56,542 bases of DNA, from positions 1 to 56,542 of the IMG/VR virus record IMGVR_UViG_3300017765_000004; one strand, given 5' to 3'. This DNA comes from a virus. A program made the position numbers and the translations under genes. The notes beneath the pieces were generated by a model, which had not been told where the DNA came from, did not search any database, and worked only from the letters and a program-made list of their open reading frames with translations. Of the stretch, positions 1-56,542 are shown one piece after another; within the stretch, counting starts at the first letter, position 1; the number at the start of each line of letters is the position of its first letter.

Positions 1-3000
1 AAGATCAACTTCTTGATGTTGAGAGTGCTTCAATAGGTATAATTCAAAATAATCAATTCAATTCTAACAATATTGGGTTTGGTTATCCATCTGATAGAAC
101 TTTAAGACCAATTGCAAATCTTCCTGAAATTCTGAGAATACAACCACTAGCATCATTTGGTAGAATTGGAATCACATCATCAGGAAATAATTATCTGATT
201 GCTCCTGATCTAGTAGTATTTGACGTAGTATCTAATAGAGTCATCACAAGTGTTGACCTAGAGTTTAATCTTGGTGATCCAGTAGTAAATATTCGTAAAA
301 ATACTACAGGATTGAATGATGTCAATCCAAGAATTATTCCTATTAATAATACTAATGGTGTAGGTGTCAATACACTAAGTTTTGACTCCAGCACTAATAG
401 AGTTAAACTTTATTTAAATACAACATTTAGCAACCAAGAAGATTTCCCATTCACAGTTGGTAAAAATGTACTTGTGGAAAAAATAGATGTAGGATTGAAC
501 ACTACAGGCAAGGGATACAACTCTGAAGATTATTCATATTCATTATTTGAAGTTACATCAGTTAATCCAAAACTTGGAGGAACTGGTGCCTATGTTGAAT
601 ATTCATTAGATGAGGTTCTATCAGTTGGAGAGACACCTGGTGCAGTTATAACTGCACAGTATGGTAAAGTTGTGCCTGAACATCAGTTCCCCACATTTGA
701 TATTACTCTTTCTAAAAATAATTACATTGTTGGTGAAAAGGTTTCAATCAATGATGATCCCTTAAATCTTGGAGTTGTTGAATCCTGGGATCCTCTATCA
801 GAAATGCTAAAAGTTTCCATTGGTAAGGAGTTGCAGGTAAACGATATTGTAAGAGGATTAAGTTCTGATACTCAGGGAGATATAAGAAGTAAAGATGATT
901 TTGATTCAGAGATTTTAATTGGTGCTGGAACCACAATTATTAATGGTTGGCAGAGAAGTGCTGGATTCTTCAATGAAACAACTCAAAGAATACCAGATAA
1001 TCAATATTATCAAAAGTTCTCATATTCTATTAGATCAAAAGTTCCATTTAAGCAATGGGATTCTACAGTAAGTGCCCTCAACCATGCTGCTGGATTTGCT
1101 AAGTATGCTGATTTGCAGATTATAAGTGAATTAGAGAATTCATTTGCAGCTGTAGTTAAACCAGATGATTCAAATATTGAAACTATTGTTGATATTATCA
1201 GTACCAGTGATACCAACTGTGATTATAATTTTGATTATGTCAGAGATAGAACCGTATTCATAAAAGGTGAAATTCATTCAACAGAGATAGTTTTCCAAAA
1301 TAAAATAATTGCTGATTATTTTGAGTCAGTGGGAAATAGAGTTCTTTCTATTGATGATATTAGTGCTGAATTCAATAGCAATGAAAGACCTGACAGATTC
1401 TCAAGTACTGGAAGTTTTGAGAATACTTTCAAGTTCAACAAAATGTTGACATTTGCTAAAGACATTCAGTTTACTGATGAAAAACAATTCTCAGTTGTCA
1501 ATCTAATTCAGGATTCTGAAACAGGTTATATTAGAGAGTATTCTATTTTAGAAAGTGTTGGTAGAAACTTAGGATCTTATGATTATTTGGTGACTAGTGA
1601 TGGTTGGGATTTAACTTTTAATCCAGTGCTCTTTGAATTCAACAATTATACCACATCAGTAATTTCATTCAGTGGTTTAAGTGATTATAGTGGAATAGGA
1701 TCAGTTCATGCAATTGGAACTGCTGTAAGCACATTTAGTGAGCAGCACAGTGTACCAACAGGCATTGCAACTACAATAGCAACAATACCTCTTACTTCCA
1801 GATCTGCTAAAGTTCTTGTAATGCTGCAAGATTCAAGTGACAACTATGTTGGAAATGAATTAAATATCATTCATGATGGAACAAATGTAAGTCTTCTTGA
1901 ATATGGAAATAGTGCTGACTCTAACTCAACCAACTATGTTGGATTTGGAAGCTTTGATGCAAATATTGTTGGTGGAAACATTATTGTCAATTACACATCC
2001 AATGCTTCATCTACTCTCACAGCAAACACCCAAGTAGTTTCTGTCTCTGATACAGCAACAGGGATTGGAACAATTACATTAGATGTGGGAAGACTTAAAT
2101 CATCTTATGTGAGCATTCCTGTCTCTGGAGCTGGTTTAGCAAATACAATCACATCATTTGATTTGCCATATCAAAGTGGTTACTACTATGTAACTGTAAA
2201 GGATACAACAAATAATGTATATGAATCTTTTGAAATTGCTGCAGTTGATAGTGGCAGTGAAACAAGAGAATTGTTTGTTGAATTTGCAAATATATCTACT
2301 GGAAGTAGTATTGGACAAGTTGGCATATCAACTGCTGGAACTAGCAATCTTGACATAGTATATACTCCAAATGCAAGCACTGCTGTTGAAGTAAGAACAT
2401 TTGGAATTGAACTGCAACCTTATGATGAAAATGAAAACTCAACAGAAGTTGATTACTTTAATTGGAAGCTTAAATCATCCAGAGGATCTTATACAGGAAC
2501 AAAATTTGAAATTAGAACAGATTTTGATCTTAAACATGAAGGACTTCCAATATTTAAGAGAATTATTGATGGCAGTAATCCATCAATAGCAGATACATCA
2601 TCAAATTTAATTAAAGTTCCAAATCACTTCTTTGTTACTGGAGAAAATATTTCTTACAGTAATTCTGGGGCTGGAACAACACAATCTCTTGGAATTACAT
2701 CTACAAATATCTCAGGTGTGGTTACAGATAAATTACCTGATAGTTTATTTGTAGTCAAAATTGATGAGAGTTCAATTAGATTTGCTGATACTGCAGAAAA
2801 TGCACTTAAAGTTATTCCTCAAACACTTACTCTTGATTCTGTTGGTATTGGAAACTCACATGTATTCACATCCAAGAAACAAAACACCAAAGCTCTTGTA
2901 GCGATTGATAATATGATACAATCACCAATTGTAGCAACTGGTGTAACTGCTGCACTTGGTCAGGATATCATTTTTGCAACAAGTTTTAGTGTTACTGGAG

Positions 3001-5786
3001 TCAATTCAATCTTCTCTAGTGATGTTATACAGGTCAATGATGAAATTATGGTCATCAATGATGCAGGTTCTGGTGGTAGTGCTACTTTCAATGTTCAGAG
3101 GGGTAAATTAGGCACAACAATTCAGTCTCATGGTGTTGGATCAACAATTACCAAACTGGGTGGTAATTATAATATTGTTGAAAATAGAATCCACTTTGCT
3201 GGAGCACCTTTTGGTAAAAATCCAATAGGCACAGTTACTAATCCACCTGACTCAAGAGATTTTAATGGAATTACGACTAGTTCATCATTCCAAGGAAGGA
3301 CATTCCTCAGAAATGCTGCTTTAAGAACCAGTTCTGAAACATATGATGATAATTACATTTTTGATGATATTTCAACAGACTTCACTGGTGTAACTAGTTC
3401 ATTTATATTAAAATCAGGTGGTCAGAATGTTACTGGAGTAGCAACTGGTAATGGTGTAATACTAGTAAATGGTATATTCCAACTTCCTAAAGGAGTGCAA
3501 CCAGAAGATAATAATTATAACATTATTGAAAGTGTTGGTGTATCAACTATAACATTCCAAGGATCTGTAAATCCACATGGTTATGATCCAGGTGCTGGAG
3601 AGTTCCCAATGGGAGGAACAATAGTATCTGTAGGATCAAGCAGTGGATCTGGATATCAATCACTCGTATCAGCAGGTGGAACAGTGAATGTTTCCATTGC
3701 AGGAACAGTTTCATCCATCAGCATAGGTAACAGTGGAAGTGGATATAGATCTGGCATTCAAACTACCGTGAATGTTGCTGTTACAACAGCATCTACAGGG
3801 ATTCCAAATCTTGAATTTATTGGAACAGCAACTGTAAGTGGTGGAATTGTAGTTGATGTTAATATTACAAATCCAGGTTCTGGATACACATTTACAAACC
3901 CACCATTAGTTGTATTTGATGATCCACTTTCCTACAGTGATATTCCTTTAGAATACACTTCATCATCAGTTGTAGGTTCTGGACAAAGTGCAACAGTAAA
4001 TCTTACAGTGGGGAGAGGAACTGGAATTATTGATTTCTCAATAAACAATAGAGGATATGGATATGGTGTAGGAGAGGTCTTAACAGTTGATGTTGGTGGT
4101 GTCACAGGTATCCCAACTGACATTTCAAAATCATTTGAAGAATTCTCACTTACCATTGAAAGAACACAAACTGATTCATTCAATGGATGGTCACTTGGTC
4201 AATTCACTGTTCTTGATTCATTTGAAAATGAATTTGATGGATTTAAGAAAACATTTAGATTAACAGAGAATGGTGAAACAGTTTCAATAGTTGCACAAAG
4301 AGGTTCAACAATTAATATTGAAGAAACTCTTGTTATATTGATCAATAATATCCTGCAAAAACCAAATGAGGCATTTACTTTTGAGGGTGGCAGCATTGTT
4401 GAATTTAAAGAAGCACCAGTATCTGGTCAGACTGCACAAATATTATTCTACAAAGGAAGTGGTGACGATATTGATGTTGTCTTTAGAGATGTTGTTGATA
4501 CTGTAAAAGTTGGAGATTCTCTGGATATTAATCATAATCCAAGATCTGGTCAATCAATTATTCTTGATCAAGATAAGAGAATTGTTACAGGCATTAACAC
4601 CATTGATACTGTTGAAACTAATCTTTACAATGGAGTTGGTATTAATTCTGATGGAACAATCATTAGACCAGTCACATGGTGTAAGCAAACAAGTGATTTA
4701 GTTGTAAATGGTGCAAAAGTTAATAAGAATAGGGGTGAATATGAACCAATAATAAGACCATCTTCTTATTTAATTAATAATGTTTCTACATCATCTACTG
4801 AGATTTATGTTAATAATCTTGTGCCATCATTTAATCCAATTAACGAAATATCTAATTCAAATGTAAGAAATGCATATCAAAAAATTGTTCAAATTTATGA
4901 GCAGAGCAATTTTGTTGGTGCTGCAGCCACAGCTATAGTTTCTGTTGCTGGAACTGTATCATTATTGAATCTTACTAATTCTGGTCTTGGATATACTGTG
5001 GCACCTAATGTGTTTATTTCAAATGTGAGTGGTTCTGCTTCTACAGAAGGTAGAGCAGAGGCAACTGCATCCATTGGGGCAGGTGGATCTATCACATCTA
5101 TTGTGGTTTCATATGGTGGCACTACCACAGGGACTGCATATACAACAACAAATCCACCATCAGTTCTGATTGAACCTCCTGCATCTGTTAATGAAAAACT
5201 CAATGTAACAGAATTTTCTGGAGATTATGGGATGATTGTTGGAATTAATTCAACAAAAGTTGGAGCACAGCATAGATTGATATTTGATACCTTCATTCCA
5301 AAACATTCTCTCATGAGAGATACTAATGTGGTAGCAACTGCATCCACTATAAGTGGTATTTCAACAAGTGATTATTTCACTATTTTTGGAACAAATATTT
5401 CAATTGGTGATACATTTGCAGCAAGATCTACAGATGGAACAACCACAGTAGGAATAGCATCAACAGCACTTGATTGTGTTTATCAGGTTCAATCTTATGA
5501 AGATGTAAATGTTACATGTTTTGTTGGAGGAAATACTGGATTTACAACAACAGTAAGAAGAGTGTCAGTGAATGTTGATAGAATTGCTGTTGGATTTGCT
5601 AGCACCTCCACATCTGAACTTGGTGAGTACAGTTGGGGTAAATTAACTTTAGATGATAGAACAAGACCTAGAGACTTCAGTGCTCACACAATGAGTGGTA
5701 TTGGATCTGCTTATTCTAATAGTGGTATTTCAACTTCTGCTGTTGTTAAGAGATTTAATGCTCTTAAATCTCAAAGTTATTCATAA
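1..5786 (+). CDS. 7: gp7-like baseplate wedge protein (5' end outside window)
   Basis: The reading frame is open from base 3 with no start in view, so the N-terminus is missing; about 1,927 residues are visible. The assignment as the gp7 baseplate-wedge equivalent rests on its position directly before gp8 and on size, not on motifs, and it is longer than T4 gp7 (about 1,030). It is beta-rich and Ser/Thr/Gly/Asn-rich. It holds several xGxGY motifs (near bases 3646, 3736, 3872, 4050, 4980) and one RGxxGTxxxxH module (bases 3091-3131) that recur in other proteins here. It would act in the outer baseplate wedge. An alternative is a virion structural protein fused to, or replacing, gp6/gp7. Arginine is written almost only as AGA. 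A late promoter octamer lies just after the stop. Structural role fairly sure, gp7 identity less so. Confidence 0.6.
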   Translation, partial: DQLLDVESASIGIIQNNQFNSNNIGFGYPSDRTLRPIANLPEILRIQPLASFGRIGITSSGNNYLIAPDLVVFDVVSNRVITSVDLEFNLGDPVVNIRKNTTGLNDVNPRIIPINNTNGVGVNTLSFDSSTNRVKLYLNTTFSNQEDFPFTVGKNVLVEKIDVGLNTTGKGYNSEDYSYSLFEVTSVNPKLGGTGAYVEYSLDEVLSVGETPGAVITAQYGKVVPEHQFPTFDITLSKNNYIVGEKVSINDDPLNLGVVESWDPLSEMLKVSIGKELQVNDIVRGLSSDTQGDIRSKDDFDSEILIGAGTTIINGWQRSAGFFNETTQRIPDNQYYQKFSYSIRSKVPFKQWDSTVSALNHAAGFAKYADLQIISELENSFAAVVKPDDSNIETIVDIISTSDTNCDYNFDYVRDRTVFIKGEIHSTEIVFQNKIIADYFESVGNRVLSIDDISAEFNSNERPDRFSSTGSFENTFKFNKMLTFAKDIQFTDEKQFSVVNLIQDSETGYIREYSILESVGRNLGSYDYLVTSDGWDLTFNPVLFEFNNYTTSVISFSGLSDYSGIGSVHAIGTAVSTFSEQHSVPTGIATTIATIPLTSRSAKVLVMLQDSSDNYVGNELNIIHDGTNVSLLEYGNSADSNSTNYVGFGSFDANIVGGNIIVNYTSNASSTLTANTQVVSVSDTATGIGTITLDVGRLKSSYVSIPVSGAGLANTITSFDLPYQSGYYYVTVKDTTNNVYESFEIAAVDSGSETRELFVEFANISTGSSIGQVGISTAGTSNLDIVYTPNASTAVEVRTFGIELQPYDENENSTEVDYFNWKLKSSRGSYTGTKFEIRTDFDLKHEGLPIFKRIIDGSNPSIADTSSNLIKVPNHFFVTGENISYSNSGAGTTQSLGITSTNISGVVTDKLPDSLFVVKIDESSIRFADTAENALKVIPQTLTLDSVGIGNSHVFTSKKQNTKALVAIDNMIQSPIVATGVTAALGQDIIFATSFSVTGVNSIFSSDVIQVNDEIMVINDAGSGGSATFNVQRGKLGTTIQSHGVGSTITKLGGNYNIVENRIHFAGAPFGKNPIGTVTNPPDSRDFNGITTSSSFQGRTFLRNAALRTSSETYDDNYIFDDISTDFTGVTSSFILKSGGQNVTGVATGNGVILVNGIFQLPKGVQPEDNNYNIIESVGVSTITFQGSVNPHGYDPGAGEFPMGGTIVSVGSSSGSGYQSLVSAGGTVNVSIAGTVSSISIGNSGSGYRSGIQTTVNVAVTTASTGIPNLEFIGTATVSGGIVVDVNITNPGSGYTFTNPPLVVFDDPLSYSDIPLEYTSSSVVGSGQSATVNLTVGRGTGIIDFSINNRGYGYGVGEVLTVDVGGVTGIPTDISKSFEEFSLTIERTQTDSFNGWSLGQFTVLDSFENEFDGFKKTFRLTENGETVSIVAQRGSTINIEETLVILINNILQKPNEAFTFEGGSIVEFKEAPVSGQTAQILFYKGSGDDIDVVFRDVVDTVKVGDSLDINHNPRSGQSIILDQDKRIVTGINTIDTVETNLYNGVGINSDGTIIRPVTWCKQTSDLVVNGAKVNKNRGEYEPIIRPSSYLINNVSTSSTEIYVNNLVPSFNPINEISNSNVRNAYQKIVQIYEQSNFVGAAATAIVSVAGTVSLLNLTNSGLGYTVAPNVFISNVSGSASTEGRAEATASIGAGGSITSIVVSYGGTTTGTAYTTTNPPSVLIEPPASVNEKLNVTEFSGDYGMIVGINSTKVGAQHRLIFDTFIPKHSLMRDTNVVATASTISGISTSDYFTIFGTNISIGDTFAARSTDGTTTVGIASTALDCVYQVQSYEDVNVTCFVGGNTGFTTTVRRVSVNVDRIAVGFASTSTSELGEYSWGKLTLDDRTRPRDFSAHTMSGIGSAYSNSGISTSAVVKRFNALKSQSYS

Positions 5787-5793
5787 AAAGTCT

Positions 5794-5801
5794 AATAAAT
5801 A
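5794..5801 (+). promoter_or_regulatory. Candidate late (gp55) promoter before gp8
   Basis: AATAAATA, 7 of 8 matches to the T4 late octamer TATAAATA, in the 32-base gap between the gp7-like gene and gp8. The expected start is about 6 bases downstream, leaving a short A-rich leader without a Shine-Dalgarno sequence. Confidence 0.5.
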
Positions 5802-5818
5802 AAAAAAAGTCCTAAAAA

Positions 5819-7375
5819 ATGGCTGCGATAATAACTGATCAACTTCGTATTCTAAATGCTAAGAATTTTGTTGCTGGAATTCAGTCTAGTAGCAATTCTT
5901 ATTATTCATTTATTGGACTTCCTAATCCTGCTTCATATCAAAGCACGTGGAATCAAAATCCACCATCCCCACTCGATAGTCTAGATCAAACTAATCAGTA
6001 TTGGGATACAATGCTGGCAATGAAAAAGATTAATAGTAGTGATATTACTCAGGTTGTAAGGAAGAATACATGGCAGTCTGGAACCACATATGATATGTGG
6101 AGAAATGATATTACAATTGATAATCAATCTCAACCATCTGGTGCAGCAGATATCTACTCAGCAAATTATTATGTAATGAACTCTGATTTCAGAGTTTATA
6201 TCTGTTTGTATAATAATGCAAATCCTGAAAACAGTTTTGAAGGTGGACCTTCTTTAGATGAACCAACATTTACAGATTTAGAACCAAGAACTGCTGGTAG
6301 CAATGGTGATGGATATATTTGGAAATATCTTTACACCATTAAACCAAGTCAAGCTATCAGATTTGATTCAACTAATTATATTCCTGTGCCTAGTAATTGG
6401 TCAACCAGCACTGATGACTATGCTGTAAGACAAAATGCTGATGTTAGTGGTCAAATTAAGATTATTACTATCAGAGAAAGAGGTGCTGGACTTGGAAATG
6501 CACAAACATATTCTAATGTTCCTATAAATGGAGACGGAATAGGTGGAAAGGCAACTGTTGTTGTAAATGCTGATGCTAAAATTGAGTCAGTTTCTGTATC
6601 AAATGGTGGAACTGGATATACATATGGAACATTAGATCTAAAGGCTGGTGGAATACCAACTGGAACTACTGATCCTGTTTTTAATGTTATTATTCCACCA
6701 CCTGGTGGTCATGGAAAAGACATTTATAGAGAGTTGGGTGCATACAATGTTCTTGCTTATGCAAGATTTGAAAATGACACTGAAAATCCTGACTTTATTA
6801 CTGGTAATGAATTTGCCAGAGTTGGTCTCATTGAGAATCCAACTGTCTTTGATTCATCTGGTATTTTTGAGCAAGATAAAGGCAGTGCCACTTATGCTCT
6901 TAAATTAGTTGGTACAGGATATAGTAGTGCAACATTTACAGCAGATAGTATAGTAACTCAGACTGTTGGTCTTGGATCAACAGCAGTTGGAAGAGTTGTA
7001 TCCTATGATCAGACCACAGGAGTATTGAAATATTGGCAAGATAGGTCAAATTCTGGTTTCAATACCAATGGTACACAGAATTCATCACCAACTTTTGGTT
7101 TTTCTGCCTTAAGATTTACACCAGCAATTACAAGTGGTGGAAGTTATAGCATTGTCCCTACTTCTGGTAATACATTATTCATTCAAACATCATTTACAGG
7201 TATATCGACAGTAATAAATAATAGAGATTATTACTTGGGTCAGCAGTTCACAAGTGGATTTGCTAACCCTGAGGTTGAAAAATACTCTGGAAATATCATA
7301 CATGTTGATAATAGACCAGCAGTAACCAGGTCATCATCTCAAAAAGAAGACGTCAAAATCATTTTGCAGTTCTAA
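5819..7375 (+). CDS. 8: gp8 baseplate wedge subunit
   Basis: At 518 residues it is longer than T4 gp8 (334) but keeps the family pattern: an N-terminal segment with YYSFIGLPNP, a tryptophan-rich stretch (QYWDTMLAMKKI), a region where the chain is described as crossing into YICLYNN, and the diagnostic DGYIWKYLYTI block near residue 163, matching DGYVWEYLFEI of T4 gp8. After this core an extra region carries an xGxGY motif (near base 6607) like those in the gp7-like protein and gp14. In T4, gp8 dimers join gp10, gp7 and gp6 in each wedge. The gene follows the gp7-like gene by 32 bases and precedes the DUF4815-type gene by 6, as expected for a baseplate operon. No clear Shine-Dalgarno sequence precedes the ATG. 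Confidence 0.88.
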   Translation: MAAIITDQLRILNAKNFVAGIQSSSNSYYSFIGLPNPASYQSTWNQNPPSPLDSLDQTNQYWDTMLAMKKINSSDITQVVRKNTWQSGTTYDMWRNDITIDNQSQPSGAADIYSANYYVMNSDFRVYICLYNNANPENSFEGGPSLDEPTFTDLEPRTAGSNGDGYIWKYLYTIKPSQAIRFDSTNYIPVPSNWSTSTDDYAVRQNADVSGQIKIITIRERGAGLGNAQTYSNVPINGDGIGGKATVVVNADAKIESVSVSNGGTGYTYGTLDLKAGGIPTGTTDPVFNVIIPPPGGHGKDIYRELGAYNVLAYARFENDTENPDFITGNEFARVGLIENPTVFDSSGIFEQDKGSATYALKLVGTGYSSATFTADSIVTQTVGLGSTAVGRVVSYDQTTGVLKYWQDRSNSGFNTNGTQNSSPTFGFSALRFTPAITSGGSYSIVPTSGNTLFIQTSFTGISTVINNRDYYLGQQFTSGFANPEVEKYSGNIIHVDNRPAVTRSSSQKEDVKIILQF

Positions 7376-7381
7376 AAAATT

Positions 7382-10300
7382 ATGCCACAGGAAACTAACC
7401 TCAACGTTGCTCCTTACTTTGATGATTTTGACCCGCAGAGCAATTATTACAAAGTACTTTTTAAACCAGCCTATCCAGTTCAAGCTAGAGAACTGAACAA
7501 TCTGCAGTCAATTCTGCAAGATCAGGTTGAAAATCTAGGAAATCACTTTTTTAAAGAAGGCGCAAAGGTAATTCCTGGGCAAACAAACTATTTCAGCACC
7601 TTTCATGCTGTCCAAATTAACTCATCTTATTCTGGAATTTCTGTAAGTGCCTATTTGGACCAGTTGATTGGCAAAAAAATCACAGGTAGAACATCTGGAA
7701 TTCAAGCAAAAGTTGTATCTTACATAACAGATACAGTTTCTGAACTTGAAAATTACACTTTGTATGTAAATTACATAACTTCTGGGTCAGATTCTGATGT
7801 TGAACAGTTTTCTGATGGAGAAATTTTAAATACTGATGAAAATATTTCATTTTTAGATACTTTTATATCATCAGGAGAGGGTTTTGCACAAACTTTGTCA
7901 CAAAATGCAACTGCAATTGGTTCTGCATTTGGAATTAGTCAAGGAATTTACTTTTTAAGAGGACATTTTGTTGATGTTTTTGATGAATTGTTGATTTTAG
8001 ATCAATATTCCAATAAACCAAGTTATAGAATTGGTTTTTTTGTAAAAGAAGAGTTAATTTCTTCAGCAAATGATCAAAGTTTAACTGATAATGCACAAGG
8101 ATTTAATAATTACACTGCTCCAGGTGCTGATAGACTTAAAATTTCTGCAACTTTAACAAAAAAAGCACCTGATGACTTCAATGATCAGAATTTTGTTCAA
8201 ATTGCTGAAGTAAAAAATGGTATTTTAAGAAATATCAATAAAAATACTAATTTTAATAACAATTTAAAGGATGAATTAGCAAGAAGAACCTTTGATGAAT
8301 CTGGTCATTACTACATCAAAGAGTTTTTGACTGTTGCAAGAGAAAGTTTGAATAATGGATATGGAAATAAGGGAATTTACAGTGTAGGTCAATTAACTGA
8401 TTCTGGTAATGTGCCAAGTGATGATCTTGGAGTTTATAAAATATCACCAGGAAAAGCATATGTAAGAGGATTTGAGGTTGATAGGCCAAGAACTACATTT
8501 CTAGATTTTGTCAAACCAAGAACCACAAAAAAATTAACAAGTCAAGGTATAAACTTTGGATTTGGTCCTACTATTGCTGTTAATAGAGTAAGTGGATCAC
8601 CAAATATTGGTTTTAATACTGATTATACAATCTCTCTAAGAGATCAAAGAGTAGGTGTTGGTTCTTTTGTATCACCAGGAACAGAAATTGGAATGGCAAG
8701 AGTATATGATTTTTCTCTTGAGTCAGGTTCTTATGAAACCAACTTGAATATCAACAAATGGGATTTATCACTTTACGATGTTCAGACATATGTTGATGTT
8801 AGGATGAATCAACCTCATACATTGACTGTTCCAACGTTTGTTGAGGGACAATCAAGTGGAGCTACAGGATTTATAAGATATCCTGTTGAAGTTGGTGTTG
8901 CAATGACAGTATATGGTGTTAGTGGTGATTTCCATATTGGTGAGAAACTTGTTTTTAATGGAATTGGTACTGATGCTAGAACTTCTACTGCAGTCACAGC
9001 ACATACAATATCTGATGTTCAATCTGTATTTGGTATAACAGCAGTTGGATCAACATTCACTGCAGATATTGTGCCTACTGCTGCAAGAGTCATTGGCATT
9101 GCATCAATTACAGCTAGAACTGGAAATCCACTCACATCAACTGTAACATCTCCTGGATTGGCATTTGCAGGAATTACTACAATTGGTGACTTGGTCAGTT
9201 TTAGTGTTCCTGGACAGTCAAACAAAAACTTTGCTAGAGTTACTCAAGTAGATACAGCTTCTATTGGAATAAGCACAGTAGCATCAGTAGCAGGTATTTG
9301 TAGTGGACTATTAAATGTTGATTCTGTAAGTGTTTCTGACTTCACAATATTAAAATCTAATTTTGTAGATCAAGCACCTCCTGGCAATATTGCTGGTAAT
9401 AATTCACTTTATAGTGTTTTTCAGAAAAAAAATATTGAGTCAGTTGATGTAAGTGATGTAACTCTTGATATAAGAAGATCATTTACTTTAACTCTTAATA
9501 CCTCTGGAGAAAGCTCTACAGTGAGCACAGGGACTGATGAAGTATTTTTAGCATTTGATGAGGAGAGATATTCATTAACGAGATCTGATGGTGGTATTGA
9601 ACCAATCACATCAAAAAATCTTGTTTTTACTTCAGGTAATCAAACACTCAGATTTGTAGGTCTAGAAGGAATTGAAGATCCTGATGCTCTTTTAATTGCA
9701 ACAATAAGAAAATCAAAGATTAAGTCAAAAACAAAGGTTAGAGTTCCAGCAGCAACTGTTCTTATTGACAAATCTTCTAACTCTTCTTCTGGATCAACTC
9801 CTACCAGTTTAAATGATGGACTAACATTTGGTAATTATCCATATGGAACTAGAGTGCAGGACAAAATTATTTCATTAAATGTTCCTGATGTTAAGTGGAT
9901 TTACGGTATTTTTGAAGCAAATGGAACAGAGACCCCTACATCACCAAATATGACTGTAGGATCATTAGATGGTCCAACTTCAAAAACAGATGATTTAATT
10001 ATTGGTGAAGAATTTATTGGTCAAACATCAGGTGCTCAAGCTGCATATGTTGGCAAGAGGGCTGATAATTCAATTGATTTCATCTATGAAAATCAAACAA
10101 GATTTTTTGAAAATGAAATAGTCAATTTTCAATCATCAGGCATTAATGCAATTGCATCTGATGTTAGTAATGGCAGCAAAAATATTACATCTGACTTCAA
10201 TCTTAATGGAGGATTTACTAAAAGTCACTATGATTATTCAAGAATTGTAAGAAGACCTGGAGCTTCAATTCCAACAAGAAAAATAAAAATATATGTTTTA

Positions 10301-13300
10301 AAGGCAAATTACAACTCCTCTGACACTGGTGATATCACCACAGTAAATTCATATAATGAATTTGATTACACTAGTGAGATATCTCAGACTGCAGGAATTA
10401 GACATACTGACATCATTGATTTAAGACCCAGGGTGAATGACTATTCAGTTACAGAGGGATCTAGATCTCCTTTTGAGTTTTTGGGAAGATCTTTCCTTAA
10501 TGGAAATCACAGTTCTGCTGATATCGTTGCTGATGGTGAATCAATATTACTTGATTACTCATACTACCTACCAAGAATTGATAGAATTTATCTGACAAAG
10601 GATGGAGCTTTTGTTGTAAAAAATGGAACACCTGCTGATATTCCATCTCCACCAGGAGAACTGCCTGGAGCACTGAACATTGCTAATATTACATTACCAG
10701 CATATCTCTATAGTGCAGAGGAAGCACAAGTCAAGTTTATTGGCCATAAGAGATATCAAATGAATGATATTGGTAGAATTGAAAAAAGATTATCAAATGT
10801 TGAATATTTTACCTCTCTCAGCAGACTTGAAACAAGTGTACAATCTCAATTTGTTCCTGATGCAAATGGATTAGATAGATTTAAAAATGGATTCTTTACT
10901 GATAACTTTTCAGATAGAACAGGACAAGATTCTGGAACAGGTGTAAAAAACAGTATTGATAGAGCAAATAATATTTTAAGACCTGCTCATCACTGTACAT
11001 CTATCAATCTTCAACTTGGTACTGATGCAATCGCTGGAATTGGTACAACATCCTTTGCAAATGATCCAAGATATGCAAATATTTTAGGAAACAACATTGC
11101 TAGAAATATAAAGAATGATGGTGATGTTTCAAATGTCATTTCACTCAATTATAGTGAAGTTGAATGGTTTGACCAACCATATGCAACTAGAACTGAAAGT
11201 GTGACACCTTTCCTTGTCAGATTCTATCAAGGAACAATATCACTTGATCCAACAGCAGATGTTTGGGTTGATACAAATCAACTTGAAGTAAATGATATTA
11301 CAATGATGGGATCTCTTGATGGAGTAGCATCAGCACTACAAGTTGAACTCAGAGATAACGCTGATGGCACAAGATCTGGGGTTAGTCCAATAATATGGGG
11401 ATCATGGGAAACTACTGGTGTAGATGTTGATTTTGATCTTGATGTTAGTAATGATACTGAAACTGCTGCAAACTCACTTAGAGAAGCTACTGCCTCTGAA
11501 TTTGAAAGTTTGTTTGAGGGTGGTGCGCAAAATGGTAGAGATGCTCTTGCTAGAAGAGGTGGTGTTGTTCCCAGTAATTTTGCAGTTGAAGTCACTGGAG
11601 AAACAACATTAACAACTACAGTAAGTGGATCAGTGGGTGTTGATCTTCAGCAAAGGAGAAGAGGAACTAGGAATAGTGTAAGTGAAGTATTCCCTAGACC
11701 AACTAGTTCTTTTGGTAACAGAGTTGTAAGAAGAGAGATCATCCATAAGATGAGATCAAGAAATATTGAATTTAATTCTAAAGGAATGAAGTCCTTTACA
11801 AGGGTGTATCCATTCTTTGATAACATCAGTGTTTCAAGATTCTGTACTCCTAAACTTGTTGAAATAGAGATGGTATCTGGAACTTTCCAGGTTGGAGAAG
11901 AGGTATTTGGTACTGTTGGAATAACCACAGCAAATTCTGATACTACAACAAATGCTCGTATAAGATGTGTTGTCTGTCAATCAAATCACAGATATGGTGA
12001 CAGAACAAACCCATCTGATACTTTCACTCAGAATCCATATGATAGAAATAATACTGTACCTACCACTTATTCAGAATCATCAACTATTCTGAATATTGAC
12101 ACTAAGGATCTTTCAGATGAATCATCTGATTTAACAGGTGGTTATGTGGTAACTGGAATGAACCTTGTGGGGCAGACCAGTGGTGCTCAGGCAAGAGTAA
12201 GTGATGTAAGGTTGATTACTGATCAAATAGGTGTAATTATTGGATCTTACAGAGTTCCAGATACATCTGCTGATTCAGCACTTCCTATGTTTGATACTGG
12301 TAGAAATACTTTTAGACTTACCAGTAGCTCAACAAATAGTAAAGTTGAAGGATTATTTAATACTGCTGCAGAGGAGATTTTCTATTCACAAGGAGATCTT
12401 GATCAAACTCAAGAGGTAACTCTTGCATTAAGAAATGCTACTGCTAGTATTGACAATAATGCTGACCAACAGACTAGATCATTAGATGATACTGCTTCTG
12501 CTACAGCAACATCAGAAGCTGTTACTGTAGATAGTGGTGGTGATTTAACAGGCAACTTCAGAGACCCTCTTGCTCAAACATTTGACATTGATGACAAAGA
12601 AGGTGTCTTTATTACAAGTATTGACATTTTCTTCCAATCTATTGATTTTGATGGACCAATGGAAGTTGAACTTAGAGAAGTTGAACTTGGACTCCCTGTT
12701 ACTAAGAGAATTGCAGGATCATTAGTTCAACTTGATCCAGGCACATCTCAAAATCCAAAAATTCAAGTGTCTAATGATGGAACAGTGGCAACAAATGTAA
12801 AATTTGATTATCCAGTATACCTATCAGGGGAAAGAGAGTATGCTGTTGTTCTACTTGCTAATGTAACTGATTATAGAGTATGGATTTCAAGACTGGGTGA
12901 GATTGATATTACAACTGTCAACAATAACGAATCAGCACAGACATTAGTTTCAACTCAACCACTTCTTGGATCACTATTCAAGTCACAGAGTGGATCAACT
13001 TGGACACCAAGTCAATATGAGGACCTCAAGTTCAAACTCTATAGAGCTGACTTTGTTTCAAATGGTAATGTTCAATTCTTTAATCAGAATCTTCCACAGA
13101 AAGAGGAAGCAATAAGTCAAAATTCTATTGAGATCATTAGAAATGAGGTAAGAGTAGGATTAGGAACCACTCTGGCTGGAAATATTGGTTTAGAACCTGG
13201 TGTCACAATCAAACAAAAAAATACACTTGGCACAGTTCTTGGGAGTGGTAAACTCATATCCCTTGGTTCTTCAATCACTAGTGATTTAGCAATTACTAAT

Positions 13301-15058
13301 GCAGGTATTGGATACACACCACTTGTTAATGCAGGTCAATTATTTGAGAATGTTTCTTTGACATCACTAACTGGAAGTGGTAGAAATGCAACAGCAGACA
13401 TTACAATTCAAAATGGTGTTGCTGTTGGTGCCACCATTAATAATGGTGGAATTGGATATCAAGTGGGTGATGAATTGACACCTACAACAATTGGTGCAGA
13501 CAATCTTGGAATAGGGTTAAGATTAAGTGTTGTAAATGTGCTTGGTGATAATGAACTAAGAATTACAGACGTACAAGGACAATTTAATACTACAGCAAAT
13601 AATTTCTTATACTTTGATGGTGTTGGTGTTGGTCATACATTACTTAATGGTAATGTCGGTGGAAGTGTTGTTCCTTTATCTCCTATTACGCAAGTGTCTG
13701 ATGGAAATCATATTAAGATTTTCCATAGAAATCATGGGATGCATCAATCAGGAAATGTAACACTTAAGGATATTGGGACAGATATTGATGGATCCAAACT
13801 AGTAGTTGCTTATCCAAATACATCTAGTGGTGGTGATGCTATTTCTGTATCACCTGTAGGTATATTTACTATGTTTGAAAATGTTGATGTAAGTGGTACA
13901 AATCCTGGATACATCAAGATTGGTAATGAAATAATTTCTTATTCAGGCATATCTGGTAGCACCTTAACAAGTATTACAAGAGGTGTAGACAATACCACAG
14001 TTGAATCACATGCTGCTAATGATGCAGTATTCAAGTATGAAATAGGGGGTGTTTCTCTGAGAAGAGTGAATAAAACTCATTCATTATCTGATGCCACAGT
14101 AAGCAATCCAATCACACTTGATTCTTATCATGTAAAAGTTGGTATGAATACTGATGGAACTAATAGGTCAGGATCTGGTACACTTTCTGCCTTAAAATTT
14201 ACTGAGACTAAATCAGTTGGTGGTGTTAATGGAAAAGCATCATACAATATTCCTTTTGAAATTGCTATTCCAAAAGTAAATACAATCACTCCAACTGATA
14301 CTAGTGTTACTGCAAGTATGAGAACTGTGAGTGGAACTAGTATTGATGGTATTGAATCATCATATGTTGATCAAGGATTTGAAGAAATCACACTTAATAG
14401 TAAAAATTATTTTACTTCAACAAGAATAGTTGCTTCAAAAATAAATGAAACAACTTATCTTAGTGGACTTCCTGGATCTAAATCTTTGTCAATGAATATT
14501 AATATGTCCACTGCTAATCCAAAACTGTCTCCAATGATTGATTTGGATCAAGCATCAGTACAATTGATTAGCAACAGAATTAATTCACCTATTGCTAATT
14601 TTGCTACAGATTCTAGAGTGAACAATATTAGTGATGATCCATCAAAATTCATTTACTGCACTAATCTCATATCACTTGAAAATCCATCTACTTCATTGAA
14701 AGTAATTCTTGATGCATATGTTAATCAATTTAATGATATTAGAGTTTTATATGCAGTGAATCAGGACAGACCTCTTAGTGAAACTGTATTCACACCATTC
14801 CCTGGATACAATAATATTGATCCTAACAGAATTGGAGTTATTATCAATCCTGATAATAATGATGGAACACCAGATAAACCATTCACTAAGAAAGATCTAA
14901 TAACACCCAATCCAGGGTCTCAATCATTTAGTGAAATGCAATTTACTATTGACAGATTGTCAACATTTAACAATTTCAGAATTAAGATTATTGGAACAAG
15001 CACAAATCAAGCTTATAGTCCATATATTAAAAATCTGAGAGTATTGGCACTTGCATAA
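7382..15058 (+). CDS. Giant baseplate/tail structural protein with DUF4815-like N-terminus
   Basis: This 2,558-residue protein is the largest in the window. Its first ~90 residues (PYFDDFDP, then YYKVLFKPAYPVQARELN and a following HFFKEGAKVIPG) look like DUF4815, a domain of phage baseplate-associated proteins. Around residues 1728-1900 is a DPLAQTF...FITSIDIFF...VELREVELG segment typical of large virion proteins of T4-like marine phages. It contains at least four GQxSGAxA-type modules (near 7684, 8844, 10018, 12169), two xGxGY motifs (13302, 13446) and one RGxxxTxxxxH module (13972-14011). By position it stands where T4 has genes 9-12. I infer a peripheral baseplate or fibre-attachment role; no enzyme motif was seen. 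The next gene starts inside its stop codon (TAATG), suggesting coupled translation. Confidence 0.72.
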   Translation: MPQETNLNVAPYFDDFDPQSNYYKVLFKPAYPVQARELNNLQSILQDQVENLGNHFFKEGAKVIPGQTNYFSTFHAVQINSSYSGISVSAYLDQLIGKKITGRTSGIQAKVVSYITDTVSELENYTLYVNYITSGSDSDVEQFSDGEILNTDENISFLDTFISSGEGFAQTLSQNATAIGSAFGISQGIYFLRGHFVDVFDELLILDQYSNKPSYRIGFFVKEELISSANDQSLTDNAQGFNNYTAPGADRLKISATLTKKAPDDFNDQNFVQIAEVKNGILRNINKNTNFNNNLKDELARRTFDESGHYYIKEFLTVARESLNNGYGNKGIYSVGQLTDSGNVPSDDLGVYKISPGKAYVRGFEVDRPRTTFLDFVKPRTTKKLTSQGINFGFGPTIAVNRVSGSPNIGFNTDYTISLRDQRVGVGSFVSPGTEIGMARVYDFSLESGSYETNLNINKWDLSLYDVQTYVDVRMNQPHTLTVPTFVEGQSSGATGFIRYPVEVGVAMTVYGVSGDFHIGEKLVFNGIGTDARTSTAVTAHTISDVQSVFGITAVGSTFTADIVPTAARVIGIASITARTGNPLTSTVTSPGLAFAGITTIGDLVSFSVPGQSNKNFARVTQVDTASIGISTVASVAGICSGLLNVDSVSVSDFTILKSNFVDQAPPGNIAGNNSLYSVFQKKNIESVDVSDVTLDIRRSFTLTLNTSGESSTVSTGTDEVFLAFDEERYSLTRSDGGIEPITSKNLVFTSGNQTLRFVGLEGIEDPDALLIATIRKSKIKSKTKVRVPAATVLIDKSSNSSSGSTPTSLNDGLTFGNYPYGTRVQDKIISLNVPDVKWIYGIFEANGTETPTSPNMTVGSLDGPTSKTDDLIIGEEFIGQTSGAQAAYVGKRADNSIDFIYENQTRFFENEIVNFQSSGINAIASDVSNGSKNITSDFNLNGGFTKSHYDYSRIVRRPGASIPTRKIKIYVLKANYNSSDTGDITTVNSYNEFDYTSEISQTAGIRHTDIIDLRPRVNDYSVTEGSRSPFEFLGRSFLNGNHSSADIVADGESILLDYSYYLPRIDRIYLTKDGAFVVKNGTPADIPSPPGELPGALNIANITLPAYLYSAEEAQVKFIGHKRYQMNDIGRIEKRLSNVEYFTSLSRLETSVQSQFVPDANGLDRFKNGFFTDNFSDRTGQDSGTGVKNSIDRANNILRPAHHCTSINLQLGTDAIAGIGTTSFANDPRYANILGNNIARNIKNDGDVSNVISLNYSEVEWFDQPYATRTESVTPFLVRFYQGTISLDPTADVWVDTNQLEVNDITMMGSLDGVASALQVELRDNADGTRSGVSPIIWGSWETTGVDVDFDLDVSNDTETAANSLREATASEFESLFEGGAQNGRDALARRGGVVPSNFAVEVTGETTLTTTVSGSVGVDLQQRRRGTRNSVSEVFPRPTSSFGNRVVRREIIHKMRSRNIEFNSKGMKSFTRVYPFFDNISVSRFCTPKLVEIEMVSGTFQVGEEVFGTVGITTANSDTTTNARIRCVVCQSNHRYGDRTNPSDTFTQNPYDRNNTVPTTYSESSTILNIDTKDLSDESSDLTGGYVVTGMNLVGQTSGAQARVSDVRLITDQIGVIIGSYRVPDTSADSALPMFDTGRNTFRLTSSSTNSKVEGLFNTAAEEIFYSQGDLDQTQEVTLALRNATASIDNNADQQTRSLDDTASATATSEAVTVDSGGDLTGNFRDPLAQTFDIDDKEGVFITSIDIFFQSIDFDGPMEVELREVELGLPVTKRIAGSLVQLDPGTSQNPKIQVSNDGTVATNVKFDYPVYLSGEREYAVVLLANVTDYRVWISRLGEIDITTVNNNESAQTLVSTQPLLGSLFKSQSGSTWTPSQYEDLKFKLYRADFVSNGNVQFFNQNLPQKEEAISQNSIEIIRNEVRVGLGTTLAGNIGLEPGVTIKQKNTLGTVLGSGKLISLGSSITSDLAITNAGIGYTPLVNAGQLFENVSLTSLTGSGRNATADITIQNGVAVGATINNGGIGYQVGDELTPTTIGADNLGIGLRLSVVNVLGDNELRITDVQGQFNTTANNFLYFDGVGVGHTLLNGNVGGSVVPLSPITQVSDGNHIKIFHRNHGMHQSGNVTLKDIGTDIDGSKLVVAYPNTSSGGDAISVSPVGIFTMFENVDVSGTNPGYIKIGNEIISYSGISGSTLTSITRGVDNTTVESHAANDAVFKYEIGGVSLRRVNKTHSLSDATVSNPITLDSYHVKVGMNTDGTNRSGSGTLSALKFTETKSVGGVNGKASYNIPFEIAIPKVNTITPTDTSVTASMRTVSGTSIDGIESSYVDQGFEEITLNSKNYFTSTRIVASKINETTYLSGLPGSKSLSMNINMSTANPKLSPMIDLDQASVQLISNRINSPIANFATDSRVNNISDDPSKFIYCTNLISLENPSTSLKVILDAYVNQFNDIRVLYAVNQDRPLSETVFTPFPGYNNIDPNRIGVIINPDNNDGTPDKPFTKKDLITPNPGSQSFSEMQFTIDRLSTFNNFRIKIIGTSTNQAYSPYIKNLRVLALA

Positions 15059-15285
15059 TGTCACAAATACCAGTAAAAGATCACAGCGGTTTGTTCAGAG
15101 ATAGCAATACAGGAGCTATCATCAATAATAATAAAAATGATTTTCAAAAATATATTGAAAATAAAAATAGAATGCTTAATCAATCAGAAAAGGTTGAAAA
15201 CCTTGAAAAAAATCTTGATGAATTAAAAGATGATATAAATGATATAAAATCACTTCTCACTAAATTTTTAGAATCAAATGGCTAA
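15058..15285 (+). CDS. Small coiled-coil protein, function unknown
   Basis: A 75-residue protein whose ATG shares one base with the TAA of the preceding giant gene. The N-terminus (HSGLFRDSNTGAIINNN) is followed by a charged heptad-like region from about residue 30 to the end (EKVENLEKNLDELKDDINDI), which predicts a coiled coil. Its last bases overlap the next gene by 8. Placement between baseplate and neck genes suggests a minor virion or assembly protein, but I do not recognise the family. Confidence 0.7.
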   Translation: MSQIPVKDHSGLFRDSNTGAIINNNKNDFQKYIENKNRMLNQSEKVENLEKNLDELKDDINDIKSLLTKFLESNG

Positions 15286-15664
15286 TAACACAATTACTTT
15301 TGATCCAAATGCAGGAGTGGCATATGGTGTCAATCTTACTATCAACACTGGTGCTGATTTCAATTCAACATTTAAAATCCTTGAAGTTGATAGAAGTGAT
15401 TTTGATTTAACAGGATATAGTGGATCATCACAGATGAGAAAAAGTGCAGCAGTGGGATCCACCACAATTGCTGCTGCAACATTTACTGTTGGATTTACAA
15501 GCACATCAGAAGGTGAATTCAAAATATCACTTGGATCTACTGAAACAAGATTGCTGAAAAATGGAAGATATGTTTATGATATATTGGTTGGTTCTGCATC
15601 AACTGTTTATAGAATTGTAGAGGGAAATATACTTGTTCAGACAGGAGTATCATCTGCTCCATAA
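15278..15664 (+). CDS. Small virion structural protein, function unknown
   Basis: A 128-residue protein starting 8 bases before the stop of the coiled-coil gene. It is beta-rich with alternating polar and hydrophobic residues (YGVNLTINTGADFNSTFKI; then a GRYVYDILVG strand near residue 96). The organisation resembles short beta-sandwich domains seen at the N-terminus of phage baseplate upper or fibre proteins, but I cannot name a family. It lies just before gp13 with a late promoter octamer overlapping its stop codon. I infer a structural role from the neighbourhood. Confidence 0.68.
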   Translation: MANNTITFDPNAGVAYGVNLTINTGADFNSTFKILEVDRSDFDLTGYSGSSQMRKSAAVGSTTIAAATFTVGFTSTSEGEFKISLGSTETRLLKNGRYVYDILVGSASTVYRIVEGNILVQTGVSSAP

Positions 15665-15667
15665 ATA
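15660..15667 (+). promoter_or_regulatory. Candidate late promoter before gp13
   Basis: CATAAATA, 7 of 8 matches to the T4 late octamer, overlapping the stop codon of the upstream gene and 21 bases before the gp13 ATG. Confidence 0.55.
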
Positions 15668-15687
15668 GTATTAAATTGTAGCGTATA

Positions 15688-16536
15688 ATGGCGCAACCAG
15701 CATCTCGACAAGGACTGATTGATTATACCCTAAGACAACTGGGCGCTCCTATGTTGGAAATCAATGTTGCTGAGGAACAATTAGAGGATCTACTAGATGA
15801 TGCTCTCCAGTTCTTCCATGAGAGACATTTTGATGGAGTATCACAAGTATTTTTAAAGTATCAAATTACATCACAGGACATTAGTAGAGGTAAGGCAAAA
15901 CCTCCTAGTGTCACTAGTGGTCAGAGCGTAGGTATAACTTCAACTACTGTTACTGAAAATGGCACAGACTATATTTTTTATGAGAACAGCAATTATATAC
16001 CACTTCCTCCATCAATCATAGGTATTAATAAGATATTTCAATATGATGATGCTCATTCAATGAGTATGAGTAATATGTTTAGTTTCAAGTATCAATTATT
16101 CTTGAATGAAATAGGATACTTTGGAAGTTTTGAATTACTGCAATTTGCCATGTCAATGACATATCTTGAGACAATGAACTTCTTGCTGAACACTCACAAG
16201 GCAATTAGATTTAATCAAAGACAAGATAGATTATATATTGATGTTGATTTTGGAAATATTAATGAGGGTGATTTTATAATCATAGATTGTTGGAAGACAG
16301 TTGATGGTAATGATTATGCTGGTGTTTGGAATGATTCATTCTTGAAGAGATACTTCACAGCACTAGTCAAAAGACAGTGGGGACAAAATCTTATCAAGTT
16401 TCAGGGTGTCAAATTACCAGGTGGAATTGAATTTAATGGTAGACAATTATTTGATGATGGGCAAAGAGAAATTGATGAAATAAGAACTCAAATGCTCAGC
16501 ACTTATGAGATACCACCTTTGGATTTAATAGGGTAA
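15688..16536 (+). CDS. 13: gp13 neck protein
   Basis: At 282 residues it is close to T4 gp13 (309). The N-terminus (RQGLIDYTLRQLGAPMLEIN, then EEQLEDLLDDALQFFHERHFDG) is the characteristic start of T4-like gp13, with a helical acidic segment at residues 25-45. A second conserved stretch is near residues 215-250 (WNDSFLKRYFTALVKRQWG). In T4, gp13 and gp14 form the neck that closes the filled head and lets the tail attach. It is followed by gp14 after 6 bases, the universal T4-like pair. The start is the first ATG after the late octamer; no strong Shine-Dalgarno sequence. Confidence 0.92.
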   Translation: MAQPASRQGLIDYTLRQLGAPMLEINVAEEQLEDLLDDALQFFHERHFDGVSQVFLKYQITSQDISRGKAKPPSVTSGQSVGITSTTVTENGTDYIFYENSNYIPLPPSIIGINKIFQYDDAHSMSMSNMFSFKYQLFLNEIGYFGSFELLQFAMSMTYLETMNFLLNTHKAIRFNQRQDRLYIDVDFGNINEGDFIIIDCWKTVDGNDYAGVWNDSFLKRYFTALVKRQWGQNLIKFQGVKLPGGIEFNGRQLFDDGQREIDEIRTQMLSTYEIPPLDLIG

Positions 16537-16542
16537 GATCTT

Positions 16543-18009
16543 ATGCTTAATCCATTTTCCCTTAATGGGTCAGTAGGAGAACAAAATCTTATACAGAGTC
16601 TGGTCAATGAGCAGCTCAGGATGTATGGAGTTGAAGTCTATTACATCCCCAGAAAGTACATTACTAAGAATACTGTTATAAGAGAAGTTATTGAATCTAA
16701 GTTCAATGATGCTTATCCAATTGAGGCATATATTGATAATTTTGAGGGATATGGTGGACAGGGCACTGTGCTGTCTAAGTTTGGGATACAAGAGCAAGAC
16801 GATCTAACTCTGATTATTTCAAAAGAGAGATATGAGACATATATCTCACCTTTGATGAAAAATCTTGTAAATGTTGAATTATCATCAAGACCAAAAGAAG
16901 GAGATCTAATATTCTTCCCTCTTGGAGATAGATTATTTGAGATCAAATATGTTGAGCATGAGCAACCATTCTATCAACTCAAGAAAAATTATGTTTATGA
17001 GTTGAGATGTGAACTCTACAGATATGAGGATGAGGTCCTTGATACTGGTATTGATGATATAGATGATGAGATTGCGCAACTTGGATACATTCAGACACTT
17101 TCTCTGATAGGTCCTGGTGCTGCTACAACAGCAACTGGTACAGTTACATTATCAGATACAGGTGCTCTTAGCATAAAATTGTCAGATGCTGGTGCTAATT
17201 ATGATACACTACCAACAATTGGCATTTCATCATCACCTGATGGAGGAACATCTGCTGTTGGAATAGCATCCTTCTTGACAGGATTTACTGGTGGTATAGA
17301 TGGCAGGATTGCTTCTGTATTACTTACTAACACTGGTGCTGGATATACAGTGCCTCCATCAATTACATTTGATAGTACAACAGGTGTAGGTGCTGCTGCT
17401 TCTGTAAGTTTGATCAGTAATGCAGTATCTAATGTTGTTGTTACTAATGCTGGATTTGGATATACTGGAAATGTTGGTGTTGCATTCACCTTCCCACAAT
17501 CACTTATTGATAGCATTGTTGATATGTCTAATAATGCACTTACCATGGATTCAACATCAACATCATATGACTCTGGTAGTCCATTTGGAGTTGGATTTGA
17601 AGATGCTAGAGGTATTGCTTATGTTAACACTGCTGGTATTGTTACCTTTGTTGCTTTAACACCAGGACAAGGATATCTGAATGCACCTGATGTACTATTT
17701 GAGACACCACCTGGTATCACTGCTACTGGCACATTCAAGTTTAATGAAATTATAGTTGGTGCTGCTAGCTCTGCAACAGCAAGAGTTAAAGAATGGGATG
17801 CATCAACTAATAAACTTGAAATTTCTATTATTGATGGTGAATTTGGTCCAGGTGAACAAATTATTGGTCAAGAATCTGGAGCAACATATACAATATTTAA
17901 TTCTGTGTCAGATGACCTTGTTGATCCTTTGGCTGACAATGATACCTTTGAATCAACTGCAGATTCAATCATAGATTTCAGTGAAACCAATCCATTTGGA
18001 ATGCCCTGA
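16543..18009 (+). CDS. 14: gp14 neck protein with C-terminal repeat extension
   Basis: Residues 1-180 look like T4 gp14 (256 residues): MLNPFSLNG, then EVYYIPRKYITKNTVIREV and later YVYELRCELYRYEDE. The protein is 488 residues because a long C-terminal extension has been added. The extension is made of xGxGY repeats (near bases 17335, 17450, 17663) and ends with a GQESGATYTI module (17868) of the kind in the DUF4815-type protein. The core joins gp13 in the head-closing neck; I infer that the extension lies outside the neck, possibly where whiskers sit in T4, since no fibritin gene was seen. It lies between gp13 and gp15. Confidence 0.9.
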   Translation: MLNPFSLNGSVGEQNLIQSLVNEQLRMYGVEVYYIPRKYITKNTVIREVIESKFNDAYPIEAYIDNFEGYGGQGTVLSKFGIQEQDDLTLIISKERYETYISPLMKNLVNVELSSRPKEGDLIFFPLGDRLFEIKYVEHEQPFYQLKKNYVYELRCELYRYEDEVLDTGIDDIDDEIAQLGYIQTLSLIGPGAATTATGTVTLSDTGALSIKLSDAGANYDTLPTIGISSSPDGGTSAVGIASFLTGFTGGIDGRIASVLLTNTGAGYTVPPSITFDSTTGVGAAASVSLISNAVSNVVVTNAGFGYTGNVGVAFTFPQSLIDSIVDMSNNALTMDSTSTSYDSGSPFGVGFEDARGIAYVNTAGIVTFVALTPGQGYLNAPDVLFETPPGITATGTFKFNEIIVGAASSATARVKEWDASTNKLEISIIDGEFGPGEQIIGQESGATYTIFNSVSDDLVDPLADNDTFESTADSIIDFSETNPFGMP

Positions 18010-18018
18010 TACAATTTT

Positions 18019-18026
18019 GTTAAATA
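18019..18026 (+). promoter_or_regulatory. Weak candidate late promoter before gp15
   Basis: GTTAAATA, 6 of 8 matches to the late octamer, in the 44-base gap between gp14 and gp15. An AAGGCG Shine-Dalgarno-like sequence stands just before the gp15 ATG. Confidence 0.35.
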
Positions 18027-18053
18027 GTAGTATTACCCCACCATGATAAGGCG

Positions 18054-19055
18054 ATGTTTGAGTATTTTTATAACGAGGTTTTTAGATCTGTTATCATAGG
18101 GTTTGGTTCTCTTTTTAACGGAATAGAAATCAAGCATAAAGATTCTTCAGATGACAGTGTTAGCATTGTCAAGGTTCCCCTCGCCTATGGACCTACTCAG
18201 AAATTTCTGGCAAGATTAGAACAGCAACCTGATCTCAATAAACCTGTTCAAATGACACTACCTAGAATCTCATTTGAATTTATTGGTGTTCAGTATGATG
18301 CTTCAAGAAAAACAACTCAAACACAACAATTTTTTGTTGAAGATCCAGCATCTGGTTCTAAAATAAAAAAGGGATACTTACCTGTCCCATATAATATGTC
18401 AATTGAATTGAGCATTATGTCAAAGTTGAATGATGATGCTCTACAGATACTTGAACAAATTATACCATTTTTTCAACCTGTTTATCACTTACCAATTAAT
18501 TTTCTTGGTAATTTAAAAGAGAAAAAAGATGTGGCAGTTCAACTTGATAGTATTAGTATGGAGGATGATTATGAGGGTAATTATGATACAAGAAGAGCAC
18601 TTGTCTATACACTAAGATTTACTGCCAAGACTTATGTCTTTGGTCCTATTCCTGATGTTACTGATCAAGTTATCAGAAGAGTTCAGGTTGGTTACATTGC
18701 TGGAGAGAGTTCCAGATCATATGATAGAGATCTTACATATAAAGTTGTTCCTAGAGCTACAAAAGATTATGATCAATCCCAAATTTCACAACTCAGCGAG
18801 GATATAGATCTTACAGAGACAATTGTTACTGTAAGTGATGGATCTAAATTTACTGTCAATACTCACATTGATATTGATAATGAGAATATGAAGGTCACAA
18901 AGATCAGTGGTAATGATATCACTGTTAAGAGAGGTCAGGATAACACCAAGGCAGCAGAACATGTTTTGGGTGCTCCAATATTCAGTATCACTGCTGCTGA
19001 TGCAGAATTGATTGAAGTTGGTGATGACTTTGGTTTTGATGGTAATGTAATCTGA
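18054..19055 (+). CDS. 15: gp15 tail completion / sheath terminator
   Basis: The start MFEYFYNEVFRS parallels MFGYFYNSSFRR of T4 gp15, and later blocks agree: PRISFEFIG, PVPYNMSIELSIMSKLNDDA, QILEQIIPFFQP, and RRALVYTLRFTAKTYVFGPI. T4 gp15 forms the hexameric ring that caps the tail and binds the neck. At 333 residues it is about 60 longer than T4 gp15 (272); the extra C-terminal part (from about residue 245) contains an RGxxxTxxxxH module (bases 18924-18962) also present in the gp7-like and DUF4815-type proteins. Its stop overlaps the first candidate ATG of gp16. Confidence 0.92.
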   Translation: MFEYFYNEVFRSVIIGFGSLFNGIEIKHKDSSDDSVSIVKVPLAYGPTQKFLARLEQQPDLNKPVQMTLPRISFEFIGVQYDASRKTTQTQQFFVEDPASGSKIKKGYLPVPYNMSIELSIMSKLNDDALQILEQIIPFFQPVYHLPINFLGNLKEKKDVAVQLDSISMEDDYEGNYDTRRALVYTLRFTAKTYVFGPIPDVTDQVIRRVQVGYIAGESSRSYDRDLTYKVVPRATKDYDQSQISQLSEDIDLTETIVTVSDGSKFTVNTHIDIDNENMKVTKISGNDITVKRGQDNTKAAEHVLGAPIFSITAADAELIEVGDDFGFDGNVI

Positions 19056-19066
19056 TGGAGGATAAT

Positions 19067-19441
19067 ATGATTGATGTGACCCCAACTGACAAAAAGATTG
19101 AAAAGAGAAGATCTCAATCTGAAGATATTAAAAAAGATTATGAATACACTCGAGGAAATTTATACTCAATAATTGAGAAAGGTCAGGAAGCTATCAATGG
19201 CATACTTGAACTTGCTCAGGAAAGTGAAATGCCTAGAGCATATGAGGTTGCTGGTCAATTAATTAAAAATGTTTCTGATGCCACTGACAAATTGATGACT
19301 CTTCAACAGAAACTTAAGGAGGTTAATGCTGAAGAGACAAAAGGTCCAACAAATGTCACTAATAATGCCCTATTTGTGGGTTCAACTGCTGAACTTCAGA
19401 AGTTGTTAAAGAAAAACTCAACTGAAGACTCAAATAAATAA
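19067..19441 (+). CDS. 16: gp16 terminase small subunit
   Basis: The T4 gp16 pattern is clear: DYEYTRGNLY, then a helical core with SEMPRAYEVAGQL, TLQQKLKEVN and the C-terminal NALFVGSTAELQKLL, matching NATVFMGSPTELMDEI of T4. The family recognises and regulates packaging with gp17. I chose the ATG at 19067 because GGAGG lies at 19057-19061, five bases upstream; an in-frame ATG at 19055, overlapping the gp15 stop, would add four residues but has its Shine-Dalgarno sequence inside the codon. That gives 124 residues, shorter than T4 (164). Unusually for T4-like phages the large subunit is 13 kb away. Confidence 0.88.
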   Translation: MIDVTPTDKKIEKRRSQSEDIKKDYEYTRGNLYSIIEKGQEAINGILELAQESEMPRAYEVAGQLIKNVSDATDKLMTLQQKLKEVNAEETKGPTNVTNNALFVGSTAELQKLLKKNSTEDSNK

Positions 19442-19492
19442 AGATAAATGAAATGGAGATGTTAAGTATCAAAATAAGCACTTTTATGGTCC

Positions 19493-19504
19493 AATAAATA
19501 AATA
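19493..19504 (+). promoter_or_regulatory. Tandem late promoter octamers before fibre gene
   Basis: Two overlapping AATAAATA copies (19493-19500 and 19497-19504), each 7 of 8 matches to the late octamer, in the 76-base gap after gp16. The ATG of the fibre gene lies 14 bases downstream without a clear Shine-Dalgarno sequence. Confidence 0.5.
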
Positions 19505-19517
19505 AAACCCACTTAAA

Positions 19518-22500
19518 ATGGCTAGACAAGGCATAAATACTGGGTCAGCACCTAATGATGGAACAGGTGATAGTCTATTAGTTGCTGCCAGAAAAATTAA
19601 TGAGAATTTCAGTGAACTCTACGGGGTTGTTGGAGATGGCACGACTGTAGGCAGTGCTTCTTTCACTCAAATTGTCGCCAGTGGGATTATTACTGCGTCA
19701 TCTTTTAAAGGTGATGGTTCAAATCTAACTGGTGTTACTGCTGAAAGTTCAGGAATCAGAATTAATGATGATGGATCTTTAGTTGGTGTTGCAGCAACAC
19801 TTAATTTTGGTACAAATATTTCTGTATCACCACTATCTGCTGGTATTGTAACCATAAGTGCCTCTGATACAGGCATCACAAGCATTTTTCAAGATTCCAC
19901 ACCTAGACTTGGTGGAAATCTTGATGTTAATGGAAAGGAAATATCTGGAACTGGTAATGTAAATCTCACTGGAGTAATTACTGCTACAAGTTTTGTAGGT
20001 GATGGCACTGGATTAACTGGTGTTGCATCAACAGATAACATCATTACAGGCACTGCTGCTACATTTACAAATGTTGTAAAAGTTGGCACAGCAATTACTC
20101 TTGATGCTAGTAGTGGTATCATCACTGCCACTAGTTTCTCAGGTGATGGATCAGGACTAACTGGTGTAGCATCTACTGAAAATATTATCACAGGCACTGC
20201 TGCCACATTCACTGGTGGAGTTGATATAACAGGTGCTAGTGAGATAAGTGTAACTGGTGTCATTACTGCTACCAGTTTTGATGGTAATGTATCTGCCTCT
20301 AATCTCAATGTGGGCACAGTGCCTGCTGGCAGGTTCCCCACCACTTTACCTGCTGTCAGTGGTGCTGATTTAACAGGAATTGTCACAAGTATTGCTGCTG
20401 GATCTAATATCAGCATTAGTGGTGCTACTGGTGCAGTCACTATTACTGGATTAGCAAACACTGCTAATATTACAGCAGATAGTTTAGTAGTTAGTGGTGT
20501 CTCTACATTCCAGAATGTTTCAATTGCTGGAACTCTTACATATGAAGATGTAACTAATATTGATTCTGTTGGTGTTATTACTGCCAGAAAGGGTGTAGTT
20601 TCCTCTGGTGTGGTAACTGCCACTGTTTTTGATGGTTCTGGTGCAAGTTTGACAAGCATTCCTGCAGGTCAATTGACTGGTGCTCTACCTGCCATAAGTG
20701 GTGCTAATCTAACTGATCTACCATCATCTGGTGTTGGCACTCAAGGAAGTATCAATACATCAGGTATCATCACAGCTACAAGTTTCTCAGGTGTTGGTGG
20801 ATCCATGACTTTAGGAACACCAACAGATAGTAGTTTTATCACATCAGGTGCTCTTAATACATTCTCATCATCCACTAAGATTGTTGATGGTATTGATGAT
20901 CTGAATGAGGTTATCTTCAATGTCATCAAGAATACAGCAGTCACAGATGTAGATTTTACTGGTGATGTTGTTGCTGGTGGTTCTCCGCTGAATGTCACTC
21001 TAACAATCACTTCATCTGGTAATGCAAACAGATTTGATATTGATTGGGGTGATGGTAGTGCTGATAATGGAACAACTGATTCAACACCATCACACACCTA
21101 TAATCAATCAGGAGGAGCAAATAATACTGTTGCTGTAACAGCAAGAAATAATTCAGGTGTGGGTGCTGGTCATAGTCAAAGTATAACTAAATCTAATTTC
21201 ATCACAGTATTCACTCCAAATCCTGGTGTTGCATTCTCTATGTTTGCTGCTGTGGCTGGTGGTTCTTCAATTTCAAACTGGGATAGTGGAACACCAGTAT
21301 ATCTGGAAAACTCAACAACTAATGTTGCAGGATTTGCAGTTACTTACTCTCTGAATTGGGGAGATAGTACAACAGAATTTATTGCTTCAAATGCTGCCCC
21401 TGGTGGTGTTGGTGGTGGAAGAACAATCCACACTTATAATAATGCATCAGAAACAGACACAGCGTATAATGTCAATCTTCAACTGAGCAGTCATCCTGCA
21501 GCAGACCCAAGTCAAATACCAACATCATCTACCAACACATTCAAGGTATATGCAACTCATACACCCACTTTTACTCAAACAAATATTATAGGTATCAATA
21601 CATCATCTTCCTCTGGATTTGCTGTCACCTTTACAAATACCACTGAGAGCACAATTGGTAGTTTTGCTGCCTTTGGTAACACATACAGATGGACTTATGG
21701 TGATGGATCTACTGATAATGTAAATGTTGGAAGTGGAGCAGCTGGTGATACAGGAAATGCAATTGCCCATACATTTACTCTTTCTGACAATTCAGCAGGC
21801 ACAGCATCAACATTTGCCACAAACTTAAGAGCAATTACTGACCACTCTTCTTCACCATTTATTTCACCAAATATTGTTATCACAGTAGAACCTGAGGTAA
21901 GATCAATATTTACTGGTATAGCAACAATCGCTAGTGATAGAACTGGTGATACAAATAGAGATCTTTATGATGGAACAGATTTATTTGGAAGAAATAGAAG
22001 AGTTGGCATCTTTACAAATACTTCTCATAATGCCTCTGATTATGTTTACAGTTATGGTGATGGTAGTTCTAATGACACTATTGCTAATAATGGTGTTCCT
22101 GGTGGAACAAGTTCACCAATCTTACATACATTCCAAGGAAGTACAGGTAGTAAAGTTGTAACACTGACTGCTAATGGAACACCTGTAACCATTGTGCAGA
22201 ATGGAAAACAGAGTTCAGTTACAATGACATTGAAAGCTGTACCAACAGCTCCAACAGCAATCACTGCATCTTCATTATCAGTGTCAACTGGATCTCAAGG
22301 AACCAGTCCATCACTTTGTGCTAACTTTACAGGCAATCAGGCTGGTTCTGGTATTGCCACTGGAACATCAGTGAGAAGAATTGCAACTACCACGCCAGTG
22401 GTCACTAATAGTATATCCAATATCAATGGTTCTCATAGTGGAAATCTGTCAGCACAAATTAATGGTGTTGGTATTGGGACAACAACATTCACCACTGCTG

Positions 22501-23840
22501 TTAGTGAAACTGGAACATTCAATGATCTGATTGTCTCAGCAGAGGGTGATGCACATGACAGAATCTCTGCCAATACATTCCCTACTGGATTCTATCAAGT
22601 ATTCACTGCCAACATTTCTAAACCACTGAATGAAATATCTACAGGATTAAATGATTTTGGTTTAAATTTATCAACAGTTGGTAGTTGTGGTTTTACTACC
22701 TTTGTTAAAGATAACCTAAATACTACACCTACGTTGACAGCAGGAACTTTGTCTGAGAGTTCTGGAGGAACAAAAAGATTCATATCAGGAATCCCATACT
22801 ACAATACAGGAAGCCCCTCCTTATCTCTAACAGGTGTTACAGTAACAAACTTTACTGGTCAGACATTCCAAAATACATCAGCACCTGTTGATCTTGATCC
22901 TGCCACAAATTCAGAATCTACATCAGGAAATGTCATTTCCTCAATTGACTACACCTATGCAAATTTAGATGGTGCATCAACATTCTTATCAGGTGGTGTA
23001 CCTGTAGCCAACACTGGAGTGGGGGGTGCTTACACTTTTGGAACATTAGCAGTCCCATTGACTTCAAGTAGCATGAGGTCTGTACAAACTATAAGAATAA
23101 GAGGTAAGAATCCTGCAGGGACAGGATCTTATGCAACAAATGCCACCAAGGTGCAAGTTCACACAGCAGCACAGAGTAGTATAAGTGAGATTGCAATCGC
23201 TGTTTCAGATTCACTAGGTTCTGGATTTACTGATGATGGTGTTAGAATTTCAGATTTTAAATCTGAAACCACTAATACTCCTTCATTCAATGGTTCTACT
23301 AACTTCTATACAGCAAATCCATATACTGAGTCTGCTGATCCAGGAGTCTCTGGCACCAAAGAGGCAACAATTAGACTTGGAAAATTAGAACATAATGTTG
23401 TTGATTACTCATCAGGATTCCTTCCTGTTGGTCCAGACAGGAGTGGAGATACTGGTACTCAGTATTTCACTTTTGCTTTTAGAAGACAAACTGTTGCCAA
23501 CTTTGATATCAATATTACATCAACTGGTATAGCAGGACTCTTTATTGCTGCTCCTGGAACTAATATAGATAGTACTAGTGGATTAAATGGTTGGTTAAGA
23601 GCAGATCAACAATATGCAGGTGCTGGTACACCAGGTAGTGGAGTGGGTGGTAATGGAAGTGATGGTTGTGCATCAACAGGTGCTGATGTCATAGCAACCT
23701 CCACATCATTAAGTGGTGGATACACTATGACTCTGGGTGATCAGAATATGAGTAGTGCCACTGGTAATGTTGTTCTTGTTAGGATAGCATTGACCTCTGG
23801 TCAATCAGTAACAGCACTGAGCATAGGGGAGGCAGCATAA
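19518..23840 (+). CDS. Tail-fibre-like protein with PKD-type repeats
   Basis: The N-terminus (PNDGTGDSLLVAARKINENF) is a motif common at the start of tail fibres of T4-like marine phages. Residues ~50-450 hold many copies of a short repeat of the form GVITATSFxGDGxxLTGV. From about residue 500 to 870 there are four PKD-like segments, each with a W/Y-GDGS-type loop and a following HTY or HTF (near bases 21041, 21351, 21691, 22050). The C-terminal ~500 residues are beta-rich with no recognised family. The total is 1,440 residues. PKD domains are Ig-like folds in surface adhesins, so I infer a receptor-contacting fibre. It opens the inserted block between gp16 and gp17, and is followed after one base by a GTG-started gene. 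Confidence 0.78.
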   Translation: MARQGINTGSAPNDGTGDSLLVAARKINENFSELYGVVGDGTTVGSASFTQIVASGIITASSFKGDGSNLTGVTAESSGIRINDDGSLVGVAATLNFGTNISVSPLSAGIVTISASDTGITSIFQDSTPRLGGNLDVNGKEISGTGNVNLTGVITATSFVGDGTGLTGVASTDNIITGTAATFTNVVKVGTAITLDASSGIITATSFSGDGSGLTGVASTENIITGTAATFTGGVDITGASEISVTGVITATSFDGNVSASNLNVGTVPAGRFPTTLPAVSGADLTGIVTSIAAGSNISISGATGAVTITGLANTANITADSLVVSGVSTFQNVSIAGTLTYEDVTNIDSVGVITARKGVVSSGVVTATVFDGSGASLTSIPAGQLTGALPAISGANLTDLPSSGVGTQGSINTSGIITATSFSGVGGSMTLGTPTDSSFITSGALNTFSSSTKIVDGIDDLNEVIFNVIKNTAVTDVDFTGDVVAGGSPLNVTLTITSSGNANRFDIDWGDGSADNGTTDSTPSHTYNQSGGANNTVAVTARNNSGVGAGHSQSITKSNFITVFTPNPGVAFSMFAAVAGGSSISNWDSGTPVYLENSTTNVAGFAVTYSLNWGDSTTEFIASNAAPGGVGGGRTIHTYNNASETDTAYNVNLQLSSHPAADPSQIPTSSTNTFKVYATHTPTFTQTNIIGINTSSSSGFAVTFTNTTESTIGSFAAFGNTYRWTYGDGSTDNVNVGSGAAGDTGNAIAHTFTLSDNSAGTASTFATNLRAITDHSSSPFISPNIVITVEPEVRSIFTGIATIASDRTGDTNRDLYDGTDLFGRNRRVGIFTNTSHNASDYVYSYGDGSSNDTIANNGVPGGTSSPILHTFQGSTGSKVVTLTANGTPVTIVQNGKQSSVTMTLKAVPTAPTAITASSLSVSTGSQGTSPSLCANFTGNQAGSGIATGTSVRRIATTTPVVTNSISNINGSHSGNLSAQINGVGIGTTTFTTAVSETGTFNDLIVSAEGDAHDRISANTFPTGFYQVFTANISKPLNEISTGLNDFGLNLSTVGSCGFTTFVKDNLNTTPTLTAGTLSESSGGTKRFISGIPYYNTGSPSLSLTGVTVTNFTGQTFQNTSAPVDLDPATNSESTSGNVISSIDYTYANLDGASTFLSGGVPVANTGVGGAYTFGTLAVPLTSSSMRSVQTIRIRGKNPAGTGSYATNATKVQVHTAAQSSISEIAIAVSDSLGSGFTDDGVRISDFKSETTNTPSFNGSTNFYTANPYTESADPGVSGTKEATIRLGKLEHNVVDYSSGFLPVGPDRSGDTGTQYFTFAFRRQTVANFDINITSTGIAGLFIAAPGTNIDSTSGLNGWLRADQQYAGAGTPGSGVGGNGSDGCASTGADVIATSTSLSGGYTMTLGDQNMSSATGNVVLVRIALTSGQSVTALSIGEAA

Positions 23841-23841
23841 G

Positions 23842-24822
23842 GTGGCCATATCAAATGACCAGAAGATTGATTATCTATTCAAGAAGGTTGGTTTTGGTAG
23901 AGCCAAGACAGATACCAATGCCAATAAATCTGCTGTCAATGAGGCAACCTCTAGTGCATTATTTGTACAGGGCACCAATGTATGGGCAGAATCAAATTTA
24001 ATACCTACAACAATACCAGGTAGCACTAGTGGTGTAGTCAATGTAAGACCTACATCTGCTCCTGTTGAAACCACAAATGATGGAACAGCATCAACAAACA
24101 GAACCTGGAAGACTGGATTAATAGATTGGATTCCACCAGAAGTTGGTGCTACTTATCTTATTAAAGTTTATATTCACACCTCTGGTGATGCAGCAAATGC
24201 AGCAAGTTCTGGAACTCAGGTATTCCCTGCAGGTTCAGGTAACAATGATGAATGGTTCTTTGATTATCCTTCAGGCACTTTAAACTTCATTGGCACTAAT
24301 CTGCCTAATGGAGTTAATTTTACTGGAAAGAGTGTCTATATTAGTGGTGCATATTATACAGGTATAAAAGGTGTTGCTGGTCCTGGTACTGCAACAACCT
24401 TTACATCACTGGCAGTATCTGGCATTACAACTTCTGAGGTGCTCAAAGTTGGAACAGCTGTTACTATCAGTTCTGGTATTGTTACTGCTACATCTTATGA
24501 GGGTGATGGTTCTAATTTATCAGGAATTATTACTCAACTTGGAGCACTTAGCACATTAGCAGGATTACTCACCACAAATTTTAATGATGGTGATATCATA
24601 ATGTACAATGCCTCACAAGGCAAGTTCATTGCTACTGCACAGAGTAATCTTACTGGAGCTGGTAGAACAACTCTGGTCACATTGGATGATGTTACTGGAA
24701 CACCATCTACCAACAATGTTCTCATATTCAATGGTAGTGACTTCACATTCACAACACCATTTGAGATTGTTGATAGAAGTGATGGTGTTGATGATGACAT
24801 TGTAGATCATGGTACATTTTGA
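23842..24822 (+). CDS. Tail-fibre-like structural protein (GTG start)
   Basis: A 326-residue protein. The start is GTG at 23842, chosen because GGGGAGG at 23826-23832 gives a good Shine-Dalgarno sequence and the preceding stop is one base away. The N-terminal ~200 residues have a domain with DQKIDYLFKKVGFGRAKTD and PEVGATYLIKVYIH; the C-terminal part has one GIVTATSYEGDGSNLSGI repeat as in the neighbouring fibres. The N-terminal motif (IDYLFKKVGFG) appears to be a recurring start for marine T4-like phage structural proteins and may be an attachment domain. I infer a short fibre or fibre-base component; function not proven. Confidence 0.68.
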   Translation: MAISNDQKIDYLFKKVGFGRAKTDTNANKSAVNEATSSALFVQGTNVWAESNLIPTTIPGSTSGVVNVRPTSAPVETTNDGTASTNRTWKTGLIDWIPPEVGATYLIKVYIHTSGDAANAASSGTQVFPAGSGNNDEWFFDYPSGTLNFIGTNLPNGVNFTGKSVYISGAYYTGIKGVAGPGTATTFTSLAVSGITTSEVLKVGTAVTISSGIVTATSYEGDGSNLSGIITQLGALSTLAGLLTTNFNDGDIIMYNASQGKFIATAQSNLTGAGRTTLVTLDDVTGTPSTNNVLIFNGSDFTFTTPFEIVDRSDGVDDDIVDHGTF

Positions 24823-24835
24823 TACTTGAAATTTT

Positions 24836-24843
24836 TCTAAATA
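24836..24843 (+). promoter_or_regulatory. Candidate late promoter before fibre gene
   Basis: TCTAAATA, 7 of 8 matches to the late octamer, in the 61-base gap. A 7-base inverted repeat begins at its last base. Confidence 0.5.
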
Positions 24844-24861
24844 ATATTACGAAATAATATT
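24843..24861 (+). other. Inverted repeat across expected late start site
   Basis: AATATTA (24843-24849) pairs with TAATATT (24855-24861) around a 5-base loop. It begins at the end of the late octamer, so RNA started about base 24849 would lack most of the left arm. The stem is A/T only and therefore weak. Confidence 0.35.
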
Positions 24862-24883
24862 TAAACGGTAATAGGAGGCGAGC

Positions 24884-27592
24884 GTGGCTGCACCAACCCT
24901 TAAGTTAAAGAGAGGCTTACAGTCCGCTCTTCCAACACTGGCAATAGGTGAACCAGGGTTTACCACTGATAGCTATCAACTTTATGTTGGTGCTCCTGGT
25001 GGAAACAAGTTTATTGGTGGAAATAATAACTTTACTCTTGAAACTGCCACTGTTGGTGGTGGAGTAAATTTATTTGAAGGAACCAATAATGGTGATCACT
25101 TTATCCAACTGAAATCACCCAATTCATTAACTGGAGTAACAACATATACTTTTCCAGCAACACCTGTTGCAGGTAGAAAGTTACAGACAGATGGTTCTGG
25201 TAATTTATCCTGGGTTGCTGATTCTGCATCGCAATTCAATATTCAAGGTGATTCTGGTGGATCACAGACATTCTCACTTGGCGATACACTGTCAATCATT
25301 GGAACAAACCTTGAAGTAGAGACCACATCATCATCTGACCAAATTCAGATTGGCCTACCAAATGCTGTTACTGTCACAACATCAGTAACAACACCAACAA
25401 CCGTTGTAGGTTCTGCTGTAACATCAAATGCTACAGGTATTAATGTCTCTGGTGGGGTAACACTCAGCCCTAATCCTGCTGTTGGTATTTTGACTGCTGC
25501 ATCAGTCAAAGCAGGTGCTGCTTCCACCCTTGATGTTACTGGTCTTGAAGTACAAGGCGGAGTTAAGGCAGTTGGTGTTATCACTGCTACTTCTTTCAGT
25601 GGCAATCTTGCTCTTAGCAACGTAACTGGCATTGATTCTGATGTAGTAACATTCTTAGGAACCCCAAGTTCTGCTAATCTGGCAGCATCTATTGATGATG
25701 AAACTGGAACTGGTGCTCTTGTATTTGGAACAAGTCCATCATTAACAACACCAAATATTGGCACCCCTTCTGCAGGCACACTGACAAACTGCACAGGTCT
25801 TCCAATTTCTTCAGGTGTATCAGGTCTTGCTGGCAATGTTGCCACATTCCTGGGAACACCAAGTTCTGCCAACCTTGCTTCTGCTGTAACTGATGAGACA
25901 GGATCAGGTGCTCTGGTATTTGCTAATTCACCAACCTTAGTATCACCTGCTCTTGGCACACCTGCCTCAGGCACACTAACAAATTGCACAGGTCTGCCTA
26001 TGGCAGGTCTGAGTGACCTTGATGCTGATGCTAGAACCTTCTTAGGCACACCTAGTTCTGCCAATCTTAGAGGTGCTATTGATGATGAAACTGGTTCTGG
26101 TGCTTTGGTGTTTGCCAATACTCCAACACTTGTAAGTCCTGTTCTTGGTGCTGCCACAGGAACCAGCATTGCTGTTGGTGCTGCATCCACCATGGATGTC
26201 ACTGGTCTTGAAGTCCAAGGTGGAGTCAAAGCAGTTGGTGTTATCACTGCCATATCATTCTCAGGAAGTGGTTCAGGTCTGACAGGGGTTGCTGCTGACT
26301 CTGTTTCAGTAAGAAAACTGACCAATGCTGGTACTGGTGTAACAGTATTCCTTGAAACTCCCTCTTCTGCTAATCTTGCCTCTGCAATAACAGATGAGAC
26401 AGGATCAGGTGCCCTTGTATTTGCCACATCACCAACTCTGGTCACTCCTGTTCTTGGAACTCCTGCCTCAGGTACACTGACCAATTGTACTGGTCTTCCT
26501 ATCTCATCTGGTGTTTCTGGTCTTGCTGGCAATGTTGCCACATTCTTAGGAACCCCTTCATCTGCTAACTTAAGAGCAGCAATGACTGATGAAACAGGAA
26601 CTGGTGTTGCTGTATTTAATGACACACCAACACTTATCACACCTGTTCTTGGTGCTGCCACTGCTACAAGTGTTGTGGTTGGAAGTGGATCAACAATTGA
26701 TGCCACTGGTCTTAAGGTTTCTGGTGGTGTAAATGCAGTTGGTGTTATCACTGCTTCTTCATATTCAGGAAGTGGTGCTAATCTGACCAATGTTAATGCT
26801 GTAACAGCAACAGTTGCTGATGAGTCATCTGACACAACTTGCTTCCCACTATTTGCTACAACAGCAACTGGTGATCAAGCACTGAAGTCAGACTCAAGTG
26901 CATTAACATATAATTCAGGCACTGGTAATCTGTCTTCTACACTTCTGACAGGTACACTCCAAACTGCTGCACAAGGCAATGTAACATCACTTGGAACTTT
27001 AACTTCTCTGACTGTTAGTGGAGACATTGCTGCAAATGGTGATATTAATGGTGATGGTTCTACTGCCATCACAGCAATGGCAAGTGCTGCCATCACAGCA
27101 GTAACTGCTACTACAGTGAATGCCACTAACTACAGAGCAAATGATGGCACTGCTTCAATTGTAATTACAGACAGCACAGGTGCTGTCTCAATGGCACAGA
27201 ATCTGACTGTTGGTGGAAATCTAACTGTTAATGGTACAACCACTCAGGTTAATACCACACAAATGACAGTTGAAGATACACTGATTCAACTGCAGATGGT
27301 TGATGGATCTGCTCCTGGATCTGATACTAACAAAGATGTTGGTGTTCTTCTGAACTACTATGATGGTTCTGCTAAGAAGGCAGCAATGTTCTGGGATGAT
27401 TCTGCTGCTAGAATTGCATTTGCATCAGAGGCAACAGAAACAACTGGAGTTCTGGGAAGTATTACTTACTCAACTATTGAGGCTGGTGGATTAGTAATTA
27501 GTGACTCAACAGGAACTGCTGAAGATGTAATCTCAGTTGATGGTTCAAACAGAGTTCTTGAGAACATTCTGATTGATTGTGGAGCATTCTGA
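24884..27592 (+). CDS. Repeat-rich tail-fibre protein (GTG start)
   Basis: A 902-residue protein starting at GTG 24884, five bases after AGGAGG (24873-24878), the best Shine-Dalgarno sequence nearby. The N-terminus (PTLKLKRGLQSALPTLAIGE) is a frequent fibre start in marine phages. The middle has five copies of a ~60-residue unit (TFLGTPSSANL, DETGSGALVF, SPTLVTPVLGTPASGTL, TNCTGLP) and copies of a DVTGLEVQGGVKAVGVITA unit. The C-terminal region (TQMTVEDTLIQLQMVDGSAP) resembles fibre shaft-to-tip domains with NxTxVxVEDxLI motifs. I infer a trimeric beta-structured fibre shaft. The gene ends before a strong terminator. Confidence 0.76.
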   Translation: MAAPTLKLKRGLQSALPTLAIGEPGFTTDSYQLYVGAPGGNKFIGGNNNFTLETATVGGGVNLFEGTNNGDHFIQLKSPNSLTGVTTYTFPATPVAGRKLQTDGSGNLSWVADSASQFNIQGDSGGSQTFSLGDTLSIIGTNLEVETTSSSDQIQIGLPNAVTVTTSVTTPTTVVGSAVTSNATGINVSGGVTLSPNPAVGILTAASVKAGAASTLDVTGLEVQGGVKAVGVITATSFSGNLALSNVTGIDSDVVTFLGTPSSANLAASIDDETGTGALVFGTSPSLTTPNIGTPSAGTLTNCTGLPISSGVSGLAGNVATFLGTPSSANLASAVTDETGSGALVFANSPTLVSPALGTPASGTLTNCTGLPMAGLSDLDADARTFLGTPSSANLRGAIDDETGSGALVFANTPTLVSPVLGAATGTSIAVGAASTMDVTGLEVQGGVKAVGVITAISFSGSGSGLTGVAADSVSVRKLTNAGTGVTVFLETPSSANLASAITDETGSGALVFATSPTLVTPVLGTPASGTLTNCTGLPISSGVSGLAGNVATFLGTPSSANLRAAMTDETGTGVAVFNDTPTLITPVLGAATATSVVVGSGSTIDATGLKVSGGVNAVGVITASSYSGSGANLTNVNAVTATVADESSDTTCFPLFATTATGDQALKSDSSALTYNSGTGNLSSTLLTGTLQTAAQGNVTSLGTLTSLTVSGDIAANGDINGDGSTAITAMASAAITAVTATTVNATNYRANDGTASIVITDSTGAVSMAQNLTVGGNLTVNGTTTQVNTTQMTVEDTLIQLQMVDGSAPGSDTNKDVGVLLNYYDGSAKKAAMFWDDSAARIAFASEATETTGVLGSITYSTIEAGGLVISDSTGTAEDVISVDGSNRVLENILIDCGAF
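25514..25587 (+). repeat. 74-base imperfect direct repeat, copy 1
   Basis: Within the fibre gene; nearly identical to bases 26177-26250, with differences mostly at third codon positions. Both encode GAAST(L/M)DVTGLEVQGG followed by VKAVGVITA. A more diverged third copy lies near 26690. Confidence 0.8.
25651..26656 (+). repeat. Five tandem ~60-residue fibre repeats
   Basis: Coding repeats with the pattern TFLGTPSSANL...DETGSGALVF...SPTLV...LGTPASGTLTNCTGLP. Some copies are interrupted by the VITA repeat unit. The DNA copies are similar enough for slippage or recombination to change copy number. Confidence 0.75.
26177..26250 (+). repeat. 74-base imperfect direct repeat, copy 2
   Basis: Second copy of the repeat at 25514-25587, same length and reading frame, 663 bases downstream. 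Confidence 0.8.
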
Positions 27593-27608
27593 TAAGTAAA
27601 TATAACTC

Positions 27609-27616
27609 AATAAATA
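27609..27616 (+). promoter_or_regulatory. Candidate late promoter fused to terminator
   Basis: AATAAATA, 7 of 8 matches to the late octamer, ending one base before the G-run of a strong hairpin. The expected start, about base 27622, falls at the end of the hairpin's left arm. Confidence 0.5.
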
Positions 27617-27640
27617 GGGGGGATATACCCCCCTTTTTTT
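27617..27640 (+). terminator. Rho-independent terminator after fibre gene
   Basis: GGGGGG (27617-27622), a 5-base loop ATATA, CCCCCC (27628-27633), then seven T (27634-27640). This is a textbook intrinsic terminator. The next gene starts at the base after the T-run, and a late octamer abuts the left arm. Confidence 0.85.
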
Positions 27641-27946
27641 ATGGAAGATGATGCAAAGTTTTTATTAGGAGCATATCAAAAAAAGTCATTTGATTTGTTC
27701 AATCAAGTAATTGCTACAGAAGCAAGAGTACAACAATTCAGTGAGATTATTGAGGCACAGAAAGCAAAAATAGAAGAATTTTCTGCAGCTAATAAGGGAC
27801 TTGCAGAGGAGGTTCAAAGATTAGAAAATCATATTAGAGAAACTCATGAGCAAGAAAATTCTGCTCTTCCTACAAAACCTGTAACAAGAAAAAGAAAGTC
27901 TCCACCTAAATCTTCTGTGATTCTTCAGGATGCTGGACAGTTCTAA
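27641..27946 (+). CDS. Small coiled-coil protein with basic C-terminus
   Basis: A 101-residue protein whose ATG directly follows the T-run of a terminator, so there is no Shine-Dalgarno sequence. Residues ~20-70 (EIIEAQKAKIEEFSAANKGL and following) form a heptad-rich, charged helix predicted to be a coiled coil. The tail is Lys/Arg/Pro-rich (PVTRKRKSPPKSS) and ends in QDAGQF. The stop codon lies within the next late octamer. Placed between two fibre genes, it could be a fibre connector or chaperone; I do not recognise the family. Confidence 0.68.
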   Translation: MEDDAKFLLGAYQKKSFDLFNQVIATEARVQQFSEIIEAQKAKIEEFSAANKGLAEEVQRLENHIRETHEQENSALPTKPVTRKRKSPPKSSVILQDAGQF

Positions 27947-27949
27947 ATA
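27942..27949 (+). promoter_or_regulatory. Candidate late promoter before cupredoxin-fibre gene
   Basis: TCTAAATA, 7 of 8 matches to the late octamer, containing the stop codon of the upstream gene. Expected start about base 27955. Confidence 0.5.
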
Positions 27950-27959
27950 AAACAGTATG

Positions 27960-27975
27960 TCTGATATATATCAGA
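27960..27975 (+). other. Perfect 16-base palindrome in leader
   Basis: TCTGATATATATCAGA is perfectly self-complementary, 20 bases before the ATG of the fibre gene and followed by TTCTTTAGG. It could fold as a leader hairpin or be a dimeric protein-binding site. Confidence 0.45.
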
Positions 27976-27994
27976 TTCTTTAGGTAGATACCAA

Positions 27995-30346
27995 ATGGCA
28001 AGTCCAAATATTAAGTTAAAGCGATCTGCTGTCGCTGATAAAAGACCAGCATTAAGTGGATTAGAGTTAGGCGAGGTAGCTCTTAACACTTATGATGGTC
28101 ATCTTTTTGTAAGAAGGGACACTAGTGGTGTTGGAATAGCGACCACAGTAACACTTCTTACACCATGGCAAGAAGCATATGCTGGTGGGACCATTGCCTA
28201 TAGTGGAAATGCTCAGGTTACTGGTATTTCTTCTGCTGGAGAACTTTCAGGTTTTACAAGACTTACAGCACCATTTGGATCTGTAGAGGAAATAATTGTT
28301 AAAGTAGTATCAAAAACTGGTGCTCATAGGTATAATGGGCAGGGGAGTGGATTAGGATATCTTCTTAATGATGTAGTATCACCATTTCTAACACTTACCC
28401 CTGGAAGAACATACAGATTTAATCAATCAGACTCTTCAAATAGCACTCATCCATTAAGATTTTATCTTGATGCAGCAAGAAATAATTCATATACTACAAA
28501 TGTAACAACTAATGGCACTGCTGGTAGTTCTGGTGCATACACTGAAATTGTTGTATCTGATGATACTCCATTAGTATTACACTATCAGTGTTCTGCTCAT
28601 GGATACATGGGCAATGCAGTCTACAATAATTCCAATCTTGTAAGTACTACTTTCCAAATCACTGGATTAGGTGGTGCTAATATCACTGGTGTTGTCACAG
28701 CTACAACTTTTAGTGGTTCTGGTGCGTCATTAACAAATTTAAATGGTTCAAATATCGCTAGTGGGACTGTTGCTGCAGCAAGAGTAGGTAGTCTCCCTGC
28801 CAGTAAAATTACAACTGGGACATTTGATGCTGCAAGAATCCCAACTCTTAATCAAGATACAACAGGAACAGCAGCTCTTGCAGAAGGACTGACAGGAACA
28901 CCAAGTATTTCTGTAACTAATGTTTCTGCTGCATCATCTGTTACTGCCACAAAGTTAGTTGTTAATGGCAACTCTACAATCACAGGAATTCTGACTGTTG
29001 GTACATCATCACTTAAGTTTGATGGTAGCAATAATATTATAAATGTTGGAACAGGTATAACAATAAATCATAGCTCTGGTATTTTTGTTGGTGGTAATGA
29101 CAATAATCTTCACTCTGCTGGTTTTGATGTAAGACAAATCAATGCTGCAGGTGTTGTTACTGCCACTACATTTAGTGGATCTGGTGCTTCACTGACTAGC
29201 ATACCTGGTGGTCAGATTACTGGTACAATTGCTGCTGTATCAGGTGCTAATCTAACTAGCCTTAATGCATCAAATCTTGGTTCTGGAACTATCCCTGATG
29301 CTAGATTCCCTGCCACCTTGCCTTCAGCATCAGCAGCAAACCTGACAAGTATTCCTGCTGCTAACTTGACAGGAACTGCTGCTGCGATTAATGGTTCAAA
29401 TATTACCAGTTTGAATGCATCAAATCTTGGATCTGGTACAGTTCCTGATGCCAGATTCCCTGCTACTCTACCTGCAGCATCTGGTGCTAATCTTACAGCA
29501 CTTAATGCATCAAATATTGCTAGTGGAACTCTTGCTGCAGCAAGAGTGGGTGTTCTTCCTGCTAGTAAAATTACATCTGGAACATTTGACGCTGCAAGAA
29601 TACCAACTCTTAATCAAGACACCACAGGTTCTGCAGCAACTCTGGTTGGCACATCAGTCACAATCACATCTAGTGGTATTCATCAGAACACTGGTGTATC
29701 TACATTCTATAGATTAGATGTTGATGGACTTTCACCTGATGCCACTGATTTTGGATCAGCAAATTTTGTTCCTATTGCGGATGGATCTGGTGGATGGTCA
29801 TGGGGATCTGTAGATTCTGCTGGTGCTGGATCTATTGATGGTATTACTGTCAGAGAAGAAGGTAGTGTAATTGGCACTGCAAATAGTATTTCTCAACTTA
29901 ATTTTGTAAGCAGCAATATTACAGCTACTGCAGTTGCTCTTGGTGCCACTGCCACAATCACTCTGTCTGATACTCCCTCATTCACATCAGGTGCATTTGT
30001 TAATGTAACTGCCACTGGTGGAGTTAATGTGACTGGTGTAGTCACAGCATCATCATATAGTGGTTCTGGTGCAAATCTCTCAGGCATCACTGTTGCTGGT
30101 ATTAGCACTCTTGGCACATCTGGATTTAAAGATGTTGTGATTTCAGGTGGTGCGACAGTTGGTGTTGCCACTGTCAGTACAGCACTTTATATGCCTCAGT
30201 ATACAACAACAGCAAGAGATGCTGCATCTTTTAATGAGGGTGCCATGATTTATAATACTACTACAAAGAAAATGGAGTTCTATAATGGAACTACATGGAC
30301 AAGCCTGCCAGGTGTCACACTGGGACTGGGAATGGGAGTCTTCTGA
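27995..30346 (+). CDS. Tail-fibre protein with cupredoxin-like domain
   Basis: A 783-residue protein with the fibre-type N-terminus (ASPNIKLKRSAVADKRPALS...ELALNTYDG-like; here LGEVALNTYDGHLFVR). Residues ~105-215 form a beta domain with His152 (THPLRF), Cys199, His202 and Met205 (QCSAHGYMG), matching the type-1 copper ligand set of cupredoxins with amicyanin-like CxxHxxM spacing. Residues ~245-560 hold repeats (LNASNIASGT, AARVGxLPASKI, TSGTFDAARIPTLNQDTTG) and GVVTATTFSGSGASLT units. The C-terminus (TARDAASFNEGAMIYNTTTK, then KMEFYNGTTWTSL) is a common fibre tip domain. Copper binding is an inference from ligand spacing only. Confidence 0.78.
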   Translation: MASPNIKLKRSAVADKRPALSGLELGEVALNTYDGHLFVRRDTSGVGIATTVTLLTPWQEAYAGGTIAYSGNAQVTGISSAGELSGFTRLTAPFGSVEEIIVKVVSKTGAHRYNGQGSGLGYLLNDVVSPFLTLTPGRTYRFNQSDSSNSTHPLRFYLDAARNNSYTTNVTTNGTAGSSGAYTEIVVSDDTPLVLHYQCSAHGYMGNAVYNNSNLVSTTFQITGLGGANITGVVTATTFSGSGASLTNLNGSNIASGTVAAARVGSLPASKITTGTFDAARIPTLNQDTTGTAALAEGLTGTPSISVTNVSAASSVTATKLVVNGNSTITGILTVGTSSLKFDGSNNIINVGTGITINHSSGIFVGGNDNNLHSAGFDVRQINAAGVVTATTFSGSGASLTSIPGGQITGTIAAVSGANLTSLNASNLGSGTIPDARFPATLPSASAANLTSIPAANLTGTAAAINGSNITSLNASNLGSGTVPDARFPATLPAASGANLTALNASNIASGTLAAARVGVLPASKITSGTFDAARIPTLNQDTTGSAATLVGTSVTITSSGIHQNTGVSTFYRLDVDGLSPDATDFGSANFVPIADGSGGWSWGSVDSAGAGSIDGITVREEGSVIGTANSISQLNFVSSNITATAVALGATATITLSDTPSFTSGAFVNVTATGGVNVTGVVTASSYSGSGANLSGITVAGISTLGTSGFKDVVISGGATVGVATVSTALYMPQYTTTARDAASFNEGAMIYNTTTKKMEFYNGTTWTSLPGVTLGLGMGVF
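28737..29640 (+). repeat. Repeated fibre units in cupredoxin-fibre gene
   Basis: Coding repeats of LNASN(I/L)(A/G)SGT..., PDARFPATLP and PASKIT(T/S)GTFDAARIPT units; the LPASKI-to-NQDTTG block occurs twice (about 28795-28870 and 29555-29635) with near-identical protein sequence. Confidence 0.7.
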
Positions 30347-30347
30347 T

Positions 30348-30803
30348 ATGCGCTCTTTTAACCAGTTTATATCAGAAACAGCAACATCATCAGCTACGAA
30401 TAGTGTTGGCACTGATGGATTTACTAATGACTCAAATCCATCAGGACCTGTTGCTGGTTTTGATAAAAAATTGTTTAGGGGTGATGAAGATCTTCTATCA
30501 CAAGATTATCAGACAGCTGCAGAGACTGGTGAAAATAGATATAGATTTTCAAACATATATCCTGTAATGAAAGTTACTCTTGGTAATAATATGGGTGATG
30601 GCCCATCAATTGACTCCATGGTTGCAGCATCAAAAGAATTTGTCAATAAGATGGAGCAAACATCCCATGATACAGTAAAAAAGTATTTTACAGAGTTTAA
30701 AGAAGAGTGGAGTAATAAATATAAAAAGAGTATTGACTGCTCTAATCCTAAGGGATTTTCTCAAAAAGCACATTGTGCTGGTAGGAAAAAGAGATCAAAA
30801 TGA
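30348..30803 (+). CDS. Candidate head-internal protein with gp23-arm-like N-terminus
   Basis: The start is ATG 30348, two bases after the fibre stop and nine bases after GGGAG (30334-30338); a longer in-frame start would run through the fibre gene. The 151-residue product begins MRSFNQFISE, like the MKTYQEFIAE capsid-targeting peptide of T4 internal proteins, with an I-x-E site that gp21-type protease could cut. The next residues (SSATNSVGTDGFT, then GPVAGFD) match the arm of this phage's own gp23 (SSAANSAGTGGFT, GPVAGFD). The C-terminus is basic with Cys/His (IDCSNPKGFSQKAHCAGRKK), a likely nucleic-acid-binding tail. I infer a packaged or capsid-bound minor protein. The stop overlaps the next ATG. 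Confidence 0.75.
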   Translation: MRSFNQFISETATSSATNSVGTDGFTNDSNPSGPVAGFDKKLFRGDEDLLSQDYQTAAETGENRYRFSNIYPVMKVTLGNNMGDGPSIDSMVAASKEFVNKMEQTSHDTVKKYFTEFKEEWSNKYKKSIDCSNPKGFSQKAHCAGRKKRSK

Positions 30804-32656
30804 AGTGTAAACCAGGTTACTATTATTGTTACACTGATAAAAAGTGTAAAAAAATGCCAATGGGATATCACATTGGACGTGGTGGATATCTTGCTAAAGA
30901 TGATAATGAAAACAGTGAGAATGGTAAGAAAAATGGTAATGGTAAAAATGGTAATGGAAATGGTCACTCAAATGGCAATGGTGGTGGAAATGGAAATGGA
31001 GGAGGTAATGGTGGTGGAATGAGTGAGGCATCCAATCCTCGCATTCCCAGAAAACCAGGACAACCTGCAAATTCTAAAAAACACTCTGATCTCTACACTG
31101 ATGAGAATCCAAAAGGCACCATTCATGGTCTTGGATTTAAAGATGTTGCTACTGCAAAAGCATCTGTAAGTAAAATACGTAATTCATCAAGATCTCATGC
31201 TCATAAAATTCAGGCAGCTGTTGCCATGGAACAAAGAGCAAGAGAGATGGGTAAAACTTCAGAGGCAGCAGTTTACAGAAAGTTTATCAACTCAATGAAG
31301 GAGAAAACTAAGAAAATGAATGAATCTCACATTGATGAAGATCTAAGAGATTGGTTTGGGAAATCTAAATCAAAAGATGGAAAACCTGGTTGGGTTCAAT
31401 CAGATGGGTCTCCATGTGCAAATGAAAAAGGTGAAACAAAAACCCCCAAGTGCTTCTCATCTCAAAGATTAGCAAGTCTTAAAGCACAAGGTTCCAAGGG
31501 AAAAGCAAAAATTGCTGCAGCAGTCAGAAGAAAAAGAGAACAGGATTCAGGACAACAATCAAAGTCTGGAGGAGCTAAACCCACCATGGTTAAAACATTT
31601 GCTAAAAAAGATGACTATAAGAAGCATCCTTCAGGAGATAGATCTGAATCAACAAACTATGATCATCTTTCACCCATCTCAAGAAAAATTCTTGAGCAGA
31701 TTGATGGTGAGAGAGAACTGCAATATCTAGAGGAAAAGAATAAACCCACAAACCCATCACTGTGGTCAAGAGCAAAGGCACTGGCAAGATCCAAGTTTGA
31801 TGTGTATCCATCTGCTTATGCCAATGGTTGGGCTGCAAAGTGGTACAAGAAGAGAGGTGGTGGATGGAAATCTGTCAGTGAAGAAGTTGAAGTTAGTGAA
31901 GAAAGAAAACCAGGTGAGTCTCCTAAGGAATATGCTGCTAGAATGACCAAAAAGCATTCTGGTGGTAAGTCAAAGACTTATGATCCTATGAAGGACAAGA
32001 ACTTTGATCATGATAAGGCTGAAAGAACTCGCGGTTCTATGGAGGAAGAAGTAGTCAGTGAAGAAACATGTCCAGTCTGTGGATGTGATCCATGCCAGTG
32101 TTTGGAAGGAAATATTAAAGAGTCAGTAAGAATACCTGCACAAACAGGAAATGTCTATGCTGTGATCTTCTCGTGGAGAGCAAAGATGTATATGCTCAAA
32201 TTGTTCTTCCCTGAGATAAGAAAACCAAAGAGATCTGAAGTTGAGGATGCAATTCGTAAATTATATCCTGGTGCTACATTAAGGAGTTTCAATCTTACAC
32301 CATACCAACCAGGTGATTCATATCTTCATGCTGGAATGGATGAAGATATGGAGGAAGACAGCCTGGGAAAGCTTGAAGAGGGAACACCTGCATGGCAAAG
32401 AAAAGCAGGTAAAGACCCCTCAGGTGGTTTAAATCAGAAAGGTGTGGATTCTTACAGAAGAGCAAATCCTGGTTCAAAACTTCAAACAGCAGTCACTACA
32501 AAACCATCTAAATTAAAGAAAGGTTCCAAAGCTGCAAATAGAAGAAAGTCATTCTGTGCTAGAATGAAAGGTATGAAAAAGAGATTAACATCTGCTAAGA
32601 CTGCAAGAGATCCAGATAGCAGAATCAATAAGTCATTAAGAAAGTGGAATTGCTGA
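30800..32656 (+). CDS. Multi-module basic Cys/Gly-rich protein, function unknown
   Basis: A 618-residue protein whose ATG overlaps the previous stop (ATGA). Modules in order: a Cys-rich start (CKPGYYYCYTDKKCKK, 3-18); a Gly/Asn-rich linker (36-74); a basic helical segment; a DWFGKSKSKDGKPGW module with paired Cys near 186-225; a Lys/Arg-rich stretch; a SAYANGWAAKWYKKRGGGW module near 336-356; an acidic linker; CPVCGCDPCQC at 424-434, a possible metal-binding knuckle; and a C-terminal block from ~529 (PAWQRKAGKDPSGGLNQKG) ending KSLRKWNC that resembles DUF6321. These modules also occur separately in other phage proteins. No catalytic motif was seen. It precedes terminase by 7 bases. I infer a nucleic-acid-associated, possibly packaged protein. 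Confidence 0.7.
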   Translation: MKCKPGYYYCYTDKKCKKMPMGYHIGRGGYLAKDDNENSENGKKNGNGKNGNGNGHSNGNGGGNGNGGGNGGGMSEASNPRIPRKPGQPANSKKHSDLYTDENPKGTIHGLGFKDVATAKASVSKIRNSSRSHAHKIQAAVAMEQRAREMGKTSEAAVYRKFINSMKEKTKKMNESHIDEDLRDWFGKSKSKDGKPGWVQSDGSPCANEKGETKTPKCFSSQRLASLKAQGSKGKAKIAAAVRRKREQDSGQQSKSGGAKPTMVKTFAKKDDYKKHPSGDRSESTNYDHLSPISRKILEQIDGERELQYLEEKNKPTNPSLWSRAKALARSKFDVYPSAYANGWAAKWYKKRGGGWKSVSEEVEVSEERKPGESPKEYAARMTKKHSGGKSKTYDPMKDKNFDHDKAERTRGSMEEEVVSEETCPVCGCDPCQCLEGNIKESVRIPAQTGNVYAVIFSWRAKMYMLKLFFPEIRKPKRSEVEDAIRKLYPGATLRSFNLTPYQPGDSYLHAGMDEDMEEDSLGKLEEGTPAWQRKAGKDPSGGLNQKGVDSYRRANPGSKLQTAVTTKPSKLKKGSKAANRRKSFCARMKGMKKRLTSAKTARDPDSRINKSLRKWNC

Positions 32657-32663
32657 TTGGTCT

Positions 32664-34310
32664 ATGTCTGATAATGTATATCTTGGTAATCCTAATCTAA
32701 AGAAAGCTAATACTGCTATTGAATTTTCTCAAGAGCAGATACTAGAATATGTAAAATGTAAAAATGATCCAGTCTATTTTTCACAAAATTATGTGAAAAT
32801 TGTAAGTCTGGATGAAGGTCTTGTACCTTTTAGACCATATGATTTTCAAGAAAAACTGATTAATAATTTCCATGAAAATAGATTTAACATCTGTAAAATG
32901 CCCAGACAAACTGGCAAAAGTACTACAGTTGTGTCTTATCTGCTTCATTATGCTGTCTTCAATGACTCTGTTAACATTGGCATACTCGCTAACAAAGCAG
33001 CAACTGCTAGAGAACTTCTAGGAAGATTACAAACTGCATACGAAAACTTACCAAAGTGGATGCAGCAGGGTATCATATCATGGAATAAAGGATCTCTGGA
33101 GTTAGAGAATGGCAGTAAGATATTGGCAGCTTCTACATCTGCAAGTGCTGTCAGAGGCATGTCGTTCAATATCCTATTCCTCGATGAGTTCGCCTTTGTC
33201 CCTAATCACATCGCTGACTCCTTCTTTGCATCTGTTTATCCTACTATTACTTCTGGTAAAAACACAAAAGTAATCATAGTCTCAACACCTCATGGCATGA
33301 ACCACTTCTACAGAATGTGGCATGATGCTGAAAATCACACCAATGAATATATTCCTACTGATGTTCACTGGTCAGAGGTTCCAGGGAGGGATGAGAAATG
33401 GAAGAAACAAACTATTGCCAATACCTCAGAAGCACAGTTTAAGATTGAGTTTGAGTGTGAATTCCTAGGATCTATTGATACTCTTGTTGCTCCAAGCAAA
33501 CTCAAGACTCTTGTCTATGAAAATCCTCAGCAATCAAATGCGGGTCTTGATGTATATGAACAAGCAAAAGAAGGTTGTGATTATGCCATCACAGTTGATG
33601 TGGCAAGAGGTGTGGGAGAGGATTACTCAGCATTTATAGTTGTTGATATTACTCAGTTTCCCCACAAAGTTGTAGCAAAATACAGAAATAATGACATTAA
33701 ACCAATGTTGTTCCCAAATATCATTTATCAGATTGCTAAACAATATAATGAGGCTTTTATTTTATGTGAGGTAAATGATATTGGTGACCAAGTGGCAAGT
33801 ATTCTACAGTATGATCTTGAATATCAAAATCTACTCATGTGTTCCATGAGAGGTAGAGCAGGTCAGATTGTAGGACAAGGATTCTCTGGTAGCAAGACAC
33901 AACTTGGTGTCAAGATGTCTAAAACTGTTAAAAAAGTTGGGTCTCTGAATTTAAAGACACTAATTGAAGAGGAAAAACTAATTTTCAATGATTATGAAAT
34001 CATATCTGAGTTGACAACATTTGTATCAAAACATAATTCATTTGAGGCTGAAGAGGGTTGTAATGACGATCTAGCAATGTGTTTAGTCATCTATGCATGG
34101 TTAGTAGCACAAGACTACTTCAAAGAATTGACAGACCAAGATGTTAGAAAAAGATTGTATGAAGAACAGAAAAATCAAATAGAACAGGACATGGCACCAT
34201 TTGGATTTATAAATGATGGACTTGATACTGCAAGTTTTGTAGATAAAGAGGGTGACAGATGGTACACCGATGAGTATGGTGATATGTCACACATGTGGGA
34301 TTATAGATGA
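32664..34310 (+). CDS. 17: gp17 terminase large subunit
   Basis: The packaging motor ATPase and headful nuclease. Walker A is PRQTGKST (residues ~80-87), Walker B with catalytic Glu is LFLDEF (171-176), and the coupling motif is VSTPHG (~206-211). The nuclease domain begins with the metal ligand in TVDVARGVGEDYS (Asp312) and has CEVNDIGD and NDDLAMCL segments later. At 548 residues it is close to T4 gp17 (610). It docks on the portal and drives DNA into the prohead, cutting at the end of packaging. It is followed by an overlapping zinc-ribbon gene. Its separation from gp16 is unusual. Confidence 0.97.
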   Translation: MSDNVYLGNPNLKKANTAIEFSQEQILEYVKCKNDPVYFSQNYVKIVSLDEGLVPFRPYDFQEKLINNFHENRFNICKMPRQTGKSTTVVSYLLHYAVFNDSVNIGILANKAATARELLGRLQTAYENLPKWMQQGIISWNKGSLELENGSKILAASTSASAVRGMSFNILFLDEFAFVPNHIADSFFASVYPTITSGKNTKVIIVSTPHGMNHFYRMWHDAENHTNEYIPTDVHWSEVPGRDEKWKKQTIANTSEAQFKIEFECEFLGSIDTLVAPSKLKTLVYENPQQSNAGLDVYEQAKEGCDYAITVDVARGVGEDYSAFIVVDITQFPHKVVAKYRNNDIKPMLFPNIIYQIAKQYNEAFILCEVNDIGDQVASILQYDLEYQNLLMCSMRGRAGQIVGQGFSGSKTQLGVKMSKTVKKVGSLNLKTLIEEEKLIFNDYEIISELTTFVSKHNSFEAEEGCNDDLAMCLVIYAWLVAQDYFKELTDQDVRKRLYEEQKNQIEQDMAPFGFINDGLDTASFVDKEGDRWYTDEYGDMSHMWDYR

Positions 34311-34537
34311 TGGATATTGATGGTCAGCTGAAATTAGGTCATTTACTTCTTAATGATAGAAAGTGTAGAACATGTGGAGAAATAAAGAATTTAGTAGATG
34401 AATTTTACAGGACAAGAAAAAATAGAGGTGCTGTGCCATCTTCATACTCTTATGAATGTAAAATATGTACTGTGAAAAGAATACTTGAATCTAAGAAAAA
34501 AGACAAAATTGTTGATATTTACTACCCAGATTGGTAG
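34307..34537 (+). CDS. Small zinc-ribbon protein
   Basis: A 76-residue protein whose ATG overlaps the terminase stop. It has two CxxC knuckles, CRTCGE (near residue 19) and CKIC (near residue 51), about 29 residues apart, with FYRTRKN between them, as in small zinc ribbons and in the zinc-binding half of some HNH nucleases; the catalytic histidines of an HNH enzyme were not seen. The tail is lysine-rich. Coupling to terminase suggests an accessory to packaging, but that is conjecture. Confidence 0.72.
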   Translation: MMDIDGQLKLGHLLLNDRKCRTCGEIKNLVDEFYRTRKNRGAVPSSYSYECKICTVKRILESKKKDKIVDIYYPDW

Positions 34538-34573
34538 TTCACTCCATGTTTCCCCACTCAAAGTGCCATAAAT

Positions 34574-34581
34574 TCTAAATA
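34574..34581 (+). promoter_or_regulatory. Candidate late promoter before gp18
   Basis: TCTAAATA, 7 of 8 matches to the late octamer, in the 78-base gap before the sheath gene, with expected start near 34587. Confidence 0.55.
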
Positions 34582-34595
34582 ATTTTAGTAAAATT
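34581..34595 (+). other. Small inverted repeat at late start site
   Basis: AATTTT (34581-34586) and AAAATT (34590-34595) around AGT. The stem is A/T only, directly after the late octamer, so it is a weak member of the promoter-hairpin series seen at several late promoters. Confidence 0.25.
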
Positions 34596-34615
34596 TGAGA
34601 ACTAAGGAGAAGAAT

Positions 34616-36802
34616 ATGGCAACTCCTCAATTGTCTCCTGGCGTACTAGTCAGAGAGATTGACCTAACTGTAGGAAGAGTTGAAAACGTTGTCGATACTA
34701 CTGGTGCTCTTGCTGGACCATTTAGATTAGGTCCTGTAGAAGAACCAATCAGAATTACAAGCCAACAGCAGTATATTGATACTTTTGGAAAACCAATCTC
34801 TACTGATAGACAGTATGAGTATTGGATGACTGGATCAGAATTCCTGTCATATGGTGGTGTTCTTTCTGTCACAAGAGTAGATGGAACAACACTAAACAAT
34901 GCCAATGCTGGCACTGATGAAGCATCTTCTTCTTCTCTGAAGATTAAGAATTTTGATGAGTATGAAGCATCATACTCAGAGTCAACTGAGTACTATTATG
35001 CTGCCAGAAATCCTGGTACATGGGGTAATGGAATCAAGGTTTGTCAGATTGATGCTCAAGCTGATCAGAGGTTGACAATCAACACTGCAAACCCTGCTGG
35101 TGCTGGTGTCACTATTGGTTTTGGTGTTACCATGGCAATTGATACAACTATTCCTGGAAGTGGAACAACCTCTACATTCTCAGGATATCTTAAAGGTATC
35201 ATCACTGGAATTAACACAATTTCAGATGGAAGCAGCACAATTGATGTTAAAGTTGTCTCTAGAGTAGAGCAATCAGGAACTGGAACAACTGTTACCAATG
35301 TAGATTATGAACCAAACAATCTTGGTGTATCATTCCCATCATCAGGAACAATCAGTATTGTCAATACTGGAACAGATGCTTCACCAGTTGCTTCTGCTAC
35401 AACAGCTGTGACTGCTCAAGTTGATTGGTACGATCAACAAACTCTGGGATTAACAAATTCTACAGTTCTTTGGAAGAGTATTTCTCCAAGACCAAGAACA
35501 AGTAATTTTGCTGCTACAAGAGGTGGTAGATTTGACACTATGAATATTGCTGTTGTTGATGACAATGGCGGAATTACTGGTGCTGAAGGTAACATCCTTG
35601 AGAAGTATAATGGAATATCAAAAGCAGCAGATGCCACATTTGATGCTGCAAATCCAGTAAGATCATACTACAAGAAGTATATTTCTAACAATTCATCATA
35701 TATCTTTGTTGGAGATAATCCTTCAGTTGATGCTGATACAACACATGGCACAGTTCCTACAGCATCTGGCTTCTCTGCTAACTTTACAGCAAATACATCT
35801 TCATCTGGTCTGTGGGGACAAAATGCTGAATCAAAAGTCTTCTCTGGACTTGGTGCTGTCACATATTCATTAGCTGGTGGTGTTGATTATTCTGCCAATG
35901 GTGGGATGACTGCTACTCTTGGAAACCTCAAGACAGCGTATGAATTATACAGCAATAAGGATGAAGAGCAAGTTGATTTCCTCTTGATGGGTCCTAGTTG
36001 CAGCACTGAACTTGAGTCACAAGCAAAGGCAAATCTCTTAATTTCTCTTGCTAATTCAAGAAAGGATTGTCTTGCTGTAATCTCACCACATAGAGCAAAT
36101 GTTGTTAATGTCACAAGCAGCACAACACAAACTACTAATGTTGTAAGATTCTTCTCTGCTCTTACTTCCTCATCATTTGCTGTATTTGATTCTGGATACA
36201 AGTATGTTTATGATAGATTTAATGATGAGTTCAGATATCTGCCATGTAATGGTGATGTAGCAGGTATCATGGTTAGAACAGGAATCAATTCATTCCCTTG
36301 GTTCTCACCTGCTGGAGCACAAAGAGGTGCTCTGAATAATGCTGTTAAACTTGCATACAATCCTAGCAAGGATCAAAGAGATACACTCTATTCTGCAAGA
36401 ATCAACCCAATTGTAAGTCAAGGTTCTGGTCCTATCCTCTTTGGAGATAAGACTGGTCTTTCATATGCTTCTGCCTTTGACAGAATCAATGTTAGAAGAC
36501 TCTTCATTTCAGTTGAAACTGCACTTGAGAGTGCAGCTCAATCTCAACTCTTTGAAATTAATGATAGTGACACAAGAGACAACTTTGTCAATATTGTAAC
36601 TCCATTCCTGAGAGATATTCAGGCAAATAGAGGAATTGAAAACTTCAAAGTTGTTTGTGACTCTTCCAATAACACCCCTTCTGTTATTGATAACAATGAG
36701 TTTAGAGCTGACATCTTCATTCAACCTACTAGGTCAATTAACTACATCAACCTGACCTTTGTTGCCACAAGATCAGGAATCACTTTTAGTGAGTCTGTTT
36801 GA
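34616..36802 (+). CDS. 18: gp18 tail sheath
   Basis: The contractile sheath protein. The N-terminus (ATPQLSPGVLVREIDLT) is the conserved start of T4-like sheaths, and the C-terminal half has KVVCDSSNNTPSVIDNNEF and FIQPTRSINYINLTFVATRSG, typical of the interlocking sheath core. The start is ATG 34616, six bases after AAGGAG (34604-34609); an upstream TTG would add seven residues without a matching ribosome site. At 728 residues it is longer than T4 gp18 (659). All arginines are AGA except two AGG, with no CGN codon seen. It is followed by gp19 as in T4. Confidence 0.96.
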   Translation: MATPQLSPGVLVREIDLTVGRVENVVDTTGALAGPFRLGPVEEPIRITSQQQYIDTFGKPISTDRQYEYWMTGSEFLSYGGVLSVTRVDGTTLNNANAGTDEASSSSLKIKNFDEYEASYSESTEYYYAARNPGTWGNGIKVCQIDAQADQRLTINTANPAGAGVTIGFGVTMAIDTTIPGSGTTSTFSGYLKGIITGINTISDGSSTIDVKVVSRVEQSGTGTTVTNVDYEPNNLGVSFPSSGTISIVNTGTDASPVASATTAVTAQVDWYDQQTLGLTNSTVLWKSISPRPRTSNFAATRGGRFDTMNIAVVDDNGGITGAEGNILEKYNGISKAADATFDAANPVRSYYKKYISNNSSYIFVGDNPSVDADTTHGTVPTASGFSANFTANTSSSGLWGQNAESKVFSGLGAVTYSLAGGVDYSANGGMTATLGNLKTAYELYSNKDEEQVDFLLMGPSCSTELESQAKANLLISLANSRKDCLAVISPHRANVVNVTSSTTQTTNVVRFFSALTSSSFAVFDSGYKYVYDRFNDEFRYLPCNGDVAGIMVRTGINSFPWFSPAGAQRGALNNAVKLAYNPSKDQRDTLYSARINPIVSQGSGPILFGDKTGLSYASAFDRINVRRLFISVETALESAAQSQLFEINDSDTRDNFVNIVTPFLRDIQANRGIENFKVVCDSSNNTPSVIDNNEFRADIFIQPTRSINYINLTFVATRSGITFSESV

Positions 36803-36836
36803 TTTAAACTAAACACAACAAAGGAGGACATTTAAA

Positions 36837-37538
36837 ATGGCAAAGACAAAGACAATCACTGAATTTAAGACCAAACTAGCTGGAGGGGGCGCACGCCCCA
36901 ATCTATTTGAAGTGCAGATGCCAAACTTCCCTCAAGGGATTTTGGATCAGTATAGTGAATCACCATGGGGCAAACCAGAAACTGAGGACTTTCAGTTTAT
37001 GTGCAAGGCAGCGCAGTTGCCTTCATCCAATGTTGCTGAAATACCTGTTCCCTTTAGAGGTAGAATCTTAAAGGTTGCTGGAGATAGAACATTTGAGCCA
37101 TGGACTGTAACTGTCCTTAATGATGAGGACTTCAGACTGAGAAATGCCTTTGAAAAGTGGGCTAATGGTATCAGCAAGTTAGATGATGGAACTGGTATCT
37201 CTAACCCCTCATCTTATATGGCAAATGCCCAAGTTAAACAACTTGGTAGAGGCAATGCACTTGAGAATACTGATAACAGAAAAGGAAAAGGTGACAGAAG
37301 CGTTGCTTTAAAGTCATATACATTTATTGATATGTTCCCAACTGAGATTTCATCTATTGATCTCAGCTATGATTCTACTGACACAATTGAAGAATTTACT
37401 GTAACATTTGCTTTCCAATACTATGTTGTTGGTTACAAAGCAGATGGTCTTACAGAGCATTCTTCTTCTGGACTTATTAGCAATAAAGGTTCTGTACCTG
37501 CTACAGGTTCATTAGCAGGTGTTGATACTGAATTCTAA
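36837..37538 (+). CDS. 19: gp19 tail tube
   Basis: The tail tube monomer. Conserved blocks against T4 gp19: ARPNLFEVQMP, FMCKAAQLPSSNVAEIPVPF, VAGDRTFEPWTVTVLNDEDF, FIDMFPTEISSIDLSYDST and EEFTVTFAFQYYVV. At 233 residues it is longer than T4 gp19 (163), mainly through an N-terminal lead and a C-terminal tail. The ATG has a strong AGGAGG about ten bases upstream, fitting a highly expressed structural gene. Stacked hexamers form the DNA conduit inside the gp18 sheath. Confidence 0.95.
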   Translation: MAKTKTITEFKTKLAGGGARPNLFEVQMPNFPQGILDQYSESPWGKPETEDFQFMCKAAQLPSSNVAEIPVPFRGRILKVAGDRTFEPWTVTVLNDEDFRLRNAFEKWANGISKLDDGTGISNPSSYMANAQVKQLGRGNALENTDNRKGKGDRSVALKSYTFIDMFPTEISSIDLSYDSTDTIEEFTVTFAFQYYVVGYKADGLTEHSSSGLISNKGSVPATGSLAGVDTEF

Positions 37539-37558
37539 TAACTAATAATTAATGAAGT

Positions 37559-37566
37559 GATAAATA
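37559..37566 (+). promoter_or_regulatory. Candidate late promoter before gp20
   Basis: GATAAATA, 7 of 8 matches to the late octamer, with the start expected near 37572, inside the left arm of an 11-base inverted repeat. Confidence 0.55.
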
Positions 37567-37590
37567 CTAGGAGCACAGACTCCTAGTATT
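37563..37590 (+). terminator. Hairpin overlapping late promoter, before gp20
   Basis: AATACTAGGAG (37563-37573) pairs perfectly with CTCCTAGTATT (37580-37590) around a 6-base loop. No long T-run follows, so it may be a weak terminator, a processing signal or a translational block of read-through RNA. The gp20 ATG lies 6 bases after the right arm. Confidence 0.6.
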
Positions 37591-37596
37591 GTAATA

Positions 37597-39270
37597 ATGG
37601 CAAGATTATTTGGATTCTCTATTGATGATTCAGAGAAGACACCACCCAGTGTTGTATCGCCAGTTCCACCTAATAATCAGGATGGTTCTGAGCATTACGT
37701 AAGCACTGGGTTTTATGGTTCGTATGTGGACATTGAGGGGGTATATAAAACAGAATCAGATCTTATCAGAAGATACAGGTCAATGGCACTTTATCCAGAA
37801 TGTGATAGTGCTATTGAAGATATTGTTAATGAAGCAATTGTATCAGATACAGATGATAGTCCTGTAACAATTGAACTCTCCAATCTTAATGCAAGTGATG
37901 GTATAAAAAAGAAGATTAGAGAGGAATTCAAGTATGTTTGTGAATTACTTGATTTTGATAAGAAAGCTCATGAGATATTCAGAAATTGGTATATTGATGG
38001 AAGACTATTCTACAATAAAGTAATTGACCTCAAAAAACCAGAAGAGGGAATCCAAGAATTAAGATATATTGATTCATCAAAGATGAAGTATGTCAGAAAG
38101 ATAAGAAAGAATAAAGATAAACTACAAGTTGTTCAGAGACCTGGTGCTGAGACAGATCCAGAAACTTATAAGTTCCCTGAAATAGATGAATTTTTCATCT
38201 ATACTCCACAAAGCAATACTGGAGGAGCAGGTAATTCATATGGTGGTGGTGGATCAAAAGGTGTGAAGATGACACGTGATTCAGTCACCTATTGCACCTC
38301 AGGATTAGTTGATAGAAATAAAGGTGCAACATTATCTTGGTTGCACAAATCCATCAAACCACTGAATCAATTGATGATGATTGAGGACTCATTGGTAATC
38401 TACAGACTATCAAGAGCACCTGAAAGAAGAATCTTCTATATTGATGTTGGCAATCTTCCAAAAGTAAAAGCAGAACAATATCTGCGTGATGTGATGATGC
38501 GTTATAGAAATAAACTTGTCTATGATGCAAACACTGGTGAAGTCAGAGATGACAAAAAATTTATGTCCATGATGGAAGACTTCTGGCTTCCAAGAAGAGA
38601 AGGTGGCAGAGGAACTGAGATCACAACTCTACCTGGAGGTCAAAATCTTGGTGAAATCACTGATATCAATTACTTCCAAAAGAAACTTTATAGATCACTG
38701 AATGTTCCTGAAACAAGACTACAGGGAGAAGGTGGATTTAGTCTTGGTAGATCATCTGAGATCTTAAGAGATGAAATTAAATTCAGCAAGTTTGTTGGTA
38801 GACTAAGAAAAAGATTCTCACATCTCTTCAATGATATCCTTAAGACACAATTAGTTCTAAAGAATATCATTACACCAGAAGATTGGAATAAGATGTCAGA
38901 TCATATTCAGTATGATTTCTTGTATGATAATCATTTTGCAGAACTTAAGGATGCAGAACTGCTGACTGAAAGATTGAATCTTGCTGTTACTGCTGAACCA
39001 TATATTGGTAAGTATTATTCTAAGGACTATGTAAGAAGGAAGATCCTTCGTCAAACTGACACTGAAATTCTGGAGCAAGATAAAATTATTGATGCAGAAA
39101 TCAAAGCAGGAATAATACCAGATCCTTTTGCACCAGTTGATCCTGCCACTGGTCAACCGTTAGATACTGCAACTGGTGCTATTGATCAACCACCTAACAT
39201 GCCTTCATCACCTAAATCACCAGAGGCATCTGGAGATGAAATTGAAACACCATCTGGTGGTGAGATATAA
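37597..39270 (+). CDS. 20: gp20 portal protein
   Basis: The dodecameric portal at the head vertex. T4-like portal blocks are clear: YRSMALYPECDSAIEDIVNE, RNWYIDGRLFYNKVID, YRLSRAPERRIFYIDVGNLP, YLRDVMMRYRNKLVYDANTG and TTLPGGQNLGEITDINYFQK. At 557 residues it is near T4 gp20 (524). It nucleates prohead assembly, binds terminase during packaging and then the neck. The C-terminus is Pro/Ser-rich and disordered. Its stop codon lies inside an exact late octamer for the following prohead genes. Confidence 0.97.
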   Translation: MARLFGFSIDDSEKTPPSVVSPVPPNNQDGSEHYVSTGFYGSYVDIEGVYKTESDLIRRYRSMALYPECDSAIEDIVNEAIVSDTDDSPVTIELSNLNASDGIKKKIREEFKYVCELLDFDKKAHEIFRNWYIDGRLFYNKVIDLKKPEEGIQELRYIDSSKMKYVRKIRKNKDKLQVVQRPGAETDPETYKFPEIDEFFIYTPQSNTGGAGNSYGGGGSKGVKMTRDSVTYCTSGLVDRNKGATLSWLHKSIKPLNQLMMIEDSLVIYRLSRAPERRIFYIDVGNLPKVKAEQYLRDVMMRYRNKLVYDANTGEVRDDKKFMSMMEDFWLPRREGGRGTEITTLPGGQNLGEITDINYFQKKLYRSLNVPETRLQGEGGFSLGRSSEILRDEIKFSKFVGRLRKRFSHLFNDILKTQLVLKNIITPEDWNKMSDHIQYDFLYDNHFAELKDAELLTERLNLAVTAEPYIGKYYSKDYVRRKILRQTDTEILEQDKIIDAEIKAGIIPDPFAPVDPATGQPLDTATGAIDQPPNMPSSPKSPEASGDEIETPSGGEI

Positions 39271-39273
39271 ATA
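39266..39273 (+). promoter_or_regulatory. Exact-consensus late promoter for prohead genes
   Basis: TATAAATA, 8 of 8 matches to the T4 late octamer, containing the gp20 stop codon. It stands 33 bases before the gp67-like gene and should drive the prohead core and capsid genes. Confidence 0.7.
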
Positions 39274-39306
39274 CATTTTAGTAACCAAGTAAACACTTTT
39301 TAGAAC

Positions 39307-39510
39307 ATGGAAGAATTAATTGATTTACTAGTCAAAGATGAATCACCATCAGAAATTAGTGACGCTATCAAAGACATGCTTTTTGCTAAATCAGCAGAAA
39401 GAATTGAGGCATCTAGACCAGATGTAGCAACATCACTGTTTGGTGATTCAGAGGAAGAGTATGATGAAGAGGAAGTTGAAACTGAATCAGAGGTAGAAGA
39501 AGAGGAATAA
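39307..39510 (+). CDS. 67: gp67-like prohead core protein
   Basis: A 67-residue protein that starts MEELIDLL, like MEELIEAI of T4 gp67, and ends in a strongly acidic tail (Glu-rich from about residue 49). T4 gp67 (80 residues) is a prohead core component, cut to peptides by gp21. Gene position between portal and protease is the same as in T4. A possible gp21 site of the form (L/I)xE was not pinned down. The next gene is 39 bases downstream after a weak late octamer. Confidence 0.75.
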   Translation: MEELIDLLVKDESPSEISDAIKDMLFAKSAERIEASRPDVATSLFGDSEEEYDEEEVETESEVEEEE

Positions 39511-39512
39511 TT

Positions 39513-39520
39513 ACTAAATA
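39513..39520 (+). promoter_or_regulatory. Weak candidate late promoter
   Basis: ACTAAATA, 6 of 8 matches to the late octamer, in the 39-base gap after the gp67-like gene. Confidence 0.35.
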
Positions 39521-39549
39521 AGTAATATAGACAATGTCAATCAGGAATA

Positions 39550-40092
39550 ATGAGCGCCCTTAATCCAGTTGGAGTTAATACTATACTAAATGGTCCTGGC
39601 GTTAGTAGAACGTCATCACCAATCCCACATCAAAGTGACACCATTAGAGTAGTTGCTAAAATTGATGGAGTTCATATTGCTTTTGGAGCAAATCCAACAG
39701 CTACTGATTTAAATTTTTATGTTGGGACAACAGGGGCAGAAGAGATATCCATTGGACGTCCATCCTCACAAAGAGTTGTTGGTGTAACTACTGGTACAGC
39801 AACAATTATTGATTTCCCTGAGGGCACAGGGTCACCATTTGGTGTTGGTGATGCAGTAACATTGACTGCACCTGGTCAAACTGACTTTAATTTCACACAT
39901 AAACTTGTCACTGCAATTGATAGTTCTTCTGGGCCATCAGGTTATTTCAGTGAAAGAATCACCATTGATCATAATTCAGCATCTGTGACTGATACTTTTG
40001 ATTCAAGTTTACATGCAGAATTAAGAGGATCACTTAAATTCAATGTGTCAGGTTTAGGCACAGCATATGTCCAACAAGTTCAAGTTTCCTGA
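39550..40092 (+). CDS. Structural protein between gp67 and gp21
   Basis: A 180-residue, beta-rich protein (IRVVAKIDGVHIAFG, later DAVTLTAPGQTDFN and ELRGSLKFNVSG). T4 has the core gene 68 here, but this protein lacks the charged, helical nature of gp68, so I do not call it gp68. A head-decoration or other virion role is possible from position. AGGA lies three bases before the chosen ATG. The protease gene starts six bases after its stop. Confidence 0.62.
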   Translation: MSALNPVGVNTILNGPGVSRTSSPIPHQSDTIRVVAKIDGVHIAFGANPTATDLNFYVGTTGAEEISIGRPSSQRVVGVTTGTATIIDFPEGTGSPFGVGDAVTLTAPGQTDFNFTHKLVTAIDSSSGPSGYFSERITIDHNSASVTDTFDSSLHAELRGSLKFNVSGLGTAYVQQVQVS

Positions 40093-40098
40093 GGTACT

Positions 40099-40749
40099 AT
40101 GAAACTAATCAGAGAAGAAATAGAATCAGTTGATTTTCTTGTAGAAGAAAGAAATGGCAAGAAATCAATGTATATTGAAGGTGTCTTCTTACAAGGAGAT
40201 ATCAAAAATCGTAATGGCAGAATGTATCCAATGGAGACTCTGAGAAAGGAGGTCCAAAGATACACTGAAAACCACGTAAACTCAGGAAGAGCACTTGGTG
40301 AACTGGGACATCCAGATGGACCAACTGTAAATCTTGACAGAGTATCACATAAGATTGTTTCATTGAGAGAAAATGGAAGCAATTTTATTGGTAAAGCAAA
40401 AATTCTTGGCACCCCTATGGGTAAGATTGCACAAAATCTTATTGATGAAGGTGTCAAACTGGGTGTTTCATCCAGAGGCATTGGTTCTCTGAAACCTACA
40501 AGAGAGGGAGTCAATGTTGTAGGTGATGATTTCATGCTGGCAACAGCAGCTGATATTGTTGCTGATCCTTCAGCACCTGATGCATTTGTTGAAGGAATCA
40601 TGGAAGGAAAGGATTGGGTATGGGATGGTGGTGTGCTTCGTGAGAAGTATGCTGCAAAAACATACAAAGAGATTAACACACTTGTCACTCAACAACAACT
40701 TGATGAGAAGAAGTTGGATCTCTTCAATAAGTTCCTGAATAACCTTTGA
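40099..40749 (+). CDS. 21: gp21 prohead protease
   Basis: A serine protease of the herpesvirus-assemblin-like fold. The start MKLIREEIESVDFLVEE, the block RNGRMYPMETLRKEV, the histidine in LGELGHPDGP (His71) and the serine in KLGVSSRGIGS (residues 124-125) match T4 gp21 (212 residues; 216 here). It cuts scaffold, core and capsid proteins after (L/I)xE sites during prohead maturation. Those sites at the ends of the two capsid-targeting-like peptides in this window would be its substrates. It lies before gp22 and gp23 as in T4. Confidence 0.95.
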   Translation: MKLIREEIESVDFLVEERNGKKSMYIEGVFLQGDIKNRNGRMYPMETLRKEVQRYTENHVNSGRALGELGHPDGPTVNLDRVSHKIVSLRENGSNFIGKAKILGTPMGKIAQNLIDEGVKLGVSSRGIGSLKPTREGVNVVGDDFMLATAADIVADPSAPDAFVEGIMEGKDWVWDGGVLREKYAAKTYKEINTLVTQQQLDEKKLDLFNKFLNNL

Positions 40750-40765
40750 GGTTGTTAAATTACTA

Positions 40766-40773
40766 AATAAATA
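40766..40773 (+). promoter_or_regulatory. Candidate late promoter before gp22
   Basis: AATAAATA, 7 of 8 matches to the late octamer, with an overlapping second ACTAAATA four bases upstream. GGAGAG precedes the gp22 ATG. Confidence 0.5.
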
Positions 40774-40803
40774 TAGATTAAATAAGGTAATCGGAGAGTT
40801 CAA

Positions 40804-41889
40804 ATGTCTCGTGGAGATTTACAAGAAATGGAGGCAAGCACAAAGCAATCCAAGACTGCTGTGAATGCCAATGCGAAACCTGCTGATCCTATGCCCACTA
40901 TGGCTGATCCAGGAACACAACTGGGTTCTGTAGAGGACCTTGGAGGACCAACACCTTATAACTACAAACCTGATGATGACTCTGCTAAGCTCAAAGAGCC
41001 TAAGCTTGCCACTGTCAAGGATGTAGTTACCAAAGGTGCTAAGCCTGCTGATCCTATGCCTAAAGGTATGAAGGAAGACGGGGAAGTAGATACTGAAGCA
41101 ACTATTGAAGAAGATCAAGAGATCACTGATGAAGTTGTAGAAGAATCTGAGGAGACAGTTGAAGAGTATGATATTGAAGAGGATGTAGATGCCCTCTTTG
41201 GTGGTGAAGAACTCTCTGAGGAATTCAAAGAGAAAGCAAGAACAATCTTTGAAGCTGCTCTTGGAGCAAAAGTCAAAGAAATCCAAGAGTCTCTTGAGGC
41301 TCAGTATGCTGCCAGAATTACTGAAGCAACTGAGGAACTGAAAGGTTCACTCCAAGAGAGAGTAGATTCCTATCTTGAGTATGTTGCTCAAGAATGGATG
41401 GTAGAAAATGAACTTGCTGTAGAGCAAGGACTTAAAACTGAGATGACTGAATCATTCCTTTCAGGAATGAAGGGTCTTTTTGAAGAACATTATGTAACAA
41501 TCCCTGAAGATAAGTATGATGTCCTCGAGAATATGGTAGACAAACTTGATGAAATGGAAACCAAGCTCAATGAGCAGATCAATAAGAATATTACCCTGAA
41601 CAAGAGACTTGCTGAGTCTTCTGCTCAAGGAATCTTAGATCAAGTTTCTGATGGTCTTGCAGACACTCAGAAAGAGAAGCTCGCTTCACTTGCTGAAAGT
41701 GTTGAGTTTGAAAGTGAGCAAGAATATCGTGAAAAGCTGGAAACCCTGAAGGAGTCATACTTCTCCAGAACAACCACATCTAAGGCAACACCTGAGACCC
41801 TCTCTGAGGGTGTAGATAGCACTCCTTCTCCTACTACTAGAAGCATGGATGCCTATCTCAGAACTCTGGGTGCCTTCAAAGGTAACTGA
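40804..41889 (+). CDS. 22: gp22 prohead scaffold
   Basis: A 361-residue acidic, mostly helical protein (T4 gp22 is 269). The N-terminal ~90 residues are Pro/Lys-rich with a repeated KPADPMP motif, followed by an acidic stretch (EATIEEDQEITDEVVEESEE) and then a long coiled-coil region (DALFGGEELSEEFKEKARTI, DKLDEMETKLNEQINKNITL). This is the scaffold around which gp23 assembles and which gp21 degrades. The C-terminus (RSMDAYLRTLGAFKGN) is likely the capsid-contact end. It is placed between gp21 and gp23. Confidence 0.9.
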   Translation: MSRGDLQEMEASTKQSKTAVNANAKPADPMPTMADPGTQLGSVEDLGGPTPYNYKPDDDSAKLKEPKLATVKDVVTKGAKPADPMPKGMKEDGEVDTEATIEEDQEITDEVVEESEETVEEYDIEEDVDALFGGEELSEEFKEKARTIFEAALGAKVKEIQESLEAQYAARITEATEELKGSLQERVDSYLEYVAQEWMVENELAVEQGLKTEMTESFLSGMKGLFEEHYVTIPEDKYDVLENMVDKLDEMETKLNEQINKNITLNKRLAESSAQGILDQVSDGLADTQKEKLASLAESVEFESEQEYREKLETLKESYFSRTTTSKATPETLSEGVDSTPSPTTRSMDAYLRTLGAFKGN

Positions 41890-41932
41890 ATTTAACATTA
41901 ATTCAAACGTAAACAAATTAAGGTAAACGCAA

Positions 41933-43378
41933 ATGTTCCAATCAGAACATCTGCAGGAAAAGTGGAGTCCACTTCTCGACTATGAAGGTCTTGATCCAAT
42001 CAAAGATTCACATAGAAGAGCAGTAACCGCTGTCCTGTTAGAGAACCAAGAAAAATTTTTAAAAGAAGAGCAAGCATTTGGATCAGGTATGAACCTGATG
42101 GAAGGACCTCCTGCTTCATCTGCTGCTAATAGTGCAGGCACAGGTGGATTCACTGGTGGTGCCACTGCTGCTGGTCCAGTAGCAGGTTTTGACCCTGTTC
42201 TGATCTCCCTGATCAGACGTGCAATGCCTAACCTGGTTGCATATGACCTGGCTGGTGTTCAACCAATGAATGGTCCTACTGGACTGATTTTTGCAATGAG
42301 ATCCAGAAAGGATTCTCAATCTGGCTCAGAAACCTTCTTTGATGAAGTAGATACAGCATTCTCTGGGCAGAATGTTGGACTGGGTCTTACTGCTGCCAAC
42401 TCTGCTGCACAGCAGGCTGTTGGTATGGGTACAACTTCACAAGGTGGAACTAATCCATCTGTACTGAACCCTGTTGGTGGTGCTGGTGATAACCAGGCTT
42501 ATAACACAGGCACTGGCATGACCACTGGTGAGGCAGAAGCCCTTGGCACAGTAGATGCTGATGGTGCCTTCAACCAGATGGCATTCTCAATTGAGAAAGT
42601 CACTGTAACTGCCAAGTCAAGAGCCCTGAAGGCTGAGTACTCACTGGAGCTTGCTCAGGACCTCAGAGCCATCCATGGTCTGAATGCTGAAGCAGAACTT
42701 GCTAACATCCTCTCTACTGAGATCCTTGCTGAGATCAACAGAGAAGTCATCAGAACAATCTACAAGGTTGCTGAGCAAGGTGCTGTTTCTAACACTGCCA
42801 CTGCTGGCATGTTTGACCTGGACATTGACTCCAATGGTAGATGGTCTGTAGAGAAGTTCAAGGGTCTTCTGTTCCAAATTGAGAGAGATGCTAATGCAAT
42901 CGCTCAAAGAACAAGAAGAGGAAAGGGTAACATGGTTATGTGCTCTGCTGACGTTGCTTCAGCACTGACCATGGCTGGTATCCTGGATTACACCCCTGCC
43001 CTGAACTCCAACCTGAATGTTGATGACACTGGCAACACATTTGCTGGCACCATCAATGGTAAGTTCAGAGTTTACATTGACCCATATGCTGCTAACCTGA
43101 CTTCAGCAAATGCTGCCTCTGCCTCTGGCAACCAGTATTATGTTGTTGGTTACAAAGGCACATCACCTTATGATGCAGGTCTCTTCTATTGCCCATATGT
43201 ACCTCTGCAGATGGTACGTGCAGTTGGAGAAGATACCTTCCAGCCCAAGATTGGCTTCAAGACCAGATATGGTCTGGTTGCCAACCCATTTGCTGAAGGA
43301 ACCACCCAAGGTCTGGGTAGACTGCAAGTCAATAGCAACCGCTACTACAGAAGAGTTGCTGTTAAGAACCTCATGTGA
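41933..43378 (+). CDS. 23: gp23 major capsid protein
   Basis: The 481-residue HK97-fold capsid protein (T4 gp23 is 521). Typical blocks are AGPVAGFDPVLISLIRRAMP, VAYDLAGVQPMNGPTGLIFA and KARALKAEYSLELAQDL-like KSRALKAEYSLELAQDLRAI. The N-terminal ~56 residues are the helical scaffold-contact peptide; LME followed by GPPASSAANS is a plausible gp21 cut. Codon use is the most biased in the window (many CTG, GAC, GCC), as for a very highly expressed gene. A strong terminator follows. The arm just after the inferred cut resembles the protein at 30348. Confidence 0.98.
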   Translation: MFQSEHLQEKWSPLLDYEGLDPIKDSHRRAVTAVLLENQEKFLKEEQAFGSGMNLMEGPPASSAANSAGTGGFTGGATAAGPVAGFDPVLISLIRRAMPNLVAYDLAGVQPMNGPTGLIFAMRSRKDSQSGSETFFDEVDTAFSGQNVGLGLTAANSAAQQAVGMGTTSQGGTNPSVLNPVGGAGDNQAYNTGTGMTTGEAEALGTVDADGAFNQMAFSIEKVTVTAKSRALKAEYSLELAQDLRAIHGLNAEAELANILSTEILAEINREVIRTIYKVAEQGAVSNTATAGMFDLDIDSNGRWSVEKFKGLLFQIERDANAIAQRTRRGKGNMVMCSADVASALTMAGILDYTPALNSNLNVDDTGNTFAGTINGKFRVYIDPYAANLTSANAASASGNQYYVVGYKGTSPYDAGLFYCPYVPLQMVRAVGEDTFQPKIGFKTRYGLVANPFAEGTTQGLGRLQVNSNRYYRRVAVKNLM

Positions 43379-43402
43379 TACAGGGTATATCCCACACACA
43401 CA

Positions 43403-43426
43403 GACCCCCAGATGGGGGTCTTTTTT
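43403..43426 (+). terminator. Rho-independent terminator after gp23
   Basis: GACCCCC (43403-43409), loop AGAT, GGGGGTC (43414-43420), then six T (43421-43426). It closes the capsid transcript. Confidence 0.9.
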
Positions 43427-43435
43427 ATGCGTTCA

Positions 43436-43443
43436 AATAAATA
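43436..43443 (+). promoter_or_regulatory. Candidate late promoter after gp23 terminator
   Basis: AATAAATA, 7 of 8 matches to the late octamer, ten bases after the terminator and 13 bases before the next ATG. Confidence 0.5.
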
Positions 43444-43455
43444 GTCAAAAAGGAT

Positions 43456-44067
43456 ATGACAAGTAGTAATCCTGGCACTACTAGACCAAGGCAAGAGCCA
43501 AGTAGTGGCACACTGAAGAAAGCATTTCTAAATCAGATAAAGGATAGAAACTTTCTTGCACCAACTGGTTTTCAATTCAGTGTCACAAGATCACCAAAGG
43601 TGAGTTATTTTGGTAATATGATCAATATTCCAGGTATCACACTTGGTGTAGCAAATCAGTCATCATACTTAAAGATGATCCCCAGACCAGGTGAGATTAT
43701 TGATTTTGAAGATCTTACTCTTAATTTTCTTGTAGATGAAAATTTAGAAAATTATATTGAAATACAGAATTGGATCAGAGGAATTGGTTTTCCTGAAACA
43801 CTAGAACAAATCTATGATTTTCAAGAAGAGAAGGATCCTACCACTGGTGTTAACAGAGAGAAAAATCAAGAAATAGATTTATTTTCTGATGGCACACTTA
43901 CAGTGATGAATAATTTGAACATTCCCAAGTTTCATGTTAAATTTGAGGGATTATTTCCATATTCTTTATCATCTCTTCAGTTTGATGCAACTCAGACTGA
44001 TCTTGACTACTTTACAGCGCAGGTAAGTTTCAAGTATAATATATACAATATTGAAACTATAGAATGA
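43456..44067 (+). CDS. Tube-fold structural protein (possible gp3 or gp54-like)
   Basis: A 203-residue protein with features of the phage tail-tube fold: TGFQFSVTRSPKVSYFGN, INIPGITLG, PRPGEIIDFEDLTLNFLVDE, ENYIEIQNWIRGIGFPE, and the closing strand DYFTAQVSFKYNIYNI. The order gp23 - this gene - uvsY - uvsW suggests the tail-completion gene 3 that T4-like marine phages carry nearby, but the sequence pattern also fits a gp54/gp48-like tube-initiator. I therefore give no symbol. It has its own late octamer after the gp23 terminator and overlaps uvsY by four bases (ATGA). Confidence 0.66.
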   Translation: MTSSNPGTTRPRQEPSSGTLKKAFLNQIKDRNFLAPTGFQFSVTRSPKVSYFGNMINIPGITLGVANQSSYLKMIPRPGEIIDFEDLTLNFLVDENLENYIEIQNWIRGIGFPETLEQIYDFQEEKDPTTGVNREKNQEIDLFSDGTLTVMNNLNIPKFHVKFEGLFPYSLSSLQFDATQTDLDYFTAQVSFKYNIYNIETIE

Positions 44068-44498
44068 TTGACTTGGAGGGAATCCAAGAAATGTGGAAAA
44101 AGGATTCCAATATTGACCCTGATAATCTACATACTGAATCTCTGAACATACCAGTCCTTCATGCAAAGTACTTTGAGATGTTCAACACTATTCTGCTACT
44201 CAGAAAAAAAGCAGAACAACAAAGAAAAAATATTAGACACGAAAGGTATGAATATTACTCTGGAAAAGCAGATCCAGAAGTTTATGTAATCAACCCTTTT
44301 CCCAAAAAGATCAGAGATAAAGATACAATGCAGAAGTATCTTGATGCTGATGAAAGACTTTCAACTGTATCATTGAAAATAGAATATTATGATACAATGA
44401 TAAAATATATTGAAGAAATTCTTAAACAGATAACTAATAGAACATACCAAATTAAAAATGCAATAGAATTTATGAGATTTACATCAGGATTGGGATGA
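44064..44498 (+). CDS. uvsY: UvsY recombination mediator
   Basis: At 144 residues it matches T4 UvsY (137) in length and pattern: IDLEGIQEMWKKDSNIDPDNL at the start, then YYSGKADPE (T4: YYSGRGDGD), DADERLSTVSLKIEYYD (T4: SADKDVLKVDTSLQYWG) and TYQIKNAIEFMRF near the end. UvsY loads UvsX recombinase onto single-stranded DNA coated with gp32. It overlaps the upstream gene by four bases and lies two genes before uvsW, as in T4. Confidence 0.88.
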   Translation: MIDLEGIQEMWKKDSNIDPDNLHTESLNIPVLHAKYFEMFNTILLLRKKAEQQRKNIRHERYEYYSGKADPEVYVINPFPKKIRDKDTMQKYLDADERLSTVSLKIEYYDTMIKYIEEILKQITNRTYQIKNAIEFMRFTSGLG

Positions 44499-44532
44499 CT
44501 TATCATAAAAGTACACTTATAAAAATCAATCT

Positions 44533-44739
44533 ATGGAAGACAACTTAGAAGAACCAAGTTTTACAGTTACACTCACACCTGCTGACATGTTTCTTTTATA
44601 TGATTCTGTTAAGACAAAAATACAATATTGGGCAGGAGGTAATCCCGAAGAGCAGGAAAGACTTTTTCTTTTAAGAGATGAACTTTATAGGGGAGTTCTT
44701 GAGTATAAGTATGAACATATTCATATTGATAGAGAATAA
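44533..44739 (+). CDS. Small conserved protein between uvsY and uvsW
   Basis: A 68-residue acidic protein (FTVTLTPADMFLLYDSVKTK, then PEEQERLFLLRDELYRGVLE) predicted to be helical. No motif with a known function is seen. T4 has small UvsW.1-type genes in this neighbourhood, but I do not see enough similarity to call it one. Its stop codon overlaps the late octamer ahead of uvsW. Confidence 0.66.
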   Translation: MEDNLEEPSFTVTLTPADMFLLYDSVKTKIQYWAGGNPEEQERLFLLRDELYRGVLEYKYEHIHIDRE

Positions 44740-44742
44740 ATA
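44735..44742 (+). promoter_or_regulatory. Candidate late promoter before uvsW
   Basis: AATAAATA, 7 of 8 matches to the late octamer, overlapping the upstream stop codon. The expected start is near 44748, inside the left arm of an inverted repeat. Confidence 0.5.
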
Positions 44743-44744
44743 AT

Positions 44745-44762
44745 TGTAGGTCAATTCCTACA
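44745..44762 (+). other. Inverted repeat across late start site before uvsW
   Basis: TGTAGG (44745-44750) and CCTACA (44757-44762) around TCAATT. The right arm ends two bases before the uvsW ATG, so the hairpin in read-through RNA would lie over the ribosome site; RNA started at the late promoter would lack part of the left arm. T4 also controls uvsW by an alternative start site and leader RNA. Confidence 0.45.
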
Positions 44763-44764
44763 TA

Positions 44765-46228
44765 ATGGCAGATTTGAAAATACAAAAGATAAACGAAGTA
44801 TATCTGCAAGTACAAACTGAACCTCATATTGAATATGAGCTGAGAGATAGATTCACTTTTGAGGTTCCTAATAAAAAATTCATGCCCCAGTATAGATCAA
44901 GATACTGGGATGGATTTGTGCATCTTTTTAATATGAAGACCAAAAGAATCTATGTTGGACTTTTGGATAAAATTGTAGCATTCTGTGAAACATCAGGATA
45001 TTCTTATGAATTTGAAGATAATAAATTTTATGGACTACCATTTGAAGTAAATGATTTTGTATCTCACAATGGTGTGAAAGATTACATGAAATCAATCACC
45101 AGTTTCAAACCTAGAGACTACCAGATTGATGCTGTATATGATGCACTGAGATATAATAGAAAGTTACTTATATCACCAACTGCTTCAGGCAAATCTCTGA
45201 TGATATATTCTATTGTTAGATATTTTGTTGGTTTAAATAAAAAAATTTTACTGGTTGTTCCAACAACATCTCTTGTTGAACAAATGTTCAAAGACTTTCA
45301 AGATTATGGTTGGGATGCAGAAAACCATTGTCATAGGATCTATGCTGGTAGAGAAAGAGTCAATACTAATGAGGTTACAATCACAACCTGGCAATCAGTG
45401 TATCAATTGGATAGAAAATTCTTTGAGGAGTATGATGTAGTCATTGGTGATGAGGCGCATCTTTTTAAGAGTAAGTCACTTATAGGTATAATGGACAAAT
45501 TACATCATGCAAAATATAGATATGGATTTACAGGAACTTTGGATGGCACACAGACCCATAAGTGGGTGTTAGAGGGTCTCTTTGGTCCATCATACAAAGT
45601 CACACAAACTAAAAAATTAATTGATGAAGGACATCTTGCTACACTTGATATACAATGTTTAGTATTAAAATATAAACCACAAAAATTTGATACCTATGAA
45701 GATGAAATACAATTCTTAATAGGTCATGAAAAAAGAAATAATCTTATTACAAATCTAGCACTTGACTTGAAAGGTAATACATTAATACTTTACTCTAGAG
45801 TAGAAGCACATGGTGCTGTAATTTTTGATAAGATAAATAAAAATGCTAGTGACAAAAGAAAAATATTTTTTGTCCATGGTGGTGTAGATGCTGAAGATAG
45901 AGAGCAAGTTAGAAGCATAACTGAGCAAGAAAATGATGCTATTATTGTCGCTTCTTATGGCACTTTCAGTACAGGTATAAATATTAAAAATTTACATAAT
46001 GTAATCTTTGCCTCTCCATCAAAATCTCGTATTCGTAATCTTCAGAGTATTGGTAGAGTCCTAAGAAAAGGCAAAAGTAAAGTGAAAGCAAAACTTTATG
46101 ATATTGCTGATGATCTATCAACTAGATCAAGAAAGAATTACACACTAAATCACTTCATTGAAAGAGTGAAAATTTATGTTCAAGAACAATTCAATTATGA
46201 GATTACATCAGTTAACATAAAAGACTAG
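44765..46228 (+). CDS. uvsW: UvsW RNA-DNA / branched-DNA helicase
   Basis: A superfamily 2 helicase of 487 residues (T4 UvsW 503). Walker A is SPTASGKS (residues ~137-144), DEAH is GDEAH (228-232), motif III-like GFTGTL lies further on, and motif VI is QSIGRVLRKGK. The N-terminal ~110 residues are the UvsW-specific domain (YRSRYWDGFVHLFNMKTKRI). It unwinds R-loops and stalled forks and so switches replication from origin to recombination mode. In T4 it is made late from its own late promoter, which agrees with the octamer found upstream. Confidence 0.95.
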   Translation: MADLKIQKINEVYLQVQTEPHIEYELRDRFTFEVPNKKFMPQYRSRYWDGFVHLFNMKTKRIYVGLLDKIVAFCETSGYSYEFEDNKFYGLPFEVNDFVSHNGVKDYMKSITSFKPRDYQIDAVYDALRYNRKLLISPTASGKSLMIYSIVRYFVGLNKKILLVVPTTSLVEQMFKDFQDYGWDAENHCHRIYAGRERVNTNEVTITTWQSVYQLDRKFFEEYDVVIGDEAHLFKSKSLIGIMDKLHHAKYRYGFTGTLDGTQTHKWVLEGLFGPSYKVTQTKKLIDEGHLATLDIQCLVLKYKPQKFDTYEDEIQFLIGHEKRNNLITNLALDLKGNTLILYSRVEAHGAVIFDKINKNASDKRKIFFVHGGVDAEDREQVRSITEQENDAIIVASYGTFSTGINIKNLHNVIFASPSKSRIRNLQSIGRVLRKGKSKVKAKLYDIADDLSTRSRKNYTLNHFIERVKIYVQEQFNYEITSVNIKD

Positions 46229-46241
46229 ACAGGAGGTAAGT

Positions 46242-46643
46242 ATGATAGAAGATGATTTCTACTGTACCATCAAATTAAAACATAGTGGTGAAGAAATATT
46301 TGCCAAGGTAGCAGCTAGTGAAGAAGAGGATAGAACAATGTTGATTGTATCCAATCCTGTCTGCATTGAAGAAATAAAAATGAGAGGTAAGACTTGTGGT
46401 TACAAGTTTGAACCATGGTTAAAAACAACAAGAGAAGATATGTTTATCTTGAAGATGGAAGATGTTTTAACAATGAGTGAATCTGATGATATTGATTTAA
46501 TTGTATACTATCAAGATTTCGTTAGAAAAGGGCAAAAAGGCAATAAAACAAGACCTAATAGACAAATGGGATATATATCTAGTGTGCATGAAGCCAAAGA
46601 GGTACTAGAAAAGATCTTTAAGTTAGATTCGTATAAAAGCTAG
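46242..46643 (+). CDS. Conserved protein between uvsW and gp55, possible Sm-like fold
   Basis: A 133-residue protein with a strong ribosome site (AGGAGGT six bases before ATG). The beta-rich N-terminal half (FYCTIKLKHSGEEIFAKVAA, then EEDRTMLIVSNPV) has the strand order and short-turn pattern of Sm-like barrels, where a glycine-charged turn leads to a bent strand ending in NP. The C-terminal part is helical. The Sm-like idea is weak inference; no known function is assigned. It sits before the sigma-70 promoter of the gp55 cassette. Confidence 0.68.
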   Translation: MIEDDFYCTIKLKHSGEEIFAKVAASEEEDRTMLIVSNPVCIEEIKMRGKTCGYKFEPWLKTTREDMFILKMEDVLTMSESDDIDLIVYYQDFVRKGQKGNKTRPNRQMGYISSVHEAKEVLEKIFKLDSYKS

Positions 46644-46691
46644 TTTCTTTCTTTCAACCAGACAAACCTAGTCTAATGCTGATTCATAGGG

Positions 46692-46720
46692 TTGTCAAGT
46701 CTTATTAAATTTGATATAAT
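46692..46720 (+). promoter_or_regulatory. Host sigma-70-type promoter of gp55-47-46 cassette
   Basis: TTGTCA at 46692-46697 (5 of 6 matches to TTGACA), a 17-base spacer, and TATAAT at 46715-46720 (6 of 6). The gp55 ATG is 24 bases downstream of the -10 box. This is the strongest host-type promoter in the window and lies in the 101-base gap after the preceding gene. Confidence 0.78.
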
Positions 46721-46744
46721 GTTTTAAGAACATTATTCATTACT

Positions 46745-47293
46745 ATGCCATTCATTAAAAATGCCTATGGAGTTATGAGTAGTCCTAAGAAGTCTGAGCA
46801 TTATGTGAATAATAAGGATTTCCTTGCTGCTCTGATTGACTATCGCAGTGATGTAGAGTTATCCTTTTTTAAACTACATGGTAGAGAACCCACCAAAGAA
46901 GAGAGAGCAAAGAGGTGGGAAACCAAGCCAGTTATTCCAAGTTACATTGGAGAATGTTTTCTGAAGATTGCTAATCACCTATCATATAAACCAAACTTTG
47001 TGAACTATATGTTCAAGGATGATATGATCTGTGATGGTATTGAGAACTGTGTAAGATATATTCACAACTTTAATCCTGAGAAATCAAAGAATCCATTTGC
47101 TTATTTCACTCAAATCATTTACTATGCATTCTTGAGAAGAATTACTCAAGAGAAGAAGCAACTTGAGATTAAAAATAAAATCTTAGAGAGAACTGATTTT
47201 GATGAGGTCTTTGATGCCAATGACCTTGACAGCAGCAACTATTCTGAATATAATAGCATCAAGGATAATGTTCACTCTAAGTTGAGAAACTGA
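46745..47293 (+). CDS. 55: gp55 late sigma factor
   Basis: A 182-residue, highly reduced sigma-70 family protein (T4 gp55 is 185). The region NYMFKDDMICDGIENCVRYI, followed by FNPEKSKNPFAYFTQIIYYA and FLRRI, is the conserved region-2 equivalent that binds core RNA polymerase and melts the late octamer. It would read the TATAAATA-type sites found throughout this window. It is driven by the sigma-70-type promoter and its stop shares two bases with the gp47 start (TGATG), so early RNA makes the late factor. Confidence 0.93.
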   Translation: MPFIKNAYGVMSSPKKSEHYVNNKDFLAALIDYRSDVELSFFKLHGREPTKEERAKRWETKPVIPSYIGECFLKIANHLSYKPNFVNYMFKDDMICDGIENCVRYIHNFNPEKSKNPFAYFTQIIYYAFLRRITQEKKQLEIKNKILERTDFDEVFDANDLDSSNYSEYNSIKDNVHSKLRN

Positions 47294-48333
47294 TGCGTCT
47301 TGCTATTATCACTGATACTCATTATGGTGCAAGAAAGGGTTCTAAACTCTTTCATGACTATTTTGAGAAGTTTTATAATGATATCTTTTTTCCATCTTTG
47401 GATGAGAATAAGATTAAAACAGTCATCCATATGGGTGATGCCTTTGATAGCAGGCGTGGAGTAGAATTTAGATCACTTGAGTGGTCCAAAAGAGTTGTCT
47501 TTGATCCTCTCAAAGAAAGAGGTATTACTGTTCATCTTATGGTGGGCAATCATGATGCATATTATAAAAATACTAATGATGTCAACTCAGTGGATCTACT
47601 TTTGAGAGAGTATGATAACATTAATGTTTATTCTTCTCCAACAGAGGTGAAGATAGACAACCTTGATATTTTATTCATTCCCTGGATTTGTGAAGAAAAT
47701 GAGAAAGAAACTTATCAACTTATTGAAAGTACAACTTGCAACATCGCGATGGGGCACCTTGAACTCAGCGGATTTAGAGCTCATAGAGGCTGCATCATGG
47801 AGCATGGTCATGAGAGCAAACTATATCAGAAGTTCAAGAGGGTGTTTTCGGGTCATTACCATACAAGATCTGATGATGGAAAAATCTTCTACCTAGGTAA
47901 TCCATATGAAATATTCTGGAATGATGTCAATGACACCAGAGGATTTCATATCTTTGATACAAAAACATTAAAGCACACACCTGTTGATAATCCATATAAG
48001 ATGTTTTACAACATCTATTATGAGGACACTGACTATCAAATGTTTGATGTTAGAGAGTATGAAAACAAGATTGTAAAAGTCATTGTGAGAAAGAAGACTG
48101 ACTCTCATAAGTTTGAAAAATTTATTGATAAACTTTATTCTGCTGGAGTTTCTGATCTTAAGATCGTTGAAAACTTTCAACTACAAGAGTCAGAAGACTT
48201 TGAAGTTGAGGAATCAGAAGATACAATGTCTATCCTTGAAAGATATATTGAGGAATCTGAGACTGAACTGGATAAAGCATTTATCAAAAGTTTGATGAAG
48301 ACTACTTACCAAGAAGCATGTGAGATGGTATAA
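47293..48333 (+). CDS. 47: gp47 recombination nuclease subunit (SbcD/Mre11-like)
   Basis: A metallophosphoesterase of 346 residues (T4 gp47 is 339). Motifs in order are TDTHYG (D8, H10), HMGDAFDSRRG, VGNHDAYYKN, an MGHLELSG segment and FSGHYHTR, which hold the two catalytic metals. With gp46 it resects double-strand ends and degrades host DNA. It overlaps gp55 upstream and the DUF3110-like gene downstream by one base each, so the cassette is translationally coupled. Confidence 0.95.
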   Translation: MRLAIITDTHYGARKGSKLFHDYFEKFYNDIFFPSLDENKIKTVIHMGDAFDSRRGVEFRSLEWSKRVVFDPLKERGITVHLMVGNHDAYYKNTNDVNSVDLLLREYDNINVYSSPTEVKIDNLDILFIPWICEENEKETYQLIESTTCNIAMGHLELSGFRAHRGCIMEHGHESKLYQKFKRVFSGHYHTRSDDGKIFYLGNPYEIFWNDVNDTRGFHIFDTKTLKHTPVDNPYKMFYNIYYEDTDYQMFDVREYENKIVKVIVRKKTDSHKFEKFIDKLYSAGVSDLKIVENFQLQESEDFEVEESEDTMSILERYIEESETELDKAFIKSLMKTTYQEACEMV

Positions 48334-48605
48334 TGTACATACTCACTATACTTGGAAAAGAAAAAGAGGGTGCATATTCTGTAATAGATGAAGATGGGGA
48401 GAATGTTCTTTATCTCTTTGAAGAGGATGATGATGCTATGAGATATGCCATGCAGTTGGAGGAAGGTGGATATCCAGAGATGCATGTGCTAGAAATAGAT
48501 GAAGAGATGATGTTGAAGACTTTAGAACTGCATGATCACAAATATGCAGTTATTTCAAAAAATGATATTGTAATACCTCCTGAAAACGCAAATGATTATC
48601 TTTGA
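48333..48605 (+). CDS. DUF3110-like protein between gp47 and gp46
   Basis: A 90-residue acidic protein. The pattern GAYSVIDEDGENVLYLFEED, then DDAMRYAMQLEEGGYPEMHV and VLEID, resembles DUF3110, a small family of cyanobacteria and plant plastids (FExxDDAxRYAxxLEAxxFPxPxVE). The ATG overlaps the gp47 stop (TAATG) and its end overlaps gp46 by 14 bases, so it is locked between the nuclease subunits. Its role is unknown; a regulator or small partner of the gp46/47 complex, or a protein taken from a cyanobacterial host, are possible. Confidence 0.75.
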   Translation: MYILTILGKEKEGAYSVIDEDGENVLYLFEEDDDAMRYAMQLEEGGYPEMHVLEIDEEMMLKTLELHDHKYAVISKNDIVIPPENANDYL

Positions 48606-50304
48606 AAAAATTTCTTGGAAGAACTTCCTTAGTACAGGTAATCATTCAACAGAAGTCAACCTGAGTTCAGATCCAACAACACTGATTGTTGGATCTAATG
48701 GTGCTGGTAAGTCAACTATTCTTGATGCACTTACATTTTCTTTGTATGGAAAATCATTTCGTAAGATCAACAAAGCACAGTTGATTAATAGTTCAAATGA
48801 AAAGGATTGCTTTGTCTCTATAGAATTCTCAATTAATGGTGTGAATTGGAAAGTTGAAAGGGGTATTAAACCAAATATATTTAAGATTTACAAGAATGGG
48901 GAAGAATTAAATCAAAGTTCATCTGCACTTTATCAACAAAAGTGGTTAGAGCAGAGTGTGCTCAAGATGAACTATAAATCATTCACACAGATTGTAATTT
49001 TAGGTAGCAGCACTTTTGTACCTTTCATGCAGTTACCTGCTGCCAGTAGAAGAGAGGTGGTAGAGGATCTTCTTGATATTAAAATATTCTCATCCATGAA
49101 TTTTTTAATCAAAGATAAGATTAGAGTTATCAAAGATGAAATTAGAACATTAGAACTCAAGAAAGAATCTTTAAATGAAAAAGTTCACATGCAGAGAGAG
49201 TTCATACAAAAGGTTGAGAATGAAGCAGAATCAAATATAGAATTTAAAAATAAAAAAATTGATAAACTGGATGATGAAGTTGCAAGTCTAATGAAGAAGA
49301 CTGAGTATCTCGATGAAGAGGTAAAAGCACAGCAACTTGCACTTGAGTCATATAAAGGGTCTTCTGACAAGCTCAAAGAATTCAATACAATCAAAGGTAA
49401 AATAACACAAAAGATATCTAATATTGTTAAAGAGCACAAATTCTTCTCAGAGAATAGGGTTTGCCCTACCTGTGAACAGGATATTGAAGAATCATTTCGT
49501 TTAAATAGAATTGATGACTCCCAAAATAAAGCAGAAGAATTGCGTAAGGGTTTTGAGGAACTCCAGGATGCAATCAAAAAAGAGGAATTGAGGGAGTCCA
49601 ACTTCAAACAAACTTCAGGAGAAATAAGTAACCTACTTAATGGCATTTCTAAAAACAATACTTTTATCTCTACCTGCCAAAAGCAAATCAGAGATCTTGA
49701 ACAGGAAATTCAAAGAATTACCGATCAACTTGCAAACAGAAATACTGAAAATGAAAAGTTAATTACTTTCCAAGAAAGTTTAGAAGACACATACAAAAAA
49801 CTTGCAGATAAGAAGGAAAGCATTTCTTACCATGACTTCACTTACAGTCTTCTCAAAGATGGTGGGGTAAAAACAAAAATTATCAAGAAGTATCTCCCTC
49901 TTATCAATCAACAAGTTAATAGATTCTTACAGATCATGGACTTCTACATCAACTTCAAGCTTGATGAGGAGTTCAATGAAACTATAGAATCACCCATTCA
50001 TGAAGATTTTTCCTATGCTTCATTCAGTGAAGGAGAGAAATCCAGAATTGATCTGGCTCTTATCTTTGCATGGAGAGAAGTAGCAAGATTTAAGAATTCA
50101 GTCAACACAAATCTGATGCTATTTGATGAAGTATTTGATTCATCACTTGATAGTTTTGGGACAGATGAGTTTCTCAGGATCATTAGATACATAGTCAAAG
50201 ATGTAAATGTATTTGTTATCTCTCATAAGAATGGGATGGAAGACAAATTTGAGAAAGTCATAAGGTATGAAAAGGTCAAAGGGTATAGTAGAATAGTATC
50301 CTAA
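48592..50304 (+). CDS. 46: gp46 recombination nuclease subunit (SbcC/Rad50-like)
   Basis: An SMC-like ATPase of 570 residues (T4 gp46 is 560). Walker A is GSNGAGKST (residues 34-42); long coiled-coil arms flank the zinc hook CPTC at 291-294; the ABC signature is SFSEGEKSRID; and Walker B is LMLFDEVFDSSLD. It pairs with gp47 to process DNA ends in recombination-dependent replication. The start lies inside the DUF3110-like gene. Confidence 0.96.
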   Translation: MIIFEKISWKNFLSTGNHSTEVNLSSDPTTLIVGSNGAGKSTILDALTFSLYGKSFRKINKAQLINSSNEKDCFVSIEFSINGVNWKVERGIKPNIFKIYKNGEELNQSSSALYQQKWLEQSVLKMNYKSFTQIVILGSSTFVPFMQLPAASRREVVEDLLDIKIFSSMNFLIKDKIRVIKDEIRTLELKKESLNEKVHMQREFIQKVENEAESNIEFKNKKIDKLDDEVASLMKKTEYLDEEVKAQQLALESYKGSSDKLKEFNTIKGKITQKISNIVKEHKFFSENRVCPTCEQDIEESFRLNRIDDSQNKAEELRKGFEELQDAIKKEELRESNFKQTSGEISNLLNGISKNNTFISTCQKQIRDLEQEIQRITDQLANRNTENEKLITFQESLEDTYKKLADKKESISYHDFTYSLLKDGGVKTKIIKKYLPLINQQVNRFLQIMDFYINFKLDEEFNETIESPIHEDFSYASFSEGEKSRIDLALIFAWREVARFKNSVNTNLMLFDEVFDSSLDSFGTDEFLRIIRYIVKDVNVFVISHKNGMEDKFEKVIRYEKVKGYSRIVS

Positions 50305-50315
50305 GCAGGAGAGTC

Positions 50316-50453
50316 ATGAAGGTCCCAAACTGGCAACAACACTCCAACAAGGAGCAGAAGAGGACTCTCAAGCCTCAGAAATTGCGTCAGTCTAAACAAA
50401 GATTACAGATGTTAAAGAAAAGATTACAATTTACCAAATCTTCATTAAGTTAG
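50316..50453 (+). CDS. Small basic protein after gp46
   Basis: A 45-residue open frame, ATG 50316, preceded by GGAGAG (50308-50313). The product is very basic and Gln/Lys-rich (MKVPNWQQHSNKEQKRTLKP, then QKLRQSKQRLQMLKKRLQ), predicted to be helical. The ribosome site, tight spacing after gp46 (11 bases) and clean stop support a real gene. Function unknown. Confidence 0.6.
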   Translation: MKVPNWQQHSNKEQKRTLKPQKLRQSKQRLQMLKKRLQFTKSSLS

Positions 50454-50466
50454 CATACGCTGACTA

Positions 50467-50472
50467 TATAAT
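50467..50472 (+). promoter_or_regulatory. Possible host-type -10 box
   Basis: TATAAT, 6 of 6 matches to the -10 consensus, 20 bases before a small gene. The best -35 with a 16-base spacer is TTAAGT (3 of 6), so the promoter is weak or needs an activator. Confidence 0.4.
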
Positions 50473-50491
50473 ACAGTGAATGGAGGTTACT

Positions 50492-50662
50492 ATGCACAAC
50501 CTGATTTCACATAATGAACTCGCATCGTGGAAGTGGGATCAAAAACAAACTGTTGAACAAAAATACGACCAAGTATCCGACTACTTCCAGTGCATCTCAG
50601 AATGTGGGATTATTGACCATCAAGCAAGGAGATTCTGCAGACACATCCTAACCACTGATTAA
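50492..50662 (+). CDS. Small protein of unknown function
   Basis: A 56-residue protein (MHNLISHNELASWKWDQKQT, then QCISECGIIDHQARRFCRHI). The start is ATG 50492, five bases after GGAGG (50482-50486); an in-frame ATG at 50480 would place the Shine-Dalgarno sequence inside the gene. The C-terminal half has two Cys and two His, with no clear metal-binding spacing. It ends before a strong hairpin. Confidence 0.62.
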   Translation: MHNLISHNELASWKWDQKQTVEQKYDQVSDYFQCISECGIIDHQARRFCRHILTTD

Positions 50663-50691
50663 AATTTAAAAGGAGTAATGCCCACCAAAGT

Positions 50692-50715
50692 CCCCCCTAG
50701 ATCTCTCTAGGGGGG
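50692..50715 (+). terminator. Strong hairpin terminator before internal-protein gene
   Basis: CCCCCCTAGA (50692-50701) pairs with TCTAGGGGGG (50706-50715) around TCTC, followed by ATTGGTTTT. It ends the 50.3-50.7 kb early transcript, and a late octamer follows at 50725. Confidence 0.8.
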
Positions 50716-50724
50716 ATTGGTTTT

Positions 50725-50732
50725 AATAAATA
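50725..50732 (+). promoter_or_regulatory. Candidate late promoter before internal-protein gene
   Basis: AATAAATA, 7 of 8 matches to the late octamer, nine bases after the hairpin and 21 bases before the ATG at 50754. It makes this gene late, unlike its neighbours. Confidence 0.55.
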
Positions 50733-50753
50733 AAATATAGGATTGTAGAAGAG

Positions 50754-51392
50754 ATGAAAACTTTTTCAGAATTCATTGCAGAATCAGAACAACAGTCAGG
50801 TGCTCTTGCTGCACACTTAGCTAGAACTGCTGCAGATAGAGCATCACAGTCTGGAACTGTTGGTGGAACTGAAAAGAAGTTTGAGAAGAGACCTTCACTT
50901 GGTTTAAAACGACCATCATTTAAGAGAAAGGATAAGATAAAAGTTAAAGGACCAAGAAAACCAGCACCATATGGAAGTGGACCAAGACCACAAAAGGCAT
51001 TACCTGGATCACGTGATGATGTGCAAAAGGTAAATGTGAAGGTTGAAAAACCAGCAGAGAAGAAACCAGCACTGAAACCTTCTACCTCAAGCACATCCAT
51101 TGCTAAGAGATCATCACAAAGTATTAGAAATGCTGGTAAGAATACAGCAGGATCTGTTCAGAAAGCAAGAGTCAGAGTTGAACCTCAACAAAGACCTGCA
51201 CTGCAACCTGCTGCTAAGAGGCCAGCATTAAGACCTGCAGCAGAAAGAGGTAAGATAAAACCAGCAGCATCAAGACCTGCACTTCCTCCTGGATCAGGGA
51301 ATCCAATATCACCAATGGTAAAAGCAGCAGCAAAACAAGCAGCACTCAAGGCAGCACAACAGAGAAAGGCACTACCTCCTGCCAGATCATAA
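50754..51392 (+). CDS. Candidate internal head protein with capsid-targeting peptide
   Basis: A 212-residue protein beginning MKTFSEFIAE, eight of ten residues identical to MKTYQEFIAE, the capsid-targeting peptide of T4 internal proteins IPI-IPIII, with the gp21 cut expected after IAE. The rest is strongly basic, Lys/Arg/Pro/Ala/Ser-rich and likely disordered, with repeats of RPAL-type and PAAxRPAL-type units, suited to bind DNA. I infer that it is packaged with the genome, matured by gp21 and injected. It has its own late octamer between terminators while its neighbours look early. In T4 such proteins protect DNA or act on the host; its own target is unknown. Confidence 0.78.
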   Translation: MKTFSEFIAESEQQSGALAAHLARTAADRASQSGTVGGTEKKFEKRPSLGLKRPSFKRKDKIKVKGPRKPAPYGSGPRPQKALPGSRDDVQKVNVKVEKPAEKKPALKPSTSSTSIAKRSSQSIRNAGKNTAGSVQKARVRVEPQQRPALQPAAKRPALRPAAERGKIKPAASRPALPPGSGNPISPMVKAAAKQAALKAAQQRKALPPARS

Positions 51393-51405
51393 AGTGTCCA
51401 GCACC

Positions 51406-51427
51406 CTCTGAAACCAGAGAGTTTTTT
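51406..51427 (+). terminator. Terminator-like hairpin after internal-protein gene
   Basis: CTCTG (51406-51410), loop AAAC, CAGAG (51415-51419), AG, then six T (51422-51427). The stem is short, but the T-run is good. Confidence 0.55.
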
Positions 51428-51435
51428 GGTATGAT
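51427..51435 (+). promoter_or_regulatory. Possible extended -10 promoter of VWA gene
   Basis: TGGTATGAT fits the extended -10 pattern TGnTATAAT with one mismatch; no good -35 was seen. A start near 51442 would give a short leader before the ATG at 51457. Confidence 0.4.
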
Positions 51436-51456
51436 GTGGGGACACAGGCAAAAACT

Positions 51457-53553
51457 ATGGTCAATTACGTAATCAAGTCCCAACTTGCCAAACTTCTTGC
51501 CACTGAAGATATTGTTGTAGAGCACAGGAGTGTTCGCACTGCTCAGTTTGATGTGGAGAAGCGTATTCTGACACTCCCACTATGGAAGAAGGCATCAGCT
51601 ATTGTATATGATATGTTGGTTGGTCATGAGGTTGGTCATGCACTCTTTACCCCCAATGAGTGGGACTATGAAGTGCCTCGTCAGTTTGTTAATGTGACAG
51701 AGGATGCACGCATTGAGAAACTCATGAAGCGTAAGTATCCTGGTATCTCCAAATCTTTCTTTGGTGGATATGAGGAACTATCTGATGATGACTTCTTTGA
51801 ACTTGAGGGGCAAGATATCAGCAAAATGAATTTGGCTGATCGTGTTAATCTTTATTTTAAGATTGGTAATTTCATTAATATCACTTTTAACTCTAAGGAA
51901 CAAGACATTGTAGATATGGTTGCAGAGGCAGAAACTTTTGCTGATGCAGTTCTTGCTGCTGAGATGATGTACAAGTATTGTAAAGATGAAGCAAAGTCAG
52001 AATCTGAGGCAAAGGAAGATGAATCTTCCCCAGTGCCAGGATCACAACCACAGTCCAGTCCATCAGGTGGAGTTCAAAATATTGATGATCCTAATCCTGA
52101 TGAGTCTGATCAGATAGAAGAGGAAAAGCAACAGCAAAAGAAAAAAGGTGAAGAGGATGTTGATGACTTTGAAGATGATATACAAGTAGAAACTGATGAT
52201 GCATTCTCTCAGGGAACTCAAGATCTGAATGATCTTGATTCAAATCATATTGATAATATTTACTGTGAAGTCCCAGATGTTATTCTTGATAATGTGATTG
52301 TATCCAATCAAGAGATTAAGGATACTCTCAAAGACTATTGGGCAGAGCAACTTAAGCCTATGACATTTCCCAATGGTCATGTAGGTGTTGTTGCATCTTT
52401 TGAAAACTGTGATGATATCTATAACAAATTCAAAAACTCAGCACAAAAGGAGGTAAACTACCTTGTCAAAGAATTTGAAACCCGCAAGTCTGCAGATGCT
52501 TATGCTCGCTCTTCTTCTAGTAGGACTGGAGTGCTTGATACAGCTAAATTACATACTTATAAGTTTAATGAAGACCTGTTCAAGAAAGTCACAGTAACTC
52601 CTGATGGTAAAAATCATGGATTGATCTTTATCCTTGATTGGTCTGGATCTATGGGTGAGTATCTCATTGATACTCTTAAGCAGATGTACAATCTTATTTG
52701 GTTCTGTGACAAGGTAAACATTCCCTTTGATGTTTATGCATTCACCAATAATTTTGGGAATCCTGATCCTGATTCTCCTAATATGAAGATAGAAATTGGT
52801 AAACTTTATGTTGATGATCATTTCAAGTTACTCAACTATGTGACTAGTGGTGGTACAAAAGCAGATTTGAATACTCAGTTGCTCAATCTGTGGAGGTTGG
52901 CATATGGATATTGCTACTATGCTGGATTTACAACTCCTGCTCAATTTGGTCTCTCTGGCACACCTCTCAATGAGTCAATAGTTTGCCTTCACAAGATCAT
53001 TCCTGCTTTTAAGAAAAAGCATAATATTCAGAAAGTTCAGTGTGTGGTCCTTTCTGATGGTGAAGCAAATGCTCTACAATTTCTTGATACATATAATCAC
53101 TTTGCGACTGGTGAACTTAGAATTGCTCCAAAGCAAATGAGAAGTCATGTTCATATTCGTAATCGCAAAACAGGTTATACCTATAAGGTTGGATACACTC
53201 ATCATGGATTTACACAAATGTTGCTTGATGATTTGAAGCAATCCTTTCCTGACACTAACTTAATTGGTATTCGTTTGATTACTCCAAGAGATTTCAGAAG
53301 CTTCATTTCTAGGTACAATCCTGTTAATGAGGAGCAAATTAAGAAGCACAGGAAAGATAAATTCTGCAGTATCAAGGGATCTGGATATCATTCTTATTTT
53401 GCTATGTTAACTAGTGCATTGAGCAATGATGTAGACTTTGATGTTGATGAGGGTGCATCAAAGGTAAAAATCAAGAGTGCATTCATCAAGAGTTTGAAGT
53501 CCAAATCTCTAAATAAGAAAGTATTAGGAGAATTCATTTCTTTGGTGGTGTAA
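51457..53553 (+). CDS. HExxH + VWA protein (CobT-like partner of MoxR/CobS ATPase)
   Basis: The ATG at 51457 is chosen because the product then starts MVNYVIKSQLAKLLATEDIV right at the conserved-looking domain; GTG at 51436 is possible but lies next to the candidate promoter. The 698-residue protein has a zinc-peptidase motif HEVGH (residues 57-61) with NVTEDARIE about 20 residues on as a likely third ligand, an acidic disordered middle (~170-265), and a C-terminal VWA domain with an intact metal site DWSGS (394-398), SGGTKADLN and LSDGEAN. VWA proteins of this type pair with MoxR-family AAA+ ATPases, such as the CobS-like one 250 bases downstream. Role in the phage unknown; a metal-insertion or protein-remodelling machine is inferred. 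Confidence 0.82.
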   Translation: MVNYVIKSQLAKLLATEDIVVEHRSVRTAQFDVEKRILTLPLWKKASAIVYDMLVGHEVGHALFTPNEWDYEVPRQFVNVTEDARIEKLMKRKYPGISKSFFGGYEELSDDDFFELEGQDISKMNLADRVNLYFKIGNFINITFNSKEQDIVDMVAEAETFADAVLAAEMMYKYCKDEAKSESEAKEDESSPVPGSQPQSSPSGGVQNIDDPNPDESDQIEEEKQQQKKKGEEDVDDFEDDIQVETDDAFSQGTQDLNDLDSNHIDNIYCEVPDVILDNVIVSNQEIKDTLKDYWAEQLKPMTFPNGHVGVVASFENCDDIYNKFKNSAQKEVNYLVKEFETRKSADAYARSSSSRTGVLDTAKLHTYKFNEDLFKKVTVTPDGKNHGLIFILDWSGSMGEYLIDTLKQMYNLIWFCDKVNIPFDVYAFTNNFGNPDPDSPNMKIEIGKLYVDDHFKLLNYVTSGGTKADLNTQLLNLWRLAYGYCYYAGFTTPAQFGLSGTPLNESIVCLHKIIPAFKKKHNIQKVQCVVLSDGEANALQFLDTYNHFATGELRIAPKQMRSHVHIRNRKTGYTYKVGYTHHGFTQMLLDDLKQSFPDTNLIGIRLITPRDFRSFISRYNPVNEEQIKKHRKDKFCSIKGSGYHSYFAMLTSALSNDVDFDVDEGASKVKIKSAFIKSLKSKSLNKKVLGEFISLVV

Positions 53554-53559
53554 ATTGTC

Positions 53560-53739
53560 ATGAAGCAATCCAAACTCAGGTTAAAGCACATTGTCCTTGA
53601 AGACACCAAAGAAGTGTTAGTTGTAGTTAAAAGTGCCATCACAGCTATGGGTGTTAGTGCCATGGTCAAACAACACTATCCTGGATACACAGCCAAGATC
53701 ATTTCTGAAAGTTATTACCAAGAGCAGTCAGTCAACTAA
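53560..53739 (+). CDS. Small protein between VWA and CobS genes
   Basis: A 59-residue open frame (MKQSKLRLKHIVLEDTKEVL, then VVVKSAITAMGVSAMVKQHY) starting six bases after the VWA stop and ending before a hairpin terminator. It has a basic start and an amphipathic pattern. Operon-like spacing supports it; no ribosome site stands out. Function unknown. Confidence 0.55.
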   Translation: MKQSKLRLKHIVLEDTKEVLVVVKSAITAMGVSAMVKQHYPGYTAKIISESYYQEQSVN

Positions 53740-53749
53740 CTGTCCACTG

Positions 53750-53770
53750 GGGGGTCACAAGACCCCCTTT
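53750..53770 (+). terminator. Hairpin terminator before cobS-type gene
   Basis: GGGGGTC (53750-53756), loop ACAA, GACCCCC (53761-53767), then TTT. The stem is strong but the T-run is short, so it may be only partly effective. Confidence 0.7.
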
Positions 53771-53805
53771 CTGCTGTATTATTATTCTATTGAGACAAAC
53801 AACCA

Positions 53806-54918
53806 ATGGGACTTTCCACTGAGTCAATCAAAGCATCACTTCAAAGCACATATGGTAGTGAGTTTGTAACAGCAGACATTCGTGCCTGGTGTGCCATGAA
53901 TGATGTATCATATCAGACAGTTGCTAAAAAGTTAAAGGAATATAATGTTGGACGTGGTAAGTGGAATCTAGAAGTTACTAAGGATGCTGTAAAAGAATTG
54001 GAAGTATCATTTAACTCTCCTTCTGTAGAACCACCAACTCAAGACAATCTTATTCCTCAAAAAGATGATACCTTCGTCAAGTTTGGTCCTTTCAGTGATA
54101 TTAAAAAAATTATTGAGTCCAATCTATTCTATCCAACGTTCATCACAGGTCTATCTGGCAATGGCAAAACGTTCTCTGTTGAGCAAGCATGTGCCCAACT
54201 CAAGAGGGAAATAATTCGTGTAAACATCACCATTGAAACTGATGAAGATGATCTTATTGGTGGTTTTCGTCTTGTTGATGGGGCAACTGTATGGCATAAT
54301 GGACCTGTCATTGAAGCACTCCAACGAGGAGCAATCCTGCTACTGGATGAAATTGACCTTGCTTCAAACAAAATCCTCTGTCTCCAATCCATTCTTGAAG
54401 GCAAAGGTGTGTTTCTGAAGAAGATTGGCAAGTATGTCAGTCCTGAGAGGGGTTTCAATGTCATTGCCACTGCTAACACCAAAGGTAAAGGATCTGATGA
54501 TGGGCGTTTCATTGGCACCAATGTTCTCAATGAAGCATTCCTTGAGAGGTTCCCTGTGACTCTGGAACAAAACTATCCTTCTCCTGCTACTGAGGTAAAG
54601 ATGCTGCTTCTTCACTCTGCTAGTGTTGGTTGTCATGATGAGAAGTTTGTTCAGAAGTTGGTTGATTGGGCTGACATTATTCGCAAGACCTTCTATGATG
54701 GTGGTATTGATGAATTGATCAGCACACGTCGTCTCGTTCACATTGTTCGTGCCTATAGTATCTTCAATGATAAGGCAAAGGCAATTCAAGTCTGTGTGAA
54801 TCGCTTTGATGATGAGACCAAGCAAGCATTCTTGGAACTTTATGATAAGGTTGATGCAGACTTTGAGATGCCTAGTGAAGATAAGCAGAAGCAATGCCAT
54901 GACGAACACAATTTCTGA
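53806..54918 (+). CDS. cobS: CobS/MoxR-type AAA+ ATPase
   Basis: A 370-residue AAA+ ATPase of the MoxR/CobS group. Walker A is GLSGNGKT (residues 115-122), Walker B is ILLLDEID (177-184), and a sensor-type segment NVIATANTKGKG and an arginine-finger region EAFLERFP follow. The N-terminal ~85 residues are a separate helical domain. T4-like cyanophages commonly carry this gene under the name cobS, after the cobaltochelatase subunit, though the assigned reaction in cobalamin synthesis is unproven. The neighbouring VWA/HExxH protein is the expected partner type. Arginine codons are 11 CGN, 3 AGG and no AGA, opposite to the structural genes. Its end overlaps the next gene by 20 bases. Confidence 0.88.
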   Translation: MGLSTESIKASLQSTYGSEFVTADIRAWCAMNDVSYQTVAKKLKEYNVGRGKWNLEVTKDAVKELEVSFNSPSVEPPTQDNLIPQKDDTFVKFGPFSDIKKIIESNLFYPTFITGLSGNGKTFSVEQACAQLKREIIRVNITIETDEDDLIGGFRLVDGATVWHNGPVIEALQRGAILLLDEIDLASNKILCLQSILEGKGVFLKKIGKYVSPERGFNVIATANTKGKGSDDGRFIGTNVLNEAFLERFPVTLEQNYPSPATEVKMLLLHSASVGCHDEKFVQKLVDWADIIRKTFYDGGIDELISTRRLVHIVRAYSIFNDKAKAIQVCVNRFDDETKQAFLELYDKVDADFEMPSEDKQKQCHDEHNF

Positions 54919-55528
54919 TGATAAAATTATGACAAATGCCTGGAGTTTCTTACACGATGAAATTATGAATGACTCACCACCTGCCTCTAGTGCATCAAAT
55001 GACAGAATCATTGATGCCACTGAAAAAGATTACAAAGATTTCTGGGAGAGTAATGGAGTGACTGTCAGTGAATCTGGTAATCTCTTTTTAAATTCAGAAT
55101 ACAAGATTGATAGTTTGGGTGTAGACAGTATTTCACTCAATGAATTCCAAATTGACTTGAATAATGAAGAATCAAATATGATCAACTCAGTTTGCATTCC
55201 TGATCTTCCTAATGCACCAAGTAATAGTAATGGTTTTTGGAAGTACCATGAGGATGTAATCCTTAAAGAGATTCGTGACTATCTTGGAGGGACCTATCGT
55301 TCGCATTATGCTTCTCCTGAATCAAAGACTCAAACACTTGATTTGATTGAAGGTATTGGTGATGCAGAACCATTCTGTAGATCTAATGCTATCAAGTATC
55401 TTTCTCGCTTTGGTAAGAAAGATGGAAAGTCTAAACAGGACATTCTAAAAGCCATCCACTATTGTATTCTCCTTTACCACTTTGCTGGACTCTGTAATGA
55501 AAATTCGCAACCATATGAAACTTTCTGA
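54899..55528 (+). CDS. DUF3310-like protein
   Basis: A 209-residue protein, ATG 54899 chosen as the first start that leaves most of cobS free (a second ATG is at 54929). The C-terminal third (EIRDYLGGTYRSHYASPESK, then TQTLDLIEGIGDAEPFCRSN and AIKYLSRFGKKDGKSKQDIL and KAIHYCILLYHF) looks like DUF3310, a small helical phage family thought to be related to nucleotide kinase-like or MazG-like helical proteins, with the NAIKYLxRxGKKD core. The N-terminal two-thirds are Ser/Asn/Asp-rich and not recognised. It overlaps gp45 by 14 bases. Confidence 0.74.
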   Translation: MTNTISDDKIMTNAWSFLHDEIMNDSPPASSASNDRIIDATEKDYKDFWESNGVTVSESGNLFLNSEYKIDSLGVDSISLNEFQIDLNNEESNMINSVCIPDLPNAPSNSNGFWKYHEDVILKEIRDYLGGTYRSHYASPESKTQTLDLIEGIGDAEPFCRSNAIKYLSRFGKKDGKSKQDILKAIHYCILLYHFAGLCNENSQPYETF

Positions 55529-56180
55529 TAAAACAACACTTCTTCTCAAGAATTTCTCATCTATCAATCAGTCAATTCTATTCAAGAGTGGTAACAAATT
55601 GCGCTCTATGTCTGTGATGAAGAATATTCTTGCTGAGGCAACTATTCAAGAAGAAATTCCAAAAGATTTTGGAATTTATGATCTCAATCAGTTCCTTAAT
55701 GGATTGTCTCTTCACCAAAGTCCTGAACTTGACTTTGCTAATGATGAGTATGTCCTTATCAAAGAAGGTAAGATGCGTTCAAAGTATTTCTTTGCTGACC
55801 CATCTGTGATTGTTGGTCCTCCTGACAAACCCATTGTCCTTCCATCTGAGGATGTTTGTTTTGTCCTGTCATCTCAACAACTTGAGAAACTGAGGAAAGC
55901 ATCATCTATCTACCAACTGCCTGATGTATCAGTCATTGGTGCAAATGGTGTGATCAAGTTGGTTGCTAGAGATAAGAAAAATGACACCTCTAATGATTTC
56001 TCTATCATTGTTGGTGAGTCTGATGAAACATTCACATTTAACTTTAAAGAAGAGAATCTGAAGATTATTCCAGATACTTACAATGTTGTGGTATCATCCA
56101 AACTTCTCTCTCGCTTCAGTAGTCAGAATTATGATCTCACCTACTATATTGCGCTTGAACCTGACTCCACCTTCGGTTGA
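55515..56180 (+). CDS. 45: gp45 sliding clamp
   Basis: The DNA polymerase sliding clamp, 221 residues (T4 gp45 is 228). The start at 55515 gives MKLSDKTTLLLKNFSSINQS, matching MKLSKDTTALLKNFATINSG of T4; upstream in-frame ATGs would add 6-11 residues that T4 lacks. Other shared blocks are FGIYDLNQFLNGLSL, FADPSVIVGPPDKPIVLPSE, and the C-terminal YYIALEPDSTFG (T4: YVVALEADSTHDF). The clamp ring serves gp43 and, in T4, also activates gp55-dependent late transcription, linking replication to the late octamers in this window. It overlaps the genes on both sides. Confidence 0.95.
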   Translation: MKLSDKTTLLLKNFSSINQSILFKSGNKLRSMSVMKNILAEATIQEEIPKDFGIYDLNQFLNGLSLHQSPELDFANDEYVLIKEGKMRSKYFFADPSVIVGPPDKPIVLPSEDVCFVLSSQQLEKLRKASSIYQLPDVSVIGANGVIKLVARDKKNDTSNDFSIIVGESDETFTFNFKEENLKIIPDTYNVVVSSKLLSRFSSQNYDLTYYIALEPDSTFG

Positions 56181-56379
56181 TGTAATTTTAAGAATCATAG
56201 GCAGTACTGGTGTCATTATTGCCTATTTTATTGTTCTACATGTTAATGTAGTACTAGGAGTCGCATTGCATTTTGTTGCAGATTTAATATCAATTCCATA
56301 TTTCATCAAGACAAAATCTTGGGATGTGGTTATAATGTTATCATTCCTACTGACAATCAGTCTATCCAAATTGCTATGA
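56131..56379 (+). CDS. Small membrane protein
   Basis: An 82-residue protein, starting at ATG 56131 inside the end of gp45 (a shorter form from a non-ATG start after gp45 is also possible). It has hydrophobic segments at about IIGSTGVIIAYFIVLHVNVV and VVIMLSFLLTISL, giving two or three membrane spans with short loops (SIPYFIKTKSWD). The stop overlaps the next ATG (ATGA). Function unknown; small membrane proteins are common near the replication genes of these phages. Confidence 0.65.
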   Translation: MISPTILRLNLTPPSVDVILRIIGSTGVIIAYFIVLHVNVVLGVALHFVADLISIPYFIKTKSWDVVIMLSFLLTISLSKLL

Positions 56380-56542
56380 ATATCTTTGTGACTGACCCAA
56401 ATCCAAGGGTTTGTGCTCAGGCATTGCCTGATAAGCACATAGTCAAGATGCCTCTTGAGACCTGTCAGATGCTGTCTATAGTGGCATCAGAGAAGTGGGG
56501 TCATGGATTTGGAACCCTACCTAAGATTGATGGGACACCCTA
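56376..56542 (+). CDS. Conserved phage protein, 3' end outside window
   Basis: ATG 56376 overlaps the stop of the membrane-protein gene. The visible 55 residues (MNIFVTDPNPRVCAQALPDK, then HIVKMPLETCQMLSIVASEK) have the (D)KHxVKMxLExxQML pattern of a protein family found in many marine phages, whose function I cannot name with confidence. The Lys-His and Glu residues could be catalytic. The gene runs past the end of the window. Confidence 0.72.
   Translation, partial: MNIFVTDPNPRVCAQALPDKHIVKMPLETCQMLSIVASEKWGHGFGTLPKIDGTP

Follow-up and report, generated by a model that had tools for sequence, protein, structure and literature searches.

The small gene and its surroundings

The window, i.e., the entire 56,542-nucleotide stretch of viral DNA that was analyzed (IMG/VR record IMGVR_UViG_3300017765_000004), carries a small gene, P0001, within a structural cluster of a T4-like cyanophage, where it is flanked by the last tail-fiber gene and the gene for a DUF6321 protein, upstream of gp17 (Table 1). 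The gene order is identical in S-SM2 (SSM2_107 to SSM2_110), with SSM2_108 as the counterpart of P0001. The translation opens with MRSFNQFISETATSSATNSVGTDGFTNDSNPSGPVAGFDKKLF, the stop codon occupies positions 30801 to 30803, and the C terminus is rich in Cys, His, Lys, and Arg (CSNPKGFSQKAHCAGRKKRSK), in agreement with the basic Cys/His tail mentioned in a preliminary description of this DNA. In T4, targeting by the capsid-targeting peptide (CTS) is determined by residues 4 and 7 and its processing by residues 8 and 10, and the motif of the gp21 protease is L/I-X-E (PMC9026906). The window protein has phenylalanine at positions 4 and 7, and its targeting-like peptide ends with I8-S9-E10.

Table 1. 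Features of the window discussed in the text, all on the + strand.
Feature	Position	Strand	Remark
Arm-bearing protein P0001, whole gene including stop	30348..30803	+	151 aa
Capsid-targeting-like peptide MRSFNQFISE (F4, F7, I8, E10)	30348..30377	+	predicted gp21 cut after E10
gp23 N-fist-like arm, residues 11-39, TATSSATNSVGTDGFTNDSNPSGPVAGFD	30378..30464	+	
Conserved middle segment DLLSQDYQT..RFSNIYPVMKV..GDGPSIDSMVAASKEFVNKM	30489..30650	+	no database family
Exchangeable basic Cys/His tail	30684..30800	+	separate small protein in other phages
Multidomain basic neighbor protein	30800..32656	+	phrog_727, DUF6321
gp23, major capsid protein	41933..43378	+	Pfam PF07068 (Gp23), E 2.5e-147
gp23 residues 58-87, matching arm GPPASSAANSAGTGGFTGGATAAGPVAGFD directly after NLME	42104..42193	+	aligns with T4 gp23* start (66 onward)

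Searches of Pfam and NCBIfam with the window protein returned no family, and a sequence search of the PDB gave nothing meaningful (best E 0.25). The Pfam Gp23 capsid domain did not match it either, so it does not qualify as an HK97-fold capsid protein of the gp23/gp24 kind. Its AlphaFold model is poor (pLDDT 58, pTM 0.24), with the arm disordered. A late-promoter-like pattern occurred at chance frequency in the window and was not found in the T4 stretch. The neighbor protein consists of small modules, which other cyanophages carry either alone or joined to arm proteins, and it resembles a chain of interchangeable head modules. Elsewhere in the window, positions 50754 to 51392 (+) encode a Lys/Arg/Pro/Ala-rich protein of 212 aa with no NCBIfam match and a capsid-targeting-like start (MKTFSEFIAE), possibly another head-internal protein.

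The arm resembles the N-fist of the phage's own gp23

When the window's own record was searched with the small protein, only the protein itself and a single gp23 stretch were retrieved (42110-42202, 58% identity, E 1.7e-6). Aligned arm against arm, the two sequences scored 88, compared to a mean of 26.3 and a maximum of 60 in 20,000 shuffles of the same composition; the whole small protein against the whole gp23 scored 89, compared to a maximum of 63 in 5,000 shuffles. The peptide, its I-S-E site, and the gp23-like arm of the preliminary description were thus all recovered, and the similarity lies far above the shuffled level that it had named as a check. The residues before the gp23 arm, NLME, also fit the gp21 motif. 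From the placement of L/I-X-E motifs in both proteins, we infer that gp21 cuts each of them directly before the arm. In T4, residues 66-91 of gp23* form the N-fist (for its biology, see PMC9958956 and PMC7136217), to which, as judged by alignment, the gp23 arm of the window corresponds.

Relatives keep the arm at three loci

Relatives on viral contigs have in common the targeting peptide, the arm, and a strongly conserved middle, with Q52, Q55, T56, P72, D89, A94, and S95 invariant across 41 relatives. The C terminus is exchangeable: some members end in a basic Cys/His tail, others in a short FKDFMLE sequence or in pieces of the DUF6321-type neighbor; for instance, the SNPRIPRKKGQP segment of the neighbor protein is fused to arm proteins in L033, L048, and L102, and its CP.G.YYC segment in L135 and L139. 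The Cys/His tail can also stand alone behind a targeting-like start of its own (e.g., MKSFKQFQESWSNKYKKSIDCSNPKGFSQKAHCAGRKKR), as in Bellamy gp122 (L097, 5004-5159), which lies between tail fiber and gp17 like the window gene; similar loci include L057-L076. Between the window gene and its relatives, dN/dS was 0.01-0.15, and the arm is kept across the viral family under strong purifying selection.

The targeting peptide is present in 28 of 39 aligned family members. Its key positions are conserved among these, with F/L at position 4 and F/Y at position 7 in 28/28, L/I at position 8 in 25/28, and E at position 10 in 27/28. A shared arm behind a predicted gp21 cut, proposed in the preliminary description for the window protein, holds family-wide, and the arm likeness on which that proposal depended is kept by relatives at three loci: among 72 placed loci, 41 are between gp16 and gp17, 22 at gp61/nrdA, and 5 beside gp23, with 4 unassigned. 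Most members at the gp61 locus have no targeting peptide and begin at the arm (e.g., M-NVGNGGYTQAA..GPNAGFD); on viral contigs, the start Met precedes the arm core by 1 to 3 residues, L118 excepted. S-SKS1, also at the gp61 locus, has a different short start that ends in L-K-E. Because most gp61-locus members keep the arm without the targeting peptide, it is the arm itself that is conserved and not merely the cut site.

These observations bear on an alternative in which the arm is a recognition region for gp21 or the core, and the protein a protease substrate, competitor, or timer of gp23 processing that does not bind the shell. In both proteins, indeed, similar residues (often xPTN) come after an L/I-X-E site, and gp21 would be their common enzyme. 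However, T4 specificity is described as residing in a short L/I-X-E motif, the likeness extends about 29 residues past the cut to GPVAGFD, and most gp61-locus relatives, as well as the T4-GC 426 proteins described below, retain the arm although they have neither the targeting peptide nor the cut site. We consider this alternative unlikely.

Small-protein arms partially track their own gp23

Across 24 phages, the small-protein arm scored 0.529 against the gp23 arm of the same phage, compared to 0.414 after free permutation and 0.452 after permutation within class, with p=2e-5 each; these p-values are approximate since the sequences are mutually related. The tracking persisted without the strongest pairs and without the conserved GPxAGFD end. 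Composition bias was rejected as its cause, given an own-pair excess of 0.117 compared to 0.011, about a tenth, for composition-matched shuffles. A chance or low-complexity likeness of Gly/Ala/Ser/Thr-rich segments might be suspected of an arm so rich in small residues, but same-composition shuffles never attained the observed score and composition alone gives only this tenth of the own-pair excess, leaving chance a negligible explanation. The tracking is partial: among 12 phages of the window family, the own gp23 ranked first of 12 for just 4 proteins, one of them the window protein, and second for S-SKS1.

At identical aligned residues, own pairs used the same codon in 135/330 cases (0.41) and cross pairs in 2362/6053 (0.39); in S-SM2, only 5/19 identical residues had the same codon. 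Codon sharing is thus no higher in own pairs than in cross pairs, which makes recent gene conversion or copying unlikely, and matching at the protein level is the simplest reading of the tracking. Consequently, the duplicated gp23 N terminus considered in the preliminary description stands only as a possible old event. Could such an old duplication have left an arm with no function of its own, the likeness being a relic or a product of gene conversion? The gene adjoins gp23 in 5 window-family loci, and in G049 the small-protein and gp23 arms are near-identical. On the other hand, a neutral relic would decay instead of tracking its own gp23, and neither the low dN/dS, the codon comparison, nor the presence of the arm on unrelated bodies agrees with a relic, which we regard as quite improbable.

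The arm occurs on unrelated bodies, some reported in virions

A profile search revealed more small proteins that carry the arm on an unrelated body, usually encoded just upstream of gp61. They include proteins of T4-GC 426 (S-SM1_197, Syn19_180, P-SSM7_198, and S-SSM5_185) and others (P-RSM4_198, P-TIM68, RN05-S, S-SSM7_213, Sf-FS3_184, S-CAM9_158, S-CREM2 gp160, and S-SCSM1_97), and the T4-GC 426 query matched in 287 phage records. In public records (NC_019444, NC_047719, NC_015281, and others) and in phrog_696, small proteins with the arm go by the name "major head protein"; their gp23 resemblance is limited to the arm. A rule of precisely one additional arm protein in each genome did not hold: most complete cyanophage genomes tested had one, contig G039 had two, and in the complete genomes of P-SSM2, Bellamy, S-SZBM1, and S-CREM1 the arm was seen only in gp23. 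The function would thus be dispensable, replaceable, or too divergent in these four phages.

The published virion proteome of S-CREM2 includes ORF160, identified by 7 unique peptides (13.1% coverage; Table 3 of PMC10665884). Its authors warn that separation from the virions may have been incomplete for some of the proteins detected. The ORF spans 128342-129235, with an in-frame arm match at 128393-128476, and its product matches phrog_727 (E 9.1e-49). S-SCSM1_97 bears the product name "virion protein" in its record, a label that presumably derives from the mass-spectrometry proteome of this phage (PMC9602691). Neither protein has the body of the window protein, and both thus support the arm class and not the window protein directly.

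T4 gp61.1 has the same layout

The design extends well beyond the single window of the preliminary description and includes T4 gp61.1 (MKTFKEFIKEDMVAGDSGGNPENISIGTTSGAVVNKGPEQIPKKKKEESKEKEE), encoded immediately upstream of gene 61. A targeting-like MKTFKEFIKE is followed by DMVAGDSGGNPENISIGTTSGAVVNKGP.., a T4-type N-fist, and then by a charged tail. The best PDB sequence match of gp61.1 was T4 gp23 58-94 (E 0.0067), and the alignment with this segment scored 82, compared to a shuffled maximum of 47. One paper lists gp61.1 only as "conserved hypothetical". Among T4-like phages, a T4-type N-fist query matched 1861 places in 1452 records. The second such place in VR25 is the gp61.1 homologue, which as a query gave 2834 places in 1471 phage records, gp23 included. 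The match to gp23 is family specific, with within-family mean scores of 58 and 88 and a cross-family value of about 26. Within Straboviridae, own-pair tracking was weak (p=0.053 by identity, 0.009 by BLOSUM). In some T4-like phages (L281-L288 and L290), a gp61.1-type arm and tail form the C terminus of a longer protein, and these arms are mostly preceded by a possible gp21 site, L-F-E or I-K-E (e.g., ALPLFE-DMVAGD), as if they were released by cleavage.

A possible N-fist surrogate inside the head

We favor, with a probability of roughly 60%, the reading that the window protein resides inside the head and, once cleaved by gp21, exposes a stand-in for the gp23 N-fist. The targeting peptide would carry the protein into the prohead core, where gp21 would cleave after I-S-E and create a new N terminus nearly in the register of gp23*. 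The exposed arm could then act at sites where the gp23 N-fist acts, most likely by docking, during or after expansion, in N-fist grooves that hold no gp23 N-fist, such as those at the portal-facing edge and at the vertices. The middle and the basic tail would remain inside the head, perhaps near the DNA. This reading is favored by the arm match beyond shuffles, the retention of the arm at three loci, the retained CTS determinants, the tracking, the presence of the arm on unrelated bodies, two arm proteins with different bodies that have been reported from virions, and the layout of T4 gp61.1. Against it stand the partial tracking, its weakness in Straboviridae, the four genomes with no second arm protein, and the gp61-locus members with no targeting peptide, whose route into the head it leaves unexplained. 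The capsid-arm mimic of the preliminary description is thereby supported in part, through arms that track their own gp23 and two arm proteins with unrelated bodies reported in virions.

A different use of a packaged protein would be antidefense, in which the protein is injected as a decoy that imitates part of gp23 and titrates a host sensor or a gp23-directed effector. T4 internal proteins, which share only the CTS, are described as a defense against host restriction enzymes (PMC3012670), and hosts are known to sense capsid proteins (PMC9712102). The variable tails and bodies of the arm proteins would suit such a role as well, but the tracking of the own gp23 requires no host sensor, and, unlike T4-type internal proteins, for which high diversity is described, arm proteins occur widely across two families of phages. 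We also know of no sensor of the N-fist, and we consider the decoy improbable, slightly more so than a role in gp21 recognition.

More tentatively, and at somewhat less than even odds, T4-like phages in general may encode a dedicated N-fist surrogate (gp61.1 and its cyanophage counterparts, the window protein included) that fills vacant N-fist sites around the portal and at the vertices, forming one functional class that seals the shell or tethers it to the DNA. T4 gp61.1, annotated without function, gains a testable role, as do the cyanophage proteins labeled "major head protein" or "hypothetical". If docking is true, it would show how a T4-type shell may handle arm sites emptied by symmetry mismatch, and it would provide a short peptide of natural origin that covaries with gp23 between phages in its fit. 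With a CTS and a capsid arm combined in hundreds of T4-like phages, this potentially overlooked class of head proteins is directly testable.

Comparison with known systems

In the open-licence literature searched, no description was found of a head protein that combines a CTS with a copy of the N-fist, which is weak evidence of novelty. Soc (outside) and DarA/Hdf of phage P1 (inside) are accessory proteins at capsomer junctions, for which a copy of the capsid protein's own arm is not reported in the literature examined. T4 IPI-IPIII have a 10-residue N-terminal CTS with the same key positions and L/I-X-E end as the window protein; according to reviews, the CTS is all that the internal proteins have in common, whereas the window protein adds the N-fist copy. 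The gp23 N-fist (T4 gp23* 66-91) resembles the window arm in sequence, of the cyanophage type, and in its predicted register after the cut, but in gp23 it is followed by an HK97-fold capsid domain, which the window protein does not have. Proteins of phrog_696 / T4-GC 426 (S-SM1_197, Syn19_180, and Syn9 gp190) carry the same cyanophage N-fist arm at the N terminus, yet have no targeting peptide and a body unlike that of the window protein; S-SM1_197 matches phrog_696 with E 1.9e-92, whereas the window protein matches it only over its own residues 14-42 (29 residues, E 4e-4). T4 gp61.1 and its Straboviridae relatives (phrog_1823) share with the window protein a CTS-like start followed by a copy of the N-fist of their own gp23 family, which is T4-type in gp61.1 and cyanophage-type here. 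The two proteins align weakly (score 33, little beyond the CTS), so their bodies do not count as homologous. Their loci also differ, the window gene lying between tail-fiber genes and gp17, but the locus upstream of gene 61 is shared by gp61.1 with many cyanophage arm proteins, and 22 relatives of the window protein lie at gp61/nrdA.

Follow-up and report, generated by a model that had tools for sequence, protein, structure and literature searches.

The gene at 50754–51392 in the 56,542-nt stretch of viral DNA analysed here (the window) raises the question of whether its small basic product travels inside the phage head. Its translation starts MKTFSEFIAESEQQSG, and the first ten residues, MKTFSEFIAE, agree with the MKTYQEFIAE of T4 IPII and IPIII at eight of ten positions, the differences being at positions 4 (F/Y) and 5 (S/Q). 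Mutational rules worked out for the T4 tag assign targeting mainly to residues 4 and 7, and cleavage to residues 8 and 10 (PMC9026906). Residues 7, 8 and 10 are identical to those of IPII and IPIII, and position 4 is aromatic in both. As in a T4-type propeptide of about ten residues, F4, F7, I8 and E10 are all present, with I8 and E10 providing the I-x-E ending noticed before, and they are conserved among homologues. A preliminary description made from the sequence had extended the eight-residue match to all three T4 internal proteins; this holds for IPII and IPIII but not for IPI, which begins MKTFKEFTSTTTPVSTITE, similar yet not MKTYQEFIAE, so that one peptide common to IPI, IPII and IPIII is inexact. 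Given the composition of the window, the pattern M[KR][TSN][FY]xxF[ILVMFC]x[ED] is expected by chance at ~2e-6 per gene start, or ~1e-4 over the window genes, and two gene starts fit it, those at 50754 and 30348. Most probably the gene specifies an internal head protein, late and nonenzymatic, with a T4-type tag, and the phage is a marine T4-like one related to cyanophages. The capsid-targeting role first proposed for the peptide finds support in its conservation among homologues, in a second, gp23-like tagged protein of the window, in tagged NMNATs of cyanophage virions and in a scan of IMG/VR with decoys. The features are collected in Table 1.

Table 1. Features of the tagged gene, its flanks and the head genes in the window.
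Feature	Position	Strand	Basis
Gene for predicted tagged basic internal head protein, 212 aa	50754..51392	+	ORF and homologues, dN/dS 0.17–0.37
Predicted capsid-targeting propeptide MKTFSEFIAE; predicted gp21-type cleavage after E10	50754..50783	+	Tag match and T4 rules (PMC9026906)
Predicted mature protein SEQQSG..., 202 aa	50784..51389	+	Composition and structure model
gp21-type prohead protease (Peptidase_S77), presumed processing enzyme	40099..40749	+	Pfam E 2.4e-34
gp22-type scaffold, presumed binding partner of the tag	40804..41889	+	Profile matches
gp23 major capsid protein; predicted cleavage between NLME and GPPASSAANSAGTGGF	41933..43378	+	Profile match and sequence
Second tagged protein, MRSFNQFISE then TATSSATNSVGTDGF...; mature start resembles mature gp23 N-arm	30348..30803	+	BLASTP, phrog_696
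AATAAATA, fits cyanophage late promoter NATAAATA; 28 nt 5' of ATG	50725..50732	+	Motif from PMC2984593; placement; homologues
Terminator-like hairpin, 13 pairs then GGTTTT; parts gene from upstream gene	50689..50718	+	Hairpin scan
Terminator-like hairpin 3' of gene, 5 pairs then T run	51406..51419	+	Hairpin scan

The same phage encodes a gp21-type prohead protease; the gene at 40099–40749 for which this had been claimed matches Peptidase_S77 (E 2.4e-34). In the mechanism proposed here, the first ten residues would bind the prohead core as a T4-type capsid-targeting sequence, the gp21-type protease would cut after Glu10, and the protein of 202 residues so released, basic and mostly disordered, would remain with the DNA inside the head and probably accompany it into the host. 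Packaging and cleavage are expected with high confidence, and injection, by analogy with T4, is probable.

The mature part is rich in Lys, Arg, Pro and Ala (51%), as described earlier, and with a pI of 11.7 and a net charge of +35 it is the most basic product of the whole window. Its AlphaFold model, in which the mature part is largely disordered with helices at the N- and C-terminus, is of low confidence (mean pLDDT 56), so fold-search matches would be meaningless. No Pfam family matches the protein, known DNA-binding domains included, and its likeness to histone-like or DNA-binding proteins is one of composition only. Among the PHROGs, phrog_3966 gives a weak match (E 0.059) confined to the tag region. 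The most likely role of the mature protein is to bind DNA, both in the head and during entry; we give about even chances to this, as a packing aid or a shield for the incoming genome, when set beside a host-directed role or a specific one in counter-defence. DNA condensation, anti-restriction and host takeover, the roles proposed at first, are alternative candidates. T4 IPII and IPIII (and IPI) likewise have a ten-residue N-terminal propeptide ending in I-x-E and are small and basic; they are late proteins, as is predicted for this one. The mature protein, in contrast, has no sequence similarity to the T4 proteins, in which the net charge is +5 and +10, and differs from them in its Pro/Ala/Lys repeats, its predicted disorder and its origin in a marine cyanophage-like virus.

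The late octamer attributed to the gene is present: AATAAATA fits NATAAATA, the late promoter of cyanomyoviruses (PMC2984593), and is kept in relatives. The ATAAATA within it (50726–50732), 28 nt ahead of the ATG, is one of 17 in the window, all on the + strand, and 11 of these sit 15–45 nt ahead of a gene start compared with 0.36 expected. Over the window as a whole ATAAATA is no commoner than chance predicts; placement alone is informative. All seven close relatives have the motif ahead of the gene, and the sequence upstream differs in four of them (L002, L003, L004 and L006). Flanking hairpins were also found where they had been reported, at 50689–50718 and 51406–51419; their number (two) is no more than shuffled sequence gives (mean 1.4), but the first has 13 pairs. 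The neighbouring genes are for recombination and transcription, not for the head, which counts against an internal head protein; the T4 IPII and IPIII genes, in genomes with a gp21 protease, similarly lie amid accessory genes, away from the head cluster.

The close metagenomic relatives (L001–L007) are 81–100% identical to the window protein over their best segments, and dN/dS against the window gene is 0.17–0.37. Within their tags the sole amino-acid change is at position 9, and silent changes occur at codons 3, 6, 7 and 8. Distant relatives (L012–L018 and L182) share 29–37% identity, with M1, K2, F4, F7 and E10 invariant. Absence of the peptide from homologues had been named earlier as a possible refutation; the tag is retained in all relatives found. 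The pattern-selected set A1 was left out as evidence here, its tag residues being invariant by construction. Relatives differ in length by insertion or deletion of Pro/Ala/Lys repeats.

In L012, L013, L015 and L016 a basic gene, A, precedes the distant relative, B, each with a tag or tag-like start. In L008–L011, A and B form one frame with a tag-like start, and the B junction carries no tag, as expected if the peptide acts at the N-terminus only. The fused junction of L011 (783–812) reads ...RMSEDYITEYQDPE, with an I-x-E site in place of the stop and tag of the split form; to judge by this sequence, internal processing is possible. The gene A family (SynMITS9220M01, P-TIM68, S-SM2 and RB11-B; hypothetical) resembles the 50754 protein in being basic and tag-bearing or tag-like, and adjoins or is fused with its distant relatives in uncultured viruses, but it is a different module and is missing from the window. 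Another tagged basic protein, of 168 aa and beginning MKTFQEFVLE, is encoded directly after the peptidase gene in L001 (7763–8269), with equivalents in L002–L004 and in P-TIM68 (118770). The window lacks it at the corresponding place; apparently a tagged gene was either inserted or lost there.

The reading frame of the second tagged protein of the window begins at 30348, not 30285. Here MRSFNQFISE is followed by TATSSATNSVGTDGFTNDSNPSGPVAGFD, and in the gp23 of the window NLME is followed by GPPASSAANSAGTGGFTGGATAAGPVAGFD. The 30348 protein is identical to the gp23 N-arm at 18 of 30 positions (BLASTP, E 0.021 for a single comparison) and phrog_696 matches both proteins; the predicted cleavage sites of the two are therefore close to register. 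From these alignments it looks as if the gp23 propeptide had been replaced by the tag. The protein (30348–30803) also has a C-terminal SNPKGFSQKAHCAG motif, common to many cyanophage proteins.

The NMNAT/cytidylyltransferase of the cyanophage core (T4-GC190) is tagged in all seven genomes examined. Five carry the strict pattern (S-SCSM1, S-SM2, P-TIM68, SynMITS9220M01 and RB11-B; L031, L035 and L036 are among the loci), and in S-SM1 and Syn9 the protein starts MKKFSAFLNE/SE. The tag is of the same type as that of the 50754 protein (MKSFLQFLKE, MKKFSAFLNE), whereas the rest is an enzyme of ~400 aa with nothing similar beyond the tag. NMNAT has been detected by mass spectrometry in virions of S-SM1 (PMC3037559) and S-SCSM1 (PMC9602691), and the accessible parts of these two reports give no packaging mechanism for it. 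Its presence in virions would be explained by a tag found in seven of seven genomes. The record of S-SCSM1 does not mark the tagged ORF30, a positional equivalent, as belonging to the virion, so a tag by itself may be no guarantee that a protein is detected.

A search of T4-like phages for such N-terminal tags, as the preliminary description had suggested, covered the window and eight phage genomes and gave 14 starts with the strict pattern: two internal proteins of T4, the NMNATs of cyanophages, small terL-adjacent proteins, the tagged families treated in this text and T4 61.1. The strict pattern without its Met occurs only three times inside long frames of the same sequences. In IMG/VR, DNA patterns for MKTFx[QE]FIxE and for MKSFx[QE]FLxE each match at least 120 stretches, and decoys with the same residues reordered match 1 and 6. 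Distance to an upstream stop was dropped as evidence for tagged starts, the few decoy matches also lying near open-frame starts. Among the matches listed, 73 of 253 tagged starts have ATAAATA in the 60 nt ahead of them, compared with 0.95% of random 60-nt stretches from the same loci; BLASTP of the 244 distinct tagged proteins, stripped of the tag, groups them into ~72 clusters; and ten stretches carry between two and four tagged genes, which often lie in tandem. The census was selected by pattern from a listing that gives minimum counts, and is a lower bound on diversity, not a source of frequencies. Pfam domains on tagged proteins include CTP_transf_like, ART-PolyVal (9.7e-24), S-AdoMet_lyase (1e-17), Zeta_toxin (5.3e-15), Glucosaminidase (3.8e-13), GNAT (4.3e-8), HNH and LysM. 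Peptidase_S77 is present in five of 13 census contigs, all five among the six longer than 100 kb, the negative shorter fragments being uninformative. In the uncultured virus contig L158, one strand carries a tandem row of four tagged genes, all different (6505–9422), and L224 has three. A tagged protein at 5547–6194 of L220 shows a phospholipase A2-like match (PF08398) that is weak and below the cut-off (E 0.0012).

That the 50754 product is a basic late protein outside the virion, its N-terminal match coincidental or serving another purpose, is very improbable: against it stand the chance expectation of ~1e-4 for the window, the keeping of the tag in all relatives, the tagged NMNAT in virions of two cyanophages, and decoy scans of 1 and 6 compared with at least 120. 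If it does enter the prohead core through its tag, the protein might help to shape the head as an assembly component and not be delivered, in the manner of T4 gp67 and gp68 or the morphogenetic role proposed for IPIII. T4 IPIII mutants have head-assembly defects and internal proteins co-purify with gp22 (PMC9026906), and the purifying selection that the 50754 gene seems to be under would suit such a part. It is nevertheless doubtful, since the protein has no likeness to the gp22, gp67 and gp68 families (no Pfam or PHROG match at E < 0.05), the gene lies outside the head gene cluster, and its length shifts through the repeats. Its distribution is patchy as well, tblastn with this protein as query and the low-complexity filter on giving no homologue in the named phages, cyanophages among them.

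Rather unlikely, too, is a specific counter-defence protein that is injected and blocks restriction or another host defence nuclease, as T4 IPI–IPIII act on GmrSD. All three T4 proteins inhibit GmrSD enzymes with the leader alone in common (PMC12373910), and elsewhere the tag is found on domains plausibly involved in conflict (ART-PolyVal, S-AdoMet lyase, Zeta-type kinase, HNH), but the mature protein is of low complexity and predicted to be disordered, unlike the compact fold reported for IPI, and no defence-related family matches it in Pfam or the PHROGs.

Beyond the preferred reading of the 50754 product as a tagged internal head protein, we lean moderately towards a more general one, in which the tag is a portable address label in uncultured T4-like phages that would load and deliver dozens of unrelated proteins, this one included. 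The labelled cargo would then, with somewhat better than even chances, comprise NMNAT, ADP-ribosyltransferases, a predicted S-AdoMet lyase, zeta-type kinases and acetyltransferases. If true, such a label would also account for the repeated and otherwise unexplained finding of NMNAT in cyanophage virions. It suggests a way for phages without alt, modA and modB to bring in proteins that act early. A tag carried by dozens of unrelated proteins could reveal what these viruses package and probably inject, and, being ten residues readable from sequence, it provides a predicted cargo list for virion proteomics. Finding the internal proteins of T-even phages by their leader is an established approach (PMC12373910). 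The open-access literature yielded no publication dealing with capsid-targeting tags in cyanophages; within that literature, three things appear to be new: that the tag occurs across marine T4-like phages, that it is linked to the NMNAT of virions, and that so broad a range of proteins carries it.

In T4 itself, the hypothetical 61.1 (L037; NC_000866.4, 18966–19130; 54 aa) begins MKTFKEFIKE, a full capsid-targeting match, and from this start it is possibly an unrecognised T4 internal protein.
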